Assembly: GCF_030499535.1 (NCBI RefSeq)
Contig: NZ_JASTLB010000001.1
Span: 6,820,001 to 6,884,000, forward strand
Reading direction: 5' to 3'
DNA: 64,000 nt
Origin: Streptomyces sp. TG1A-8
Lineage (GTDB): Bacteria > Actinomycetota > Actinomycetes > Streptomycetales > Streptomycetaceae
Shown: positions 1 to 64,000 of the stretch, in pieces
Layout of the letters: each line of letters starts with the position of its first letter
How positions within the stretch are numbered: position 1 is the stretch's first letter
Program-made: the position numbers and the translations under genes
The notes under the pieces: model-generated
What the model saw: the letters and a program-made list of their open reading frames with translations, nothing else
What the model was told of the DNA's origin: nothing
The model's database searches: none

Positions 1-209
1 GACAGGGTGTCGTACACCGTCACCCGGTGGCCGGTCGATGTCAGCGCCCCCACGACGGGTTCGAGGAAGGCGCCGCGGTCCCACTGGGCCATGACGGGGG
101 CGAGCACCGACGCGGTGCGCGGTGCCCGGTCGTCGCCCAGACTCACGGCGACCGCCGGTGCCGGCGCGGTGGTCCGCGCCGGCACCGGTGTCGCGAGGTG
201 CGAGGTCAC
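1..209 (-). CDS. Partial unknown protein downstream of the aldolase
   Basis: The reading frame starts at GTG 209 and runs off the left edge, giving about 69 N-terminal residues. The GTG overlaps the TGA of the aldolase gene (GTGA), so the two are translationally coupled and probably act together. The visible part has a Pro/Ala/Thr-rich start, then VSLGDD, an LAPVMAQWDRGAFLEP stretch and GHRVTVYDT. That resembles the first beta-alpha units of a Rossmann-like domain, but the family is not recognised. Third codon positions are GC-rich as in real genes. Confidence 0.6.
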   Translation of the reverse strand, partial: MTSHLATPVPARTTAPAPAVAVSLGDDRAPRTASVLAPVMAQWDRGAFLEPVVGALTSTGHRVTVYDTL

Positions 210-1141
210 GCCGCGACCGCCCTGGAGGTGAGCTCGCGTGCGGCGCTGAAGGCGGCGCCGATGTGGTCCGCGGGCAGCTTGCCCCGCTCCTCCACGGAGA
301 GGTCGAAGTGACCGAGGACCAGGTCGGGCAGCGGCAGTGAGGGCTTGGCCTCGGCGATCTCGGACTCCATGCGGTGGGCGAGGGTGAGGATCCGGCCGAG
401 GTCGTAGCGGTCGGCCCGGCCGGTGCGCCCCAGGTAGGCCAGCCACTGCTCGGTGATGAGGTTGCCGGGGCCCTTGCCCATGCCGAGGACCGACGAGTCG
501 ATCCAGGTGGCGCCGGCCTCGACCGCGGCGATGGAGTTGGCCAGGGCCAGCCCCAGGTTGTTGTGCGCGTGCAGGCCGGTGGCGGAGTCGGTGACCGAGC
601 GCACCAGGGTGACCAGCCGCGACACCTCGTCCGGCAGCAGGCTGCCGTTGGAGTCCGCCAGGTAGATCACGTCCGCGCCCGCGTCCTCGGACAGCGTGGC
701 GAGTTCCACGAGCCGCCGGCGGTCGAGCTGGCTGACGCGCGTGATGTTCACGGTGGTGGTGAAGCCGGTGTCCGCCGCCTTGCGGAGCATGGCCAGCCCC
801 GGTTCGGGCGCCTTGGACGGCAGGCAGAACCGCACCAGTCGCACGCCCGCCTCGAACATCGCGGTGAGGTCGTCGTCCTCGATGTTCCTCGGGTGCAGGA
901 TCATGCAGATCCGCTCGGGAGGTATGACCGAGGCCACGGCCCGTATGTAGTCGTCGGCGCCGGCTCCCGTCAGTCCTACGCCCGGCTTGGGCTTGAAGGA
1001 ACCCTTGCGGTATCCGATCTCGACCCACTCGACACCGGCCGCGGCGCTCTCACGGGCGTGGTGCAGGGCGTACTCCAGCGAGAAGTCGAAGTTGTTCCTG
1101 TACCCCCCGTCCCGCAGCGTCACATCAAGATTGGTGACCAT
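206..1141 (-). CDS. DRE-TIM (HMGL-like) aldolase family protein
   Basis: A 311-residue TIM-barrel protein of the DRE-TIM metallolyase superfamily, which includes 4-hydroxy-2-oxovalerate aldolase, HMG-CoA lyase and isopropylmalate synthase. The N-terminal LRDGGYRNNF is the catalytic Asp/Arg signature in the variant form found in aldolase-like members. IYLADSNGSL and GLHAHNNLGLALANS carry the barrel metal ligands. A Claisen-type cleavage or condensation of a 2-oxo acid is expected, but the substrate cannot be read. The start at 1141 is chosen because GGAGGAG precedes it at good spacing; an in-frame extension to 1228 has no homology. It overlaps the next gene by 4 bp. Confidence 0.85.
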   Translation of the reverse strand: MVTNLDVTLRDGGYRNNFDFSLEYALHHARESAAAGVEWVEIGYRKGSFKPKPGVGLTGAGADDYIRAVASVIPPERICMILHPRNIEDDDLTAMFEAGVRLVRFCLPSKAPEPGLAMLRKAADTGFTTTVNITRVSQLDRRRLVELATLSEDAGADVIYLADSNGSLLPDEVSRLVTLVRSVTDSATGLHAHNNLGLALANSIAAVEAGATWIDSSVLGMGKGPGNLITEQWLAYLGRTGRADRYDLGRILTLAHRMESEIAEAKPSLPLPDLVLGHFDLSVEERGKLPADHIGAAFSAARELTSRAVAA

Positions 1142-2409
1142 GTCTCCTCCGTTGGGTGTCCGAGGTGGCGGCTGCGAGGGTGAGGGGTGCTCGGCATTGA
1201 GCACTCGGTCGCGAGCGATGGATTGCACCGTGGAACCGCGACGGAAAACCGGTGTCCTTCCGGTACTGACACATAGCGGCGATGTCCCCCGTGCCTCGTC
1301 GCCTTTGTTTGTGCTTCAACAGGCCCGTATGACACATCGGCAGATTCTCACGTGGAACAACTGCCGGACGGACCCTGATCTCTCCGGGTGCAGCGCTCAT
1401 GCAAGGACGTTGCCGGCTGCGACTCCGGAAGGTGAAGTGAACGCTATCGTCGTTGGCCTGAGCGGTGCAAGACGCGCTTGTTTACGACCACGTGAAATCG
1501 AATTCCCCGCATTGGAGCCCGACATGAATAGTCGAATGTTCAACTGCTCCGTGCGCTCGGGAGCATTCCGCCGAGAATGACGACGCGGGTGTCCCGCAGG
1601 TCGGGCAGCGGTTCGCTTCGACCCGTGGCCGTACGGCCGACACGACTGTGACCAGCGTCTCGTACCGCTGGAAGGGTGACGTCACCCCCGGTGTGCCACG
1701 CGCGCCCAGGACGGGCGGGGCCGTGGCCTCGGCCCAGGAACCCGCAAGGTACTTTCGGCCGCCGAGTGTCCGGAATGCAATGCAGGTGTTTTCCCGTGCC
1801 GGCCGCAGGTGTTCGGAAACCGGCGGCTCGAGGAGTTCGGCCGCCCGCGGAATAACCCGCCCCCCAGCCTGTCCGGCGTCCGGCCGCTCGGTGAACCTCC
1901 CGCAATGCAACTTCCTGGTCGCGGTCGCGGCGTGTTCGGTCTTCCGCAACTCCATCCGATCCCCCCGTGTGTCCCCGTCTGACGCGAAAACGCCCGCGCG
2001 GCGTCGAGGTCCGTCCCTCGACGCGCAGGAGCTGCTGTCGCGAAAGCGATCCTCTCATCATGCACCGCATTTGCGGCAGGAATTTACCATCCATATACGT
2101 CGGGCCGTCCGGCGAGGCTCCGGGCATCCGGTCCCGGGCCGGCACGGGGGATTCCTGGCCCGGAACCGGCGGACGAGGCGCGCCGCTGTCCGTGGTGCGC
2201 TCCGCCACTCCCAAGTCCAGCATCCGAACGCGAGCCGTCCAAGACCCAATCCGTTCCGGTACCCATCATGATCGGTGATGAGCCGAGCCCGCGGCGGTGC
2301 CGGCCGGCCCGCTCGTGCCGGGGAAGGGTCCCACGCCGCACGATCGCGCCGTGCCCGCCGCGCAACGTCGATCCGCACGCCACCGACCCCGGTCTCCGGC
2401 GCCGATCGA
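1142..2409. other. No confident gene (1.3 kb)
   Basis: Open frames exist on both strands, for example a minus-strand frame at 1482-1955, but none has a recognised domain, a consistent codon bias and a good ribosome site together. The stretch 1260-1560 is less GC-rich than its surroundings and looks like a promoter or intergenic region. I see no RNA gene or clear repeat. Confidence 0.5.
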
Positions 2410-2820
2410 TCAGCGGGCGGCGAGGAGGCCCGTCGGACCGTGCGGCACGCTGGCGCCGTCGGTGGCGACACTGCGCGTCCTGTGCTCGACGGGATCCGTC
2501 CTCGTCCGGGCAGGAGAGCCGATGCCCAGCTCGATCTCCAGGCCCAGGGCCGTGGAACAGCGTCGTTCCGCGATCGCTCCCCACGGCCGGGTGAAGATCG
2601 GTGCGCCCAGCCCGAGGTCCGAAGCCCGGGCGGCCTCAACGAGATACCGGGACTCGTCCGTGGTGGGCGGGACGAAGTCGACGCCGGAGTCCGGTCGGGC
2701 GGTGTCGCGGGCGCAGGATCCCGCCGGGAACAGGCCGACGACGTCTTCGCGGCCCTTGACCACCGCGCCGAGATGACCTGTTGCTCCACCAACTGGAACG
2801 ACGTCACCGGGTCGCCCGTG
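2410..2820 (-). pseudogene. Unassigned coding-like remnant
   Basis: One minus frame reads with GC-rich third positions and a protein-like composition (VPVGGATGHLGAVVKG, VDFVPPTTDESRYLVEAA, IELGIGSP) and ends at a stop at 2410. The frame runs upstream past 2763 without a convincing start, and there is no ribosome site at GTG 2763. I do not recognise the family. It may be the C-terminal part of a lost gene. Confidence 0.25.
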
Positions 2821-2931
2821 GCAGCCCGATCACAGAACCACCGCCCCCGGCCCACGGGCCGGCTTCGACCCACCCCACCGTGTTCGGAACAACGAAGCCG
2901 ACCAGCTCGGGCGACGGTGCCAACCGGAGTA

Positions 2932-4101
2932 CTAGTCGACGTTCACCGGGCCGTCGCCCGGCTTCCTGTCGTCGCCCGGGCCCAGCCGGAGCGGGGCCTT
3001 GTCCTTGCGCTCCCCGGAGTCCTGGCCGCCGAGGTTCTGCCGGACGGAATCGAGGATCGTCAGGCCCTGGGACACCAGACCGGCGGCGATCTCACCGAGG
3101 CCGTCCGCGCCGTTCAGGACGTTGACATTGGCACCGGCCAGGCCGCCGGCGGCCTCCTTCACGATCTGCGGGAGCTGGTCGATCAGCATGCGGTCCAGCG
3201 CCACCCGGTCGTACGAGGCGGCCGCCTCGGCCTGGATCTTCATCCGCTGCGCCTCGGCGGCGGCGACGATCCTGACCCGCTCGGCCTCGGCCTCGGCGGG
3301 CTTCACGACCTCGGCCACGAGCTGCTGCTGGCGCAGCTCGGCCTGGCGCTGGGCCAGCTCCGTCTGAGCGGCGAGCACCTCCTGCTGGGCATGGGCCTGG
3401 GCGAGCGGTCCGGCCTGTGCGGCCTCCGCCTGGGCGCGGTCCACCTCGGCCGAGTACTCGGCCTTGACGATGGCGGTCTGCCGGGCGTACTCGGCCTGCT
3501 TGCGGGCCGCCGCCTGCTCCGCCTCGACCGCGGCCTGGGTGGCCTGTGCCTGGGCTATCTGCGCCTGCCGCTGGATGGCCGCCTTGTGCGGCGCGGACAT
3601 CGCGTCGATGTAGCCGGTGTCGCCGTCGTCGATCGACTGGATCTGCAGGGAGTCCACGATCAGGCCGATCTTGGCCATCTCCGTCTTCGAGGTGTCCAGG
3701 ACCTCGGCCGCGAGCTTCTGCCGCTCGGTGACGATCTCCTCGACCGTCATCGAACCGATGATCGCCCGCAGGTGTCCCGCGAAGATCCGGCCGGTGAGCA
3801 CGGACATCTGGTCCTGGTCGGAGAGGAACCGCTGACCGGCGTTGATGATGCTCTCGTGGTCGTTGCCGACCTTGAAGGCGATGACCGCGCGGACGTGCAG
3901 CGCGATGCCCTGGCGGGTCACGCAGTTCTCGGTGACCTCCGACTCGCACATCGACAACGTGAGGAAGCGGACCTTCCTGAAGACCGGCAGCACGAACTTG
4001 CCGTGCCCCGTCACCACTCGGAACGGCGCGCCCCCCAGTCCCCGCCTGCCCCCCGAGATCAACATCGCCTCGTCGGGAGCGGGAACGCGGTATCCGAACA
4101 T
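2932..4101 (-). CDS. Flotillin-like SPFH domain protein
   Basis: A 389-residue protein with flotillin architecture. An N-terminal SPFH/Band-7 domain (about residues 10-180) contains FRVVTGHGKFVLPV and VEEIVTERQKLAAEVL. It is followed by a long Ala/Glu/Gln-rich coiled coil (about 185-305) with repeated AEAE and AQAQ patterns, then a flotillin C-terminal segment (DRMLIDQLPQIVKEAAG). The last 40 residues are charged and probably disordered. Flotillins form membrane-microdomain scaffolds. The NfeD-like gene lies 10 bp upstream on the same strand, and such partners commonly act together. The start at 4101 begins MFGYRVP, typical of actinobacterial members. Confidence 0.88.
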   Translation of the reverse strand: MFGYRVPAPDEAMLISGGRRGLGGAPFRVVTGHGKFVLPVFRKVRFLTLSMCESEVTENCVTRQGIALHVRAVIAFKVGNDHESIINAGQRFLSDQDQMSVLTGRIFAGHLRAIIGSMTVEEIVTERQKLAAEVLDTSKTEMAKIGLIVDSLQIQSIDDGDTGYIDAMSAPHKAAIQRQAQIAQAQATQAAVEAEQAAARKQAEYARQTAIVKAEYSAEVDRAQAEAAQAGPLAQAHAQQEVLAAQTELAQRQAELRQQQLVAEVVKPAEAEAERVRIVAAAEAQRMKIQAEAAASYDRVALDRMLIDQLPQIVKEAAGGLAGANVNVLNGADGLGEIAAGLVSQGLTILDSVRQNLGGQDSGERKDKAPLRLGPGDDRKPGDGPVNVD

Positions 4102-4111
4102 GCTTGACTCC

Positions 4112-4363
4112 TCAGCCTGCGCCGACGGTACCCCCGTCGAGCGTGTCCAATGGATCCACCCACTCGATGACGCCGACTTCGCGGCATCCCCGTGATTCGA
4201 TCACGAGGACCGTCGTGCCCACCGGCAGGGGCTCCTCCGACCAGGCGAGGAAGGTCTCGGAACCGCCGCGTACCCGTACCAGCGCCTCACCGGGGCCCGT
4301 GGAACCGCGCGTTCCGATGAGCAGCCTGCCCGTGCGGCCGATCACGGCCTCGTCCTTCGGCAT
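4112..4363 (-). CDS. NfeD-like C-terminal (OB-fold) domain protein
   Basis: An 83-residue soluble protein matching the NfeD C-terminal beta-barrel: VIGRTGRLLIG, GEALVRVRGGSETFLAWSEE, PVGTTVLVIESRG. There is no protease domain or membrane segment, so it is the short stand-alone form often encoded with flotillins. The longer open frame to 4627 is low-complexity and unlikely to be translated. It probably forms an operon with the flotillin gene 10 bp downstream. The family assignment rests on the motif pattern and the neighbour. Confidence 0.75.
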   Translation of the reverse strand: MPKDEAVIGRTGRLLIGTRGSTGPGEALVRVRGGSETFLAWSEEPLPVGTTVLVIESRGCREVGVIEWVDPLDTLDGGTVGAG

Positions 4364-4765
4364 CACCGGCCGTCCTCCTCGTCCTGGCCCCAGGATCCAG
4401 ACGATAGACCAGGAGGACCGGCGGCCCGGTGCGGGAGCCCGGTGCTCCGCCCGCCCGGCCGCCACGGGGACTGCAGGGAGCGGAAGGGGGCGCCCTGGAC
4501 GAGGCGAGTCGTCCCTCGTCCAGGGGACCCACCGGTGGCTGCCTCCGGCTGCTCCGTCCACCCTCACGCCGCGGCGTGGTCTCACGGCGGGGACCACCCG
4601 CCGCCGCGCCGTCGTGCCGACCGGCACAGGTCCACGCCGTCCCCTCGAGAGGAGGTACCCGTGCCCTCGGCCCCCACCGAAGCCCTCATCCGCACCACGT
4701 CCGGTGCCGACCGGTCCGGGGCCCGTCCGACGACGCGTCGCGCACCAAGCTGCCGGAGGTCCACC
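4364..4765. other. No gene seen
   Basis: About 400 bp between the NfeD-like gene and the XRE remnant. Open frames are Pro/Arg-rich shadows with no family signal. It presumably contains the promoter for the leftward NfeD-flotillin operon. Confidence 0.5.
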
Positions 4766-4880
4766 ATGGTCGGCGGTGACAAGAAGAACCTGGCCGGCGA
4801 GGTGAGTGAGTTCCCGCGCACCCGGCGGGACATGATCACCCCGGGGCAGGCCGGGCCGCCCGTCACCGCAGTCGGTCGAA
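4766..4880 (+). pseudogene. N-terminal fragment of an XRE-family regulator
   Basis: ATG 4766 follows GGAGG at 4754-4758 and encodes LAGEVSEFPRTRRDMITP, then GQAGPPVTAVGR. This is the characteristic start of large Streptomyces helix-turn-helix regulators of the MmyB-like type (pattern: FLRTRRD.ITPEQAGLP, followed by a VPGLRREEVA motif). The match stops at about 4880, where the convergent TetR gene begins to overlap. The HTH and ligand-binding domains are absent, so this is a truncated relic with a preserved ribosome site. Confidence 0.6.
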
Positions 4881-5459
4881 TGCCCGGTCGGCGTCGGCCA
4901 CGGCCTCGGGGTGGACGTCGCGGGCGGTCCGACCGTCGGCGATCCTCTGCCAGTTGGTCCGGGCGAGCACCCGTTGGACGGCGAGTACCTGGGCGGCTCG
5001 CAGTCGTGCCTGGACGCCTTCGCCGAGGGCGTCCGCCAGTGCCTCCTCGTCCTGGAGCTGGTACCGCGTGAGCCGTCCCGCCAGGCTCGGCGTGGTGAAC
5101 ACCAGCCGATGGAACGCCACCACCTCCGGATGATCGTTGAGGCCGGTGACGGGGTCGTACCGGTCGAGGCCGGCCCGGAAGTGCCGGTGCAGCGCCGTCA
5201 CCGGCTTGATGCCGGGCCCGCGGTCGCGTACGACGCGTGCTGCTTCGCCCTGGTGGTCCGCGAACCGGTGCAGCACCAGGTCTTCCTTGGTGGGGAAGTA
5301 CCGGAAGAGGGTCGGCTTGGAGATCTCGGCCGCCGCGGCGATGTCGTTGACCGAGACGCGGTCGAAGCCGCGCTCGAGGAACAGTGAGACGGCCGCGTCA
5401 CCGATGGCGTCGCGCGTCCGTTCCTTCTTGCGGGCCCGCAGACCCGTCGGCTCACTCAT
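4863..5459 (-). CDS. TetR-family transcriptional regulator
   Basis: A 198-residue TetR-type repressor. The N-terminal HTH domain (about residues 10-60) includes RTRDAIGDAAVSLFLERGF, VSVNDIAAAAEISKPTLFRYF and PTKEDLV. The helical C-terminal domain binds an unknown ligand. The start MSEPTG at 5459 is preferred over a longer frame to 5534, which would run through the intergenic control region. It is divergent from the NmrA-type reductase gene 62 bp away and most likely controls it and itself. Confidence 0.88.
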   Translation of the reverse strand: MSEPTGLRARKKERTRDAIGDAAVSLFLERGFDRVSVNDIAAAAEISKPTLFRYFPTKEDLVLHRFADHQGEAARVVRDRGPGIKPVTALHRHFRAGLDRYDPVTGLNDHPEVVAFHRLVFTTPSLAGRLTRYQLQDEEALADALGEGVQARLRAAQVLAVQRVLARTNWQRIADGRTARDVHPEAVADADRAFDRLR

Positions 5460-5478
5460 CCGACCACCGTAACATTTA

Positions 5479-5507
5479 TAACTGAGTTGCTTTTTTAACC
5501 GAGTAAC
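5479..5507. promoter_or_regulatory. Putative TetR operator, two half-related sites
   Basis: The AT-rich gap between the divergent tetR and reductase genes holds two related 12-mers in the same orientation 17 bp apart: TAACTGAGTTGC (5479-5490) and TAACCGAGTAAC (5496-5507). AACTGAGTT is a near-palindrome. The position between divergent start codons fits an autoregulatory operator; this is inference. Confidence 0.4.
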
Positions 5508-5521
5508 GTTTCCCTGGGCGG

Positions 5522-6400
5522 GTGAATCACACACACATTCCTCCCGTGCTCGTAACCGGGGCGACGGGCCGGGTCGGCCGTGTCGTCATCGACCGGCTCC
5601 TCGATGCGGGCGTGCCGGTCCGTGCCCTCACCCATCGCTCCGAGGCGGCGGCGACGCTGCCGGCGAAGGTCGAGGTCTTCACCGGCGACCTCACTGTGCC
5701 CGGGACGCTCGACCCCGCATTGAACGGCGCCGGGGCGGTCTTCCTCGTCTGGACCGCCCCGCCTCGGACCGCCGCGGCGGTCGTCGATCGACTGGCGGCC
5801 AATGTGCGGCGGGTCGTCTTCCTCTCCTCCCCGCACCAGACGCCGCACCCCTTCTTCCAGCAGCCCAACCCCATGGCGGTGCTACACGCCGACATCGAGC
5901 GGCTCATCGCGGCCACCGGACTCGAGTCGACGATCATCCGGCCGGGGATGCTCGCGTCGAACTCGCTGGCCTGGTGGGCGCCCGCGATCCGGGCCGGCGA
6001 GGTCGTCCGGTGGCCTCACGGCGCTGCCGAGACGGCACCGGTCGACGACCGCGACGTCGCAGCCGTCGCGGCGCGCATGCTCCACCAGGACGGATGCGTC
6101 GGGGGCGACCACGTCCTCACGGGCCCCGAATCGCTGACCCAGGCTGCGCAGGTGGGCGTCATCGGCGACGTCCTGGGTCGCCGGATCGCCTTCGAGGAGA
6201 TGACGCCGGACGAGTTCCGGAGCCTGTCGGAGGGTGCGGCGCCCGGCCCGGTCGTCGACATGCTGCTCGCCGCGTGGAGCGCGGCGGTCGGACAGCCCGC
6301 GTACGTCACCACTGCGGTGGCCGACATCCTCGAAACGGCGCCGCGAACGTTTCGCCGGTGGGCCGCCGACCACGCCACCGCGTTCACGGAGGGTTCGTGA
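5522..6400 (+). CDS. NAD(P)H-binding NmrA-family reductase
   Basis: A 292-residue atypical short-chain reductase. VLVTGATGRVGRVVIDRL near the N-terminus is the dinucleotide-binding GxxGxxG loop. RALTHRSE, VFLSSPHQ and a STIIRPGML segment follow the NmrA/YtfG pattern, and the C-terminal ETAPRTFRRWAADHATAF is the usual tail of this group. Members reduce quinones or small electrophiles, or act as redox sensors; the substrate is unknown. It starts with GTG 5522 and is divergent from the TetR gene. A decayed relative of the same tail lies at 61192-61393. Confidence 0.85.
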   Translation: MNHTHIPPVLVTGATGRVGRVVIDRLLDAGVPVRALTHRSEAAATLPAKVEVFTGDLTVPGTLDPALNGAGAVFLVWTAPPRTAAAVVDRLAANVRRVVFLSSPHQTPHPFFQQPNPMAVLHADIERLIAATGLESTIIRPGMLASNSLAWWAPAIRAGEVVRWPHGAAETAPVDDRDVAAVAARMLHQDGCVGGDHVLTGPESLTQAAQVGVIGDVLGRRIAFEEMTPDEFRSLSEGAAPGPVVDMLLAAWSAAVGQPAYVTTAVADILETAPRTFRRWAADHATAFTEGS

Positions 6401-6524
6401 CCCCGTCGACCGCGACCTGCGCTCCCGGCCGCGGCCCTCAGTCCGCCGTCGTCCCGGCCCCGTCTTCGGGACGTGCCGGGCGCGTGCGCGTGAGGCTCGG
6501 ACGGGCCGGGGCGTTGAACCTCCT

Positions 6525-6690
6525 TCCTCACCCTGGTTGCCAAGCGGTCCCACTGGGGTGGGTGGCGGCGACGGTCCGGCCGTTCCGGTTGGTGTTGCGG
6601 TGGGCTCGCGGAGGACCCGCCGTCGCTTGAGGTGGGGGAGGACTCGTTCTCGTGGTGCCGGCAGCCGGGTGTGGTCGGCAAGCCGTGGTC
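6525..6690 (-). mobile_element. Decayed IS5-type transposase C-terminal fragment
   Basis: Read in shifting minus frames, the stretch gives TRLPAPRERVLPHLKRRRVL and further degraded text. It matches, with frameshifts, the end of the transposase fragment at 16400-16805 (HARLRAPGERAFARLKQWRI). The nucleotide similarity between the two places is visible by eye on the plus strand (CGGAGGA.CCGCC, GGTGC..GCAGCCGGG.GTGGTC). It is a short relic with no intact frame. Confidence 0.55.
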
Positions 6691-6849
6691 ACTGAGTGTG
6701 ATCCGTCTGCTTTCCCGCTGACGGCCGTGGCGAGAACGACGGCGGCGGGGCTGTCCGGTGAGTTTCCGGGTGACCCCGCCTGTGGGTGCCACTCGGGCCG
6801 GGACGGCGGCGGTCGCCGGCCCGGCCCCTGCCGCGCCACGGGCGGCGAG

Positions 6850-6945
6850 GCGACGCTCGGCATCCGGCGCCGCGGCCGCGCCGGTGCCGGCGGCAGTGAT
6901 GGCCCGCCGGCAGGTGCGGTCGACGACGTCGCGCATCTCGCTCAC
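6850..6945 (-). pseudogene. Remnant of an arsenic-linked thioredoxin reductase start
   Basis: GTG 6945 overlaps the arsC stop codon (GTGA) and opens MSEMRDVV, the normal start of thioredoxin reductases (family pattern MRDVVIIGSGPAGYTAA). Here the nucleotide-binding loop is scrambled: after MRDVV the frame reads DRTCRRAITAA, while another frame gives LPAGHH. Actinobacterial ars operons often place a trxB-like arsT after arsC, so the position agrees. I infer a decayed arsT; only about 30 codons are visible. Confidence 0.4.
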
Positions 6946-7364
6946 GCCGTCGTCTCCGGCTCGGCCGGGGCGATCTCGGCGATCAGGCCCTGGACGAGGC
7001 CCTTGATCTCGTCGCGGATCGGGCGGACGGCCTCGACGCCCCGGCCGGCCGGGTCCTCGAGCTTCCAGTCGAGGTAGCGCTTGCCGGGGAAGACGGGGCA
7101 GGTGTCGCCGCAGCCCATGGTGATGCAGACGTCCGACTCGCGGACCGCATCGATGGTGAGGATCTTCGGCGTCTCCTGGGAGATGTCGATGCCCACCTCG
7201 GCCATGGCCTCGACGGCGGCCGGATTGACCCGGTCACCGGGGTGGGAGCCGGCGGAGCGGACCTCGACGCGGTCTCCGGCCAGGTGGGTCAGCCAGGCGG
7301 CGGCCATCTGGGAGCGGCCGGCGTTGTGGACGCAGACGAACAGGACGGACGGCTTGTCGGCCAT
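6942..7364 (-). CDS. arsC: Arsenate reductase, low-MW phosphatase type
   Basis: A 140-residue arsenate reductase related to low-molecular-weight protein tyrosine phosphatases. The active loop FVCVHNAGRSQMA has the CX5R motif (Cys11 to Arg17), and Cys80, Cys85 and Cys89 around MGCGDTCP provide the resolving cysteines. It converts arsenate to arsenite, which Acr3 then exports. MADKPS at 7364 is preferred over an upstream ATG at 7388 because homology begins there. It is divergent from arsR-acr3 across a shared palindrome, so arsenite-responsive control by ArsR is expected. Confidence 0.93.
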   Translation of the reverse strand: MADKPSVLFVCVHNAGRSQMAAAWLTHLAGDRVEVRSAGSHPGDRVNPAAVEAMAEVGIDISQETPKILTIDAVRESDVCITMGCGDTCPVFPGKRYLDWKLEDPAGRGVEAVRPIRDEIKGLVQGLIAEIAPAEPETTA

Positions 7365-7407
7365 GGTGGTCGTTCTCTCTCGTCGCACGGCGGACCCCCC
7401 GCCAATG

Positions 7408-7443
7408 ACATCACCTCCCGCTGATATCAGCGGGAGGTGATGT
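7408..7443. promoter_or_regulatory. 36-bp perfect palindrome, putative ArsR operator
   Basis: Between the divergent arsC and arsR starts, positions 7408-7425 are the exact reverse complement of 7426-7443, centred on TGATATCA. It sits 14 bp before the arsR ATG, and its right arm contains the only Shine-Dalgarno-like run (GGGAGGTGAT, 7433-7442). Repressor binding would cover both promoters, and the transcript could also fold over the ribosome site. The palindrome is seen directly; its role is inferred. Confidence 0.8.
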
Positions 7444-7457
7444 GACAGTATCAGTGC

Positions 7458-7766
7458 ATGCTGACTTCAGTCGATCCTGATGTGATCCGGGTGCTGGGCG
7501 ATCCGCTCCGCCTGAAGATCGTGACCCTGCTGGCGTGCGAGACGCTCTGCACGACGCACCTGGTCGAGGAGACCGGAGCCAGGCAGACCAACCTGTCCAA
7601 CCACATGAAGGTGCTGCGCGAGGCCGGGATCGTGGAGACCGAGCCGTGCGGCCGTTTCACCTACTACAAGCTCAAGCCCGAGGTCTTGACCGGGATCTCC
7701 CAGCAGTTCGCCGAGCTCGCCGCCTCTGCCCGCACCGCCGCCGAGAACAAGAGGGCCTGCCCGTGA
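7458..7766 (+). CDS. arsR: ArsR-family arsenite-responsive repressor
   Basis: A 102-residue winged-helix repressor. The HTH region TTHLVEETGARQTNLSNHMKV and the wing GIVETEPCGRFTYYKL are typical. Candidate metalloid ligands are Cys27, Cys31, the wing Cys and Cys101 at the extreme C-terminus; the classical ELCVCDL motif is not present, so the arsenite site is of a different type. It overlaps acr3 by GTGA and starts just right of the 36-bp palindrome it is expected to bind. Confidence 0.9.
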   Translation: MLTSVDPDVIRVLGDPLRLKIVTLLACETLCTTHLVEETGARQTNLSNHMKVLREAGIVETEPCGRFTYYKLKPEVLTGISQQFAELAASARTAAENKRACP

Positions 7767-8881
7767 CCCCCACCGAGCCCACCACCGCCCGCTCCCAGGG
7801 CGCCGGCCCGGCCGGGGACGACTCGATCGTCAAGAAGCTCTCCACCCTCGACCGCTACCTCGCGGTGTGGATCGTGCTGGCCATGGCCGTCGGACTGGGA
7901 CTGGGCCGGGTCGTCCCGGGCATGAACGACGCGCTCGCGAAGATCGAGATCGGCGGGATCTCCCTGCCGATCGCGCTCGGCCTGCTGGTCATGATGTACC
8001 CGGTCCTCGCCAAGGTCCGCTACGACAAGCTCGACCGCGTGACCGGCGACAAGAAGTTGATGGTCTCCTCGCTGGTCATCAACTGGATCGTCGGGCCGGC
8101 GGTGATGTTCGCGCTGGCGTGGATCTTCCTGCCGGACCTGCCCGAGTACCGCACCGGACTGATCGTCGTCGGCCTGGCCCGCTGCATCGCCATGGTCATC
8201 GTCTGGAACGACCTCGCGTGCGGAGACCGCGAGGCCGCTGCTGTGCTCGTCGCGCTGAACTCGGTGTTCCAGGTCCTCGCGTTCGGCCTGCTGGGCTGGT
8301 TCTACCTCGACCTGCTGCCGCGCTGGATGAATCTCGGCGACGGCCAGGGGCTGGACGTGTCCGTGCGGCACATCGCACTGAACGTCGCCGTCTTCCTCGG
8401 CATCCCGCTGCTGGCCGGCTTCCTCACCCGCCGCATCGGCGAGCAGAAGCTCGGCCGTACCGACTACGAGGCGAAATTCCTGCCGAGGATCGGCCCGTGG
8501 GCGCTGTACGGGCTGCTGTTCACGATCGTCGTCCTCTTCGCCCTGCAGGGTAAGACCATCACCTCCCGGCCGCTGGACGTCGTGCGGATCGCGCTGCCGC
8601 TGCTGGTCTACTTCGCGGTCATGTTCTTCGGCGCCTTCCTCCTCGGCAAGGGACTCGGCCTGGCCTACGACCGCACCGCGACCCTCGCCCTCACCGCGGC
8701 GGGCAACAACTTCGAGCTGGCCATCGCGGTCGCCATCGCCACCTTCGGTATCACCTCCGGCCAGGCCCTGTCCGGCGTCGTCGGACCGCTCATCGAAGTG
8801 CCGGTCCTCATCGGCCTGGTGCACGTCGCGCTCGCCTGGCGAAAGGAGTTCGCCCCTGGCGCGGTGACGACGGCCCCGTGA
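7763..8881 (+). CDS. acr3: Acr3 arsenite efflux permease
   Basis: A 372-residue membrane protein of the ACR3 (bile/arsenite/riboflavin) family with about ten membrane segments. Diagnostic motifs are LVMMYPVLAKVRYDKL, GLARCIAMVIVWNDLACGD (containing the conserved Cys) and TAAGNNFELAIAVAIATFG. It extrudes arsenite produced by ArsC. It starts at GTG 7763, overlapping the arsR stop codon, so arsR and acr3 are co-translated. The longer open frame that begins inside arsR is out of frame with ArsR and not real. Confidence 0.93.
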   Translation: MTPTEPTTARSQGAGPAGDDSIVKKLSTLDRYLAVWIVLAMAVGLGLGRVVPGMNDALAKIEIGGISLPIALGLLVMMYPVLAKVRYDKLDRVTGDKKLMVSSLVINWIVGPAVMFALAWIFLPDLPEYRTGLIVVGLARCIAMVIVWNDLACGDREAAAVLVALNSVFQVLAFGLLGWFYLDLLPRWMNLGDGQGLDVSVRHIALNVAVFLGIPLLAGFLTRRIGEQKLGRTDYEAKFLPRIGPWALYGLLFTIVVLFALQGKTITSRPLDVVRIALPLLVYFAVMFFGAFLLGKGLGLAYDRTATLALTAAGNNFELAIAVAIATFGITSGQALSGVVGPLIEVPVLIGLVHVALAWRKEFAPGAVTTAP

Positions 8882-9237
8882 CGCAGCATGCGGATGTGGT
8901 GGTGGTCGACGGCGGCCAGGCAGGACTCGCCGTCGGCCACCACCTGCGCCGCCAGGGCCTCGACTCCGCGATCCTGGACGCCGATCCGGCGCCGGGCGGG
9001 TCCTGACAGCACATGTGGCACTCCCCGCACCTGTTCTCCCCGGCCGAGCACTCCTCACTGCCTGGCCGGGTCATGCCCGCCCAGGTGAGCGAGACCTACC
9101 CCGGCGCCGGGCACGTGGTGGACTGCCTCACCGGCTACGAGAAGCGCTACGGCCTGTCCGTCCGGCACGACGCCCGCGTGCACGCCGTACGTCGCGGCGG
9201 CGACCGCCTGCTGATCGAAGCGGACACCGGCCCCTGA
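8878..9237 (+). pseudogene. Decayed ArsO-like FAD monooxygenase
   Basis: GTG 8878 overlaps the acr3 stop, continuing the ars operon. The frame reads ADVVVVDGGQAGLAVGHHL, then PAPGGS, an in-frame TGA at 9004-9006, then QHMWHSPHLFSPAEHSSLPG and PAQVSETYP. In ArsO-type flavoproteins the residue after GGS is normally Trp, so one change (TGG to TGA) made the stop. The first glycine of the FAD loop has become Asp, and the frame ends after about 119 codons where intact relatives have about 350. The gene is dead by three criteria. Confidence 0.8.
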
Positions 9238-9371
9238 AGGTCGCTTCGGGAGGCACCTCGCGCGGGAGGGCTTGATCGATGTCAGCGGGTTTTGATGTCG
9301 CTCAAGCGTTTGGGAGTGATGTCGTCGTCCGCGGTGTGCACGGCGAGCGGGCCGCCTGACGGCCTTCGGGG

Positions 9372-9887
9372 TCAGTGGTGGGCGTGGACGACCGCGTGAC
9401 CCTTCCCCCGGCCGATCATCCACTTGTTGACCGGGGTGGTGAGCAGGAAGGCCACGGCGAAGCCGCCCAGGAGCGAGGTCCAGAACAGGTGGTCGGACAG
9501 GTGGGCGTCCATGGCTCCGGGAACCAGGGCGATGATGCCGTTGTCGACGAGTTCCATCACGGCAACGGAGACCGTGTCGGCGGCGAGCGTGACCTTGATG
9601 GCGGTCTTGAAGTCCAGGCCGGCGCGGCGGACGGTGAAGAACGTGAAGGAGTAGCCGAACACGAACGCCAGGACGATGGCCAGGGCCATGGTGGGCACGT
9701 TGCCCCACATCAGGGCGGTGCCGATGACCATGCCGAGAATCTCGCCGATGGCGCAGCCGGTCAGGCAGTGCAGCGTGGCCTTCGCCGCCGTCGACCACGA
9801 GGCACCGGCGGGGCCGCGGTGTGCGGCCCGGCCGTGAAGGTCGGCGTGGTCGTGCACGGTGCCGGAGTGATGCGTGCTGTGGTTCAT
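9372..9887 (-). CDS. DUF4396 membrane protein
   Basis: A 171-residue integral membrane protein matching DUF4396. It has a His-rich N-terminus (HSTHHSGTVHDHADLHGRAAH), then about four hydrophobic segments (LTGCAIGEILGMVIGTALMW, MALAIVLAFVFGYSFTFF, the NGIIALV region, LFWTSLLGGFAVAFLLTTP). The His-rich tail suggests metal contact. Upstream is a CsoR-type palindrome, so copper-responsive control is plausible. The biochemical role is unknown. Confidence 0.8.
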   Translation of the reverse strand: MNHSTHHSGTVHDHADLHGRAAHRGPAGASWSTAAKATLHCLTGCAIGEILGMVIGTALMWGNVPTMALAIVLAFVFGYSFTFFTVRRAGLDFKTAIKVTLAADTVSVAVMELVDNGIIALVPGAMDAHLSDHLFWTSLLGGFAVAFLLTTPVNKWMIGRGKGHAVVHAHH

Positions 9888-9920
9888 GGCCGTCTCCCCA
9901 TTCCCGTCCAGTGTGGTCCG

Positions 9921-10526
9921 TCATCGGGCCCCGCACCCGTGAACCGTATACCCCCTGGGGGTATTCCGGGGTTCCGGAACCTGAACGAAGTGCCGCGCAG
10001 CGCCAGGTTCACGGCGGGGGCGGGCCGTCCGGGTCCGCCCCCGCCGTGGGAAGGGTCCGCTCTTGTCGAGGAGCCGGCTCATGGCGCCCCCGGCGGGCAC
10101 GGTCCCGCCCCGGGACGTCAGTCGTTCCGAGAGGGTTTCGATCTCCGGGGCCTGGGCCTTCTTGACGTCCGCCGCCGGCGCCCTCACCTTCTCGGACTGG
10201 GCACGGCCGGGCGCCGGCCGGTTCGGCTGGCTCCGGGACTCCGGATCGATGCGCCGTTCCGCTTCGGAAGGGTCCAGCGGGGCCAGGTGCTGGTCGAGGC
10301 GGTCCGAAAGCTTCCTGATGTCGTGGGTGCGCAGACGCTTGTCCCACTGGCCGGGGCCGAGGTCCTCTTCTCCTGCACGGCCCCCGCGCGGCGCGCGCGG
10401 GGCGGCCTTGCGGATCAGCCGCTTCAGCGACAGCTCGACGCTGTGCCGGTAGTCGGAGGGGATCGGCAGGGGCGGCAGGTCGTCCGGGCCGTGGGCGATC
10501 CAGTGGCGGGCGGCGGTCTGGGCCAC
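9921..10526 (-). CDS. Hypothetical protein, probably truncated at both ends
   Basis: The minus frame has strong GC third-position bias from about 10600 down to about 10040: VAQTAARHWIAHGPDDLPPL, SVELSLKRLIRK, THDIRKLSDRLDQHLAPLDP, EIETLSERLTSRGGTVP. A coding-like frame continues upstream of GTG 10526 (GGVRGDDLALAGGRL) to a stop near 10650 without a good start. At the other end the last residues run through the CsoR-like operator at 9948. I infer an originally longer gene that lost both ends. The family is not recognised. Confidence 0.4.
   Translation of the reverse strand: MAQTAARHWIAHGPDDLPPLPIPSDYRHSVELSLKRLIRKAAPRAPRGGRAGEEDLGPGQWDKRLRTHDIRKLSDRLDQHLAPLDPSEAERRIDPESRSQPNRPAPGRAQSEKVRAPAADVKKAQAPEIETLSERLTSRGGTVPAGGAMSRLLDKSGPFPRRGRTRTARPRREPGAARHFVQVPEPRNTPRGYTVHGCGAR
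9948..9964. promoter_or_regulatory. CsoR-like copper operator
   Basis: ATACCCCCTGGGGGTAT is a palindrome apart from its central base. It matches the G/C-tract dyad bound by CsoR-family Cu(I) sensors. It lies 60 bp upstream of the DUF4396 start, so that gene is probably derepressed by copper or a related thiophilic signal. No csoR gene is in the window. Confidence 0.7.
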
Positions 10527-10746
10527 TCGCAGACGGCCGCCCGCGAGGGCGAGGTCGTCCCCGCGGACACCTCCCCGGACGGCGATCTCGGCATCGGCCC
10601 AGCGGGGCGGGGTCGGGGCAGGCCCAACCGGTCTTCTGATTCCTCCGTCCCGTCAGGGTGGCAACCGCCCGCCTCGTCCACCACCGCTTTTGGCGACTGC
10701 CCACCGCCGCGGCGTCCCCGGGTGTCGCGGCTCGAGTCCGGATGTG

Positions 10747-11124
10747 TCATGCCGTGGCCGAGGCACCTGCCAGCAGTTGGCCCATGGCGGCCAGCACGGA
10801 CGGCTCGACGCGGTAGTACACCCAGGTGCCGCGCCGCTCGGAGGTGAGCAGCCCGGCCTCCTTGAGCTTCTTCAGGTGGTGGGAGACGGTGGGCTGGGAG
10901 ACGCCGACGTCGGAGATGTCGCACACGCACGCCTCGCCGCCCTCGTGTGAGGCCACGGCGGAGAACAACCGCAGGCGGACCGGGTCCCCGAGCGCCTTGA
11001 ACATCCGCGCGGCGGTCTCGGCCTCCTGGGCGGTCATCGGGCGTTCGGCCAGCGGCGGGCAGCACGGCGCCGCGCCCTGACCGTCGGCCGGCTCGAGAAG
11101 CGGCAGCACCTTCGCATTCGACAT
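10747..11124 (-). CDS. arsR: ArsR/SmtB-family repressor with CxC metalloid site
   Basis: A 125-residue repressor distinct from the one at 7458. EACVCDI (Cys66, Cys68) is the classical arsenite-binding ELCVCDL-type motif, and an extra Cys-Cys pair at 21-22 precedes the fold. DVGVSQPTVSHHLKKLKEAG is the recognition helix and RRGTWVYYRV the wing. It faces the FAD oxidoreductase gene with a decayed gene in between. ATG 11124 lies only 14 bp from the CATAGA-like -10 element, so the message may be almost leaderless. Confidence 0.9.
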   Translation of the reverse strand: MSNAKVLPLLEPADGQGAAPCCPPLAERPMTAQEAETAARMFKALGDPVRLRLFSAVASHEGGEACVCDISDVGVSQPTVSHHLKKLKEAGLLTSERRGTWVYYRVEPSVLAAMGQLLAGASATA

Positions 11125-11126
11125 GC

Positions 11127-11138
11127 GTCTATGTTGAC
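11127..11138. promoter_or_regulatory. Putative ArsR half-site, copy 1
   Basis: GTCTATGTTGAC lies immediately upstream of the arsR start at 11124. The identical 12-mer occurs at 11591-11602 before the FAD oxidoreductase gene, in the same orientation. The shared sequence suggests that one repressor controls both transcripts. Confidence 0.5.
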
Positions 11139-11164
11139 ACGCGTCGAACCAGTGCGGGGGTCCG

Positions 11165-11575
11165 TCACCGGCGCGAGATGGGCGGTCGGGTGCTGGGCGG
11201 CGCGGTCCGCGTCCCGGCCCACACCGCGCGGCGGGTTCGACGGCAGGCTGCGCTCGCGGAGACGCCGCCGGTGCGGCGGACCCCGGTGATGCGACTGCCG
11301 GTGCGGATTCCGGCGCCCAGCCGGCCGGCGTGGGCGGTGAGGTGGGCGACGACCTCGTCGCGGTGCGGGGAGCGGTGCCCCGGGCAGGGAGCTGTACCGG
11401 GCGGGCGAAAGGAGCGTGAGGCTGTCGTAGTGGCGCGGCCGTGACCCGGCCGGGCGGCCGGACGCTTCCAGAGCGGCCGACCGCACCCCGTGCCGCGGCG
11501 GCGCCCCGGGGGTGGTGGGTCCGGACCGACCACCGCCGATGACGGTGACGTCGACGTGCTCCGTCGACAAACCCC
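11165..11575 (-). pseudogene. Decayed FAD-dependent oxidoreductase
   Basis: Minus frames read VDVTVIGGGRSGPTTPGAPP, then LEASGRPAGSRPRHYDSLTL and SPARYSSLPGAPLP in one frame, then HRDEVVAHLTAHAGRLGAGI, TGSRITGVRRTGG in another. This is the N-terminal third of an ArsO-type flavoprotein with at least one frameshift and no C-terminal part. It parallels the dead gene at 8878-9237 and lies between the second arsR and the intact oxidoreductase. Confidence 0.65.
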
Positions 11576-11590
11576 CCGGTTTCGATAAAT

Positions 11591-11602
11591 GTCTATGTTG
11601 AC
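11591..11602. promoter_or_regulatory. Putative ArsR half-site, copy 2
   Basis: GTCTATGTTGAC, identical to 11127-11138, is embedded in GATAAAT...TTATCAATAC, an AT-rich imperfect dyad about 80 bp upstream of the FAD oxidoreductase start. AT-rich dyads of this kind are common ArsR/SmtB targets. Confidence 0.55.
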
Positions 11603-11673
11603 GCTTATCAATACAGATGTCATGGTGGGGCGCGCAAGCCATCGACGGATGTCGAAACACGCAAGGAGTCGCC

Positions 11674-12945
11674 GTGAACGCGCCCGCCACCGCCGAGCTG
11701 CCCGTTGTCGTGATCGGGGCCGGCCCCGTCGGCCTGGCCGCCGCCGCCCACCTGATCGACCGGGGCGTCGAGCCCCTGGTCCTGGAAGCCGGCTCCACCG
11801 CTGGCGCCGCGGTGCGCGAGTGGTCGCACGTGCGCCTGTTCTCCACCTGGGGCGAAGTCGTCGACCCGGCCGCCGGAAAACTCCTCGCCCCCGCCGGCTG
11901 GACACGCCCCGACCCGGCCACCTACCCCTCCGGCGGCGACTGGGTCGACCTCTACCTGCAGCCGCTCGCCGACATCCTCGGCGACCGCGTCCGTCTCGGC
12001 GCGACGGTCACCGGTGTCTCCCGGGCCGGCCGGGACCGCATCGTGGACGCCGACCGCGAGCAGCAGCCGTTCGTCGTGCACGTCGCCCACGCCGACGGCC
12101 GCGAGGAGCGCGTCTTCGCCCGCGCCGTCATCGACGCCTCCGGTACCTGGGCCACGCCCAGCCCGGCCGGCGGCAGCGGCCTCCCGGCGCTCGGCGAGAA
12201 GGCCGCCGCAGACCGAATCACCTACCGCGTCCCGGACCTGAAGGACCCCGCTGTCCGCGCCCGGTACGCGGGCAAGCACACCGCCGTGATCGGCTCCGGT
12301 GCCTCCGCCCTCACCGCCCTCGCCGACCTCGCCAACTCCGACAACGGCGCGGGAACGAAGGGCGTGTGGATCCTGAGGCGGGGCATCTCGGGCTCCACCT
12401 TCGGCGGCGGTGAAGCCGACCGGCTCCCCGCCCGCGGCGCCCTGGGCCTGGCGGCAAAGGCCGCCGTCGACGCCGGCCACGCGGACGCGGTCACCGGGTT
12501 TCGCACCGAGGCAATCGAGCGGGCGGACGACGGCCGTCTGATCCTGGTCGGCGAGGACGGGCACCGTCTGGACGCGGTCGAGGAGGTGGTCGTGCTGACC
12601 GGCTTCCGCCCCGACCTGTCCTTCCTGGACGAGCTGCGCCTGGGCCTGGACGAGCGACTCCAGGCGCCCGCCGCGCTCGCGCCGCTGATCGACCCCAACC
12701 AGCACTCCTGCGGCACCGTCTCCCCGCACGGCCACCGCGAGCTCTCCCACCCGGAGACGGGTGTGTACCTGGTCGGCATGAAGTCCTACGGCCGCGCCCC
12801 GACCTTCCTTGCGATGACCGGCTACGAGCAGGTCCGCTCGATCGCCGCCGCCATCGCCGGGGACCTCGAGTCCGCCGACCGCGCGGAACTCACCCTGCCC
12901 GAGACCGGAGTCTGCGGCGGCGCCGGAGTGTTCGACACCCCGTGA
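11674..12945 (+). CDS. FAD/NAD(P)-dependent oxidoreductase of an ars-type locus
   Basis: A 423-residue flavoprotein. VVVIGAGPVGLAAAAHLIDR is the FAD-binding loop, HTAVIGSGASALTALADLA a second dinucleotide-binding loop, and VVVLTGFRPDLSFLDEL and ETGVYLVGMKSYGRAPTFLA follow the flavin-monooxygenase/thioredoxin-reductase-like pattern. Homologues are frequently encoded beside ArsR regulators, so a role in metalloid or organoarsenical metabolism is likely but unproven. GTG 11674 follows AAGGAG at suitable spacing. Confidence 0.85.
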   Translation: MNAPATAELPVVVIGAGPVGLAAAAHLIDRGVEPLVLEAGSTAGAAVREWSHVRLFSTWGEVVDPAAGKLLAPAGWTRPDPATYPSGGDWVDLYLQPLADILGDRVRLGATVTGVSRAGRDRIVDADREQQPFVVHVAHADGREERVFARAVIDASGTWATPSPAGGSGLPALGEKAAADRITYRVPDLKDPAVRARYAGKHTAVIGSGASALTALADLANSDNGAGTKGVWILRRGISGSTFGGGEADRLPARGALGLAAKAAVDAGHADAVTGFRTEAIERADDGRLILVGEDGHRLDAVEEVVVLTGFRPDLSFLDELRLGLDERLQAPAALAPLIDPNQHSCGTVSPHGHRELSHPETGVYLVGMKSYGRAPTFLAMTGYEQVRSIAAAIAGDLESADRAELTLPETGVCGGAGVFDTP

Positions 12946-13160
12946 CGGCTGCCAGCGCCTGCAATGCGGTGGTGCCGCCCGCCAGGCATGCGGTGGCGAG
13001 GAGTGCACCGGCGCCCAGGCCGGCGTTGCGCAGGGCGCGGTCCCCTGCGGGGGCGGCGTCGCGTTCCCGGCCGTGGGCGACCGTGGTCACGAGGGCGGCG
13101 TGGGCGGCCGGCCATGCCTGGTTGCCGATGCCGAGGAAGAGCGCCGCTGCCGCACGAGCC
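12946..13160 (-). pseudogene. MFS transporter fragment
   Basis: The minus frame reads AAALFLGIGNQAWPAAHAAL, VTTVAHGRERDA, then RALRNAGLGAGALLATACLA. This is a central MFS piece (family pattern GLGN..FGPAH.ALV, RALRNAGLGAGALLA). No start codon, no flanking membrane segments and no C-terminal half are present. It is wedged between the oxidoreductase gene and an IS6 relic. Confidence 0.55.
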
Positions 13161-13280
13161 GGCGGTAGTGCTTGAAGTGCTGTCGGCGCGGCCACGTGTC
13201 CAGGTCGATCGGGGCAGGAGCGTCCATCCGCTCATCATGCCGGCCGTCGAGCTTCGGCCCGGAACGGTTGCCGGGACCGC

Positions 13281-13790
13281 CGGGCGCTGTCACGTCGGCT
13301 GGCGGGGTGGAGTGCTCTTCGGGTTGATCATGCCGGGAGGGGGCGTCCGTGGGAAGCACGTCGCCGTCGTACAGGGGCACCGGTAGCCGGTCGAGGTGTT
13401 CTCCCACTGCGTGTGGCTGCACCGCCGATTCCCGCTCGGCTTCCGTGAGGTCGAGGAGTCCGTGCTCCAGCGCGGTGTCATCGTCTCCTACGAGACCGTC
13501 CGCCGCTGGTGCGCCAAGTGCGGCCAGGCCTACCCGAACGGATTACGCCGTCACCGGCCCCGGACCGGCGGCAAGTGGCACCTGAACGAGGTCTTCATCA
13601 GGATCAACGGTGGGCTGGAGTACTTGTGGCGGGTCGCCGGCCAGGACGGCAACGTGCTCGGGATCCTCGGCAGAGCCGACGGGACAAGGCCGCTGGCGGG
13701 TCGAGACGTCGAGCACCTCCTTCAACGGTACGGGAGCCTCGTGCGTCGCGGTCCCTCGTCCCCTGCAACACCGTCACCCGTTCAGTAACC
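13281..13790 (+). mobile_element. IS6-family remnant, copy 1
   Basis: The left end GGGCGCTGTCACGT near 13283 matches the left end of the copy at 50426. The transposase frame reads SHCVWLHRRFPLGFREVEES, GVIVSYETVRRWC, NEVFIRINGGLEYLWRVAGQ. The codon before PVEV is TAG where copy 2 has TAC (Tyr), giving a stop. Homology ends at about 13685, after the first catalytic Asp, and the rest of the DDE domain and the right end are missing. Confidence 0.75.
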
Positions 13791-14827
13791 ACACTGAAAA
13801 AGCTCACCAACGGGCTATCGGGGACAATTCCGACGCCGTAATCACGCCGGTCACGACAAGGTCGGCTCGCTACGGGCCGGCGGTCACGGGACGGCCTTTC
13901 GAGCAAAAAGCGCAGCAACCGGATGAATGGAGGCCGACTGGCGGTTCGGGGGAAAAATCTGGCGCCGATGAAGTGGTCGACCGGACGGTTCGTGTCCTGT
14001 GGGGGAGGATGGCGACCTTGGCGCAAAAGTGCTGCGCAACCATCGTGAGCCACCTGTAACTTGATCAAGGGCAATCGCTCGGCGTATGTGCCGAGCGGTT
14101 TGCCTCACGTTGGCAGCGACGGGGATGACTACCGTATAGAATCCGGGACGGCCTGACGTTTCCACGTACTGAAAATCCAAGGCCTCGAAGACTTTCGAGT
14201 GATCACACCCAACCGGATGAAATTCCGTCCCGGCGTGAACCTCTCGGAGGCGGGACCGTAGGCATTGAAAATAGCAGAAGAGTGGCTACTCGTCACCGGT
14301 CGATGCTCCACCCTGGGTGTGCCGGCCTGGTCGATGTGCCGGTCAGGCTTTATCCTGCATTGTCGGATCGCATCCCCTTGGAGGCGGAAATTTACAGGTC
14401 GACCGCCCTGTTTTCTGCTTCGATCGAGCGCTCCCGCCTCTTCGGGGGTTCCTGCAACTATGGTTTCCGCTGCACGTTCACTCCCCTGTACGGCTTTACC
14501 CGGATGGTTCGGCTTGCTCGAAGTAACCAACGAGGAAGGGCCTTCTTCGGCCGTGGATGCTTGGTTGGAGCGCACCAAGCGATTCCAGCGGGGCGGTCTT
14601 GCGTCAACCGGTCCCTCGCTTTCCAGGGTGAAAGTCGATGTTTACCGGGACATCTACGACTGCGCAACTGTCCGGCGAGGCCGCCGGTCGGGTCGTTCGG
14701 GTCCGGGATCCAGAAGGCGACTGTACGGCGATGAACCCGCGGGTGCATTCGCCGGCAGAATTCCAGATGTGTAATGAAATGTCACTGATCCATCGCCATT
14801 CTTCCCCTGAAACGAAGGGCGACCGCC
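13791..14827. other. 1-kb low-GC interval without a supported gene
   Basis: The sequence is clearly less GC-rich than its neighbours, and its open frames have un-Streptomyces-like codon use. An 84-codon frame at 14638-14892 has AGGGTGAAAG upstream but overlaps the ThiG-like gene out of frame and matches nothing known. I looked for a TPP riboswitch before the ThiG-like gene; the conserved CTGAGA element is absent. It probably holds the promoter of the downstream pair. Confidence 0.5.
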
Positions 14828-15595
14828 ATGACCGCGTCTGCCGTCAACACCGCTGTGGATACCGAACCCTGGCTCTCCCTCAACGGTCGTGAATTCCACT
14901 CCCGCCTCATTCTCGGTATCGAGCAGTACACCGACCCCGCCCTGGTCGCCGACGTCCTGCGGGCCGGCTCGTGCGACGTCTTCATCACCACCTTCGATCT
15001 GGAGCAGACCAGGCCGAGCCTGCTGATGTCGGACCTGGACGAGGCGGTGGAGCTTGACGACTACGTGTGGATCGGGACCACGTCCTTCGCCCGCTCCCGG
15101 AAGGACGCCCTGCTCACCGCACGCCGACTGCGCGAGTCCTACGGGATCGACATCATGAAGCTCGACGTCCGGCCCTCGGACAACCTGCCGCACAACGCCC
15201 AGACGGTCACGGCGGCGGCGGAACTGATGGCGGAGGGGTTCGAGGTCCTGCCGTTCATCCTGCCCGACCCCGCTACGGCCAGCGCGCTGGAGGAGGCCGG
15301 CTGTTGCGCCGTACGGATCATGTGTTCGCCCGTGGCCAGCGCCAAGGGTGTGGTGGACGAGCGTGCGGTGCGCGAGACCATGGCTGCCGTGTCCGTCCCG
15401 GTGATCCTGGAAGGCGGTCTGGGCACTCCCGCTCAGGTCGTCCGTGCGATGGAACTCGGCGCTGACGCCGTGCTGGTCAACACCGCGGTCGCACAGGCCC
15501 CCGAGCCCGCCAGACTCGCTACGTCCATGCGGCTGGCGGTGGAGGCGGGGCGGCTCGCGGCCGACCAGGGCCTGATCGGTCCGTTCGACAAGTAA
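14828..15595 (+). CDS. ThiG (thiazole synthase) paralogue
   Basis: A 255-residue TIM barrel of the ThiG family. The Schiff-base lysine context (MKLDVRPSDN, Lys111), GFEVLPFILPDP and AMELGADAVLVNTAVAQAPE, then RLAVEAGRLA, match ThiG. The normal LPNTAG loop is replaced by WIGTTSFARS and the C-terminal tail is short. No ThiS, ThiO, ThiF or TPP riboswitch is nearby, so it is unlikely to serve thiamine synthesis. The HAD phosphatase 32 bp downstream suggests a two-step pathway on a phosphorylated sugar-like substrate. Confidence 0.8.
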   Translation: MTASAVNTAVDTEPWLSLNGREFHSRLILGIEQYTDPALVADVLRAGSCDVFITTFDLEQTRPSLLMSDLDEAVELDDYVWIGTTSFARSRKDALLTARRLRESYGIDIMKLDVRPSDNLPHNAQTVTAAAELMAEGFEVLPFILPDPATASALEEAGCCAVRIMCSPVASAKGVVDERAVRETMAAVSVPVILEGGLGTPAQVVRAMELGADAVLVNTAVAQAPEPARLATSMRLAVEAGRLAADQGLIGPFDK

Positions 15596-15627
15596 GTAAG
15601 CAAAGAAGCACAACGGAGGTACCACCC

Positions 15628-16386
15628 GTGCAGTTCTCTGCCGTGCTGTTCGACATGGACGGTGTCCTCGTCGATACCGACCGGGCCATCGCCGACCTGT
15701 GGCACCGGTTGGCCTCGGACTCCGGACTGGTACTCAGCGACGGTGACTTGAAGGCCCATGCGTTCGGCTGTGCTCCCGAGCACACCGTGGAGACGCTCTT
15801 CGCTCCGCTGACGGAGCAGGACCGGGCCGAGGTGCTGGCACGGGTGCGTGCGGCCGAGCCGGACCTGGCGTGTGAGCCGGTTCCGCACGCCACCGACCTG
15901 GTGCGGGCACTGGCCGCCGCGGATGTCCCGCTGGCCCTGGTCACCGGCGCCTCAACGGTCCGTGCCTCACGGGCGCTGGACACACTGGGGCTGGCGGGCC
16001 TGTTCGACACCACGGTGACCTGGGGCGAGGCGGCCCGCGGCAAGCCCGCGCCGGACTGCTACCTGCTCGCCGCGCGCCGCCTGGGCCTGCCTGCCGCCGA
16101 GTGCCTGGTCTTCGAGGACACCTCCAGCGGGGTGCGAGCAGCCACTGCTGCCGGCGCCACCTGCCTCGGAGTGAGCCGCGGCGATCGGGGAGCCCTGCGT
16201 AGCAGCGGCGCCCGCCACGCCGTGCCGGGCTTCGAGGCGGTGTCCTTCCGTGGCAACCCGGCCGGTGCGGTGCTCACCGTGGCGGACGCCGAGGAGTTCT
16301 GCCTGCGCTCCACCGCGCACCAGCTTGACCCTGTCGGGGAGCCTGGACGGTCGGGCTCAGCTACCGAGGGCTCGTCACTGCTTTGA
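15628..16386 (+). CDS. HAD-superfamily phosphatase, beta-phosphoglucomutase-like
   Basis: A 252-residue HAD hydrolase. LFDMDGVLVDTDRAIADL holds the nucleophile and acid-base aspartates, LVTGASTVRASRAL motif II, GKPAPDCYLLAARRL motif III and VFEDTSSGVRAATAAGA motif IV. The cap domain lies at about 18-85. The last 30 residues run into the region of IS relics and may not be original. GGAGGT precedes it, and it follows the ThiG paralogue by 32 bp, so the two are co-transcribed and probably consecutive in one pathway. Confidence 0.88.
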   Translation: MQFSAVLFDMDGVLVDTDRAIADLWHRLASDSGLVLSDGDLKAHAFGCAPEHTVETLFAPLTEQDRAEVLARVRAAEPDLACEPVPHATDLVRALAAADVPLALVTGASTVRASRALDTLGLAGLFDTTVTWGEAARGKPAPDCYLLAARRLGLPAAECLVFEDTSSGVRAATAAGATCLGVSRGDRGALRSSGARHAVPGFEAVSFRGNPAGAVLTVADAEEFCLRSTAHQLDPVGEPGRSGSATEGSSLL

Positions 16387-16399
16387 CCGGGGGATCTCG

Positions 16400-16805
16400 T
16401 TCTGGTCCAGGAAGATCTGGAAGGTGTCCGGCGGTCTCGGCGAAGAGGGTGCCTCGGCCGCTGACCGACCGCTTCCCATCCTGAGTGCCAGGCGATCCCG
16501 GTGGCGTGAACGGCAACGACCGTGCGCCCGATGCGGTTGGTGCTGCACCGGGCCTTGCGGAGGATCCGCCATTGCTTGAGGCGCGCGAAGGCGCGTTCGC
16601 CCGGTGCTCGCAGCCGGGCGTGGTCCTGGCCGTACTGCTGGTAGTGCTCGGGAAGCCCGTGGTGGCGGTGGTGGGGAGCGCACACAGTGGCACCGGCGCC
16701 CTGGTGGGCGCGGTCGGCCAGGACGAGGAGCCGACGGGGCGGGCGGGCTTGGATCACACCGTGTGCGCGGGCTGCGGTCAGGTCGTGGGTGCGGCCGGGC
16801 GACGC
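16400..16805 (-). mobile_element. IS5-type transposase C-terminal fragment
   Basis: The minus frame reads SPGRTHDLTAARAHGVIQA, VLADRAHQGAGATVCAPHHR, QYGQDHARLRAPGERAFARL, then TNRIGRTVVAVHATG. It is the last third of an IS5-type DDE transposase (family pattern LADRAYQGAG, HARLRAPGERAFARLKQW). It is fused in frame to the truncated protein at 16806-17084, marking an insertion or deletion junction near 16805. Confidence 0.7.
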
Positions 16806-17084
16806 TCGGCGGGGTGTGTGGGCGCGGTCGAGGGGATACGCGCTGGCGAGGTCGGTGGCCAGCGGCCACAAGGCGTGGCGGGCGGAGTCGCCGACGCTGT
16901 CGTTGGCGGCGTGGGCGAGGGCGGCGAGCACGGGGTGGGCGCGGGGCGGGCTGTCGGTGAAGCGGCCGGTGGCCAGCAGGGCGGCGGACTCCATCAGGCA
17001 GACGCCGCCGTCGGGGTGCAGACGGGCGAAACGGGCGGGCGCCGGAAGACCGTCCGGCAGTCCGGTTCGGGGTGGCGTGGGCAT
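16806..17084 (-). pseudogene. Truncated hypothetical protein downstream of pit
   Basis: ATG 17084 follows AGGAGG and encodes about 93 residues before in-frame fusion to the transposase fragment: ARFARLHPDGGVCLMESAAL, HPVLAALAHAANDSVGDSAR, LWPLATDLASAYP. It resembles small Streptomyces proteins of unknown function, and it lies just behind the ruined phosphate transporter gene. The original C-terminus is lost. The family function is unknown. Confidence 0.55.
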
Positions 17085-17935
17085 GGTCGGCCTCCTGCGC
17101 GAGTCACAGGCCGGTGACGGCGTTGCAGGATGAGGTAGGCCGCCGCTGAGGGCAGTCCGGCCCCTGGGAAGGCGAGGATCCAGGCGGTGAGGATGGAGCG
17201 CACCACCTGCCAGCGTACGGCTGAGGCGCGCCGGGTGGCACCGGCGCCCAGGATGGCGGCGGTGATGGTCTGGGTGGTGGGAAAGGGGGCTTTGAGCAGG
17301 AACGCGGTGGTGTAGAGGACGGCTGCGGCTGCGGTCTCGGCGGCGAAGCCGCGCGGAGGACCGAGGTGGACGATGCGCCGGCCCAGGGTGGTGGTGATGC
17401 GGCGTCCGCCACTGTGCAGGTGCCGGCCGCAATGGTGACCGGCCACAGCGGCGATTACCCGGACGCGCACGGCGAGTCGTCCTGCCGGCCTGCTGTGACC
17501 AGGGCGAGCACGATCACACCCATGGTTTTCCGTGCGTCCTGCAGCCCGTGGCCCAGACCCATGGCAGCGGCGGAGACGGTCTGCGCCATGCGGAAGTGCC
17601 GGGTCGTGCGGCGGGGCGTGGCGCGGCGGAACGTCCACAGGATGAGCGCGTGCAGTGTGTAACCGAGGGCGATGCCCACCAGGGGGACAGCAGCATGGGC
17701 AGCAGGACCTTGTCCACGGTGCCGGACCATCGCACGGTGGGGGAGGCTCCGGGGGCCGCACCGACCAGTCCGCCGATCAGGGCGTGGGAGGAGGCGGTCG
17801 GCAGCCCACGCCACCAGGTGAAGACGCTCCATCCGATTGCGACGATGAGTGCGCACATCACCAGCAGTAGTCCCGAGACCCCCCTCGGATGCGCCGATGA
17901 TGCCGCTGCCGACTGTTTTGGCGACCTCGGTGCCC

Positions 17936-19309
17936 CAGGGTCTTTGAGGAGTGATCTTGTGCCCGGATGCGTCAGGTCGGCCCGAGGGCGGTGAGGGGCC
18001 GCAGGCGGTCGCGGGCGGTGTGGCGGAGGGCGGCGGCGGTGTTGGTGTGGCCGTCCTGGCGGTGGGCGCCGACGCCGAGGTTGCGCAGGCCGGCCATGAC
18101 GCGGGGCAGGTGGCGGGTGCGGATTTTCGGGGCGTCCTCGCGGAGGGTGCGGTCGCGGACGTGGTGGAGCTGGTTCTCGGTGTGCCGGTGGCCGCGGGTC
18201 CAGGCGGCGGGTGCGCTGCCGGTGGCCGCGCCGGGCGGCAGGCTCGTGACCGGGTGGATCCGCTCGATCGTCGGTTCGCCCGTGCCCAGCTTTCGTCTCC
18301 AGCGCACGACTTGGAGGGCCTGGCGGGCGTATGGGTGGTCGAGGTGCGCGAACGCGGCCGACTTCGGACGGCGGATCTTCTCGCGGTGGTGGCCCCGTCC
18401 GCGTTCGTAGGGGTCCAGGCGAACGTCTCGCCAGGGCAGGCGCCGGACGCTTTCGTGGAGAGCGGGGTGGTTCCGTTTGGCCGCGGCCAGGTCGTGCGCT
18501 TCGCGTTCGTGCGGGTAGGTGGCGTGGTCGTGCTGCGTGTGCAGGGCGTCCGCGGTGACAGCGGCCCCGGTCGGGTCGGTGCCGTCCAGAAGCGGGGCGA
18601 AGGCGGGGATCTCGTTGCTCTTGCCGTCGACCTGTCGCTGGGCGAGGGCCTGGCCGCTGCGGGTCATCGCGGCGATCAGGGCAACGGCAAGACACTGCGC
18701 GGTGCAAGAGCCGCGCAGTGTCTTGCCGTCGACGCTGATGACCCGTCGTCCTGCGGCCGGGGCCGTGCGTTCCTGAGGGAAGTCGCCGATGGCCCGGTCC
18801 GGGGCGTCGCCGTGCGCGGCGGCCAGGACGAGAGGGATGGTCGTGGCGTGGGGCGGCCGGATCAGGCCGGTCAGCGGGTCGGGCCGGAACCCGAGTAGGG
18901 CCAGGACGCGCTGCGGCGCATCGGCGACCCACTCTGCGATCGCTGTGACTGGGGCGGCGCCGGCCACAACGGCGGCGGCCGCCGCGGCGAGCAGGGCCGC
19001 CCATGGGTGACGGATGCCGCGGCGTCCTCGTGGGTCAGGCACCGCGGCCAGATGATTCCGCAGGTCAGCTGCCGTCTCCACCGGGGAAGGGCCGGAGGTG
19101 TCCCCCAGTTGCCGCAGGCACAAGGGCGTGCGGGAAGACGGGGGCGCAGGCATGGACTCGCTTGGTGCTCATACGGACTCGACACCCACATGATCACCAG
19201 CGGCCATGCCCGTTCCGCGTCCAGGGTCGCCGCCGGCAGGAGTCGACAAGCCGTCGCATCCGGCACTCAGCAGGCGAACCGCCCACCTCGCGACTTCTCA
19301 AAGACCCCG
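17936..19309 (-). mobile_element. ISAs1-family insertion sequence with 10-bp target duplication
   Basis: A 1374-bp element in the pit pseudogene. Its ends are imperfect inverted repeats, CAGGGTCTTTGAGGAGT against CGGGGTCTTTGAGAAGT. CTCGGTGCCC flanks it on both sides (17926-17935 and 19310-19319), and removing the element with one copy restores the PiT reading GAFLGTEVAKTVGSG. Duplications of 8-10 bp are normal for ISAs1. Confidence 0.92.
17972..19153 (-). CDS. ISAs1-family transposase
   Basis: A 393-residue DDE transposase. The N-terminal DPRGRRGIRHPWAALLAAA segment belongs to the H-repeat-associated N-terminal domain. VISVDGKTLRGS and AVTADALHTQ carry the first two catalytic aspartates, and HTENQLHHVRDRTLREDA the C-terminal region. 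The frame is uninterrupted and fills the element, so it may still be active. Confidence 0.92.
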   Translation of the reverse strand: MPAPPSSRTPLCLRQLGDTSGPSPVETAADLRNHLAAVPDPRGRRGIRHPWAALLAAAAAAVVAGAAPVTAIAEWVADAPQRVLALLGFRPDPLTGLIRPPHATTIPLVLAAAHGDAPDRAIGDFPQERTAPAAGRRVISVDGKTLRGSCTAQCLAVALIAAMTRSGQALAQRQVDGKSNEIPAFAPLLDGTDPTGAAVTADALHTQHDHATYPHEREAHDLAAAKRNHPALHESVRRLPWRDVRLDPYERGRGHHREKIRRPKSAAFAHLDHPYARQALQVVRWRRKLGTGEPTIERIHPVTSLPPGAATGSAPAAWTRGHRHTENQLHHVRDRTLREDAPKIRTRHLPRVMAGLRNLGVGAHRQDGHTNTAAALRHTARDRLRPLTALGPT

Positions 19310-19489
19310 CTCGGTGCCCAGGAAGGCGCCGCAGAAGTTCATCACGGCGGCCATGGCCAGCGCCACGCGGAGAGTGAGGGCTCTGGTGGAAATCGAGGTG
19401 GCGATCGTATTCGCGGCGTCGTGAAAGCCGTTGGTGAAGTCGAAGGACAGTCCCACGATGACGATCAGTGCCACCAGAGTGAGCTCCAT

Positions 19490-19957
19490 GGCCGGATCGT
19501 CTTTCGCCGCGCAAGGTCAGGCGCCGGGCAGGCTATAGGTGCCTGCGGGCGCTTCTACGGTGCCGCGGAAACGCCGTCGGATCCGCGCACGCCGTCCTCG
19601 GCGTCATCACAGCTTTCCGCGCCACGGCGCGGGATCAACAACCTCGGCGACATCGCCGTGTCCGTTGCGTCATCGGCGCGTAGGTTGTCCGCCCGCCTGC
19701 TGCGCCGGGCGGACGCCGGTGCTGTCCACACACGGTTGCCCGGCGGGTGGTTGTGCGCATTCGGCGGTCACCTTGCGGGAACACCGGTCGGCGGCTCGGG
19801 GGGATCGCCTGGGTGGGCGCCGCGTGTGATGTACAGGAAAGGACGCCGGACGGGCCAGCCGGCAGGAACGTCCTGGAGTCGCCCGGTGCCGCGAGATGCC
19901 GCAGACTCCTGTGTAAGGGTCCGCGTACGGCGTACGGCCGCAGAGAGGATGACCGGC
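19490..19957. other. No gene seen
   Basis: This 470-bp gap separates the leftward pit pseudogene from the rightward terC. Frames on both strands are Arg/Pro-rich and match nothing. It must contain the promoter(s) of the flanking genes. No repeat or RNA fold was evident. Confidence 0.5.
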
Positions 19958-20950
19958 ATGCTCGAGGTCCCGCTCTGGCTTTGGGGAGCGTTCGCCGCGA
20001 CGGTGGTGGTGTCGCTGGCGGTGGATCTGCTGGCCCACCGCACCGCGCATGTCATCGGTTTCAGGGAGGCCGCTGCATGGAGCGGCGTGTGGGTGGGGCT
20101 GGCTCTGGTCTTCGCCGCCGTGGTCTTCCTGGTCCTCGGCACGACGGCCGGCACCGAGTACACCACCGCGTGGCTGTTGGAGAAGAGCCTGTCGGTGGAC
20201 AACCTCTTTGTCTTCGCCGTGATCTTCGCCTATTTCAAGGTGCCCCGTGCCTACCAGCACCGTGTGCTGTTCTTCGGCGTGATGGGCGCGCTGGTCTTCC
20301 GCGGGATCTTCCTCTCCCTCGGGGTCGCCGTCGTCAGCCGCTTCACCGCAGTGCTGTTCGCGTTCGCCGCGGTCCTCTTCTACAGCGCCTACAAGCTCCT
20401 CAAGGACGAAGAGGACAGCTTCGACCCGGGAAAGAGCTTCGCACTGCGGCTGCTCCGCAGGATCGTCCCGGTTCGGGACGAGTACGCGGGCATGCGGTTC
20501 TTCGTCAAGGAAGCGGGAAGGCGCGTGGCCACCCCGCTCCTGGCGGTGGTCGCCGCCATCGAGGCGGCCGACCTGATCTTCGCCGTCGACAGCGTGCCTG
20601 CCGTGCTCGCCGTCAGCGACGACGCCTTCATCGTGTACACCAGCAACGCGTTCGCCATCCTGGGGCTGCGTGCCCTGTACTTCATGCTCGCGGGCCTGCT
20701 GGACCGTTTCCACTACCTGAACAAGGGCCTCGCGGTCATCCTCGCCTTCATCGGCGTCAAACTCATTTTCCAGGCGTCCCACAAGTTGATCAGCCCCGGC
20801 ATCCCGGAGATCCCCTCACCGGTCAGCCTCGCGGTCATCGTCGTCGTGCTGGCCGCGTCCATCGTCCTCAGCCTGCGGCGGCCCGTGCCGCCGCATCCTG
20901 CGCCCGCCGGGGTTGAAGAGGAGGAACCACAACCTAATATTAAAGAATGA
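19958..20950 (+). CDS. TerC-family integral membrane protein
   Basis: A 330-residue protein with about nine membrane segments, of the TerC/Alx family linked to tellurite resistance and manganese or other metal efflux. Signature segments are WLLEKSLSVDNLFVFAVIFA, EAADLIFAVDSVPAVLAVSD and YTSNAFAILGLRALYFMLAG; the acidic residues within membrane helices are the putative metal site. ATG 19958 is preferred because AGAGAGG ends 9 bp before it, while ATG 19949 directly abuts that site. It ends in an acidic tail and overlaps the next gene by 4 bp. Confidence 0.88.
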   Translation: MLEVPLWLWGAFAATVVVSLAVDLLAHRTAHVIGFREAAAWSGVWVGLALVFAAVVFLVLGTTAGTEYTTAWLLEKSLSVDNLFVFAVIFAYFKVPRAYQHRVLFFGVMGALVFRGIFLSLGVAVVSRFTAVLFAFAAVLFYSAYKLLKDEEDSFDPGKSFALRLLRRIVPVRDEYAGMRFFVKEAGRRVATPLLAVVAAIEAADLIFAVDSVPAVLAVSDDAFIVYTSNAFAILGLRALYFMLAGLLDRFHYLNKGLAVILAFIGVKLIFQASHKLISPGIPEIPSPVSLAVIVVVLAASIVLSLRRPVPPHPAPAGVEEEEPQPNIKE

Positions 20951-21144
20951 ACAAAAAGAAGTATGGAGACGGTGGTGGAAGGGAGCTTGCGTGCCCGATC
21001 TGCAAGCATCCCGTAGGTGTGACAGTCCAAAGACGCCGAAAGAGCTTCGGGGTCTTCGTTCCCGTGTGGGGACCGGGTTCTTGCCACAACCCCGATTGCC
21101 CCGAGTACCTGGTGAAACCGGAACGCAGTTTCCACCGCCGCTGA
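20947..21144 (+). CDS. 65-aa zinc-ribbon-like protein coupled to TerC
   Basis: ATG 20947 overlaps the terC stop (ATGA), so it is translated by re-initiation. The product begins with a lysine-rich MNKKKYGDGGG and has CPICKHP and CHNPDC, two Cys pairs about 25 residues apart, fitting a four-cysteine zinc ribbon. YLVKPERSFHRR closes it. Its first codons are far more AT-rich than the surroundings. The function is unknown; tight coupling suggests that it serves the transporter, perhaps as a metal-binding accessory. Confidence 0.65.
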   Translation: MNKKKYGDGGGRELACPICKHPVGVTVQRRRKSFGVFVPVWGPGSCHNPDCPEYLVKPERSFHRR

Positions 21145-21252
21145 CGCGGCGGCGTCAGCCCCGAGAAGGCAGGCGGCTCGCTGGACAGCGCGCGGGAATC
21201 CTTCGGCGTGCCGGATACATCTTTTCCGAGCGGGAGGCGGTGGAGTGCCACG

Positions 21253-22416
21253 GTGGTGAGCGAACCAGGTAATCCGCCGGCAGCGGGCGATGCCGGTGGC
21301 AGCCCGCCACCGCCGGCTGCGGCCGCTGTCGAGCCCCTCGCCTCGCCGGTCTGTTCGCACAATGAGTGGGACCCGCTGGAGGAAATCATTGTCGGACGAC
21401 TCGACGGGGCGACGATTCCCTCCAGCCATCCGGTGGTGACGTGCAACATTCCGCCGTGGGCGGCGCGGCTGCAGGGGCTTGCCGCCGGCTTCAGGTACCC
21501 GCACAAGCTGATCGAGCAGGCGCAGCAGGAGCTGGACCAGTTCATCGCGCTCCTGCGGTCCCTGGACATCACGGTCAGGCGCCCGGACGCGGTGGAGCAC
21601 AGGCGACCCTTCGGTACCCCCGACTGGTCGTCGCGAGGGTTCTGCAACACCTGCCCACGTGACAGCTTGCTCGTGATCGGCGACGAGATCATCGAAACTC
21701 CGATGGCCTGGCCGTGCCGGTACTTCGAGACCCACTCCTACCGCGAAATCCTCAAGGATTATTTCCGGCGTGGAGCGCGCTGGACGGCAGCCCCCAAACC
21801 GCAGCTCACCGACGCATTGTTCGAAGCGGATTTTCGCGCCCCCGGAGAAGGTGAGCCCATGCGCTACATCCTCACCGAGTTCGAGCCGGTCTTCGATGCA
21901 GCGGATTTCGTGCGCGCCGGACGCGACCTGTTCGTGACCCGGAGCAACGTCACCAACCGCATGGGCATCGACTGGCTCCGACGCCACCTGGGGCCCGGTT
22001 ACCGCATCCACGAAATCGAGAGCCGCTGCCGCACACCCATGCACATCGACACGACGTTCGTCCCGCTCGCCCCTGGCAAAGTACTGGTGAACCCCGAACA
22101 CGTCGACGTGGACCGCCTGCCCGCCATCCTGGACTCCTGGGACGTTCTGACCGCCCCCGAACCCACCCCGATCAGCGAACGCCTGCTCAGGATCACGTCG
22201 ATGTGCGGAAAGTGGCTCAGCATGAACGTCCTCATGATCGACGCCGAACGAGTGATCGCGGAAAGGCATCACACCGGCATGCTGCACGCACTCGAGCGAT
22301 GGGGATTCGAGCCGATCCCGTGCGATTTCCTGCACTACGCGCCGTTCGGCGGCTCGTTCCACTGCGCGACACTCGATGTCCGGCGTCGCGGCCCCCTGCC
22401 CTCGCATGCCGATTGA
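21253..22416 (+). CDS. Amidinotransferase (glycine/inosamine type)
   Basis: A 387-residue enzyme of the amidinotransferase (AGAT/StrB) family, which moves the amidino group of arginine to an amine. CSHNEWDPLEEIIVGRLDGA is the N-terminal blade, MHIDTTFVPLAPGKVLVNPE contains the catalytic His, and PFGGSFHCATLDVRRRG the catalytic Cys (Cys371 from this start). GTG 21253 has GGAG 7 bp upstream; a longer frame from 21208 is possible. No aminocyclitol or creatine-type genes adjoin it, so the acceptor is unknown. The first 30 residues are low-complexity. Confidence 0.85.
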   Translation: MVSEPGNPPAAGDAGGSPPPPAAAAVEPLASPVCSHNEWDPLEEIIVGRLDGATIPSSHPVVTCNIPPWAARLQGLAAGFRYPHKLIEQAQQELDQFIALLRSLDITVRRPDAVEHRRPFGTPDWSSRGFCNTCPRDSLLVIGDEIIETPMAWPCRYFETHSYREILKDYFRRGARWTAAPKPQLTDALFEADFRAPGEGEPMRYILTEFEPVFDAADFVRAGRDLFVTRSNVTNRMGIDWLRRHLGPGYRIHEIESRCRTPMHIDTTFVPLAPGKVLVNPEHVDVDRLPAILDSWDVLTAPEPTPISERLLRITSMCGKWLSMNVLMIDAERVIAERHHTGMLHALERWGFEPIPCDFLHYAPFGGSFHCATLDVRRRGPLPSHAD

Positions 22417-22444
22417 CCGGCCCACCGCGCATGAACGCCACAGG

Positions 22445-22640
22445 GCCAGCGTGTACTGACCCGTGAGGTCGGGGACGCGGCTGGCGGGTGGGTGGCCTTT
22501 GAGCGCGGTGTGTCCGCGGTGGTGATGGTAGGTGTGCAGTCGTTGGGAGAACGCTTCCGGCGCTCGCTTTCCAACGGGTGGGGGCGGGCGTAGGCCCACT
22601 CCTGCAGCGGGGTGCGCTCGAAACCTGACCTGCAAGTACA
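22445..22640 (-). mobile_element. IS481-type integrase-core C-terminal fragment
   Basis: The minus frames read RTPLQEWAYARPHPLESERR, then after a frameshift FSQRLHTYHHHRGHTALKGH, PPASRVPDLTGQYT. This is the end of an IS481 transposase (family pattern LHTYNHHRGHTALKG.PP.SR). No start, DDE core or inverted repeat remains. The following 300 bp to 22954 hold nothing I can assign. Confidence 0.65.
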
Positions 22641-22954
22641 CCGGTCGGCTCACGCTGTGAGCGCGCCGGGGTGAGCCCGCAACCGGCTCCGCACCGCCGA
22701 CCTCGACTGGCCGGTCCCGGCCCGGCGCGCCACATCCGCCGATCGGAGTCTGTCCGGCCGAGGTTGTCGCGTGCCTGGGCTGCGGCGGCTGTGACCGGTG
22801 CGCAGTGCGCGGCGTTCCTGGAGTGGGGGCGCCGGACCTGCCCGCCTGCCGTGGTTCCGGCAATGGGGCATCGCTGCCGGTGGCCCCCGCGGCCGTGGGC
22901 GAGGTCGGCGACGGCGGCTGGGTCAGGAACCGCGGGGGCGGCGAGCCGACGGAA

Positions 22955-23626
22955 TCAGTGGCGTAGCCGCAATCGGTCTCGCCAGGAAGGGAGGCGCGCG
23001 TCGCTCTCGTCCGCGTCCGGGTCCTGTTGAGAAGGAGCGGGCTCCGTGAAGTAGGCGCTGTCCTTGGGCCGCTGTCGGTCTGCGGCCGGGCGGGGGCGTG
23101 GGGCCGGCTCCAGGTGGGGGATGTGCTTGGAGCAATGGACGTAGGCCTCGTCGACGGTGAGGTGGACCCACAAATGGGGCTGGCGACCGGGCGCGGTGTC
23201 AGTCGGCAGGTGCGGGTACCACGTGCGTAGTTCGCGGTCGGTGTACAGGCGTACGGTGCCATTGACGTGAAGCCCTATGTGATCATGAGTGAAGTCCATG
23301 AACAGCATGCCGAGATGGGGGTTTTCGGTCATGTTCCCCGCACTGGCCAGAACACCGTTGCCCCGGTATTCGGGGTAGACCAGAGTGTGGTCGTCGAGGG
23401 AGATGCAGAATCCCGGCAGCCCGGAGCGGAAGCTGCTGTCGCAGGCTCCCCGGGAGTCCGCGGTCGACAGGAACACCATGTTCTGCCGGGATATGAACTC
23501 CCGCATGGCGGGCGTCAGGTACGGGTGGACCTGGCGGTCATAGAAGTCGGCTGCTCGGTCGGTGGTGCCGAGCTGCTGCTGCAGCAGTCGTTCACCGAGA
23601 GAACCGATCGTCTCGGGGCCGTTCAC
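22955..23626 (-). CDS. Pyridoxamine-phosphate-oxidase-like flavin protein
   Basis: A 223-residue split-barrel protein of the PNPOx-like family. FISRQNMVFLSTADSRGACD and GFCISLDDHTLVYPEYRGNG match the FMN-binding sheet, and NPHLGMLFMDF, GLHVNGTVRLY the second half. The C-terminal 50 residues are charged. GTG 23626 overlaps the flavohaemoprotein stop by GTGA, so the two are made together. Partners of this kind are found with nitrosative-stress globins; a reductase or flavin-storage role is inferred. Confidence 0.82.
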   Translation of the reverse strand: MNGPETIGSLGERLLQQQLGTTDRAADFYDRQVHPYLTPAMREFISRQNMVFLSTADSRGACDSSFRSGLPGFCISLDDHTLVYPEYRGNGVLASAGNMTENPHLGMLFMDFTHDHIGLHVNGTVRLYTDRELRTWYPHLPTDTAPGRQPHLWVHLTVDEAYVHCSKHIPHLEPAPRPRPAADRQRPKDSAYFTEPAPSQQDPDADESDARLPSWRDRLRLRH

Positions 23627-24870
23627 AGCTCGTCGGTCTCCTCTTCGGACGGGGGCGGCCCCAGGGGGGCAGTCAGGACGGGGACGTCCCAGGGGTCATA
23701 GTGGATGTGGTGAGGCGGGACACCGTGCCTTCGCAGGGCGTGCACGGCTTCGCCGAGCATCTGCGGCGGGCCGCACAGGTAAGCCTCGTGCCGGTACCAG
23801 GGGCCGAATTCCGCCAGTACCTCGGGCAGCGTGCCCTCCAGGCCCACGATGCGCTCGTTGGACACCGCAGCCCGGACGCGAAGCCAGTGGTAGCGCTGGG
23901 ACATGCGCAGCATGTCATCGAGCCCGTACAGTTCGTCCGCGGTTCTGGCGCCGATGAACAGACTGACTTCCTGGCCGTTGCCGATGCCCTCCCGGGCCGC
24001 CTGTTCGATCAGGGCGCGCATCGGAGCGAGGCCGGTGCCGCCGGCCACGAAGAGCAGGTCCCGCTTGGCGGTCGGACGTAGCACCATGTCGCCCTCCGGC
24101 GGGCCCAGCCGGACGGGATCTCCTGGACGGGCGTGGTGGACCAGCGCATTACTGACTGCGCCTCCGGGCACGGCACGGATGTGGAAGGTCAGCTGGGAGT
24201 TGGGCCGTGGGGCGTGCGCGGGGGAGTAGTGCCGCCACAGTCTCGGTGCCCAAGGCGTCTCGATGCTCACGTACTGGCCGGCCACGAAGGGATACGGCAG
24301 TTGTGGCTGGACGGTGATCTCCGCGATTCCCGAGCCACGGTGCACGTGCTCGACGATGTGCGCGTGCCACACGGCCGGCCGGTGACGCGCGTCCTCCTCG
24401 GCGGCGCCGGCCATGACGCTCGCGGCAGCGGTGTAGGCCCGGTGCCATGCCGCCGCCGCCTCCGGGCTCCAGGCCGGCCCAGCGTAGTGAGAGAGCGCCT
24501 GCAGCAGGCATTCGCCGACGGCCGGGTAGTGCGCGCTCTGCGTGCCGAACTTCCGGTGGCCGCGCCCCAGACGGGAGCAGAACGCCACGAGGTTGGCGGG
24601 ATCGTCGACCAGTTCCACGATGCGCAGCAGACCACGCACCAGCCGTTCCCGCTGGACGTCGAGTTCGGCCGGGAACAGGTCCCTGACCTGGGGGTAGCGA
24701 GCGAAGAGGATGTCGTAGAAGTACACGGCCAGCTCGGCGACGTGAGGCGCGACAACCGCCAGGCTGGCCCGCACCAATGCGACGTCCTCAGCGCTGACAG
24801 GAGGCTGTGCGGTTGCGGTGTGCTGGGCCATCGCGGCGGGGACGGGGCCCGGTGGAGCGGTCTCCCCCAT
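23623..24870 (-). CDS. hmp: Flavohaemoprotein (globin plus FAD/NAD reductase)
   Basis: A 415-residue two-domain protein of the nitric-oxide dioxygenase type. The N-terminal globin domain (about 25-160) includes VAELAVYFYDILFARYPQVR, and GHRKFGTQSAHYPAVG with the proximal His. The reductase part has YPFVAGQYVSIETPW, RLWRHYSPAH for FAD, DLLFVAGGTGLAPMRALIEQ for NAD(P)H, and EAYLCGPPQMLGEAVHALR at the end. It detoxifies NO to nitrate. The start is uncertain between ATG 24870 and ATG 24831, as neither has a strong ribosome site. An acidic tail (EEETDEL) ends it. Confidence 0.88.
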   Translation of the reverse strand: MGETAPPGPVPAAMAQHTATAQPPVSAEDVALVRASLAVVAPHVAELAVYFYDILFARYPQVRDLFPAELDVQRERLVRGLLRIVELVDDPANLVAFCSRLGRGHRKFGTQSAHYPAVGECLLQALSHYAGPAWSPEAAAAWHRAYTAAASVMAGAAEEDARHRPAVWHAHIVEHVHRGSGIAEITVQPQLPYPFVAGQYVSIETPWAPRLWRHYSPAHAPRPNSQLTFHIRAVPGGAVSNALVHHARPGDPVRLGPPEGDMVLRPTAKRDLLFVAGGTGLAPMRALIEQAAREGIGNGQEVSLFIGARTADELYGLDDMLRMSQRYHWLRVRAAVSNERIVGLEGTLPEVLAEFGPWYRHEAYLCGPPQMLGEAVHALRRHGVPPHHIHYDPWDVPVLTAPLGPPPSEEETDEL

Positions 24871-25469
24871 CCGTCTGCCGGCCCCGGCGGCCTGTCTGTG
24901 TCCCAGGTGTGCTGCATGGATCTGAACCCGCCCGTCACCGTTGATCCCAGGCGTGCCCCGCCGACGCGCCACTGCCGTCAAGACAGAGCCCTTCGTCCAG
25001 TTCGGTGATGCGTGCAAGGCACCTCGGCCCAGTCCGCATTGCCCCGGGACGGACTCGCCCGTCCGGTCCGCTCGCTCGTTTCCGCGGAGAGAGGACGACA
25101 CCCAGCCCGGATGAGCCACCGAAGTCCCGCGGGGCCACCCCTGAGGCCAGGCGAAGCCGACCGGACCCGGTCCGGATCCTGGACGGGTGCCCCGGGAGAC
25201 GGCTCGTGGCGTGAATCTTACCAAGGTGCGGCTTGGGTGCGACAAGCGTGGTACCAATGCGCTGGCGAGCGCTGTACATGGAACACACGTACCTTTCTCT
25301 CACCACGTCGGCGCGCTCGGCAGGAGCAGGGCGACGTCGTCGTCGGGCGCTGGACCGAAGTTGCTGAAGGATCCTGTACGTGTGCGAACAGATTCTTTAC
25401 GGACAACCTGGCCGCCTGGGACGGGCAACCGTCAGGCGCCTGTCACCCTAGCGTTATCCTCGCGCTTTC
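24871..25469. other. Upstream region of the flavohaemoprotein operon, no gene seen
   Basis: About 600 bp without a supportable gene. It should carry the promoter of the leftward flavohaemoprotein-PNPOx operon. No NsrR-type dyad could be recognised by eye. Confidence 0.45.
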
Positions 25470-25830
25470 ATGAAGCGAGCTGTCCGACAGGCGGTCAGAC
25501 AGGAGAAAAGCGCCTCTGAGCAGCGAGAACGAGGATTGCCGAAGTCCTTGTTCCCGCCCCTGCGGAGGCGCTTTCCAAGCGGAGCAGCCCACCGGGTCCC
25601 ACCTGCGTGTCCGTGTCCGGGACCACGGCCGAGCCGTGGTCCCGCAGGCCGGTTCGGTCCTGCTGGTCGAGACGGCCCGCAAGATCGGCCTTGACCGGGC
25701 CGTCTCCGCGGCACTCGCCCCCTGGCACAAGCCGCGGGCCGTCCACGATCCGGGCGAGGTCCTCCTGGACCTCGCGCTGGCGGTCGCGCTCGGCCCGGTG
25801 CCCATCCGACGCGGCACCCGGGCCGCCAAC
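25470..25830 (+). mobile_element. IS1380-family left part with transposase N-terminus
   Basis: AAAGCGCCTC (near 25505) and GAGGCGCTTT (near 25565) form a perfect inverted repeat like the leader hairpin of IS1380-type elements. The transposase frame then reads GRAVVPQAGSVLLVETARKI, GLDRAVSAALAPWHKPRAVH, DPGEVLLDLALAVAL, a typical IS1380 N-terminus, and breaks up after about 80 codons. The matching C-terminus lies 17 kb away at 42735-43061 in the same orientation. The interval 25830-26247 shows nothing further. Confidence 0.65.
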
Positions 25831-26247
25831 ATGCCCATTATCAGCCACGGAAGGCGAAACGGTGCACCGACTCCTCCGGCGGACCGTCATGCAAGATCGA
25901 GGCTGGTGAACCGCGACCGGCAGCACCGGGTCCTCCAAGGACAGGCCCCACGGCCGAGCCCTGCGGACCGTGTCCGCACCCTTGCGTCGCAGCGCGGTCA
26001 CCAGGTGTGCTGGCTGCCCATCCGCATCGCTCCCTGAAACGTAGGCCACCGGTTCGGCGGATCGGGAGACCGGACGATACCGGCACCGCGAACTCGGCAG
26101 CCACGGAGTTTTCGCACCCTGGTCGGCTCCATGACCGGTAATTACGGGACAGCCCCCGGGCAAGCGCTGATTCGGAGCACATGCTCGGCCGAAGGCCGCT
26201 TCCGTGCAAGGCAGTCACCGAACCTGGTGCCCGACAGACCGGGTGCC

Positions 26248-27837
26248 TCAGTCGGGACCGGTCAGGGAGGACTGCACCTGAGGATGGTCGACGAGCCAGT
26301 CCTGGAGTTCCCGGTGACGGAACTGGTAGGCCATGCCAGAGATGCGCAGAAGTCCCGTTTGGTAGGCCTGGTGGAGGAAAGTGCCGAGTCTCCAGGGGAG
26401 TCGGCCTCTGGGGCAACACAGGAACACCAGATAGCGGCGGCCGGCGCCCCCTTGCAGGTACATGCCCCACGTCAGCCCAACCGCCAGCCCGCCCGTTACG
26501 CCGCTCGTCGGCCCGAGTGTTGTCCCGAACGTCAGTCCGCCCGTCAGTGCAGCCCCCAGCATGATCATCAATCCGAATTGGAGATCGTCTCTGACGGGGT
26601 GGCGGGGGTCGGTGGGCGGCGCGATGCTGGTACGCGAGGCGGTGTTTGCCGCGGAATCGGTCAGCCCCAGCATCAGTCCGCTCGTTACAGCGCCGGCCAG
26701 CCCCAAGGCGAGCGCGCCCGCCAGCCCGAACCTCACCGTGCCCGCCAGCCCGCTCGTCAGTGCACCCGCCAGCCCGAGGTCGGCGGGATCCCGGAGGCAG
26801 GCGAGGGTGTCGGGGTGACGTTGCTCGTAGACGGTGACGGCCAGGTTGAGCCGCCACGGGGTGTCCAAGGAGTGGGCCAGGATGCTGTCGGGATCTGTGG
26901 CCAGGGTGTTGTAGACGGGTTGCCAGCGCCGGGGATTGGTGGTGCGGGCGGTGAGGTAGGCGTTGGCCTGGTTGTGATCGACGGGGTCGATTTGGACGCG
27001 GGCGGCCTCGCGCAGGCGTACGTCCACGGCTGCCAGATCCGTGTACTGCGCGGTGCGGCAGGTCAGGATGACCGGCGCGCTGCTGAGGGCGTTCTGGTAG
27101 GCGTTGAGCTGGTCCATGACCCGGGCGGCGCGGCGGCGGCCGACGGGGGTGCCGTCGGGGTCCATCTCGTCCAGGCCGTCCATGACGGGCAGGATCCGAT
27201 GCTGGTCGACCAGGGCGCGGGCATCGGCGGGGGTGATGCCCCGGGCACGGAAGCGTTCGCTGATTTGCTCGGCGATCCACCAGCGCAGCGGTTGCACGGT
27301 GTCCCAGCTGGTGAGTGAGAGACGGACCGGGACTGGATCGGTGTTCGTGCGGGCAGGGTCGGCCAGGACGGCGAGTAGCAGGTGCAGGGCGAGCAGAGTT
27401 TTGCCGGCACCGGGTTCGCCGGTGATGACCAGTCGGGTGGGCTGCAACCGCCGGTAGTAGCGCAGTACATCGCTGAGACGACCCTGGGGCTCGGCGCCGG
27501 ACGCGTTGTTGGCCGGGTCCGGATGGTAACGGAACGCCAGATCGATACGGTGGCCGCCCAGGCCGAGCAGCTGCTGAACTTGGTCCGTCTCGGAAGCGAG
27601 GACCGCCGCCGCCAGGACTCTGGCCTTCGCGTCCAGGTCCGAGGCCGCCTCATCGCGGTCGCCGCGGTAGGCGAACCAGGCCAAGACGGTGCCGGGCGCG
27701 GTGAGCACTACCCCCATGAGGGTGACGGCCATGGACGCCGCATGGAAGTGTTTGGACAGCCACAGTGCCAGCGTCAGGCTCGTGATCAGCGTCCCAAGAA
27801 AGATCAGACCCACGCGGCGCGTACGAGATCTCACCAT
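26248..27837 (-). CDS. Membrane NACHT-domain NTPase
   Basis: A 529-residue NACHT protein. Two N-terminal membrane helices (about 8-55), then a NACHT NTPase with Walker A TRLVITGEPGAGKTLLALHL and Walker B RILPVMDGLDEMDPDG, and a sensor-like PVILTCRTAQY. The middle has Gly/Leu/Ala-rich repeats (LGLAGALTSGLAG, FGLAGALALGLAG, GGLTFGTTLG) that look like closely packed membrane hairpins. It ends in YQFRHRELQDWLVDH, the usual end of Streptomyces NACHT proteins. ATG 27837 has GGGGAGG 9 bp upstream. Roles in signalling or phage defence are known for NACHT proteins; this one is untested. Confidence 0.85.
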   Translation of the reverse strand: MVRSRTRRVGLIFLGTLITSLTLALWLSKHFHAASMAVTLMGVVLTAPGTVLAWFAYRGDRDEAASDLDAKARVLAAAVLASETDQVQQLLGLGGHRIDLAFRYHPDPANNASGAEPQGRLSDVLRYYRRLQPTRLVITGEPGAGKTLLALHLLLAVLADPARTNTDPVPVRLSLTSWDTVQPLRWWIAEQISERFRARGITPADARALVDQHRILPVMDGLDEMDPDGTPVGRRRAARVMDQLNAYQNALSSAPVILTCRTAQYTDLAAVDVRLREAARVQIDPVDHNQANAYLTARTTNPRRWQPVYNTLATDPDSILAHSLDTPWRLNLAVTVYEQRHPDTLACLRDPADLGLAGALTSGLAGTVRFGLAGALALGLAGAVTSGLMLGLTDSAANTASRTSIAPPTDPRHPVRDDLQFGLMIMLGAALTGGLTFGTTLGPTSGVTGGLAVGLTWGMYLQGGAGRRYLVFLCCPRGRLPWRLGTFLHQAYQTGLLRISGMAYQFRHRELQDWLVDHPQVQSSLTGPD

Positions 27838-28045
27838 GGGGGGCATCCTCCCCACACCATGCTGCCCGGTCAGGCACTCACTCCGACTGCCACCGGACCG
27901 TGACGATCCGGAGACAAGTCACGTCGATGAAGGAGCCGGTCCTTCAGGAGTCGTCGAGGACTGCCGCGTCATCGGGTGACAGTCGGGGTTCATGCAGCGA
28001 CTGCTGGGTGAGGGGGCCATGGGGGTTTCGTACTCGACGGGTGTC

Positions 28046-28560
28046 AATTGGGCCGGACGCGCTGCGCCGCAGGCCTGGTGACACACGGCACCCGGACGAG
28101 GTCTTCATCAAAACCCATGGAGAACAGAAGTACCTGTGGCGGGCCGTCGACCAGGACGGCGACGTCCTGGACATCCTCGTGCAGGACCGCCGGGGCAAGG
28201 CCGCGGCCAGGTGATTTCCGCGCAGGCTGATGAAGAGGGCCGGTGCGGTGCCGCGAGTGGTCGTCACCGGCAAGCCCGTTCCTACGGCGCGGCCCACCGC
28301 GAGGGCATGTCTTCGTCGAGCACCGGCAGTCGAGGTACCGAACAACCGGCGGAGAACAGCCACCAGCCAACGAGGCAGCGTGGACGGGCGATGAAAGGCC
28401 GGGCGCTCCGTGGGCGCAGCACAGCGGTCTCCATCCGCGTCCAGTGGAATCTCACCCCACTTCCGGCCCGCCGCCTGGTGCCCGCACCCGAATGTCGAGC
28501 CGGGACGACCAGCCGCTTCGCGATCGGGGAGTAGATCAACGGCGTCACCAGCCCGGCCAC
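28046..28560 (+). mobile_element. IS6-family remnant, copy 3
   Basis: Plus frames read HPDEVFIKTHGEQKYLWRAV, DQDGDVLDILVQDRRGKAAA, a stop, then RAGAVPRVVVTGKPVPTA, and further degraded text (GAAQRSPSASSGISPHFRP). These match the IS6 transposase core, with an in-frame TGA and several shifts. The 5' third and both ends are absent. No gene was found between it and 28721 or between 27838 and 28045. Confidence 0.7.
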
Positions 28561-28721
28561 CGGGCCGTGAGCGCACAGCCGGGACCCGGCTCCACCACGC
28601 CCCGGCACACCGTCGGCCCACACACGCCCGACAACGTGACAATGCCGTCCCGCCGCTTCTGTACGGGGCCGGGAGGTGCGGGAAGAAGGTACCGGGCGCG
28701 CCGGGGACGGGAGGGACGCGG

Positions 28722-30194
28722 TCACAGCCACGTGTGGACCACGGCGGCGGCCTCGTCGAAGCCGACGCGTTCGGTCAGCTGCCGTTCCGCGGGGATGTAC
28801 GAGTGGCGGAACAGGTCGTAGACACCGCTGGAGCCGACCGACAGCAGGTCCTTGACCGGCGCGTTCAGCACCGACTTCACGTACTGTTCGGACACCCCGC
28901 CCTGGCTGAAGACGTCGGCGGCGTACAGGGTGCGGACCTTCGCGCCGGCGCGTGCGAAGAACATGGGCGTGCCCGCGATCATGCCCCCGGTGTCGATGCC
29001 CGCCACGAGGTCGGCTTCGGACGGCTGGCCGTGCCGCCGTAGCAGATCGGTCCAGCCGTCCCTCAGCCGGGTGGTGTAGACGAGGGAGCCGGGGCCCACC
29101 AGGGGCTTGACGCCGGCGTGGAGCAGGACGCTCACGCAGAGCGCCACGGACGGGATGATCTCCTCACGTCGCAGGTGGTCGCAGAGGGCCGCGCGCTCCA
29201 GCGGCACCCTGAGATCGCGGAACCGGGCGTCGGCGGGTACGAGGTCCGGTCCCTCGACGTACATCCTGAGCAGTTGCCGCCGGCCGGGGCGCCGGCGCCA
29301 GAAGAAGTGCGTGCCCTTGCCGGCGGCCTCGTCCCAGGCGACCGTGATGCCGCGGAAGGCGTCCAGGACCCGGCCGCGGAAGGAGGCGTCGAGGAGCGCG
29401 GCGGAGAGGGCGTTGTCCTCCGGGAGCAGGTCGAGCAGGCACTCACGCGTGACGTCCTCCATCGTGGCGTACAGCAGCTCGGGGAGTCGCGGTCGCAGCG
29501 CGGGTGAGAACAGCAGCGGCCAGGTCGCCCGTAGGGCGACGGCGAGCTGGTCGCGGTGCCGGTGGGTGTGCGCGTGGTCGAGGCCGTTCAGGGTGGCCTG
29601 GTACCCGGTGAGGAACTCCTGCTCGTCGGGGCCGAAACGGCTCCAGCGCTTGAGGGCGCGCAGCCGCTCCACGAAGTCGAACGGCCGCACGGGAGCGTAG
29701 TACATCGCGTCCCGGTGTTCCTTGGCGGCGAAGTACGCGACCGTTTCCCCCCGGTACCGGAAGCCGCCGCGCATGTAGTGGTTGCCGGGGGCCACGTTGC
29801 TGCACGACAGCGTGATGACGGGGCGCCGGGGGCCCGCTCCGGTCAGGCGGTCCGCGTTCGCGATGATGTTCGTGCCCAGCAGCAGCGGGTGGTTGAGCAA
29901 CTGGTGGTGGTCGACGATGTTCACGGCCCGCACGTCGGCGGCGGTAACCGGGTTGGCCGGCGCGGCCGGGCCGAACGCCTGGGCCAGGACGCGGCCGACC
30001 GCCGCCGCGAACCGTCCCTGCCGCGCGGCGTGCACCGGGTCGACGTGTGCCGGGTGCAGTTCGGCCGCGTACTCGCCCAGGCTCGCCCCGATCTCGAAGT
30101 ACGGTGCCATGCTCGGCACGTACCGCCGGATCTGCCCGACGATCTCGTCGAGGCTCGCCCGTACCTGCTTCTCGTCCATGTCCGCCTTCGTCAT
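28722..30194 (-). CDS. 490-aa protein of unknown family coupled to HypF
   Basis: ATG 30194 overlaps the hypF stop by ATGA, so it is the last gene of the HDO-hypE-hypF operon. The soluble product has no recognised domain. Notable segments are NIVDHHQLLNHPLLLGTNII, ITLSCSNVAPGNHYMRGGFR, LNGLDHAHTHRHRDQL, GKGTHFFWRRRPGRRQLLRM and VAGIDTGGMIAGTPMFFARA. The clustered His (DHAHTHRH) and the HHQ and SCSN stretches look like catalytic or metal-binding sites. Codon use is normal and the frame intact. It could be the enzyme that uses the HypE/HypF product; that is inference only. Confidence 0.85.
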   Translation of the reverse strand: MTKADMDEKQVRASLDEIVGQIRRYVPSMAPYFEIGASLGEYAAELHPAHVDPVHAARQGRFAAAVGRVLAQAFGPAAPANPVTAADVRAVNIVDHHQLLNHPLLLGTNIIANADRLTGAGPRRPVITLSCSNVAPGNHYMRGGFRYRGETVAYFAAKEHRDAMYYAPVRPFDFVERLRALKRWSRFGPDEQEFLTGYQATLNGLDHAHTHRHRDQLAVALRATWPLLFSPALRPRLPELLYATMEDVTRECLLDLLPEDNALSAALLDASFRGRVLDAFRGITVAWDEAAGKGTHFFWRRRPGRRQLLRMYVEGPDLVPADARFRDLRVPLERAALCDHLRREEIIPSVALCVSVLLHAGVKPLVGPGSLVYTTRLRDGWTDLLRRHGQPSEADLVAGIDTGGMIAGTPMFFARAGAKVRTLYAADVFSQGGVSEQYVKSVLNAPVKDLLSVGSSGVYDLFRHSYIPAERQLTERVGFDEAAAVVHTWL

Positions 30195-32497
30195 GCGGAG
30201 GCACGGGCCCGGGCGGCGGCGACCATCGCCTGACCGACCGAAACGCCCCCGTCGTTCGTGGGGATCCGGCTGTGGGTGTGCACCCGCAGGCCGGCCCCGG
30301 TCAGTTCCTGCTCACACCGGATCAGCAAGTGCTGGTTCAGGAAGACGCCGCCGCTGAGGACGACGTCCCGGATCCCGCTGTCCCGGGACAGGCGGAGACA
30401 CACCTCGACCACCGCGTGCACCACGCTCTCGTGGAAGGTGCGGCTCACCTGTGCCGCGCTCAGTCTACGGTCGCCCACGTCCGCCAGAAGGCCTTCCAGC
30501 CACGGTCGGTGGTCGACGACGAGCCGGTCGTCCTCCTCCCGCAGACGCAGCGGCCACGGGGCCGCCGAGCTGTGGTCCCAGGCGATCAGCTGCTCGAGTT
30601 CGATGGCTGCCTGGCCCTCGTACCCGACCTCCTCGCAGACGCCGAGCAACGCCGCGTAGGCGTCGAACAGGCGGCCCATGCTGGACGTCTCGGGAGCGTT
30701 GATGCCGCGCTCGGTCATCTTCACCAGCACCTCGACCTCGAAGGGGTCGCGACGGCTCAGCAGGTCGAGCCCGAGGTCCGCCATGTCAGCGCCGAAGTGC
30801 TGGGCCAGCAGGGCGATCGCGACCCGGGCGGGTTCCCGCACGGCCCTGTCGCCACCGGGCAGCCGGAAACGGGCCAGGTGCCCCCGTCGTTCGAAGCCCC
30901 GGTAGTCGCCGATGAGGAACTCGCCTCCCCAGACGGTCCCGTCCAGGCCGTATCCGGTGCCGTCGAAGATGACACCCAGGACGGGTCTGTCCAGCCCGTT
31001 GTCCGCCATGCACGATGCCATGTGGGCGTGGTGGTGCTGGACGGCGACGGTGTCCACGGCGCAGGAGCGGGCGTAGCGCGTGCTGTGGAAGTCGGGGTGC
31101 AGGTCGTGCGCGACGTACGCCGGCGTGACGCCGAAGATGTCCCGCAGGTGGTCGATGGTGTCCGCGAAGAAGCGCTGGTTGCCCGGTGACTTCAGGTCGC
31201 CGATGTGCTGGCTGGGGTACAGGGAGTCGCCACTGCCGAGGCAGACGGTGTTCTTCAGTTCGGCGCCCACCGCGAGCACGGGGGGCAGCGGGAACGGCGC
31301 GGGGACGGGGTCGGGGGCGTAGCCCCGGGCCCGGCGGATGAAGGTGACCTTGGGCTCGGTCGTGCTGTGCACGACGCGCGCGATGGAGTCGTCGACGCGC
31401 ATGTGGACGTCCCTGTCGTGGACGAGGAAGGCGTCGGCGAGGCCCCGCAGCGCGCCCAGTGCCTCCTCCTCGGTACGGGCCATGGGCTCGTCGGGGGCGT
31501 TGGCGCTGGTCGCGATGAGGACGGGCGCGACGGCGTCGAGGAGGAGGTGCTGCAGCGGTGTGGCCGGCAGCATGAAGCCGAGGGTCGGCGAGCCGGGGGC
31601 GACGTCCGGGGACAGCATCGTGTCCGGACGGGCCCTGAGCAGCACGATGGGGCGTCCGGGCGACTCCAGCAGCCGACGTTCCTCGTCGTTCAGCACGGCG
31701 TGGCGGGTGACGGTCGAGGCGTCCCGCGCGAGGAGGGCGAAGGGCTTGGCGCTGCGTTCCTTGCGGGCGCGCAGCTCGGTCACGACGGCCGCCTGGGACG
31801 GGTCGGCCATCAGCTGGTAGCCGCCCAGGGCCTTCACCGCGAGGATGCGTCCGTCCCGGAGCATCGCCGCCGCGGCGGTTACGGGATCCTCGCCGGACGC
31901 GGTGCCGTCCGGCAGCAGCAGGCGGACCCGTGGTCCGCACGTCCAGCAGGCGTTGGGCTGGGCGTGGAAGCGGCGGTCGGCGGGGTCCTCGTACTCGGCG
32001 CGGCACCGGGCGCACATGGTGAACGGAGCCATGGTGGTCCGGGGACGGTCGTAGGGGAGGCCGTGGATGATGCTGTAGCGCGGTCCGCAGTTGGTGCAGT
32101 TGATCAGCGGGTAGCGGTGGCGGGGGTCGCCCGGGTCGAACAGTTCCCGGACGCAGTCGCCGCAGACGTGGCTGTCCGGAGTGACCAGGGCTCCCGTGGC
32201 GCCGTCCGAGCGACTGTGCCGGATGGTGAAGGAGGCGGTCCAGTCGCCCACCGGTTCCTCGGAGAGCAGCGCGCACGAGTCGATGCGCGCCAGTTCGGGC
32301 AGGTGCTCGGGCAGGCTCTCCGTGAACCGTTCCGCCGCCCGCCGCGGCCCCTCGACCAGGATGGTGACGCCGCGGGTGTCGTTGAGCACCCAGCCGCCCA
32401 GCATCAGCCGGGTGGCCAGGCGGTACACGTACGGTCGGAAGCCGACTCCCTGTACGAACCCGGTCACCCGGAGGGTCCGGCGCACACCCGCGGCCAT
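30191..32497 (-). CDS. hypF: HypF carbamoyltransferase
   Basis: A 768-residue, full-length HypF. The N-terminal acylphosphatase domain has FVQGVGFRP (Arg21) and Asn39. Four CxxC pairs (112/115, 134/137, 162/165, 184/187) form two zinc fingers. A YrdC-like domain (about 200-385) includes ILAVKALGGYQLM and IVLLRARPDT. The C-terminal Kae1-like domain has VQHHHAHMASCMADN and DVVLSGGVFLNQHLL. It carbamoylates the HypE C-terminal cysteine from carbamoyl phosphate and ATP. ATG 32497 overlaps the hypE stop by one base. All signature residues are present, so it should be active, yet no hydrogenase genes are nearby. Confidence 0.95.
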   Translation of the reverse strand: MAAGVRRTLRVTGFVQGVGFRPYVYRLATRLMLGGWVLNDTRGVTILVEGPRRAAERFTESLPEHLPELARIDSCALLSEEPVGDWTASFTIRHSRSDGATGALVTPDSHVCGDCVRELFDPGDPRHRYPLINCTNCGPRYSIIHGLPYDRPRTTMAPFTMCARCRAEYEDPADRRFHAQPNACWTCGPRVRLLLPDGTASGEDPVTAAAAMLRDGRILAVKALGGYQLMADPSQAAVVTELRARKERSAKPFALLARDASTVTRHAVLNDEERRLLESPGRPIVLLRARPDTMLSPDVAPGSPTLGFMLPATPLQHLLLDAVAPVLIATSANAPDEPMARTEEEALGALRGLADAFLVHDRDVHMRVDDSIARVVHSTTEPKVTFIRRARGYAPDPVPAPFPLPPVLAVGAELKNTVCLGSGDSLYPSQHIGDLKSPGNQRFFADTIDHLRDIFGVTPAYVAHDLHPDFHSTRYARSCAVDTVAVQHHHAHMASCMADNGLDRPVLGVIFDGTGYGLDGTVWGGEFLIGDYRGFERRGHLARFRLPGGDRAVREPARVAIALLAQHFGADMADLGLDLLSRRDPFEVEVLVKMTERGINAPETSSMGRLFDAYAALLGVCEEVGYEGQAAIELEQLIAWDHSSAAPWPLRLREEDDRLVVDHRPWLEGLLADVGDRRLSAAQVSRTFHESVVHAVVEVCLRLSRDSGIRDVVLSGGVFLNQHLLIRCEQELTGAGLRVHTHSRIPTNDGGVSVGQAMVAAARARASA

Positions 32498-33507
32498 CAG
32501 CACAGCCTCGGCAACTGGGCGCCGTACAGCAGGTCCACGGGACGGACCCTGCCGTCCGTGCCGGTCATGGCCACGGTCCCCGGCTCTCCGGCGACGACCT
32601 CCCCCACGACCGCGGCCCGTGCGCACGGCGGGTGGGACCGCAGTGCCGCCAGTGCCGCGTCCGCGCGGTCCGCCGCCACGACCAGGCAGAGGTTGCCCTC
32701 GTTGGCGAGGTACATCACGTCGACGCCGAGCATGTCGGCGGCCATGGCCGTCTCCGGCCGCACCGGCAGGGCCGGTTCGTCCAGGAGGAGGGAGACCGAC
32801 GACGCCTGGGCGAACTCGTTGACGACCGTTCCGAGACCGCCCCGGGTGATGTCGCGCACGCAGCGCACGCCGTCGCCGCACGCGTCGAGCACGTCGGCGA
32901 CGACGTGGCTGAGCACCGCGCAGTCGCTGTGCACGCGCTGCTCGAAGCCCAGGCCCTCCCTGAGGGAGAGGATGTGGATGCTGTGGTCTCCGAGGTGGCC
33001 GGTGACGATGACGCGGTCGCCCCACCGCAGGTTCCGGCTGGACAGCACGAAGGGACGTTCGAGCAGTCCGACACCGGTGGTGTTCAGGAAGATCCCGTCG
33101 GCCTCCCCGCGCCGGACGACCTTCGTGTCGCCGGCGACGATCTTCACGTCCGCAGCCCGGGCGGTGTCCCTGACGGACCGCAGGATGCGGCGGAAGTCGT
33201 CGAGGGGGAAGCCTTCCTCCAGGACGACGGCGAGGGTGAGGAACAGCGGCCGGGCACCGCTGACCGCGAGGTCGTTGACCGTGCCGGCGACCGCGATCTT
33301 GCCGATGTCGCCGTTGCCGAAGAAGACGGGGTCCACGACGAACGAGTCGGTGGTCATGGCTATCCGGGTCCCGGACAGTTCCAGCAGGGCGCTGTCCTCC
33401 ATTTGTCCGACGTAGGTGTCGCCGAGGATCGCGGCGATCGTGTCCGTGATGAGTTCCTGACTCATCCCGCCGCCGGCTCCGTGGTCCAGGAGCACCTTCT
33501 CTGTCAC
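32497..33507 (-). CDS. hypE: HypE thiocarboxamide dehydratase
   Basis: A 336-residue PurM/AIR-synthase-like protein. LLDHGAGGGMSQELI at the start, ALLELSGTRIAMTTDSFVVD, GDIGKIAVAGTVNDLAVSGA and VAGDTKVVRRGEADGIF are HypE landmarks. It ends in QLPRLC, the conserved C-terminal PRxC tail whose cysteine is carbamoylated by HypF and dehydrated with ATP to a thiocyanate. The retained terminal Cys argues for catalytic use. It starts 34 bp after the diiron protein gene and abuts hypF. Confidence 0.95.
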   Translation of the reverse strand: MTEKVLLDHGAGGGMSQELITDTIAAILGDTYVGQMEDSALLELSGTRIAMTTDSFVVDPVFFGNGDIGKIAVAGTVNDLAVSGARPLFLTLAVVLEEGFPLDDFRRILRSVRDTARAADVKIVAGDTKVVRRGEADGIFLNTTGVGLLERPFVLSSRNLRWGDRVIVTGHLGDHSIHILSLREGLGFEQRVHSDCAVLSHVVADVLDACGDGVRCVRDITRGGLGTVVNEFAQASSVSLLLDEPALPVRPETAMAADMLGVDVMYLANEGNLCLVVAADRADAALAALRSHPPCARAAVVGEVVAGEPGTVAMTGTDGRVRPVDLLYGAQLPRLC

Positions 33508-33541
33508 GCGCGTGGCCTCTCCGCTCGGCGTGGGGATGGGG

Positions 33542-34258
33542 TCAGGCAGGGGTACCGACGCGCTCCGGCATGGCCTTTTCCAGCAGGGCGTCCCACCACA
33601 CCCGCATCACCTCGATGGCGTCCAGGGCTCCCCGGCGGACCCGCTCGCGGTCGATGGCCTCGCCCTCGGGGAACTCCTGGCCGCTCTGGTCGAGGTCGAC
33701 GAAGGCGGCGAGGCCGTCCTTGTGCCCCTGCTCGATGCCGTCGTCGAGGTGGATGTCGTGGAACCGCTTGATGAGGCTGCCCTCGTAGGCGTGGCCGCGG
33801 CGCTCGCTGATCTCGCGGCAGATCTCGAAGAAGGTCTCGTGTTCGAAGATCGCCGCGGTCTCGGTCGCGTAGAGGGCGCCGAGGGAGCGGGACGGGTCCG
33901 GTGAGCACAGGTCCGCCACGTCGGACAGGAACGCCGTGGTCGCCGGGAACTCCACGCGCCGGTCCATGTCGGTCCCGACGTCGAGCATGCCCTGCTTGTA
34001 CATCGGGGCGTGGCCGTCCTCCTCGTCCACGTTGCGCTGCAGTTCGGCGGACACCCCGTGTTCGGCGAGCTTCTTGGTGCACTCCACGGCGGTCAGGAGG
34101 AGGTCCTTGTTGGCGAAGGAGAACTGGTAGTGCTCCATGACCAGCCATTCCAGGGTTTCCGTGTCGAGGCTGGAAAGACTGTCGAGGATCTTGGTCTTCA
34201 CCGCGCTGGTGAACGCGTCGTTCACGGCGTCGATCTGGGCTGACAGACGCTCGGACAT
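33542..34258 (-). CDS. Haem-oxygenase-like diiron oxidase/oxygenase (HDO)
   Basis: A 238-residue all-helical protein of the TenA/CADD-like HDO fold. Likely metal ligands are in MEHYQFS, NVDEEDGHAPMY, ATETAAIFEHETFF and RFHDIHLDDGIEQGH, the E-H-E-H-D-H pattern of diiron HDOs. Characterised members N-oxygenate amines, cleave C-C bonds or form nitriles from amino acids. ATG 34258 has AGAGGTG upstream; a longer frame to 34420 would pass through the control region. It is first in the leftward operon, directly before hypE. Confidence 0.8.
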   Translation of the reverse strand: MSERLSAQIDAVNDAFTSAVKTKILDSLSSLDTETLEWLVMEHYQFSFANKDLLLTAVECTKKLAEHGVSAELQRNVDEEDGHAPMYKQGMLDVGTDMDRRVEFPATTAFLSDVADLCSPDPSRSLGALYATETAAIFEHETFFEICREISERRGHAYEGSLIKRFHDIHLDDGIEQGHKDGLAAFVDLDQSGQEFPEGEAIDRERVRRGALDAIEVMRVWWDALLEKAMPERVGTPA

Positions 34259-34371
34259 GCTGCACCTCTGGTGGATTGAGGGAAGGGCACGGGATCGCGC
34301 CCCGATGAGCCCGCCGAGTCCGGCAGTTGGGCGCGACAGCACAGAAGTCGTGCGAGCCGAGGCGAGACTAG

Positions 34372-34463
34372 TCATACGCATGACCGTGCCGCAAGGGTCG
34401 GATTGCTCCTGTTCTCCCACGGCACTTCATGCGTTACAGTCGGGCTCGCTCATACGCATGACC
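34372..34463. promoter_or_regulatory. Repeated LacI-type operator in the divergent control region
   Basis: The exact 14-mer TCATACGCATGACC occurs at 34372-34385 and 34450-34463, and a third related site TCATGCGTTACA begins at 34427. Each has the form TCATnC|GnATGA, a dyad with central CG like LacI-family operators. They lie between the divergent HDO-hypEF and hydrolase operons. The LacI regulator at 39622-40641 is the obvious candidate binder. Confidence 0.6.
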
Positions 34464-34523
34464 AGCAAGCGTCCCGGGCGCCGGCAATGGGCGGGCGCCC
34501 CTTCTCCACGGGCGGAAGTGAGC

Positions 34524-35108
34524 ATGTCCCGATACGCGATCCTGACCAATGACCTGCAGCGCGATCTGGTCGACAAGAACCCGCAGCGCAAGGCGAACGT
34601 GGAGCGGATGACTCCGCATTTCGTCCGGTTCCTGGCGGAGCTGCGCGAGCTGCACGTGCCGGTCATCCACCTGCAACTCGTCTACGACGTGGGTGACAAG
34701 AAGGTCGAACTGCACGACGGTCGGATTCCGGTGCTCCGGGGCACGGAAGGGGCGGAGCTGCTGCCTGAGTTCGTGCACCCCTCCGACGTTGTCATGGAGA
34801 AGAAGAAGGACAGTGGCTTCTTTGAGACAAAGTTGCACGAGTTCCTTCAGGAGCACGGCGTCGACACGGTGATCATCACCGGCATGCAGGCCCAGGTGTG
34901 CATCCAGACGACCGCCGCCGACGCCCACTTCCGCGGCTACAACGTGGTCGTCCCGTCCGACGGTGTCGTCTCCACCCGGGACGAGGACCGGGCGCGGGCC
35001 CTGGAATGGCTCGCCTCCTACTGCGCCGTGATCCTTCCCATGGCCGATGTGGTCACCCGTGTCCGGGAGGGCGCGGGCTTCGACTTCTCCGTGCCCGCCC
35101 TGCCGTAG
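34524..35108 (+). CDS. Isochorismatase-like cysteine hydrolase
   Basis: A 194-residue cysteine hydrolase. AILTNDLQRDLVDKNP gives the catalytic Asp10, VVMEKKKDSGFFETKL the Lys, and IITGMQAQVCIQTTAADAHF the nucleophilic Cys126. Relatives hydrolyse amides, carbamates or ureido groups (nicotinamidase, N-carbamoylsarcosine amidase). That chemistry would suit a pathway handling carbamoyl or cyano-derived groups. ATG 34524 follows GGAAGTGA. It is the first gene of the rightward operon, facing the HDO gene. Confidence 0.88.
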   Translation: MSRYAILTNDLQRDLVDKNPQRKANVERMTPHFVRFLAELRELHVPVIHLQLVYDVGDKKVELHDGRIPVLRGTEGAELLPEFVHPSDVVMEKKKDSGFFETKLHEFLQEHGVDTVIITGMQAQVCIQTTAADAHFRGYNVVVPSDGVVSTRDEDRARALEWLASYCAVILPMADVVTRVREGAGFDFSVPALP

Positions 35109-35137
35109 CCGACCGTGTTCCCGAGGGAGTTGACCGC

Positions 35138-36055
35138 GTGATGGACAGCATCGGCCGCCCCGGCGCACGGATCTGGAACGGACTCGCCCTGCCGGCCGGC
35201 GCGGCGGGGAACCCGGACGTGGTGGTGGTGGGCGTGCCCTTCGAGGGCGGTGCGGGAGGTGCGGGTGGCGCGTCCCTGGGGCCGGCGCGCGTGCGCGAGC
35301 TGTCGGTGCGGCTGAAGACCACCGACCGCCGCGGCCGGGACGCCTCCCACCTGGACCTGCTCGACCTCGGCGACGTGGAGACCTGGCGTTTCGACCTCCC
35401 TCGCAGCATCGAACAGGTGGGCAAGACCTACCGGTCGCTGTTCGACGAGGTGTCCGTCCCCGTGCTGACCTTCGGCGGCGACCACTCGGTGACCTATCCG
35501 ATCGTCCGTTCCGCAGCGCGCGGGCGCGACCTCGGACTGGTCTGGTTCGACGCCCACCCGGACCTCCTGGACGGCTATCAGGGGTCGCACCTCTCGCACG
35601 GGTCCCCGCTGCGCCGGATCATCACGGACGGCGCCGTCGATCCCGCGAACGTACTGCTCGTGGGGACGCGCGCCTATGACCCGGGCGAAGTGGAGTTCAT
35701 CCGCGAACACGGGATCGGCGAGGTGTCGGCGGCCGCCTTCACGGACGACCCGGCCGCCGCCACCGCGGCGTACCGCCGCCGTCTCGAGGACATCGCCGGT
35801 CGGGTCGACGCGTTCTACGTCACGGTGGACATCGACGTCATGGACGCCTCCTGCGTGCCCGGCACCGGTACCCCGGTGGCCGGCGGCATCGGCAGCGGGC
35901 AGTTGCTCGGTCTGCTGGAGGCGCTTCCCGAGCCGGTCCTCGCCTACGACGTGGTCGAGTTCGCGCCGGCCCACGACGTCGGCGGTATGACCGGCCATGC
36001 GGTCCTGGCCCTCACCACGGCGGTCCTGGCCCGGATCGCGGCCGCCCGCGGCTGA
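35138..36055 (+). CDS. Arginase/agmatinase-family ureohydrolase
   Basis: A 305-residue binuclear metal hydrolase. FGGDHSVTYP (His116), LVWFDAHPDLLDG (Asp138, His140, Asp142) and YVTVDIDVMDAS (the DxDxxD pair) are all intact, followed by GTGTPVAGGIGSGQLLGLL. The family cleaves guanidino groups to urea and an amine. GTG 35138 lies 8 bp after GGGAG; ATG 35141 is the alternative. It is 29 bp after the cysteine hydrolase gene. The substrate is unknown, but nitrogen-rich, guanidine-like chemistry is implied. Confidence 0.9.
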   Translation: MMDSIGRPGARIWNGLALPAGAAGNPDVVVVGVPFEGGAGGAGGASLGPARVRELSVRLKTTDRRGRDASHLDLLDLGDVETWRFDLPRSIEQVGKTYRSLFDEVSVPVLTFGGDHSVTYPIVRSAARGRDLGLVWFDAHPDLLDGYQGSHLSHGSPLRRIITDGAVDPANVLLVGTRAYDPGEVEFIREHGIGEVSAAAFTDDPAAATAAYRRRLEDIAGRVDAFYVTVDIDVMDASCVPGTGTPVAGGIGSGQLLGLLEALPEPVLAYDVVEFAPAHDVGGMTGHAVLALTTAVLARIAAARG

Positions 36056-36111
36056 CCTGTGTGCGCGCACCGACCCGACATCCGCTCATCCCTTCGCTGA
36101 GGAGCCTCGCC

Positions 36112-36681
36112 TTGGACGTCGTGACGGCCGTCCTGACCCGTCGCAGCATTCACACGCTCCGCGACCCCGCCCCGTCGGACCGGGAGTTCACCTACCTCCT
36201 CAAGTGCGCCGCCGCGGCACCTGACCACGGCAGATTGCGTCCCTGGCGCTGGGTGCTGCTGCGGGACGCGGAGCTGGAGGCGCTCGGTGCGCGTCTGGCC
36301 GCCGACGCGGAGCCCGGGGAACGGGCCCGCGTCGCACAGGGGGCCAGGCGGGCACCACTGAAGGCGGTGCTCATCTTCTGCCCCCTGACGGACCACAAGG
36401 TCCCCGAGTGGGAACAACTGGCCGCGGCCAGCTCCGTCGCGTACGGCTTGATGTTGCTCCTACACGCTCGGGGTTTCGGCAGCATGTGGCGCACCGGACG
36501 GCTGTGCCGGAGCCCGGCGGCGCGTGACCTGCTGGGCGTCGGTCCGGCAGAACGGCTGCTGGGCGCTTTGGACATCGGGACGTCCGACTCCTCGGAGCGG
36601 CCCGTGCGCCGGAGCGTCGGGGACGTCGCCGACCGCGTGCGGCGCCTGGGCCCGCTCGCGGTGACGGGCCCGGTCGCCTGA
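36112..36681 (+). CDS. Nitroreductase-family flavoprotein
   Basis: A 189-residue FMN protein of the short YdjA-like type. TRRSIHTLRDPAPSDREF is the N-terminal FMN-binding segment, CAAAAPDHGRLRPWRWVLL the second, and LHARGFGSMWRTGRLC, LGALDIGTSD the C-terminal part. It reduces nitro groups, quinones or similar acceptors with NAD(P)H. The start TTG 36112 is chosen because GAGGAG lies 7 bp upstream and homology starts there; GTG 36061 would add 17 residues. It follows the ureohydrolase directly. Confidence 0.85.
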   Translation: MDVVTAVLTRRSIHTLRDPAPSDREFTYLLKCAAAAPDHGRLRPWRWVLLRDAELEALGARLAADAEPGERARVAQGARRAPLKAVLIFCPLTDHKVPEWEQLAAASSVAYGLMLLLHARGFGSMWRTGRLCRSPAARDLLGVGPAERLLGALDIGTSDSSERPVRRSVGDVADRVRRLGPLAVTGPVA

Positions 36682-36765
36682 GCCGGTGAGCCCGGACCGG
36701 TTCGGCCCCGCAGTCCGTGACGCCGTCCGCATCCCGGTCACCCAGCACGGAGGAGAACACCGATC

Positions 36766-38079
36766 ATGCGTTCGCGGACAGGGGATTCACCCGGCGCGGC
36801 GGACACCGCGCCGGGTGCGCGGAACGGCCGCGGACGGGCCGGCCGGATGCTGGGCTGGCTCCCGGACTCGCGGGCGGGGAGGGCCTTCCTGCTCGTCGCG
36901 TTCGTCGACGCGTTCGGGAAGGGGTTCTTCCTCGCCGGGTCGACCCTCTTCTACACCCAGGTGGTCGGGCTGAGCGCCTCTCAGGTGGGGCTCGGACTGT
37001 CCGCGGCGGCACTGCTGGGTGTGTTCTGCGCCATTCCCATCGGCTGGCTCGCCGACCGGATCGGGGACAGCCGTACGCTGATCCTGTTGCAGGTGTGGCG
37101 CGGCTGCGGCTTCCTGGTGTACCCGTTCGTGACGGACTTCGGGACGTTCCTCGCGGTCGCCTGCCTGATCGGCACGGTCGAGCAGGCGGTCGGACCGATC
37201 ATCCAGTCCGTCGCGGGCACGACGGCCGGGGAACGATCGCTGGTGCGGGCCATGGCCGTGATCGCGGCCGTGCGCAACGTGGGGTACACGCTGTCCGCCG
37301 TCATCGCCACCGCGGTCATCTCACTGGCCGGCACGCACACCTACGTCAGCTTCGTCCTCGCCAACGCCGCGGCCCTGTTCGGCAGCGCCGCGCTGCTGAC
37401 CCGCCTGCGGACCGAGGCACGGTCCCCGTCCTCCGCCGGGCGCTCCCGGCCGGGCCTGCCGCTGCTGGTACCGCTGAGGGACCCGCGCTTCCTCCTGCTG
37501 TCGCTGGCCAACGGGGTCCTGTACCTGCACGTGCCGATCCTGTCGGTGGCGCTTCCCCTGTGGATCGTCAGCCGCACCGACGCGCCGCGCGGCGTGGTCG
37601 GCATCGCCCTGGCGGTGAACACGATACTGGCGGTCGTCCTGCAGGTGCGGCTGAGCAAGGGCGGCGAGAGCGCGACCGGAGCGGGCCGCAAGCAGCGCGC
37701 CGCGGGAGTGGCACTGGCCGTGTTCAGCGTGCTCACGGCCGTCACCGCCTCGATGGACGCCCGTGGGGCGGCGGCACTGCTGCTGCTCGCGGCCGTACCG
37801 CTCACCCTCGGGGAGCTGTGGCAGTCGGCCGGGGGCTGGGGCATCTCGTACAGCCTCGCGCCCGAGGCGCAGCGCACCTACTACCTGAGTGTCTACCAGC
37901 TCGGCGCCACGGTCCTCACCGTGGCCGGCCCGGCAGTGCTGTCCACCCTCGTCGTGGGCACGGGCGCGGCGGGCTGGTTCGCCCTCGCCGTCGTCTTCCT
38001 GCTGGTCGGCCTGTCCGTCCCCTTCCTCGCCCGCGCACCCGAGCGGGGAACGGACGGCGACCTCGCGTCCGCCGACTGA
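36766..38079 (+). CDS. MFS efflux transporter
   Basis: A 437-residue protein with a 30-residue polar N-terminus and about twelve membrane segments. FCAIPIGWLADRIGDSRTLI is the MFS loop 2-3 motif. The central loop (RLRTEARSPSSAGRS) splits two six-helix halves. GGAGGAG precedes ATG 36766. Lying in the middle of a presumed biosynthetic operon, it is most simply the exporter or self-resistance pump of the product. Confidence 0.88.
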   Translation: MRSRTGDSPGAADTAPGARNGRGRAGRMLGWLPDSRAGRAFLLVAFVDAFGKGFFLAGSTLFYTQVVGLSASQVGLGLSAAALLGVFCAIPIGWLADRIGDSRTLILLQVWRGCGFLVYPFVTDFGTFLAVACLIGTVEQAVGPIIQSVAGTTAGERSLVRAMAVIAAVRNVGYTLSAVIATAVISLAGTHTYVSFVLANAAALFGSAALLTRLRTEARSPSSAGRSRPGLPLLVPLRDPRFLLLSLANGVLYLHVPILSVALPLWIVSRTDAPRGVVGIALAVNTILAVVLQVRLSKGGESATGAGRKQRAAGVALAVFSVLTAVTASMDARGAAALLLLAAVPLTLGELWQSAGGWGISYSLAPEAQRTYYLSVYQLGATVLTVAGPAVLSTLVVGTGAAGWFALAVVFLLVGLSVPFLARAPERGTDGDLASAD

Positions 38080-38249
38080 CTGCCGCCCCGGTCCCGCCCC
38101 TCCTTCCACGAAGGGAATCCTCGTGCACGACACCACGGTGTACCGCGGTACCTCACCCGGACGGCGTCCGTGTCCCCGGTCCGGCCACGGCCGTGTCCGC
38201 GCACGCCGGCGCGGTGGGCCGCACCGGCCGCCCCTGGTGTGAGGGCGCC

Positions 38250-38903
38250 ATGACACTTCCGCACGGCTGCCCCGACGACGAGCCGGAGTGGGCGCCGACC
38301 GCGCTGGCGGTCTTCGACATGGACGGCACCCTGCTGCCGGGCACCACGGCCTGCCGGCAGATCGCGCTCGTGGCCGAGGACCCGCTCGTGGTGGAACGCC
38401 TGGAGGGCGACTACCGCGACGGCCTCATCGACAGCACCGAGTTCGCCCGCCGCGCCCTGGCCTCGTGGGCACACGCCGGCCCCGGCCTGTACCGGCGGGC
38501 GTTCGACGCCTGCCCCAAGATCGGCGGAGTGGAGCGGACCCTCGCCTGGCTACGGGCCCGCTCGGTCGTCACGTGCCTGATCACCATGGCCCCCCGCCCG
38601 TTCGCGGAGTGCTTCACCGGCTTCGACCACGTGTTCGCCTCCTCGTACCCGGACGACATCCTCAATCCCGAGGACAAGCCGGAGGTGGTGCGCCGGCTGC
38701 AGCGACGGCTCGGGATCGACGGGATGCGGACGATCGCCTTCGGCGACTCCGACTCCGACATCCCGCTCTTCCGCGCCCTGACGCGGACCGTGGCGGTCAA
38801 CGCCACCCCGAACCTGGCGGCCATGGCGGCCCGCCGCTACGACGGCGACGACCTCTGGGAGGCGTTGCGCACCCTGTACGCCCTGCGGGAGCGGCAGCCG
38901 TGA
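38250..38903 (+). CDS. HAD-superfamily phosphatase, SerB-like
   Basis: A 217-residue HAD enzyme. ALAVFDMDGTLLPGTTACRQ holds the nucleophile and acid-base aspartates, CLITMAPRPFAECF motif II, NPEDKPEVVRRLQRRLGI the Lys, and MRTIAFGDSDSDIPLFRAL motif IV. The resemblance is to phosphoserine-phosphatase-like enzymes acting on small phosphates. It overlaps the next gene by GTGA. A 39-codon frame with a good ribosome site at 38123 lies in the 170 bp upstream but has no recognisable product. Confidence 0.88.
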   Translation: MTLPHGCPDDEPEWAPTALAVFDMDGTLLPGTTACRQIALVAEDPLVVERLEGDYRDGLIDSTEFARRALASWAHAGPGLYRRAFDACPKIGGVERTLAWLRARSVVTCLITMAPRPFAECFTGFDHVFASSYPDDILNPEDKPEVVRRLQRRLGIDGMRTIAFGDSDSDIPLFRALTRTVAVNATPNLAAMAARRYDGDDLWEALRTLYALRERQP

Positions 38904-39625
38904 CGCCCGCCCGCGTCATCGTCGGCGTCTGCCGCGCCTTCGAAGCCGACTTCCCCGGTCAGGCGCGCATCGTCGCGGGGGCCCTGCACCGGGCCGGCTG
39001 GGAGGTGGCAGTCCACCGTGACCTCGAGAGCCGGTTCCCGGACGGGGAGCTGCGGGTGGACCTGCCGGACGATCCCGCCGGCCGGACCGTGCTGCTCTGC
39101 CAGTCCACGACCGGCGACCACGGCCTCTCCGACCTGTCGCTCATGAGCCTGCTGGCGACCGCCCGGTGCTACCGGGAGCACGGCGCGGGCCGGGTCGTCG
39201 CCCTGCTGCCGCACCTGGCGTACGCCCGGCACGACCGGCACGTGCCGGGCCAGCGCAGGCCCGTCATGGCCGGCCTGCTCGCCGACCTCGCGACCGCCGC
39301 GGGACTCGGGGACATCGTGACCCTCGGGTCGGGCGCGCAGGACCTCGTGCGCGACCTGTTCGCCGGGGGCCGCACCCGGCTGACGTTCCTGCCCGTGCGC
39401 GACCTCCACCTGGGCATGCTCCGTGGCCTGGCCGGTCCGCGGACCGTCCTCGTCGCCCCCGACCGGGGCGCCGCCGCGCACGCCGGGGCGCTCGCCGCGG
39501 CACTGGGCCGCCCCGTATTGGTGGCCGACAAGCACCGCACCGGACCCGAACACGTGGACGTCGCCCTCCGGCTGGCACACGACGCCGACGAGGTGCGGCC
39601 AGCCGGCGGTGAGCGGGCCGGTCAC
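38900..39625 (+). pseudogene. PRPP-synthetase-like gene, 3'-truncated
   Basis: GTG 38900 overlaps the HAD stop codon. The frame matches ribose-phosphate pyrophosphokinases: SRFPDGELRVDLPDDPAGRT, LLPHLAYARHDRHVPGQRRP, VLVAPDRGAAAHAGALAAAL, VLVADKHRTG. It breaks off after VDVALRLAHDADEVR, exactly where the LacI stop codon lies, so the PRPP-binding VDDxxxTGGT loop and the C-terminal domain are absent. The open frame continues to 39880 as antisense of lacI. Either it is a dead truncation or a retained half-enzyme; a dead truncation seems more likely. Confidence 0.7.
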
Positions 39626-40641
39626 GGTCCGTACGGGTCGGCCGGGACCGGGCCGGTGGAGTCCCGGACCACCAGCCGCGCCGGCAGTTCGACGGGAGCG
39701 ACGCTGTTGCCGTTGCGCAGCTCGATGAACATCTCCATGCCGCGGCGGCCGAGGTCGCCGAGCGGAAGCCGCACCGTGGTCAGGGAGGGCACGACCAGGG
39801 GCGCGAAGGGCAGGTCGTCGAAGCCGACCACGGACAGGTCCCGGCCGACGGCGAGTCCCGCGGTCCGGGCCGCGACGTAGACCCCCATGGCCATGGTGTC
39901 GTCGTCGCAGATGACGGCGGTCGGCCGCCCGGGGGACGACAGCACGGCCGTCATGCGGTCCTTGACCTCCCCCAGGAGGAGGGGGGAGACGACACGCGTC
40001 CCCTCCACCCCGGGGTGGCCGAGCACGCACTGGTCGAAGGCCCTGGCGCGCTGGGCGAACGTCCAGGCGGGGCGTTCCGCCCGCAGGTGCGCGATGCGGC
40101 GGTGGCCCAGGGAGACCAGGTGGGCCAGGGCGTCCGCCATGCCCTGGCCGACGTCCATGCAGACGGTCGGTGCCCGCGGGACCGAGGCGTCGTCGAGGAC
40201 GACCAGCGGAAGTCCCCTGGACAGATCGGCGACGGCATCGGCGGGCATCGAACAGGCGATGACTCCGTCGATCGCCTGTTTCGGAGCGGGAAAGGGCCCG
40301 TACCCGTCCTCCGCCGCCAAGGGGAAGACCACGACGCCCATGCCGCTCGCCGTGCCGACCGTGGCTATTCCGGTGTACACGTCTGCGAAGGCGGAATTGC
40401 CCAGTGTCGGAGTGACCAGGAGGACAGTTCCGGTGGCGCCGAGGCGCAGGCTGCGGGCGGCCTGGTTGACCCGGTACCCGAGGGTTTCGGCGGCGAGCGT
40501 CACGCGCCGGGCGGTTTCCTCGCGGATCCTGCCCTCCCACTTGCCGTTCAGGACGAGCGAAACCGTCGACTGCGACACCTGCGCCATGCGCGCCACGTCG
40601 TTGGCCGTGGCGGCACGGGACGGCGAACGGTATGCACTCAT
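39622..40641 (-). CDS. LacI-family transcriptional regulator
   Basis: A 339-residue regulator. ATANDVARMAQVSQSTVSLV with LNGKWEGRIREETARRV is the LacI HTH plus hinge, and the rest is a periplasmic-binding-like ligand domain (VICDDDTMAMGVYVAARTAG, LSVVGFDDLPFAPLVVPSLT, VRLPLGDLGRRGMEMFIEL). It faces the truncated PRPP-synthetase-like gene tail to tail and overlaps it. LacI proteins bind dyads with a central CG, like the repeats at 34372-34463. A 71-codon frame at 40638-40853 overlaps its start by ATGA but has no family signal. Confidence 0.9.
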   Translation of the reverse strand: MSAYRSPSRAATANDVARMAQVSQSTVSLVLNGKWEGRIREETARRVTLAAETLGYRVNQAARSLRLGATGTVLLVTPTLGNSAFADVYTGIATVGTASGMGVVVFPLAAEDGYGPFPAPKQAIDGVIACSMPADAVADLSRGLPLVVLDDASVPRAPTVCMDVGQGMADALAHLVSLGHRRIAHLRAERPAWTFAQRARAFDQCVLGHPGVEGTRVVSPLLLGEVKDRMTAVLSSPGRPTAVICDDDTMAMGVYVAARTAGLAVGRDLSVVGFDDLPFAPLVVPSLTTVRLPLGDLGRRGMEMFIELRNGNSVAPVELPARLVVRDSTGPVPADPYGP

Positions 40642-41189
40642 CCTGGTACCGACCCCTTGCGGTGACTGGGCCCCCGGCGCCGGAGCACGAGTGGTCGCAG
40701 CGAGGCGGAGCGCTCGGACATTTCACACCAGTGCTGCTGAACCATTTCCAATGACACGGGTGCCTGGAGGCGCGGAGGACGAATGCGTTCCAGGCGCGCC
40801 CCGCCGGTTCGCACGTCACCGGCGAAGAACGCGTCGATGATCCCTCCCGTCACAATGGCGCGTCAAGTCTCGGCTTTCGTGCACCGGGTACGGCCGGAGT
40901 TCCGCTCCGGACGCCAACGGAGGTAATGCACCGGTATTCCTACGACTCGGTGGGAAACGCGGCGACGACGCTCGCGCCGGGGAAATGGCGCGCACCGGAA
41001 ACGGCGACGAAGACCCGGGGCGGGGAAGGTACCGGGTCCCGCCCGCCCGGTCCGGCGGGGGCGCCCGGTCCGGGGGAGGGCGCGCAGGCGGGCGGCCAGG
41101 TGGGGGCGGCGCCCTCCATCAGGGTGCCGGCGACGGCCTCCAGTGTGCGGGCGGTCCAGGGCCCCGGGTGTGTGCCCTGGGCCAGGGGC

Positions 41190-41535
41190 ACTCCGTTCAA
41201 GGTGACCACCACCGCCGCCGCCAACGTCAATGACGTCACCCGGACCCTGGCCCTGGTCGACGGCATCCCGCCCGTGGCCGGCAACCCCGGCAACCCCGGC
41301 AACCCCGGCAACCCTGGCAACCCTGGCAATCCCGGCAGGCCGCGATGCCGGCCCGACGCCGTGCCCGGCGACGAGAGGTACGGCTCCAGCTCCAACCGCC
41401 GTGGACTGCGCAAACGCCGGATCCTGCCGGTGATCTCCCGCAAAGGCGCCCCGGACATCCGGGGCCCGGGCAAGCTCCGCTACGGCGTCGGGCAGGCCTT
41501 CTCGCTCCTCCTTCGTCGTGGTCACGTGCACCTTG
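41190..41535 (+). mobile_element. IS5-family transposase fragment
   Basis: The plus frame reads GTPFKVTTTAAANVNDVTRT, LALVDGIPPVAG, then a repeat insert, then RRGLRKRRILPVISRKGAPD and GKLRYGVGQAFSLL. This is the middle and end of an IS5-type DDE transposase (pattern AANVNDVTQLLALVDGIPPV, RRILPVISRKG, GKLRYVVEQTFALL). The start, the ends and the first catalytic region are lost. The 550 bp before it, from 40642, contain no supportable gene. Confidence 0.7.
41280..41333. repeat. Six 9-bp tandem repeats inside a transposase relic
   Basis: Six copies of GGCAACCCC and variants (three identical, two ending in T, one GGCAATCCC) stand head to tail. They encode GNPGNPGNPGNPGNPGNP at a point where related transposases have a short Arg/Gly-rich stretch. 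The graded divergence toward the right suggests slippage expansion. Confidence 0.85.
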
Positions 41536-41639
41536 GCCGGAGCACAGGATCAGACGAAGGCCGCTCCCATGTCCGGCGAACCCCCAGGTGGGCGACCCAG
41601 TACGAGACACCGTTCGAGGCCGAAAGGAGAAGAACAAGC

Positions 41640-42653
41640 TCAGCAGTCGGCCGGCGCGACGGCGTCGATCCGGCTCAGGAGCGCCTGCCGGGACGCGTGA
41701 GGCAGGAAGGAGGCGCGGACGCTGTTACGGGCCAGTTCTGTCAACGTTCCCCGGTCGAGGCCCACACCCTCGGCGGTCGCCGTGTACGTGTCGGCCAGGC
41801 CGCTCCCGAAGTACGCGGGATCGTCCGAGTGGAGCGAGACGTTGAGCCCGGCCGCCAGCATCCTCGGCAACGGGTGCTCGGACAAAGACGGGACCGTCCG
41901 CAGGCGCACGTTGGAGATCGGGCACACGGTCAGCGGAGTTCCGGCAGCTGCGACCTCGCGCACCAGATCCTCGTCGTCGAGGATCGTGATGCCATGGTCG
42001 ACACGGTCCACGCCCAGCAGTTCGACGGCCTGGCGCACGTAGTCGGCCGGGCCCTCCTCGCCGGCGTGAACACAGGTCTTGAACCCCTGCCGTCGCAGTT
42101 CGGCGAAATACCGGACGAACTTCTCCGGCGGGTTGCCCACCTCCGCCCCTCCCATGCCGAAGCCGGCAATCCGGTCCGCCCAGGGCCCGACGCTGTCCAG
42201 CAGGGCGAAGGCGTCGTCGTCTGTGCGGTGCCGGTGGGCACTGACCAGGAGCGACGCGCTGATCCCGGTCCGCGCGCCGGCGTCCGCGACCGCGTCCAGG
42301 ATGCCCTCGAGCTGGACACCGACCGGGATACCGCGTTCGATGAAGGTCTGCGGACCGAAGAAGAGCTCGGCGTGCGCGACCCCGTCCTGGTGAGCACGGT
42401 CGAGGTAGGCGGTGGTCAACTCGTAGAAGTCTCGCTGATCGCACAGCACCTGGCAGCCAGCGAAGTACAGGTCGAGGAAGGACCCGAGGTCGCGGAACCG
42501 GTACGCCTCCCGCAGCTGCTCCGCCGTCTCCCACGGCACCGCAACCTCGTTGCGCCGGGCGAGTTCCAACAGGAAGTCGGGCTCCAGACACCCTTCGAGG
42601 TGGACATGGAGTTCAGCTTTCGGCAGGCCCCGGCAGAACTGCCACAACGGCAT
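41640..42653 (-). CDS. Adenosine/adenine deaminase-family enzyme
   Basis: A 337-residue amidohydrolase. LPKAELHVHLEGCLEPDFLL gives the zinc His pair, KTCVHAGEEGPADYVRQAV the third His and catalytic Glu, VDRVDHGITIL the next His, and VSLHSDDPAYFGSGLADTY the metal-binding Asp. It deaminates a purine nucleoside or base. ATG 42653 is preferred; GTG 42686 would add 11 residues and neither has a strong ribosome site. It stands alone between two IS relics, so its pathway partner is not visible. Confidence 0.88.
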   Translation of the reverse strand: MPLWQFCRGLPKAELHVHLEGCLEPDFLLELARRNEVAVPWETAEQLREAYRFRDLGSFLDLYFAGCQVLCDQRDFYELTTAYLDRAHQDGVAHAELFFGPQTFIERGIPVGVQLEGILDAVADAGARTGISASLLVSAHRHRTDDDAFALLDSVGPWADRIAGFGMGGAEVGNPPEKFVRYFAELRRQGFKTCVHAGEEGPADYVRQAVELLGVDRVDHGITILDDEDLVREVAAAGTPLTVCPISNVRLRTVPSLSEHPLPRMLAAGLNVSLHSDDPAYFGSGLADTYTATAEGVGLDRGTLTELARNSVRASFLPHASRQALLSRIDAVAPADC

Positions 42654-42734
42654 ACGCTGAGATTCGATGTCCCTGGTCCTGTTCACTCGGGTCGCCGGTC
42701 CCGCAGGAGAACGGCGGCGCTACCCCACCTGGAA

Positions 42735-43061
42735 GATGGTAACCACCACGCTCCGCGGATATGGGAGTCGGGCTTCCCCGCGCCGCACCCGACCCCGACG
42801 GCACACCGCCGGGCCACCGCGTGGCTGGAGCTGGCCCTGACCGCCATCGACCTACTCGCCTGGACCCAGACCCTTCTCCCGGACGCCGAGTTGGCCACCG
42901 CCGAGCCGAAGAAACTCCGCTACCGACTCCTCCACGCAGCAGCCCGCCTCACCCGCGGAGGCCGCCGCCTCCACCTGCGGATCTCCGCCACCCGGCCCTG
43001 GCGCCACGAACCGACCAGGGCCTTCACCCGCCTCGCGGCCCTACCCCGACCAGCCACCTGA
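42735..43061 (+). mobile_element. IS1380-family transposase C-terminal fragment
   Basis: The plus frame reads TAWLELALTAIDLLAWTQTL, LPDAELATAEPKKLRYRLLH, AARLTRGGRRLHLRISATRP and stops at 43061, the classic end of IS1380 transposases. No N-terminal part is attached. The orientation is the same as the N-terminal relic at 25470-25830. Confidence 0.75.
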
Positions 43062-43173
43062 CAGACGCCACCGCCCCTGACCGCCACGGCCCGAGGAACC
43101 CTGGAGCACCCGACCCAGCGTCGCGTTGTGTCGTCCGTGTCTTGCGTGAGATCGGCTTTCACGTCGCTCCGCT

Positions 43174-44442
43174 TCAGATCTGGCTGTGCAGCATTCGCAG
43201 CAGGCGGTCGAGGACACGTCCTCCACTGGCGCGAAGCCCGTCGTGCTCGTACTCGTTGGTCGCCCACAGCCGTAGGCCCCTGATGGTCTCGGCGGTCTGC
43301 AGCGAGTAAGCGGCATCGACGTACATGTCGTCGAGGTAGACGGCGGCGGCCACGGGGACGTCGTTCGCGGCCAACCGCTGAGAATCGTAGAGGTCGGGCC
43401 AGTCCTCGCGGGCGAACAGCATCTCGGCGGGCCCGCGCAGGGGCGCGAGACAGGGTTGGTCGAAGTGGCACGGGTAGGTCATCTCGCCGGTGAACAGCAT
43501 CGGGTCGTCCCCGGCCAACGCCGTGCGCGCGTCGAACTGGGGGAACTGGCCGCGCACGCGCTGAGCCGCCCAGTTCGTCGCGCCGGTGCCGCTCTGGGCA
43601 TAGGTGAGTTCGTGCATGAGCGGGTTCAGCGGCAGTTGGGCGTAGCTGAGGAAAGCCGCGGCGCGGGCGAGGAAGCTGTCGGACAGCTCCGCTCCGGCCC
43701 AGGTGTCTTCGAGCAGGTAGTGCAGCACGTCCGCGCCGTCGCCCATGCCGAGCATCATCCCGAGCGACTGGAAGGCCTCGACGGTGAGCAAGGATCCGTC
43801 CGGCATTGGTGCCGGGCGCTCGATCAGGTGTGCGGCGATGCGGCGGACCGAGGCGGCGTCCTGCGGGTACCGGCGATAGTACGCGGTGTTCTTGCGGTGC
43901 ACGCGCGGATAGGTGGCACGGTAGACCTCGTCGGCGGTGACGCGCAAACCGGGAAGACCGCCGGTGATTATTGCCTCGCGCAGGCCCTCGGGCGCGAACG
44001 AGAGGTATGTGACGGTGCACATGCCGCCGAAGCTCTGGCCGAGCACCGACCACGGTTCGTCGGTCAGTTCGCGCCTGATCAGTTCGGCGTCGCGGACAAT
44101 GGCGTCGGCGCGGAAATGGGTGAGGTAGTCGGCCTGCGCGGCGGGCTCGCCACGGACCGGGAGCGTTTGGCGGGTGATCGGGCTGGAGCGGCCCGTGCCG
44201 CGCTGGTCGAGCAGTAGGACGCGGTAGTCGTCGAGTGCGCGGTCCAGCCAGGAGTCCCGGCCGACCGGCCGCGGCGACCGCATGCCGGGGCCGCCTTGCA
44301 AAAACAGCAGCCAGGGAAGCCGCTCGCGCTCGCGTCCGGTGGCCACGACCTCGCGAGCGTAGATCTCGATGTGCTCGCCATCCGGCCGATCATGGTCTAG
44401 GGGGACGGAGAAGAAATGATCGGTCAGCGTGACACCGGGCAT
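43174..44442 (-). CDS. Prolyl aminopeptidase-like alpha/beta hydrolase (S33)
   Basis: A 422-residue cytoplasmic hydrolase of peptidase family S33. LLFLQGGPGMRSPRP is the oxyanion loop, LLLDQRGTGRSSPI the following strand, SVLGQSFGGMCTVTYLSFAP holds the nucleophilic Ser, and WATNEYEHDGLRASG the catalytic His. It removes N-terminal proline or hydrolyses related amides and esters. AAAGGAG precedes ATG 44442. The EamA transporter gene lies 75 bp upstream on the same strand; co-transcription is possible. Confidence 0.9.
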   Translation of the reverse strand: MPGVTLTDHFFSVPLDHDRPDGEHIEIYAREVVATGRERERLPWLLFLQGGPGMRSPRPVGRDSWLDRALDDYRVLLLDQRGTGRSSPITRQTLPVRGEPAAQADYLTHFRADAIVRDAELIRRELTDEPWSVLGQSFGGMCTVTYLSFAPEGLREAIITGGLPGLRVTADEVYRATYPRVHRKNTAYYRRYPQDAASVRRIAAHLIERPAPMPDGSLLTVEAFQSLGMMLGMGDGADVLHYLLEDTWAGAELSDSFLARAAAFLSYAQLPLNPLMHELTYAQSGTGATNWAAQRVRGQFPQFDARTALAGDDPMLFTGEMTYPCHFDQPCLAPLRGPAEMLFAREDWPDLYDSQRLAANDVPVAAAVYLDDMYVDAAYSLQTAETIRGLRLWATNEYEHDGLRASGGRVLDRLLRMLHSQI

Positions 44443-44517
44443 GGAAGGCTCCTTTGCGGCAATGGAGTGATCTTGATACGGGTGCTGCTTCGGCGTGCGT
44501 TAAACACCGCCGCGACG

Positions 44518-45411
44518 TCAAGCGCGCCTCGGCTGTGCGAGGATGCTGATGGCGTTGGCCGCGATGATCGCCGCGATGCTCAACCAGGCGGCCACGTCGA
44601 GCTTCTGTCCCAGAACGAGCGCACCAACGGCTGCGGCGAGCACCGGGTTGACGCTCATGAACAATCCGAACGCCTCTGCGGGAACGCGGCGCAGCGTGAA
44701 CAGGTCCGCGAGGAACGGCAGGGCGGAGGATAGCAATCCGGCCGCAACAGCTGCACCGAGCGCCCCGGCGGAAGGCGTGTGGTGTACCGCGACGCCGGCT
44801 CCGATGGGCAGGAAGACCAAGGCGGACAGCACCGCTGCGGCGGCCGTGCCCTGTGCCCCGGGGATGCGCTGCCCGATGGAACGATTGAGAAGGATGTAAG
44901 CGGCCCAACCGGCAGCGGCGAGCAAACCGAGCCCCATGCCGAGGTAATCGGCGGTAGGACGCGGGCGCATCAGTGCGACGACTCCCGCCACGGCGAGTAC
45001 GGCGCAGCCCAGGTCCACGCGTCTGCGCGAGCCGGACAGCGCGATCGTGAGGGGGCCGAGGAACTCCAGGGTCACCGCCAGGCCGAGACCGATCCGGTCG
45101 ATCGCGGTGTAGAGCGACAGGTTCGTCACACCGAAGTCGGCCGCGAGCAACAGCACCAGCCCCCACTGGCGCCGCGTGAAGGACCGAAGGCGGGGCCGAC
45201 CGAGGATGAGCAGCACCGCCGCCGCGACGTACTGGCGGGCCGCGACGACGCCGACCGGGCCGAGCAGCGGGAAGGCCAGTGACCCGATCGCGGCGCCGAG
45301 CTGGGTCGAAAGGCCGCTGGCGAGCATCATGCAGACCCCGGCTATGGGCACGGCGCCCCGCTTCGTGGGCAGGACGGCGCGGTCTGTTGGGCGAGCGGGG
45401 GTTGCTTGCAT
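44518..45411 (-). CDS. EamA/RhtA-family drug/metabolite transporter
   Basis: A 297-residue membrane protein with ten predicted helices in two EamA repeats: SLYTAIDRIGLGLAVTLEFL GPLTIAL closes the first half, and LPFLADLFTLRRVPAEAFGL, FMSVNPVLAAAVGALVLGQ the second. The RhtA group exports amino acids and related metabolites. MQATPARP at 45411 is the likely start. It is divergent from a LysR regulator 68 bp away, which is probably its controller. Confidence 0.88.
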   Translation of the reverse strand: MQATPARPTDRAVLPTKRGAVPIAGVCMMLASGLSTQLGAAIGSLAFPLLGPVGVVAARQYVAAAVLLILGRPRLRSFTRRQWGLVLLLAADFGVTNLSLYTAIDRIGLGLAVTLEFLGPLTIALSGSRRRVDLGCAVLAVAGVVALMRPRPTADYLGMGLGLLAAAGWAAYILLNRSIGQRIPGAQGTAAAAVLSALVFLPIGAGVAVHHTPSAGALGAAVAAGLLSSALPFLADLFTLRRVPAEAFGLFMSVNPVLAAAVGALVLGQKLDVAAWLSIAAIIAANAISILAQPRRA

Positions 45412-45479
45412 GCATCGATCCTGCGCCGCGCCGGACCGTGCGCAAAATGCATGGAGCCCGCCCACTATACGATTCGGTT

Positions 45480-46331
45480 ATGGATGTCGAGCTGCGTCAG
45501 TTGCGCTGCCTCACCGCGATCGTGGACGAGGGCACGTTCACCGACGCCGCGATCGCTCTGGGTGTCTCACAGCCTGCGGTCTCCCGCACACTTTCGGCGC
45601 TCGAGAAGCGTCTCGGCGTACGGCTGCTGCGACGTACGTCCCGCGAAATTTCGCCGACTGCGATCGGACTACGCGTCGTGGCGCACGCCCGGCGCGTGCT
45701 GACCGAGGTCGACAACCTGGTACAGGAAGCCACATCGGGCCACGTCGAACTGCGTATCGGCCACGCCTGGTCGGCACTCGGCCGACTCACACCCACCTTT
45801 CAACACCGGTGGCTGGAATCGCACCCGGAAACGCGACTGCACCTGCTTCGCAACAACTCCCCGAGCGCCGGCCTGGCCGAGGGCACCGCGGACCTTGCGG
45901 TCGTGCGCAGGCCGCTGGAGGACCGCCGCTTCGAGGGCGCCATCGTGGGTCTGGAAACACGCTGGTGCGCGATGGCCGCCTCCGACCCCCTGGCGCGGCG
46001 CCGCTCGGTGCGTCTGGCCGATCTCAGCAGCCGCGTCCTGCTCGTTGACCAGCGCACCGGGTCGACCACTGCGGAATTGTGGCCCGCGGACGCGCGCCCG
46101 GTGACACAGGAGAGCCGCGAGATCGACGACTGGCTCACGATCATCGCCACCGGCCGCTGCGTGGGGGTTACCGCGCAGTCCGTCGTTGACCAATATCCAC
46201 GGCCCGGCATCGTCTACCTGCCGGTACGCGACGCCGAACCGATCGCCGTACGACTGGTCTGGTGGCGCGACGACCCCCACCCGGCCACCCGTACCGTACT
46301 CGAGCTTCTTACCGAGCTTTACCGCACATGA
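45480..46331 (+). CDS. LysR-family transcriptional regulator
   Basis: A 283-residue LysR protein. MDVELRQLRCLTAIVDEGTF, TDAAIALGVSQPAVSRTLSA LEKRLG is the HTH, and the effector domain follows (ELRIGHAWSALG, AEGTADLAVVRRPL, GRCVGVTAQSVVDQ). It is divergent from the EamA transporter gene and should activate it. The ATG at 45480 lies directly after a TATACGAT box with no ribosome site, so the transcript is probably leaderless. Confidence 0.9.
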   Translation: MDVELRQLRCLTAIVDEGTFTDAAIALGVSQPAVSRTLSALEKRLGVRLLRRTSREISPTAIGLRVVAHARRVLTEVDNLVQEATSGHVELRIGHAWSALGRLTPTFQHRWLESHPETRLHLLRNNSPSAGLAEGTADLAVVRRPLEDRRFEGAIVGLETRWCAMAASDPLARRRSVRLADLSSRVLLVDQRTGSTTAELWPADARPVTQESREIDDWLTIIATGRCVGVTAQSVVDQYPRPGIVYLPVRDAEPIAVRLVWWRDDPHPATRTVLELLTELYRT

Positions 46332-46349
46332 CGGGACTGTAAGACGTTC

Positions 46350-47975
46350 GGGTCTGTTCCGTAGTCGTTGGTGACGGTGAGTGCTTGCCTGTGATCATTG
46401 AGCGTGCATGATGCGAACGCGCTCGTAGGAACGGTGTTTTCGGGGTTGTCGGCGTTGGTCATCGAGGATGTGGCGGACGGTGGCGAGATGGTCCGGGTTA
46501 CGGCTCGGACCCGGGATGTTCCCGTTCCCTGTCCGGTGTGCGGGGTGGTGACGGGGAGGGTCCACGGGTATCACGGCCGGACGGTGCGGGATGTGCCGGT
46601 CGACGATCGGCAGGTCGTGGTCCGGGTGAGGATACGACGGCTGGTCTGTCCGGCCCTGCGCTGCAGGCGGCAGACCTTCCGAGAGCAGGTCCCCGGGCTT
46701 TTGGGGCGCCGTCAGCGCCGCACCACAGGTCTGACCAGCCAGCTCTTTGACCTGGTCAAGAAGTTGTGCGGCCGGGCGTCCGCCCGACTCGCCCGATCGC
46801 TGGCCGTGCCCGTGTCGTACGCCTCCGCCCTGCGGCTGCTGCGGCGGCTGCCTGTGCCGGCGGTGCGGATCCCGCGGGTGACCGGGGTCGACGACTTCGC
46901 CCTGCGGCGCCGGCACAGCTACGCCACGATCATCATCAACGCCGGGACCGGCCAGCGGATCGGGGTACTGCCCGGCCGTGAAGCCGCCACTCTGGAAGCC
47001 TGGCTGCGCGGACATTCGGGCATCGAGGCCGTGTGCAGGGACGGATCGGCCACCTACGCCGAGGCGGTCCGCCGAGCCCTGCCCGACGCGGTCCAGATCA
47101 GCGACCGCCGGCACCTGTGGCACAACCTCGCCGAGGCCGTCCGCAAAGAAGTCGCCGCGCACAGCACCTGCTGGGCGAAAGCGGGTCCACCCGCGGCCGG
47201 GGGAGACAGGCCGCCGCCACCCGCGAGCGCTGGCAGCAGGTCCATGCCCTGCGCGAGCGTGGAGTCGGACTTCTGGAGTGTGCACGGCGCCTCAACCTCG
47301 CCTTGAACACCGTCAAGCGCTACGACCGTGTCGCCGAGCCCGAGCGCCTCATCCGCGCCCCCAAGCACCGGCCCACCCTCGTGGATCCCTACCGCGATCA
47401 TCTGCGCAAACGCCGACTGGAGAACCCGGCCGTCCTCCTCACCCATCTCCTCCGGGAGACCAGGGAGCTGGGCTACACCGGCAGCTCGAACCTGCTGGTC
47501 CGCTACATCAACCAGGGCCGTGTTGAGGCCGACCGGCCCGCCCTCTCGCCCCGGCGCCTGGCCCGCTACCGGCTCACCCGCCCCGACCGCCTCAAGGACC
47601 ACCAGCGCGAACGTACCGAGGCCGCCCGCACTGCCTGCCACGGGATGACCGCTCTGGCCGACCCCATCCACCACTTCGCCGTGCTGCTGGATCCCGGCGA
47701 CGGCAATGCCGCCCTGCTGAGCACCTGGACCACCTCGGCCCAGGCCGAGGACCTGCCCCACCTGCATGCCTTCACCCGGGGCCTCGAGAAGGACCACGCC
47801 GCAGCCGACGCCGCCCTCACCCTGCCGCACCACAACGGCGGCACCGAAGACGTGAACGACAAAACCAAGCTGATCAAGCGCCAGATGTACGGCCGCGCGA
47901 GCTTCCCCCTCCTCCGCCACCGCATCCTCCTGGGCCGACCACACCCTCCGTCACCACCGACTACGGAACAGACCC
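46350..47975 (+). mobile_element. ISL3-family insertion sequence, near complete
   Basis: A 1626-bp element bounded by inverted repeats that agree at 27 of 28 positions (GGGTCTGTTCCGTAGTCG at each end). The flanks AGACGTTC (46342-46349) and AGGCGTTC (47976-47983) are an 8-bp target duplication with one mismatch, and 8 bp is the ISL3 norm. The transposase is frameshifted, so the copy is not autonomous. Confidence 0.88.
46398..47975 (+). pseudogene. ISL3 transposase with one frameshift
   Basis: The first frame gives the zinc ribbon (VPCPVCGVVTGRVHGYHGR) and DDE domain (TGVDDFALRRRHSYATIIIN, VCRDGSATYAEAVRRALPDA, SDRRHLWHNLAEAVRK). Near 47190-47200 the coding shifts frame and continues as RQAAATRERWQQVHALRERG to LPHHNGGTEDVNDKTKLIKR, QMYGRASFPLLRHRILLG. 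Apart from that single shift the protein is complete. In the second frame the stop lies outside the element, at 48025. Confidence 0.85.
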
Positions 47976-47983
47976 AGGCGTTC

Positions 47984-48496
47984 GGTGTAACTCCCGAGCA
48001 TGGAAGATGCATCGACGACCAGTGAGAGCGTGTCCGGATCCGAGGATGTCGAGGAACCCGGAGATGCCGAGCCGGTAGTTGAGGGTGACCAGGACGACGC
48101 CGTCGCGGGCGAAGGCGGAACCGTCGTACCGCGTCGACCCGGCGACGAATCCGCCGCCGTGGACGAACACCATGACGGGCGGGTTGCTGTCACCGACAGC
48201 GGGCTGGAAGACGTTGACGGTGAGGTAGCCCTCGCCGCGGCTCCAGCCGGCGCCGAGGTAGGGGGCCATGTCGATGCTGCCGGGATTGCGCTCGGGCTGC
48301 GGAGCGCTGGGGCCGGGCGCGGTGGCATCCCGTACGCCGTCCCAGGGGTCGTGCGGCTGCGGCGGGGCGAACCGGCCGGCGCCCAGCGGAGGAGCGGCGT
48401 AGGGGATGTTCAGGAAGGTGGCGGTGCCCTCGTCCTGGCGGAGACCACGGACGGTTCCCTGTGCGGTGGGGACGACGGGTCGGGTTGGTTGCTCAC
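47984..48496 (-). pseudogene. Carboxylesterase (type B) N-terminal fragment
   Basis: GTG 48496 (with GGAAAGG upstream) opens MSNQPD, then the frame shifts by one within the first dozen codons to VVPTAQGTVRGLRQDEGTAT, FLNIPYAAPPLGAGRF, YLTVNVFQPAV and PVMVFVHGGGFVAGSTRYDG, LVTLNYRLGISGFLDI. This is a type B carboxylesterase up to the oxyanion HGGGF region; the catalytic Ser, Glu and His domains are gone. It lies 21 bp after the metallo-hydrolase gene and ended up next to the ISL3 element. Confidence 0.75.
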
Positions 48497-48517
48497 AGCG
48501 ATGCCTTTCCGTGGGTA

Positions 48518-49432
48518 TCAGCCCTGCTCGGAGTAAGGGGCGAAGGGCGCCCAGCCCTTGATGTCGAACGTGTCGCCGTTACGCGTGATTTCGGCGGCGC
48601 CATGGCCACCCAGGTGCGCGGGGATCAGGAGCGCGTTGTTGTCGGCCGCCCAGCCCAGCACCTTGCGGCGGGTGGCGCGGGCGCCCGCGGGGTCCTCGCA
48701 GAAGCAGCTGTTGGCGTCCGGCTCGACGATCTGCACCGGGTTGTGCAGCATGTCACCGACGAACACCGCGCGGTCCGTCCCGGAGCTGAGGGTCAGCACG
48801 GAGGAGCCGGGGGTGTGCCCGGGGGCCGCGTCCAGGCGCAGGTTGGCGTCGATCCGGTGGCTGTTCCCCCACAGCAGCGTCTGGCCGGCCTCGTGCACCG
48901 GGGCCACGCTGTCCTCGAAGACGTTCTGGTTGCCGCGGCCGAGCACCGACTGGTGGCCGTTCGCCGGGTTCCAGAAGTCGAAGTCGTCCTTCGGCATCAG
49001 ATACGTGGCGTTGGGGAACGTGGGAACCCACTGCCGCCCCTCCAGGTACGTGTTCCAGCCGACGTGGTCGACGTGGAGATGCGTGTTGATCACGATGTCC
49101 ACGTCCTCGGGCTGGACGCCTGCCCGGGCGAGGTTGGCCAGGAAGTCCGTCTCCAGGTGGCTCCAGACCGGCGCGTACGGGCGCTCCTTGTGGTTACCCA
49201 CACCGGTGTCGACGAGGATGGTCTTGCCCCCGCTGCGCAGCAGCCAGGTCTGGATCGCGGAATTCACGATGTTGGTCTCGGAGTCCAGGAAATGCGGGGC
49301 CAGCCAGTGGACTCCGTCCTTCCAGACTTCCTGCGAGCTTTCCGGGAAGAAGGCGTGGGGATCCATTCCGACGGGCCCGTAGTATTCCCAGACGCGGGTG
49401 ATGGAGACGTTGCCGAGCATGATCTGTTCCAT
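48518..49432 (-). CDS. Metallo-beta-lactamase-fold hydrolase
   Basis: A 304-residue MBL-fold enzyme of the lactonase-like group. VINTHLHVDHVGWNTYLEGR is the HxHxDH zinc motif, AAPGHTPGSSVLTLSSGTDR the third His, and RAVFVGDMLHNPVQI the bridging Asp. ATG 49432 is preceded by AGGGAAG; the longer frame to 49711 lacks homology. Its partner gene was the esterase downstream, so both probably acted on esters or lactones. Confidence 0.88.
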   Translation of the reverse strand: MEQIMLGNVSITRVWEYYGPVGMDPHAFFPESSQEVWKDGVHWLAPHFLDSETNIVNSAIQTWLLRSGGKTILVDTGVGNHKERPYAPVWSHLETDFLANLARAGVQPEDVDIVINTHLHVDHVGWNTYLEGRQWVPTFPNATYLMPKDDFDFWNPANGHQSVLGRGNQNVFEDSVAPVHEAGQTLLWGNSHRIDANLRLDAAPGHTPGSSVLTLSSGTDRAVFVGDMLHNPVQIVEPDANSCFCEDPAGARATRRKVLGWAADNNALLIPAHLGGHGAAEITRNGDTFDIKGWAPFAPYSEQG

Positions 49433-50425
49433 GGGGCTTCCCTGAGGATTCGGAGGCATTACCGGAACGGTAGGAGGGGCCCGGCGGGCGCGGTATCCGT
49501 CAGGTGACTGCACCTGCACGTACGGCTCTGAGCAGGGGCGTTTCCTCTTGTAGGCCCGGCGAAAGGCGAGGCGGCTGTCCGTTCCGAATTCTTTTCCCGG
49601 ATACCTCGCGGACGAGCACATGACTATCTCGCCGCGTTCACGAGACGGCAGACGCATCCGTGTGCCCGCTTGTCGGCCGTGTCGAGTGCGGTGGCCGTCC
49701 CCGCCTTTCACGTCAGCGGCTTTGATGCCTGTCGATCAGCGAAATGCAACGGCGTGCGGTCACCCCGCGATGCGTTCTGGCGGGGTGTCAGCCGACTTGG
49801 GCACCTTCGCACTGGTCCTCAAGATCGGCGCAGCGCACCGCGGCAGCCGGGGCCGGCCCGTGCGGCGACGGGATATCGACGTTCTCGGACGGAACCATGG
49901 TGGTACGGCCGGGGCCCGAGACGAGCAGGTCCAAGGCTCGCACAAGCGCGGTCAGGGCGCACCGAGACGATCGACGTGCAGCAGGCGATACTTCGGCGAC
50001 GGCCGGCTGCGGCTCACACGCCGCTCCTCCGAGAGCAGGGACAGTGCCCTGACGACTCCGGGGCGTGCCGTGTGCGAGGAGATTCCCGGTCGATGGCCGG
50101 TGGCGCGGATCAGGTGGGCCACGGTCTCGTGCGCACGGTCGGCCGTGGCGGTGAGGCGGGGGCGCACTCCGAGACACGGCCCGCCGGGAGGCGCTCGGCC
50201 GTGGCGGCCGGGATCCGTGCGTGGTACCCGCCGGCCTCAAGAAGTTCCAGCAGGTGGCGGACGTGGTGACGTCGGCCGCGCAGCGGACTGAGCGGATGGG
50301 TGAGAGTCAGACAGGCCTTGCGGAGGGACTCCAGCGCCTGGTTCGAGGTCGTGTGCCGCGCGCGCCCAGCTCGTCGGGGTTTCCGCGTCCCTGCTTCCTG
50401 ACGCAATAGCCCGAAGGAGGCGGTC
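49433..50425. other. About 1 kb with only degenerate coding traces
   Basis: No intact gene is supported. The minus strand at 49952-50167 (GVVRALSLLSEERRVSRSRP, SPKYRLLHVDR) and 50150-50400 (LTHPLSPLRGRRHHVRHLLE, LLEAGGYHARIPAATAERL) reads like pieces of proteins, possibly regulators, in different frames. They may be relics cut by the IS6 element on the right. Confidence 0.4.
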
Positions 50426-51332
50426 GGGTGCTGTCACGTTGGTTGACCGGGTGGGATGGTCTTCGGGTGGTCATGATGGAGGGGGTCCGCCCGTGGACGG
50501 TGCGCCGTCGGACAGGGGGCATCGGTACCCGGTCGAGGTGATCTCGCACTGCGTGTGGCTGTACGTCCGCTTCCCGCTCGGTTTCCGCGAGGCCGGGGAG
50601 CTGATGCTGGAGCGCGGCGTGATCGTCCCGTACGAGACCGTCCGGTGCTGGTGCCGGGAGTTCGCTCGGCAGTACGCCAACGGCCTGCGCCGCCGGCCGT
50701 CCCGGCCCGGTGGCAAGTGGCATCCGGACGAGGTCTTCATCAAGACCAACGGTGGGCGGAAATACCTGTGGCGGGCCGCCGGCCGGGACGGGATGGTGCT
50801 GGACATCCTGGTGCAGAGCCGCCGGGACACGGCTGCGGCCGAGCGCTTCTTGCGCACGCTGCCGACGAAGACGGGCGAGGTGGCGCGGGTGATCGTCACG
50901 GACAGGCCCCGCTCCTGCGGCGCGGCCCACCGAGAGGTCATGCCCTCCGCCGAGCGCCGTTGCCACAAGAGCCTGAACAGCCGGGCCGAGAACAGTCACC
51001 AGCCCACGCGGCAACGCGAACGGGCGGTGAAAGGCTTGTGCAGCGTGGGCGCCGCGCAGCGGTTCCTGTCCGCGTTCAGCGGCATCCCGCCCCGCTTCCG
51101 GCCCCGCCGCCACCTGATGACCGGCATCCAACAAAGGAGCAGACCGGGCGTCGTGCGTCCGGCAGGCGGCCACATCCGGGCGCTCGAAATCCTGCCGGCA
51201 GAAGAGGCGGCACTCGTAGGTGAGCTACCGGATTCGCCCGTTGAACGTTCGGACAGCCATCGGTCGGCTGTTGCTACTCGGCCGCAATGCAACGTCGGCA
51301 GATCGCCGATATCACCGGTCGCGCGTCGCTGA
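50426..51332 (+). mobile_element. IS6-family insertion sequence, copy 2, right end lost
   Basis: The left end GGGTGCTGTCACGTTGG at 50426 matches the left end of the decayed copy at 13283. The transposase runs without internal stops through the whole DDE region, but after RHLM the sequence no longer matches IS6 and no right inverted repeat could be found. It is the best-preserved of three IS6 copies in the window. Confidence 0.75.
50493..51332 (+). CDS. IS6-family transposase with aberrant C-terminus
   Basis: A 279-residue frame from GTG 50493 after GGAGGGGG. VISHCVWLYVRFPLGFREAG, YETVRCWCREFARQYANGLR, KWHPDEVFIKTNGGRKYLWR, VARVIVTDRP and SRAENSHQPTRQRERAVKGL carry the three acidic catalytic residues (Asp, Asp, Glu). 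After PPRFRPRRHLM about 80 residues of unrelated sequence replace the short native tail. Activity is doubtful. Confidence 0.75.
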   Translation: MDGAPSDRGHRYPVEVISHCVWLYVRFPLGFREAGELMLERGVIVPYETVRCWCREFARQYANGLRRRPSRPGGKWHPDEVFIKTNGGRKYLWRAAGRDGMVLDILVQSRRDTAAAERFLRTLPTKTGEVARVIVTDRPRSCGAAHREVMPSAERRCHKSLNSRAENSHQPTRQRERAVKGLCSVGAAQRFLSAFSGIPPRFRPRRHLMTGIQQRSRPGVVRPAGGHIRALEILPAEEAALVGELPDSPVERSDSHRSAVATRPQCNVGRSPISPVARR

Positions 51333-51454
51333 CCAGCTCGTCGGCCCTTGTGTTCAGGCTCGGACGAGCCTCGGGCAACTCGAGCACCAGAAGCGCTAAA
51401 ACTCTGGCAAAGGGGTCTGGGGCGACGGCCGGGCCTCATGCCATCGTGCCTGCC

Positions 51455-52264
51455 ATGTCGACCGATCACCTCACACAGAACCGGCCCGCGGGCCGCACCC
51501 GTCACGCGGCGAGCAAGGTGCCGGAGGTGACCGTCTACTTCTGGATCATCAAGGTACTCACGACCGGCATGGGCGAGACGGCCTCCGACTGGCTCGCCCA
51601 CCTGCTCGGCCCGATCCCCGCCGTCGGCCTCGGAGGTATCGCCCTGGTGGCCGCTCTAGCGGTGCAGTTCGCCGTCCGCCGGTACGTGGCCTGGATATAC
51701 TGGACGGCGATCGTCATGGTCAGCGTGTTCGGCACGATGGCCGCCGACGTCCTGCACGTCGGCCTCGGTGTGCCGTACACGCTCTCGACCCCGGTCTTCA
51801 TGGCCGCGCTGGCCGCCGTCTTCGCCCTCTGGTACCGCAGCGAACGCACCCTGTCCATCCACAGCATCCACACCCGGCGCCGCGAGACGTTCTACTGGGC
51901 CACCGTGCTGGCCACGTTCGCGCTGGGCACCGCCGCGGGCGACCTCACCGCCACGATCGGCCTCGGCTACCTGGGCTCCGCAGTCATGTACGCCGCCGCC
52001 ATCGCCGTTCCGGCCGCCGCTCACCGGTGGGGGAACTTGAACGCGGTAGCCGCCTTCTGGGCCGCGTACGTCATCACCCGCCCGCTCGGCGCCTCCGTCG
52101 CAGACTGGATGGCCGTCGGCCGCGACAGGGGTGGACTCGACTTGGGGCTCGGACCGGTCACGCTGTCCTGGACGGTGGCCATCCTCGGCTTCGTCGGCTA
52201 CCTGGCCGCCTCCCGCAAGGACGTCCAACGCGACATCGCACAGCGATGCGCCGGTAGCGCCTAG
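51455..52264 (+). CDS. COG4705-type membrane protein
   Basis: A 269-residue integral membrane protein. VTVYFWIIKVLTTGMGETAS DW at the N-terminus and FYWATVLATFALGTAAGDLT, AFWAAYVITRPLGASVADWM are the repeated signatures of the COG4705 (DUF347-like) group: two similar halves, each with a (T/G)xGD or GAS.AD core. About eight membrane segments are visible. The function is unknown; relatives often respond to metals or acid. ATG 51455 starts the homology, and the upstream frame is IS debris. Confidence 0.82.
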   Translation: MSTDHLTQNRPAGRTRHAASKVPEVTVYFWIIKVLTTGMGETASDWLAHLLGPIPAVGLGGIALVAALAVQFAVRRYVAWIYWTAIVMVSVFGTMAADVLHVGLGVPYTLSTPVFMAALAAVFALWYRSERTLSIHSIHTRRRETFYWATVLATFALGTAAGDLTATIGLGYLGSAVMYAAAIAVPAAAHRWGNLNAVAAFWAAYVITRPLGASVADWMAVGRDRGGLDLGLGPVTLSWTVAILGFVGYLAASRKDVQRDIAQRCAGSA

Positions 52265-52403
52265 TTCTGGCCGGGAAGGTTCGCCGGGGCGGTGGTCGCT
52301 TCGTCGGTCTTGGAGCCAGCCGTGCACTCCCCTTTTGAGCGGCGGTAGCAGTCCCGAAGAAAATGGATCGCCTTGGGGACAGCGCTCACGTTGGCTGGGC
52401 AGC

Positions 52404-52943
52404 ATGGCTGAACTGCGCACCGACCGCCTCGTGCTCCGTCGATGGCAAGACTCCGACCTTGAACCGTGGGCGGCGATGAATGCTGATCCCGAGGTTCGGG
52501 AGCACTTGGGCGGCCTGCTCACCCGTGAACAGAGCGATGCCTCCGTGGCGCAGTTCCAGGCCGAGTTCGACCAGCGAGGCTACGGATGGTGGGCGGTTCA
52601 ATTGCAGGCCACGGGCGAGTTCATCGGCTTCGCGGGCTTGGACCAAGTGGACGATGGCACGCCGTTCACGGGGGTTGAGATCGGTTGGAGGCTCGCTCGC
52701 TCGGCCTGGGGCCAGGGTTACGCCACCGAGGCCGCCCTGGCTGGTCTGGCCTTCGGCTTCGAAACGCTTGAACTCCCCGAGATCCTTGCAGTGACGACTG
52801 CTGCAAACCTCCGTTCCCAAGCAGTGATGCGCCGGATCGGCATGACCCGCGATCCGGCTGATGATTTCGACGACCCCACCGCGCCCGAAGGGCCACTGCG
52901 TCCGAACGTGCTGTACCGAATCGCGCGTGGTGTGAGGATCTGA
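52404..52943 (+). CDS. RimJ/RimL-type GNAT acetyltransferase
   Basis: A 179-residue N-acetyltransferase. LRTDRLVLRRWQDSDLEPWA is the usual start, GEFIGFAGLDQVDDGTPFTG, VEIGWRLARSAWGQGYATEA the acetyl-CoA-binding loop, and LRSQAVMRRIGMTRDPADDF the final part. This group acetylates ribosomal protein N-termini, tRNA or small amines and often confers detoxification. Its GC3 is somewhat lower than that of neighbouring genes. It stands alone, 140 bp after the membrane protein gene. Confidence 0.88.
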   Translation: MAELRTDRLVLRRWQDSDLEPWAAMNADPEVREHLGGLLTREQSDASVAQFQAEFDQRGYGWWAVQLQATGEFIGFAGLDQVDDGTPFTGVEIGWRLARSAWGQGYATEAALAGLAFGFETLELPEILAVTTAANLRSQAVMRRIGMTRDPADDFDDPTAPEGPLRPNVLYRIARGVRI

Positions 52944-52959
52944 CGCTCTCGGCTCGGTC

Positions 52960-53451
52960 GCTTGGTCAGGCTGCGGCGGTGAGCGGGCGTCCGCCCCAGC
53001 GGATGCCCTTCTCGCTGCGGATGCGGGCGCGTTCGCGACGCTGCGCCGTGAGTCGGATCACACGGCCGTGCACTTTCCGCGGGTAGGCGGCGGGTTTGCG
53101 GAGGGATCAGCGGGTGAAGGGCCGGCCGAGCTTGATCGGGCGGGTGGTGGCCGTCTGGACGACGAAGTCCTCGTCGTCAGGATCGAGCAGACGGGGACGG
53201 CCTCCCGCCCAGCGAGGGTCCAGGCAGGTCAGGCCGATCTCGTTGAACCGGTGGATCACGTCGCGGACGGTGTCCTCGTCGGCCTGGACCAGCCTCGCGA
53301 TCACCGGGACCCGGTTTCCGCCAGCTGAGGCCAGCGGCATCATCGCGCGCCGGTAGTGCACCGAGCCGGTGCTGCCCCGGCGCACGATCTGCTGCAGCTT
53401 CTGCCTCTCCTGGTCGGTCAACCTGCGCACACGGACAGGCTCAGCCACCAC
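52960..53451 (-). mobile_element. IS630-family transposase N-terminal fragment
   Basis: From GTG 53451 the frame reads VRVRRLTDQERQKLQQIVRR, RVPVIARLVQADEDTVRDVI, HRFNEIGLTCLDPRWAGGRP, DDEDFVVQTATTRPIKLGRP, FTR and a TGA at 53107. Beyond it the same frame continues SLRKPAAYPRKVHGRVIRL, so the stop replaced the Trp of the family's FTRWS motif. Only the HTH half exists; the DDE domain is missing. Confidence 0.75.
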
Positions 53452-53539
53452 ACCCCCAACAGGAGGAGCGGGCTGACGATGCGTTCGAGGAGGGCGGGCG
53501 GGGCGCCGGCCACCAGAGGTGGTCCATCGGCGGTGACCG

Positions 53540-53926
53540 TCAAGTGGATTGGTAGGGCACGAGCGGGTTGACCTCGACGAGGACGGCGTCCTCACGAACC
53601 GGCACTTCCCACAGGCGTACGAGGACGTCGACGGTCTGCGGTGGCGGCCCGGCCGTCCCGGCGATCTCGGCGGCCCTCGCCGGGATGACGTCGCCGGCCG
53701 GGTCGATGTGGATAAGAACGACGGCTTCCGGCCGGTTGGCGGCGAGCCCGGCGCCGCCCGCCTTGTCGCGGCTCCCGGCCTTCACCTGGGCTTTCACCAC
53801 GACACAGTCGCCCAGCCCACGAGGGATCTCGTGCGCTTCCTCGGACGAGTCGGCGGCCTCGGCTCCCGGCACCAAGGTGCCGTGTTCCTCGGAAAGTTCC
53901 CTTGCCTGACGTTCGGACAGGTCCAT
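53540..53926 (-). pseudogene. sucC-like gene with internal deletion
   Basis: ATG 53926 follows GAGGGGGG and gives MDLSERQARELSEEHGTLVP, VVVKAQVKAGSRDKAGGAGL AAN, then jumps to RPEAVVLIHIDPAGDVIPAR, PPQTVDVLVRLWEVPVREDA VLVEVNPL before a stop at 53540. Intact succinyl-CoA ligase beta subunits have roughly 100 further residues at the jump and an entire C-terminal domain. The reading frame survived the deletion, but the ATP-grasp domain cannot work. Confidence 0.75.
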
Positions 53927-54027
53927 CTGGGCCCCCCTCTGCAAAGTCGTCTCGAGGCCGAACTCCGATGACCGAAAGTGCCGCACGCCCCCTGGACACC
54001 ACCCACCGGATGCGGGATAACGAGCTT

Positions 54028-54051
54028 CATACAGTATTCGTCGACTGTATG
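54028..54051. promoter_or_regulatory. Inverted repeat before the oxalate operon
   Basis: CATACAGT (54028-54035) and ACTGTATG (54044-54051) are perfect inverted repeats 8 bp apart, about 50 bp upstream of the first operon gene. The size suits a GntR dimer. A related TCTACAGTCTACG lies upstream of the gntR gene (62173-62185). Confidence 0.6.
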
Positions 54052-54102
54052 CAATTTACCGTGAGAGTGTTCCAGCCCCCTACGAAGGGACAGGGCTTCG
54101 CC

Positions 54103-55785
54103 ATGCCCGACAACACCCAGAACGTCATTTCCGGTGGTCATCTCGTTGCCAAAGCGCTGAAGGCCGAGGGGGTCGACCGCATCTACACGCTGTGCGGCGG
54201 CCACATCATCGACATCTACGACGGCTGCGTCGACGAGGGCATAGAAGTCGTCGACGTCCGCCACGAGCAGGTCGCCGCCCATGCCGCCGACGGCTACGCG
54301 CGCATCACCGGCAAGCCCGGCTGCGCGGTCGTCACCGCCGGCCCCGGCACCACCGACGCCGTCACCGGGGTCGCCAACGCCTTCCGAGCGGAGTCCCCGA
54401 TGCTGCTGATCGGCGGCCAGGGGGCCCTCACCCAGCACAAGATGGGATCCCTGCAGGACCTGCCGCATGTCGACATGATGACCCCGATCACCAAGTTCGC
54501 GGCGACCGTGCCGGACACGGCCCGCGCGGCGGACATGGTGTCCATGGCGTTCCGCGAGTGCTACCACGGCGCGCCCGGCCCCTCCTTCCTGGAGATCCCC
54601 CGCGACGTCCTCGACGCCAAGATCCCGGCGGCCAACGCGCGCGTACCGAAGCCCGGCGCCTATCGCGCCTCCACCCGCTCGACCGGTGACCCCGGGGCCA
54701 TCGAAAAGCTCGCCGACCTGCTGGTGCGCGCAGAGAAACCGGCCATCCTGCTGGGCAGCCAGGTGTGGACGACCCGGGGCACCGAGGCGGCCGTCGGGCT
54801 CGTCCGCGCCCTCAACATCCCCGCCTACATGAACGGTGCCGGCCGCGGCACCCTGCCGCCCGGCGACCCGCACCACTTCCAGCTGTCGCGCCGATACGCC
54901 TTCTCCAACGCCGACGTCGTCGTCATCGTCGGAACCCCGTTCGACTTCCGCATGGGCTACGGCAAGCGGCTCCCCCCGGGCACGACCGTCGTGCAGATCG
55001 ACCTCGACTACCGGACCGTCGGCAAGAACCGCGACATCGACCTGGGGATCGTCGGCGACGCCGGCCTGGTACTGAAGTCGGTGACGGAGGCCGCCTCCGG
55101 GCGCATAAACGGCGGGGCGTCCCGGCGCAAGGAGTGGCTCGACGAACTGCGGGCCGCGGAGCAGACCGCCGTCGAGAAGCGGCTGCCCAGCCTGAGGTCC
55201 GACGCCTCACCGATCCACCCGTACCGACTGGTCAGCGAGATCAACGACTTCCTGACCGAGGACTCCATCTACATCGGCGACGGCGGCGACATCGTCACCT
55301 TTTCCGGGCAGGTCGTACAGCCCAAGTCGCCCGGGCACTGGATGGACCCTGGCCCGCTGGGCACCCTCGGCGTCGGCGTCCCCTTCGTTCTCGCGGCCAA
55401 GCAGGCACGGCCCGACAAGGAGGTGGTGGCCCTCTTCGGCGACGGCGCCTTCTCCCTCACCGGCTGGGACTTCGAGACCCTCGTCCGCTACGACCTCCCG
55501 TTCGTCGGCATCGTCGGCAACAACTCCTCCATGAACCAGATCCGCTACGGCCAGGCCGCCAAGTACGGCCAGGAACGCGAGCGGGTCGGCAACACCCTCG
55601 GCGACGTCCACTACGACAAGTTCGCCCAGATGCTGGGCGGTTACGGCGAGGAGGTCCGCGACCCCGCCGACATCGGCCCCGCGCTCCGACGCGCGCGCGA
55701 GTCGGGCAAACCGTCGCTGATCAACGTCTGGGTCGACCCGGACGCGTACGCCCCCGGAACCATGAACCAGACGATGTACAAGTGA
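54103..55785 (+). CDS. ThDP-dependent decarboxylase, oxalyl-CoA decarboxylase-like
   Basis: A 560-residue thiamine-diphosphate enzyme of the acetolactate synthase/oxalyl-CoA decarboxylase superfamily. [20 protein letters not shown] holds the activating Glu, the middle domain follows at about 200-330, and [20 protein letters not shown] with GIVGNN is the GDG...NN cofactor motif. The neighbours, a formyl-CoA:oxalate CoA-transferase and an OFA transporter, imply decarboxylation of oxalyl-CoA to formyl-CoA. Its N-terminal sequence ([20 protein letters not shown]) is unlike the E. coli enzyme, so a 2-hydroxyacyl-CoA lyase activity is a fair alternative. AAGGGAC precedes ATG 54103. Confidence 0.82.
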
Positions 55786-55795
55786 GGTGGCTCCC

Positions 55796-57037
55796 ATGAC
55801 CGGCACGCCGACCAAGGCTCTCGAAGGCATCCGCGTCCTGGACATGACGCACGTCCAGTCCGGCCCCTCCGCGACCCAACTCCTCGCCTGGCTCGGCGCG
55901 GACGTCGTCAAGCTGGAGGCGCCGACCGGTGACATCACGCGCAAGCAGCTGCGCGACCTACCGGACGTCGACTCCCTCTACTTCACGATGCTCAACTGCA
56001 ACAAGCGGAGCATCACCCTCAACACCAAGACCGAGCGCGGCAAGGAGATCCTCACCGAGCTGATCCGGCGCTCCGACGTCATGGTCGAGAACTTCGGGCC
56101 GGGCGCGATCGACCGTATGGGCTTCACCTGGAACCACATCCAGGAGATCAACCCGCGGATCGTCTACGCCTCCATCAAGGGGTTCGGGGACGGGCCGTAC
56201 ACCGACTTCAAGGCGTACGAGGTCGTCGCTCAGGCCATGGGCGGGGCGATGGCGACCACTGGTTTCGAGGACGGGCCGCCGCTGGCGACGGGGGCCCAGA
56301 TCGGGGACTCAGGCACGGGCATCCACGCCGTGGCGGGGATCCTCGCGGCGCTGTACCAGCGGGAGAACACCGGACGCGGTCAGCGGGTCAACGTGGCCAT
56401 GCAGCACGCCGTGCTCAACCTCTGCCGGGTGAAGCTGCGCGACCAGCAGCGCCTGGCACACGGCCCGCTCGCCGAATACCCCAACGACGACTTCGGCGAC
56501 GAGGTTCCCAGGTCCGGAAACGCGTCCGGCGGCGGCCAGCCCGGCTGGGCGGTCAAGTGCGCGCCGGGCGGCCCCAACGACTACGTGTACGTCATCGTGC
56601 AGCCGGTCGGCTGGAAGCCGATCAGCGAGCTCATCGGCCGGCCCGAGCTGGCGGAGGACCCCGAGTGGGCCACTCCCGAGGCCCGCCTGCCCAAGCTCAA
56701 CAAGATGTTCCAGCTGATCGAGGAGTGGTCCTCGGCCCTTCCCAAGTGGGAGGTGCTGGAGAGGCTCAACACCCACAACATCCCGTGCGGGCCGATCCTG
56801 TCCACGAAGGAGATCATCGAGGACCGGTCGCTGGTCGCCAACGAGATGGTCGTCACCGTGCCGCACCCCGAGCGCGGCGAGTTCGTGACCGTGGGCAGCC
56901 CGCTCAAGCTCTCCGACTCCCCCGTGGACGTGACCAGCTCACCCCTGCTGGGCGAGCACAACGAGGAAATCTACGTCGGCGAGCTCGGGCTCGACGACGA
57001 GGAACTGCGCCTGCTCAAGTCGAACGGAGTGATCTGA
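55796..57037 (+). CDS. frc: Formyl-CoA:oxalate CoA-transferase
   Basis: A 413-residue family III CoA-transferase with close similarity to Frc/Yfd[72 protein letters not shown] with the nucleophile Asp171, [13 protein letters not shown] and [15 protein letters not shown], the glycine loop. It swaps CoA from formyl-CoA to oxalate, feeding the decarboxylase encoded 10 bp upstream. AGGTGG precedes ATG 55796. Confidence 0.93.
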
Positions 57038-57038
57038 C

Positions 57039-59174
57039 GTGACGGCAGAAGACCACGCCCTGAGGGTGCGCGCGCTGCTCGACTCCGTGCGGGCCGAGGG
57101 ACGCAGCGCGCTCACCGCACCGGAGGGCAAGGTGATCGCCGACGCGTACGGGATCGCCGTACCCGGTGAGGAACTGGCGATCGACGTCGACGAGGCGGTG
57201 GCGTACGCGGCACGCTTCGACGGGCCGGTCGTGATGAAGATCGTCTCTCCGGACATCCTGCACAAGACCGACGCCGGCGGGGTGATCGTCGGGGTCGAGG
57301 GCGCGACGGACGTACGGGCCGCGTTCCACAAGATCATCGAGGACGTGCGCGCGTACGACGCGACGGCCCGTATCGAGGGCGTCCAGGTCCAGGAACTGCT
57401 GCCGAAGGGGCAGGAGGTCATCGTCGGCGCGGTGACGGACGCGACGTTCGGGAAGGTCGTGGCGTTCGGGCTCGGCGGGGTGCTGGTCGAGGTCCTCAAG
57501 GACGTCACGTTCCGGCTGGCACCCGTAAGCGCCGACGAGGCGCTGTCCATGCTGGACTCGATCCGGTCGGCGGAAATCCTGCGCGGGGTGCGCGGCGCGC
57601 CGGCCGTGGACCGGTGGGCGATCGCCGAGCAGATCCGGCGGGTGTCCCACCTCGTCGCGGACTTCCCGGAGATCGCGGAGGTGGACCTCAACCCGGTGAT
57701 CGCGACGCCTCGGGGCGCGGTCGCTGCCGACATCCGCGTGATCCTCGCCGAGAAGCAGCCGCCTGTCCGGCGCACCTACACGCGCGACGAGATCCTCATC
57801 TCCATGCGCCGCCTGATGCAGCCGAGTTCGGTCGCGGTGATCGGTGCCTCCAACGAGCAGGGGAAGATCGGCAACTCGGTGATGCGCAACCTCGTCGACG
57901 GCGGTTTCGCCGGGGAGATCCTTCCGGTGAACCCCAAGGCCGATGGCGTTCTGGGCCGGAAGGCGTACAAGAGCGTCACCGACGTTCCCGGTGAGGTGGA
58001 CGTGGCGGTCTTCGCGATCCCCGCCAAGTTCGTGGCCTCGGCGCTGGAAGAGGTGGGACGCAAGAAGATCCCGAACGCCGTACTCATCCCCTCCGGGTTC
58101 GCGGAGACCGGTGAACACGCCCTCCAGGCGGAGATCGTGGCGATCGCCGAACGGCACGGTATCCGGCTGCTGGGACCGAACATCTACGGTTACTACTCGA
58201 CGTGGCAGGACCTGTGCGCCACGTTCTGCACGCCGTACGACGTCAAGGGCGGGGTGGCGCTGACCTCGCAGTCCGGCGGCATCGGGATGGCCATCCTGGG
58301 CTTCGCACGGACCACGAAGACGGGCGTGTCGGCGATCGTCGGCCTCGGCAACAAGTCCGACCTGGACGAGGACGACCTGCTGACCTGGTTCGGCGAGGAC
58401 CCGAACACCCAGTGCATCGCGATGCACCTGGAGGACCTCAAGGACGGGCGCGCCTTCGTGGAAGCCGCGCGGGCAACCGTACCGAAGAAGCCGGTGGTCG
58501 TCCTCAAGGCGGGCCGTACGGCGGCGGGTGCCAAGGCCGCCGGGTCACACACCGGGGCTCTGGCGGGCGACGACGCCGTGTACGACGACATACTGAAGCA
58601 GGCCGGTGTCATCCGGGCGCCGGGATTGAACGACATGCTGGAGTACGCGCGCGGGTTGCCCGTGCTGCCCGCCCCCCGGGGCGACAACGTCGTGATCATC
58701 ACCGGGGCCGGCGGCAGCGGCGTACTGCTCTCCGACGCGGTCACGGACAACGGCCTCACCCTGATGGAGATCCCGCCGGACCTGGACGAGGCGTTCCGGA
58801 AGTTCATTCCACCCTTCGGGGCAGCGGGCAACCCGGTGGACATCACGGGGGGCGAGCCGCCGTCGACGTACGAGGCGACGATCCGGCTGGGCCTGGAGGA
58901 CCCGCGCATCCACGCGCTCGTCCTCGGCTACTGGCACACCATCGTCACCCCCCCGATGGTCTTCGCAGAGCTCACCGCGCGCGTGGTGGCCGAGTTCCAG
59001 GAGCGGGGCATCGAAAAGCCCGTGGTGGCGTCGCTCGCGGGCGACGTCGAGGTCGAGGAAGCGTGCCAGTACCTCTACGAGCGAGGGATCGTGGCGTACC
59101 CGTACACGACCGAGAAACCGGTCGCGGTGCTCGGTGCGAAGTATCGCTGGGCGCGGGCGGCTGGGCTCCTGTGA
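57039..59174 (+). CDS. Acyl-CoA ligase, NDP-forming acetyl-CoA synthetase type
   Basis: A 711-residue fusion. An ATP-grasp domain comes first (about 1-230: GPVVMKIVSPDILHKTDAGG, VQVQELLPKGQEVIVGAVTD, ADFPEIAEVDLNPVI), then a CoA-binding domain (about 255-390: QPSSVAVIGASNEQGKIGNS) and ligase domains with GVALTSQSGGIGMAIL and AAGSHTGALAGDDAVYDDIL, the phosphohistidine His. It makes or cleaves an acyl-CoA with ATP or ADP. In this operon it could prime the cycle by making oxalyl-CoA or recover energy from formyl-CoA. GTG 57039 follows the frc stop by 1 bp. Confidence 0.85.
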   Translation: MTAEDHALRVRALLDSVRAEGRSALTAPEGKVIADAYGIAVPGEELAIDVDEAVAYAARFDGPVVMKIVSPDILHKTDAGGVIVGVEGATDVRAAFHKIIEDVRAYDATARIEGVQVQELLPKGQEVIVGAVTDATFGKVVAFGLGGVLVEVLKDVTFRLAPVSADEALSMLDSIRSAEILRGVRGAPAVDRWAIAEQIRRVSHLVADFPEIAEVDLNPVIATPRGAVAADIRVILAEKQPPVRRTYTRDEILISMRRLMQPSSVAVIGASNEQGKIGNSVMRNLVDGGFAGEILPVNPKADGVLGRKAYKSVTDVPGEVDVAVFAIPAKFVASALEEVGRKKIPNAVLIPSGFAETGEHALQAEIVAIAERHGIRLLGPNIYGYYSTWQDLCATFCTPYDVKGGVALTSQSGGIGMAILGFARTTKTGVSAIVGLGNKSDLDEDDLLTWFGEDPNTQCIAMHLEDLKDGRAFVEAARATVPKKPVVVLKAGRTAAGAKAAGSHTGALAGDDAVYDDILKQAGVIRAPGLNDMLEYARGLPVLPAPRGDNVVIITGAGGSGVLLSDAVTDNGLTLMEIPPDLDEAFRKFIPPFGAAGNPVDITGGEPPSTYEATIRLGLEDPRIHALVLGYWHTIVTPPMVFAELTARVVAEFQERGIEKPVVASLAGDVEVEEACQYLYERGIVAYPYTTEKPVAVLGAKYRWARAAGLL

Positions 59175-59367
59175 GGTCCGGGACGCGCACGGCGTCGGCC
59201 GGGGGTCCGGGGGCTGCCCCCCGGGTGCAGCACAGCCCGCTGGGCGCGGGCGGCGGGGCTGTTGGAGGCGGTTCATGAGCTGACCCGGTGCGGGCCGGCC
59301 GACGGTGCGCGTCGGCCGGCCCCGGGACCCGTGCGCACACGAAGGGCATGGGACAGGAGACGCCGGC

Positions 59368-59570
59368 CTTCGGCGAGAACAACAACGCTTCCCACCACGG
59401 CATGGTCTACAGCTCGAAGCTGATGTCGGGGCTCGTGGGCCCCGGGTCCAGCTCCATCGTGCTCGGCGCCTGGGACCACGGGGGGCGTTCGCCCTGGCTG
59501 GATCCACCGGCCTGGCCGCCACGGTCCTGGCCCTCTTCCCGAAGGCCCCGGCAGGCCCCACCCCCGTCGC
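59368..59570 (+). pseudogene. Decayed C-terminus of a second OFA transporter
   Basis: Plus frames give FGENNNASHHGMVYSSKLMS, GLVGPGSS, then after a shift FALAGSTGLAATVLALF. The intact transporter downstream has FGENFNATNYGLVYSGKLIS, GLFGGGLGS and YALAGGVSMVAATTALLL at the corresponding place. This is the tail of a paralogous gene, probably left by a tandem duplication. The rest of 59175-59616 holds no gene. Confidence 0.75.
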
Positions 59571-59616
59571 CCCATCGTCCCCAATTCGCACCCGCTCGGC
59601 GAGGAAATGGTGTGAT

Positions 59617-61023
59617 ATGACGGCAGATCCCTACGCAGTCAACAGCACGTCGGCACATCCCGAGACCGCGAACCATCCCTACCGTGAAGTGACCGACGCG
59701 CGCGGCCGCGTCTACCGGGTCGGCGAGACCGACCGGGACATCCTCGGCCACTCCCGCAAACTTATGGTGTATCTGCCGTGGATCGCCATGATGGCCATCA
59801 GCGTCTTCGAATACGCGTACGGCTCGGCGGAGGACACCCTGTCCCACGCGCACGGCTGGGCGCAGAGCAACACCTTCTGGATTCTCAGCGTCTGGGTCTT
59901 CTCCCAGGCCGGCATCGCCTTCCCGGCCGGCTGGCTGCGGGAGAAGGGCATCCTGACGGCCCGCAAGGCGATGTACGCCGGTTCCCTCATGTGCGTGGTC
60001 GGGTTCCTGGCCCTGTCGCACCTGGGCAACGTGTGGCTCGCGATCCTCGGGTTCGGCGTCGTCGGCGGTGTCGGCGCCGGGCTGGTCTACGCGACCTGCA
60101 TCAACATGGTCGGCAAGTGGTTCCCCGAACGACGCGGCGCCAAAATCGGCTTCGTCAACGGTGGGTTCGCGTACGGGTCGCTGCCGTTCATCTTCCTCTT
60201 CAACTACGGCTTCGACACCGCCGACTACCACTGGGTGCTGGACCTCATCGGCTGCTACATCGTGATCGTGGTCTTCGGCTGCGCGTTCTTCTTCAAGGAC
60301 CCGCCGAAGAACTGGTGGCCCGCGGACATCGACCCGCTGACGGTCGCCGGCGTCAGGAAGAACGCCACGAGCCTCTCCAAGAACCCCCCGGCGGTACGGC
60401 AGTACACGCCGAAGGAGGCCATCAGGACGGGCATGCTGCCGCTGATGTGGCTGTCCGTCGTGCTGACCGCCGGCGTGTCGATCTTCGGGATCTCCTTCCA
60501 GGTCGACTTCGCCAAGGAGGTCGGCTTCGGCCCGCTGGTCGCGGCGTCGTCGATGGGTGTCATGGCGGTCATCAACGGCGTCGGCCGCGGGGTGATGGGC
60601 TGGCTGTCCGACAAGTGGGGCCGCAAGCCCACCCTCGTGTTCGTGATCGTCGTCCTGGGCCTGGCCCAGTTCGGCGTGATCTGGGCCGGGGACGTCAGGA
60701 GCCAATGGCTGTTCCTGGTGTTCGCGTTCCTCTCCGGCTTCGGCGGCGGCGCCTTCTACCCGCTGTTCGCGGCGCTCACGCCGGACTACTTCGGGGAGAA
60801 CTTCAACGCCACCAACTACGGGTTGGTGTACAGCGGCAAGCTGATCAGCGGACTCTTCGGCGGCGGCCTGGGTTCCATGGTCGTCACGGCCTGGGGCTAC
60901 AACGGGGCGTACGCGCTGGCCGGCGGCGTGTCGATGGTGGCGGCGACGACCGCGCTGCTGCTGCGACAGCCGGGACGGACCTCCGGGGTCACCGTAGCCG
61001 CCGAACCTCAGCCCACCGACTGA
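59617..61023 (+). CDS. OFA-family (oxalate/formate) MFS transporter
   Basis: A 468-residue transporter with a 45-residue cytoplasmic N-terminus and twelve membrane segments. WILSVWVFSQAGIAFPAGWL REKG and GVVGGVGAGLVYATCINMVG KWFPERRGAK are OFA landmarks, and FYPLFAALTPDYFGENFNAT NYGLVYSGK the conserved late motif. It should exchange oxalate for formate, or import oxalate, for the operon. ATG 59617 follows GAGGAAA. A strong hairpin terminator lies just after the stop. Confidence 0.88.
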   Translation: MTADPYAVNSTSAHPETANHPYREVTDARGRVYRVGETDRDILGHSRKLMVYLPWIAMMAISVFEYAYGSAEDTLSHAHGWAQSNTFWILSVWVFSQAGIAFPAGWLREKGILTARKAMYAGSLMCVVGFLALSHLGNVWLAILGFGVVGGVGAGLVYATCINMVGKWFPERRGAKIGFVNGGFAYGSLPFIFLFNYGFDTADYHWVLDLIGCYIVIVVFGCAFFFKDPPKNWWPADIDPLTVAGVRKNATSLSKNPPAVRQYTPKEAIRTGMLPLMWLSVVLTAGVSIFGISFQVDFAKEVGFGPLVAASSMGVMAVINGVGRGVMGWLSDKWGRKPTLVFVIVVLGLAQFGVIWAGDVRSQWLFLVFAFLSGFGGGAFYPLFAALTPDYFGENFNATNYGLVYSGKLISGLFGGGLGSMVVTAWGYNGAYALAGGVSMVAATTALLLRQPGRTSGVTVAAEPQPTD

Positions 61024-61036
61024 CTGCCGGGCACAC

Positions 61037-61071
61037 GAGAGGTCCTTCCCGTCCTCGGGGGAGGACCTCTC
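61037..61071 (+). terminator. Hairpin terminator of the oxalate operon
   Basis: GAGAGGTCC (61037-61045) pairs with GGACCTCTC (61063-61071), and inner bases TTCCC/GGGGA extend the stem to about 14 bp around a 7-nt loop. It begins 13 bp after the transporter stop codon. No T-tract follows, as is common in this group. Confidence 0.75.
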
Positions 61072-61191
61072 CTGCGTCCGGCGGCTCCAGGCCGGCACTT
61101 CTCCCGCAACGAGTGCGGGTGGGCACTCGAACGGCGGACGAAGGTGAGGAACCCGGTGGGGTTATCGCGCTCGGCGTGCCGGTGATGCCTG

Positions 61192-61393
61192 GTGGCCGTC
61201 GGGCTCACACACGAGGAGACCCGCGCCGAGTTGAAGGCCGTGATGCCGGAGCCGTACGTCGACGCGTTCTTCTTCCTCGACGGCGCCCTGGACGAGTCGC
61301 AGGTGCTGCCGACGGTCCAGGAGGTCACGGCCGGCCGCTCCGCACGTTCGCCGAGTGGGCCCGGGCGCGCTCGGACGCCTTCTGGTCAACGGT
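61192..61393 (+). pseudogene. C-terminal fragment of an NmrA-family reductase
   Basis: The plus frame reads LTHEETRAELKAVMPEPYVD, AFFFLDGALDESQVLPTVQE VTAG, then in a shifted frame RPLRTFAEWARARSDAF. This is the tail of an NmrA-type NAD(P)H-binding protein (family pattern VLPTVEEVTGRPPRTFAEWA). There is no N-terminal part, and it ends against the convergent gntR gene. Confidence 0.65.
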
Positions 61394-61404
61394 CCCCGGC
61401 CGGG

Positions 61405-62082
61405 CTACGACCGCTGGCGCGCGTGGTACGAGCGGCGCGTGTGCTCGGTGTGCTCCCGCATCAGGTCGGTCGCGCGCCGCTCGTCCTGCTCGGCGATCGC
61501 GTCGATCAGCTCCCGGTGTTCGACCCAGGACTGGTTGCCGCGCTGCCGGGCGACCGGCGTGTAGTACCAGCGCACCCGCCGGTCGACCTGGGCAGCGAGC
61601 TCCGCGAGGACCGCGTTGCCCGCGAGCTCCATGATCTTGGTGTGAAAACGGGCGTTCATGGCGACCGCGCCGTCCACGTCGTCCGTGGTGACGGCCTTCT
61701 CGCCCTCCGCGCACAGCTCCTCCAGCGCGGCGACGCCCGCGCTGCCCGCGTTCACGGCGGCGAGACGGGCGGCCTCGGCCTCCAACAGGGTGCGTACGGT
61801 GAGGAGCTGGTCGGCCTCCTCTTCCGTGGGCTCGTGCACGAACGCACCCTGGGCGGGCCGCAGGTCGACCCAACCCTCGGTGTTCAGCCGCTGCAGCGCC
61901 TCACGCACCGGCTGCCGGGAGACCCCGAGGTGTCCGGCGAGTTCGCTCTCTACGAGGTGCTGGCCGGGCTGGAGGGCGCGCGTGGTGATGAGTTCCAGCA
62001 GCGCCTCGTAGACACGGTCTCGCAGCGGACCGGGCCGTTCGAGCCTGGGTACTGCTCCCTGCGGCAGTCCTGTCGACAGCAT
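61405..62082 (-). CDS. GntR-family regulator, FadR subgroup
   Basis: A 225-residue regulator. The winged helix has LRDRVYEALLELITTRALQP GQHLVESELAGHLGVSRQPV REALQRLNTEGWV. The all-helical FCD effector domain follows (LLTVRTLLEAEAARLAAVNA, VAMNARFHTKIMELAGNAVL, HRELIDAIAEQDERRATDLM REH). ATG 62082 has GGAGGGGG upstream; the frame to 62142 is a read-back into the promoter. It probably controls the oxalate operon, with which it converges, and its own promoter carries a related motif. Confidence 0.9.
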   Translation of the reverse strand: MLSTGLPQGAVPRLERPGPLRDRVYEALLELITTRALQPGQHLVESELAGHLGVSRQPVREALQRLNTEGWVDLRPAQGAFVHEPTEEEADQLLTVRTLLEAEAARLAAVNAGSAGVAALEELCAEGEKAVTTDDVDGAVAMNARFHTKIMELAGNAVLAELAAQVDRRVRWYYTPVARQRGNQSWVEHRELIDAIAEQDERRATDLMREHTEHTRRSYHARQRS

Positions 62083-62172
62083 CGCGGTCCCCCTCCTCGA
62101 CGGGCCGTGCGCCGTAGCCGTGAAGCCACTGCCACCGGGCACCCGGTAACGTCAAGTATGAATTGTCTTTCG

Positions 62173-62185
62173 TCTACAGTCTACG
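62173..62185. promoter_or_regulatory. Possible GntR self-operator
   Basis: TCTACAGTCTACG, in an AT-rich stretch about 90 bp before the gntR start, resembles the left arm before the oxalate operon (CATACAGTATTCG). The shared TACAGTnTnCG may be the GntR recognition core. The rest of 62083-62410 shows no gene. Confidence 0.35.
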
Positions 62186-62410
62186 GCCCGCAAGGACCAG
62201 AGATACAGCGGGTCGGCCTCGTCACATCACGCCGCACCGGCCCGCTCAGGGCCGGCGCACGACCTGCCCGGCGTACCACAGGTCCCCCCGAACCCGAAGA
62301 GCAGCACCGGATCCCCGGTGACGATCGTTCCCTGCTGAGCACAGCCGCACCTCCCCGCGCAGGCTCGCCCGGACGCTGCTGACCAGGCCCGACAACCTCA
62401 GGAGCGAGCA

Positions 62411-62770
62411 ATGCGAACTCCCGTCCAAACTCACCGCCGCCTGCCCCGAGACGCCCAGCCGGCAGCGGCCATCAAACACTTCGCCCCGCCCCTTGCGCCT
62501 CACGCCGACAACGGCGACGCACTCACGCACCGGGCCACCCCGGTCCGCAGCGCCGACCTGCCCCACCCCCGCTCCTTCACCCAAGGCCTGGACCAGGACC
62601 CGGAGGCTGTGATCGCCGCACTCACCCTTCCGTACAGCAACGGCCCCACCGAGGACGTCAACACCAAGACCAAGCGGATCGCACACCCGATGCACGGACG
62701 AGCAGGCTCCCCCTCGCCGCCCCATCCCCCTCGGACTGGAGCACGCGCCGTCACCACCGAAAGTGAGACA
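62411..62770 (+). mobile_element. ISL3 transposase C-terminal remnant
   Basis: The frame reads ADLPHPRSFTQGLDQDPEAV, IAALTLPYSNGPTEDVNTKT, KRIAHPMHGRAG, matching the end of the ISL3 transposase at 46398-47975 (DLPHLHAFTRGLEKDHAAAD, TLPHHNGGTEDVNDKTKLIK). The N-terminal two-thirds and the left end are missing. Confidence 0.75.
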
Positions 62771-63340
62771 GGGCCGCTCGATCGACGGACCTGTTCACGA
62801 AGTTCGGCGTCGCCCGGGCCTGTCGCAGTGCACTGACCATCGCCGACATCGGCATCGCCCGGCTCCGCAACCTGGCCCTCACCGGATAACTCACACCCCA
62901 TACGGGACAACCTCCAGGGTCCGACGCAGGATGTCCACCGGGAAGCCCGACAGGGCTGCGAGCCGGTCGAGATGGGATTGGGGGAACACGAGGGACCGCC
63001 CGGAAAGGCCTCCGACGGTCTCCGGCGGGCAACCGATCCGCCTCCGATGACCTCGCACCGGCAATCGGTGTCGACACCGGCACGGGGCTCACGGCGCCCG
63101 ACAGGTGTGGTCACAAGGCGGAGGAGGCACTGGCCATGTACATGTGAGGGCCCGCCTTCGGCTTCTGGGCAACCCAACTCCGCGAGCGTGCCAGGGCGTA
63201 CCCGAGGGATTCCGGGCCGGCTGGAGCGCTTGGCCGAGGTACCCGATCCCCGTGCCACTCGTGCGGCGTGAGGGGCAGACGCTCCCTGACGGTGTCGGGG
63301 ACGGTGACACCAGTGGGGTAAGCGCCGAGGGCGAGCCGAG
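62771..63340. other. No supported gene
   Basis: A 35-codon frame at about 62790-62889 (DLFTKFGVARACRSALTIAD IGIARLRNLALTG) looks like the end of a transposase or recombinase, but I cannot name the family. The remainder has only shadow frames. Confidence 0.4.
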
Positions 63341-64000
63341 TCAGAGCTGGACGAGGTGCGCGCCGCCGTCGATCTGCACGACCGTGCCGGTCACCGACTC
63401 GTTCGTGGCGAGGAACGCGATCGCCTCGCCGATCTCCTGCGCGGTCGAGACGTGCCGGACCGGCAGGGCGGCTTCCGCGGCGGCGAACCGCTCAGTGCGC
63501 GCCTGCTCAGGCATGAAGTCCCACCAGGGTGTGTCGACGAGCCGGGGTGCGACGGCGTTGATCCGGCGTGGGGCGAGTTCGACGGCGAGCGGCCTGACGA
63601 GCGCCTCGACCGCGGCGTTGACGGCGCCGATCGCGGCGGTGCCCGGCGCCGCGGCATGTGCGGTGGACCCGCTCGTCAGGGTGATCGAGGCGCGCTCGGC
63701 CAGGTGCGGCAGCGCTGCCTGCATCACGGCGAGCATCGCGATGACCTTCTTGTCGGACCCCTGGCGCACCGCGTCGAGATCGAGTTCGGCGAGCGGCCCC
63801 ATGCTCGTGGCGCTGGGGATGGTCAGCACCAGGACGTCGATGGGCGCGAGGCTTGCCGCGAGCTCGGTGACGGCGGACTTGCCGCCGCCGTCGACGCGGT
63901 GGGCGACCAGTTCAGGCGCGATGTCGGCGATGGAGTCCACCCGCGCGGCGCTGCGGCCGGCCACGTGCACGCTTTGACCGCGCGCGGCGAGCAGGCGGGC
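63341..64000 (-). CDS. SDR-family oxidoreductase, partial
   Basis: The frame enters from the right edge and ends at 63341, giving 220 residues that lack the N-terminal TGxxxGxG loop. ARLLAARGQSVHVAGRSAAR is the second beta-alpha unit and IDVLVLTIPSATSMGPLAEL a variant of the NAG strand. The catalytic Ser region (ITLTSGSTAHAAAPGTAAIG AVNAAVEALVRPLA) lacks the usual YxxxK: the Tyr position appears to be Ile or Gly, so it may be a divergent or non-catalytic member. VTGTVVQIDGGAHLVQL is the normal end. Confidence 0.8.
   Translation of the reverse strand, partial: ARLLAARGQSVHVAGRSAARVDSIADIAPELVAHRVDGGGKSAVTELAASLAPIDVLVLTIPSATSMGPLAELDLDAVRQGSDKKVIAMLAVMQAALPHLAERASITLTSGSTAHAAAPGTAAIGAVNAAVEALVRPLAVELAPRRINAVAPRLVDTPWWDFMPEQARTERFAAAEAALPVRHVSTAQEIGEAIAFLATNESVTGTVVQIDGGAHLVQL

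Follow-up and report, generated by a model that had tools for sequence, protein, structure and literature searches.

A transferable CysHyd-HypE-HypF unit in Streptomyces sp. TG1A-8 suggests a dedicated small-molecule pathway departed from hydrogenase maturation

From our analysis of the window (the whole stretch of 64,000 nucleotides of Streptomyces sp. TG1A-8), the genes encoding HypE and HypF belong to a block which, on balance, is rather probably a pathway dedicated to a small molecule and based on a transferable unit that has departed from hydrogenase maturation. The true unit is wider than the block of the window and consists of a cysteine hydrolase (CysHyd), HypE, and HypF, hereafter the trio. 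The block comprises two divergent gene sets, with HDO, HypE, HypF, and U490 arranged on the minus strand as a single operon (spacing of +34 bases for HDO/HypE, −7 for HypE/HypF, and −4 for HypF/U490), and CysHyd, a ureohydrolase, a nitroreductase, an MFS transporter, and a HAD phosphatase on the plus strand, 265 bases apart from HDO. The features are as follows, the start positions of the nitroreductase and MFS genes being a computed choice.

28722..30194, minus strand: U490, predicted BshC-like / class I aminoacyl-tRNA-synthetase-fold ligase
30191..32503, minus strand: HypF, carbamoyltransferase with all domains (TIGR00143; alignments with PDB 3vth and 4g9i)
32497..33507, minus strand: HypE of PRLC type (TIGR02124; alignment with solved HypEs; tail GAQLPRLC)
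33542..34258, minus strand: HDO, putative haem-oxygenase-like diiron protein, DUF3865 (CADD-like) (weak DUF3865 match; PDB 3b5o)
34524..35108, plus strand: CysHyd, isochorismatase-family cysteine hydrolase (PF00857, 1.1e-36)
35141..36055, plus strand: arginase-family ureohydrolase (PF00491; solved relatives)
36112..36681, plus strand: nitroreductase-family protein (family match)
36847..38079, plus strand: MFS transporter (family match)
38250..38903, plus strand: HAD-family phosphatase (family match)
39622..40641, minus strand: LacI-family regulator, likely local (family match)

All the genes named in the initial annotation (HypF, HypE, HDO, the 490-aa protein U490, and the divergent genes) are present. 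The divergent operon it described holds for CysHyd, ureohydrolase, nitroreductase, MFS, and HAD, whereas the PRPP-synthetase-like protein it had added to them does not stand; the family match of that frame (~38900-39600) is partial, the rest is unrelated sequence running into the opposing LacI gene, and it was matched elsewhere (L006 and L008) only over the portion overlapping LacI.

It has been reported that HypF carbamoylates the tail cysteine of HypE and that HypE dehydrates the carbamoyl group using ATP, the tail, with a C-terminal motif published as PR(I/V)C, being the part which bears the thiocyanate or isothiocyanate (PMC4506123). Both proteins of the block scored above the curated cut-offs (HypF with TIGR00143, 763 bits vs 466; HypE with TIGR02124, 420 bits vs 252) with catalytic regions as in [NiFe] maturation, and their alignments with solved counterparts span nearly the full length. 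The acylphosphatase, zinc-finger, YrdC, and Kae1 stretches of HypF keep many residues invariant across 29 HypFs, all eight zinc-finger cysteines among them, and the block HypE aligns with solved HypEs through its final cysteine, which closes the PRLC tail; the earlier reading of a full-length HypF with its zinc-finger cysteines and of a HypE ending in a PRLC cysteine is therefore confirmed.

No hypA-D or hydrogenase genes were found among the annotated genes of the window (about 26-50 kb), as had been noted before. The whole genome (7.66 Mb, 4 contigs, completeness 100) gave zero matches for PF00374 ([NiFe] large subunit), PF01455 (HypC), and PF01924 (HypD), i.e., neither the HypC/HypD scaffold nor the large subunit of a maturation system, whereas in the controls the HypC and HypD profiles were each positive in 4/14 genomes and that of the large subunit in 5/14. 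HypE above the cut-off occurs in one copy, that of the block; on these searches, hydrogenase service by the block was rejected for the window. Three Streptomyces genomes (G045, G282, and G294) carry a hydrogenase locus with its own HypE, HypF, and HypD, plus a distinct HypE in the block; HypE and HypF of the hydrogenase locus are 44-48% identical to those of the block, so that the block HypE/HypF are a distinct set. In another genome (G349), HypE was accompanied by a partial HypD match and the large subunit was unmatched. Neither refuting condition of the initial annotation arose: the Streptomyces genomes tested that hold a [NiFe] large subunit carry another HypE, and homologues do not in all cases adjoin hydrogenase genes (two Paraburkholderia trios do).

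Maximum-likelihood analysis of 47 HypEs (unrooted tree, with a midpoint root for drawing only) does not group the block HypE with the 10 hyp-locus HypEs, one of which (L059) lies beside a partial HypD only; these are split from the 37 others, 15 of which are database proteins taken as sequences apart from their genomic context, with support of 100/100. The sequences end in PRLC in 37/37 vs PRIC in 10/10 hyp-locus HypEs, position 330 is Ala in 36/37 vs Glu in 9/10, and position 178 is His in 37/37 vs Ala in 9/10. All the 120 closest homologues listed (the best 120 of 7853, compared by sequence; 15 overlap the 37) also end in PRLC, and PRIC was found in 30/30 of the best Streptomyces HypE matches taken as loci. 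The block HypE is 44-50% identical to the 10 hyp-locus HypEs, and the altered tail of the trio HypEs is mostly GA[Q/E]LPRLC. Such a fixed change of the tail would be expected if the group goes to a different partner.

CysHyd, ureohydrolase, MFS (by blastp or annotation), HDO, HypE, HypF, and U490 occur together in each of the six window-type loci of Streptomyces examined at length (window, L005, L006, L008, L054, and L061; G282/L005, G349/L006, and G045/L008 are duplicate rows and were each counted once). Own genome included, U490 was found in 5/392 Streptomyces genomes and in 1/396 genomes across the phylum, while HypE was found in 227/392 Streptomyces genomes. The other genes are variable: a nitroreductase occurs in two of the six loci (window and L054), an ATP-grasp ligase in two (L005, with PF13535 and a weak LAL_C2 match, and L061), LacI near the block in five, and no HAD counterpart was found in the sequence examined on either side of the five other blocks. 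The nitroreductase or LAL-type ATP-grasp genes may be strain-specific tailoring. One window-type copy sits on the S. clavuligerus plasmid pF1D35B, and a 4 kb contig of a Dactylosporangium MAG carries a partial HypF, U490, CysHyd, and a partial ureohydrolase, all on the same strand. The patchy, partly plasmid-borne distribution together with the exporter fits a specialized-metabolite cluster, and with the dedicated HypE/HypF lends support to the earlier view of a non-hydrogenase, biosynthetic-looking cluster.

We used the block HypE to survey 33 Streptomyces genomes (27 non-block genomes with two HypEs and six chosen single-HypE genomes, of 227; the two-HypE genomes were picked from the HypE places listed, a part of all places) and found 10 HypEs at 51-56% identity to the block HypE. 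Nine of the 10 lie in CysHyd-HypE-HypF, without a match to HypA-D or hydrogenase among the genes examined (eight either side of HypE); L167, the tenth, is a usual hydrogenase locus. The nine are of two types, the genes of which were named from L158 and L162 alone, the remaining loci being assigned by clustering. In type A (L158-L161 and L166), an NRPS locus, there are also a serine-hydroxymethyltransferase-like enzyme (best NCBIfam match to fluorothreonine transaldolase, below cut-off), a protein resembling peptidase C26 / glutamine amidotransferase, and, in 4/5 by clustering, a 2OG-Fe oxygenase. Type B (L162-L165) carries an EctB-like diaminobutyrate aminotransferase, a GNAT, an M20 deacylase, a weak ATP-grasp-like protein, and a weak haem-oxygenase-like protein; the last was tried as a member of the HDO family of the window, and hhalign gave no significant match. 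Neither U490 nor HDO, nor a match to the ureohydrolase, was found among the genes examined at type A and B loci.

The trio was also found on plasmids. HypE (E <= 1e-60) occurs in 109 of 72,556 plasmid records, and among the best 40 of these 109 the top 10 are 55-83% identical to the block HypE, the next being at 49.6%. CysHyd (E <= 1e-30) occurs in 10 of the 72,556 records, the same 10 as the top HypEs, and on reading them the trio was present in every one: three Streptomyces, three Paraburkholderia, one Rhizobium (with a DMT transporter between HypE and HypF), two Citrobacter freundii, and one Salmonella enterica. The enterobacterial trio is the shortest form (LysR, CysHyd, HypE, HypF, HAD, and MFS); its HAD and MFS gave no blastp match at 1e-3 to those of the window, and the Citrobacter trio has no near DNA matches in E. 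coli genomes. No CysHyd was found in phages at E <= 1e-30. The initial annotation had proposed HDO or the 490-aa protein as the acceptor-side enzyme; as a general partner this was rejected, because among the 10 plasmids with the trio HDO and U490 were matched on the S. clavuligerus plasmid and on no other, and U490 also occurs in Patescibacteria, five tested genomes of which gave no HypE match. The neighbors of the trio vary greatly between types and point to no common substrate, which counts against our reading.

Two of the Paraburkholderia trios adjoin hydrogenase structural genes, and both plasmids carry a second HypE (two places each), while the P. sabiae plasmid has one HypE place, that of the trio, and a short HypC gene. 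In P. phymatum nodules, five genes of the trio locus are strongly lowered in the absence of NifA, which we count in favor of our reading; the values listed for a nifA mutant are −7.58 for ectB (Bphy_7266), −8.06 for a GNAT gene (7268), −6.29 for the cysteine hydrolase (7270), −5.17 for hypE (7271), and −7.47 for hypF (7272), with −4.74 for a separate hypF (7254) and lower values for hydrogenase genes too (PMC8305402). In the same nodule RNA-seq paper, lower 2,4-diaminobutanoate is tied to ectB (PMC8305402). The hydrogenase adjacency, the shared fall in the nifA mutant, and the single HypE of P. sabiae count against our reading, in that the trio may have a double role in Paraburkholderia.

The constant partner in every locus read with this type of HypE/HypF is CysHyd, which the initial annotation had assigned to the other, divergent operon. 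It is an isochorismatase-like cysteine hydrolase by family (PF00857) and by residues, with D10, K93, and C126, which we take to be the catalytic triad of the cysteine hydrolase family, invariant in 22/22 aligned trio members; N-carbamoylsarcosine amidase, biuret hydrolase, and RutB are among its relatives of solved structure. Conceivably, C126 could accept the cyano group, or CysHyd could hydrolyze a later intermediate.

U490 has no Pfam or NCBIfam match, and although Pfam includes a BshC model, U490 did not match it; the single sequence match to solved structures (E 0.2) was taken as chance, and Pfam gave nothing convincing for ten divergent CPR relatives. The predicted structure has the overall BshC / class I aminoacyl-tRNA-synthetase fold by VIA-align, which covers only the chains ranked by Foldseek; Foldseek with the U490 model returned nothing at E <= 0.001, and the structural alignment with BshC is at 8% identity. 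From this predicted fold, U490 is probably a ligase. Relatives of U490 were found in Patescibacteria, where HypE was present in 0/5 tested genomes (MAGs which may be incomplete); one of the five (G784) matched the [NiFe] large-subunit family. HDO matched DUF3865 weakly, slightly below the cut-off, and PDB 3b5o at E 2.4e-5. Across 28 aligned sequences, acidic and His residues are invariant at positions including E42, E79, H83, E133, E139, H140, H167, D168, H170, and D181, and these conserved positions are presumably metal-binding. A phylum search at E <= 1e-25 found the HDO family in the own genome alone (1/396); 218 database matches to the family include Legionella and Jatrophihabitans. The ureohydrolase is of the arginase family (PF00491 above cut-off), yet it is below the NCBIfam agmatinase cut-off, and its closest solved relatives are 3-guanidinopropionase and proclavaminate amidinohydrolase.

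From the intact residues of HypF and HypE, we infer that HypF would transfer the carbamoyl of carbamoyl phosphate, with ATP, to the C-terminal cysteine of HypE, and that HypE would dehydrate it to a thiocyanate, or leave it as a thiocarboxamide. HypE-SCN would be a plausible donor, as the initial annotation had held. CysHyd, replacing HypC/HypD, would meet the altered tail of HypE and move the cyano (or carbamoyl) group, by transfer or release, to a small nucleophile such as, most probably, an amino-acid amine, and the product of the trio would be a cyanamide, nitrile, guanidine, or urea; nevertheless, CysHyd might act at another step of the pathway. For type B and Paraburkholderia our guess for the acceptor is 2,4-diaminobutyrate or an acetylated form of it; acetylation (in type B followed through by deacylation) would be a putative protection of such an acceptor. 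In the window type, HDO would oxidize the scaffold, the amidinohydrolase-like enzyme would handle a guanidino-type intermediate, U490 would couple an amino acid, and export of the product would fall to the MFS pump; the guanidino intermediate is a guess drawn from the ureohydrolase being nearest to guanidinopropionase and proclavaminate amidinohydrolase.

In its general form, our reading is of a horizontally spread cyanylation cassette in which CysHyd hands HypE-bound CN, derived from carbamoyl phosphate, to diverse amino-acid-derived metabolites, giving nitriles, cyanamides, or guanidines independently of metal cofactor assembly, and we rate its chances as about even. Transfer of the carbamoyl group only, with HypE as an S-carboxamide from which CysHyd passes or trims carbamoyl to give a urea or carbamate and no cyanide, is a considerably less probable competitor; the solved relatives of CysHyd named above act on ureido/carbamoyl groups, and HypF-like carbamoyltransferases occur in antibiotic pathways (GdmN). 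To our knowledge, however, O-carbamoyltransferases work without HypE, and the full HypE kept in the trio, with the residues common to both HypE groups, suggests that dehydration is used. Alternatively, CysHyd might hydrolytically free cyanide, cyanate, or thiocyanate from the trio, to serve as toxin, signal, or nitrogen shuttle. This would suit the enterobacterial minimum, where only LysR, CysHyd, HypE, HypF, HAD, and MFS are found; we regard it as unlikely, as the Streptomyces trio loci read hold rich amino-acid or NRPS machinery and the HAD phosphatase would imply an organic phosphate intermediate.

HypE-SCN could supply cyanide to the iron of a new metalloenzyme, e.g., the diiron HDO, given that iron delivery is the established role of HypE and a probable iron enzyme adjoins it in the window type; but the own genome has no HypC/HypD match, HDO was matched on 1/10 trio plasmids (S. 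clavuligerus) and not seen at type A loci, and exporters are common neighbors of the trio, which makes this quite improbable. Least probable of all is that these are leftover or auxiliary hydrogenase maturation genes, an explanation which the two Paraburkholderia trios beside hydrogenase genes and, in the values listed, the NifA dependence shared by the P. phymatum trio with hydrogenase genes would favor. It is largely refuted for the window, as the own genome has no hydrogenase match, G045, G282, and G294 carry at the hydrogenase a further HypE/HypF pair that differs from that of the block, and the HypE split is deep and goes with the PRLC tail.

The block shares with the hydrogenase HypE/HypF the protein families, the conserved catalytic regions, and the terminal cysteine, and differs from them in having no HypC, HypD, or hydrogenase, in a tail of PRLC and not PRIC, and in its constant cysteine hydrolase partner. 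In the open-access literature, the nearest prior notice of the pair, in the accessible part of the source, is a decRiPPter candidate cluster with hypE and hypF, no other hyp genes, and an ATP-grasp ligase, for which a novel function was proposed; that part makes no mention of a cysteine hydrolase, a HypE clade, or a tail motif (PMC7794033). No earlier description of the trio, the clade, or the tail motif was found in the open-access literature, subscription papers and preprints being outside the search, so that prior work may exist. AetD is a member of the HDO superfamily, to which the DUF3865/CADD-like HDO of the window would also belong. Nitrile chemistry has been reported for AetD (PMC11611611). 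BshC and class I aminoacyl-tRNA synthetases share the predicted fold of U490 but no detectable sequence match with it, and their genomic context differs; as of a 2015 review, the ligation reaction of BshC had never been shown in vitro (PMC4360819). Proclavaminate amidinohydrolase and guanidinopropionase are likened to the window ureohydrolase as its nearest solved relatives.

On its predicted fold, U490 would be a new BshC relative. In the annotated trio plasmid records read, the genes are labeled ‘hydrogenase expression/formation protein HypE’ and ‘carbamoyltransferase HypF’; with such labels these pathways are easily missed, and hydrogenase potential may be over-called. If our reading is true, a reaction thought to be exclusive to hydrogenase assembly would serve more generally to attach cyano or carbamoyl groups to metabolites, and such pathways would be recognizable by the PRLC tail of HypE together with the partner gene. 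The trio clusters offer a definite set of candidates in the search for products.

Two further features of the window drew attention:
38900-39880, + strand, a PRPP-synthetase-like frame with family similarity over part of its length only
26248-27855, - strand, a NACHT-domain protein (domain match), next past U490, the 490-aa protein

Beyond its family-like part, the PRPP-synthetase-like frame consists of unrelated sequence reaching into the opposing LacI gene, and the frame looks truncated or degenerate. The NACHT-domain gene is separated from U490 by ∼0.9 kb, and no counterpart was matched at the other blocks.

For the plasmid of S. clavuligerus, the sequence record gives U490 as a pair of coding sequences:
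L061 14001-15472, U490 gene, two adjacent CDSs

In contrast to this split annotation, a full-length U490 protein bearing the S. clavuligerus name is present in the database. The U490 superfamily is large and divergent in Patescibacteria (loci L095-L112, L009-L013, and L093-L094), with members in 25 of 351 genomes. Across 58 aligned sequences, D95, H96, N109, N138, W225, F229, Y242, E246, G294, F298, W299, P348, and G367 (window numbering) are invariant.

The HypE locus L059 (G349:C46) carries only a partial HypD match, and a search of its genome for the [NiFe] large subunit gave no match, from which it is apparently a decaying hyp locus.

A distant relative of HDO, the haem-oxygenase-like diiron protein, sits within a gene cluster on another plasmid:
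L062, Streptomyces sp. NBC_01281 plasmid, distant DUF3865/HDO

Its cluster encodes an amidinotransferase, a cupin protein, a GFA-family protein, an arginine deiminase-like protein, and a nitroreductase, and by these genes is another HDO cluster of guanidine flavour.
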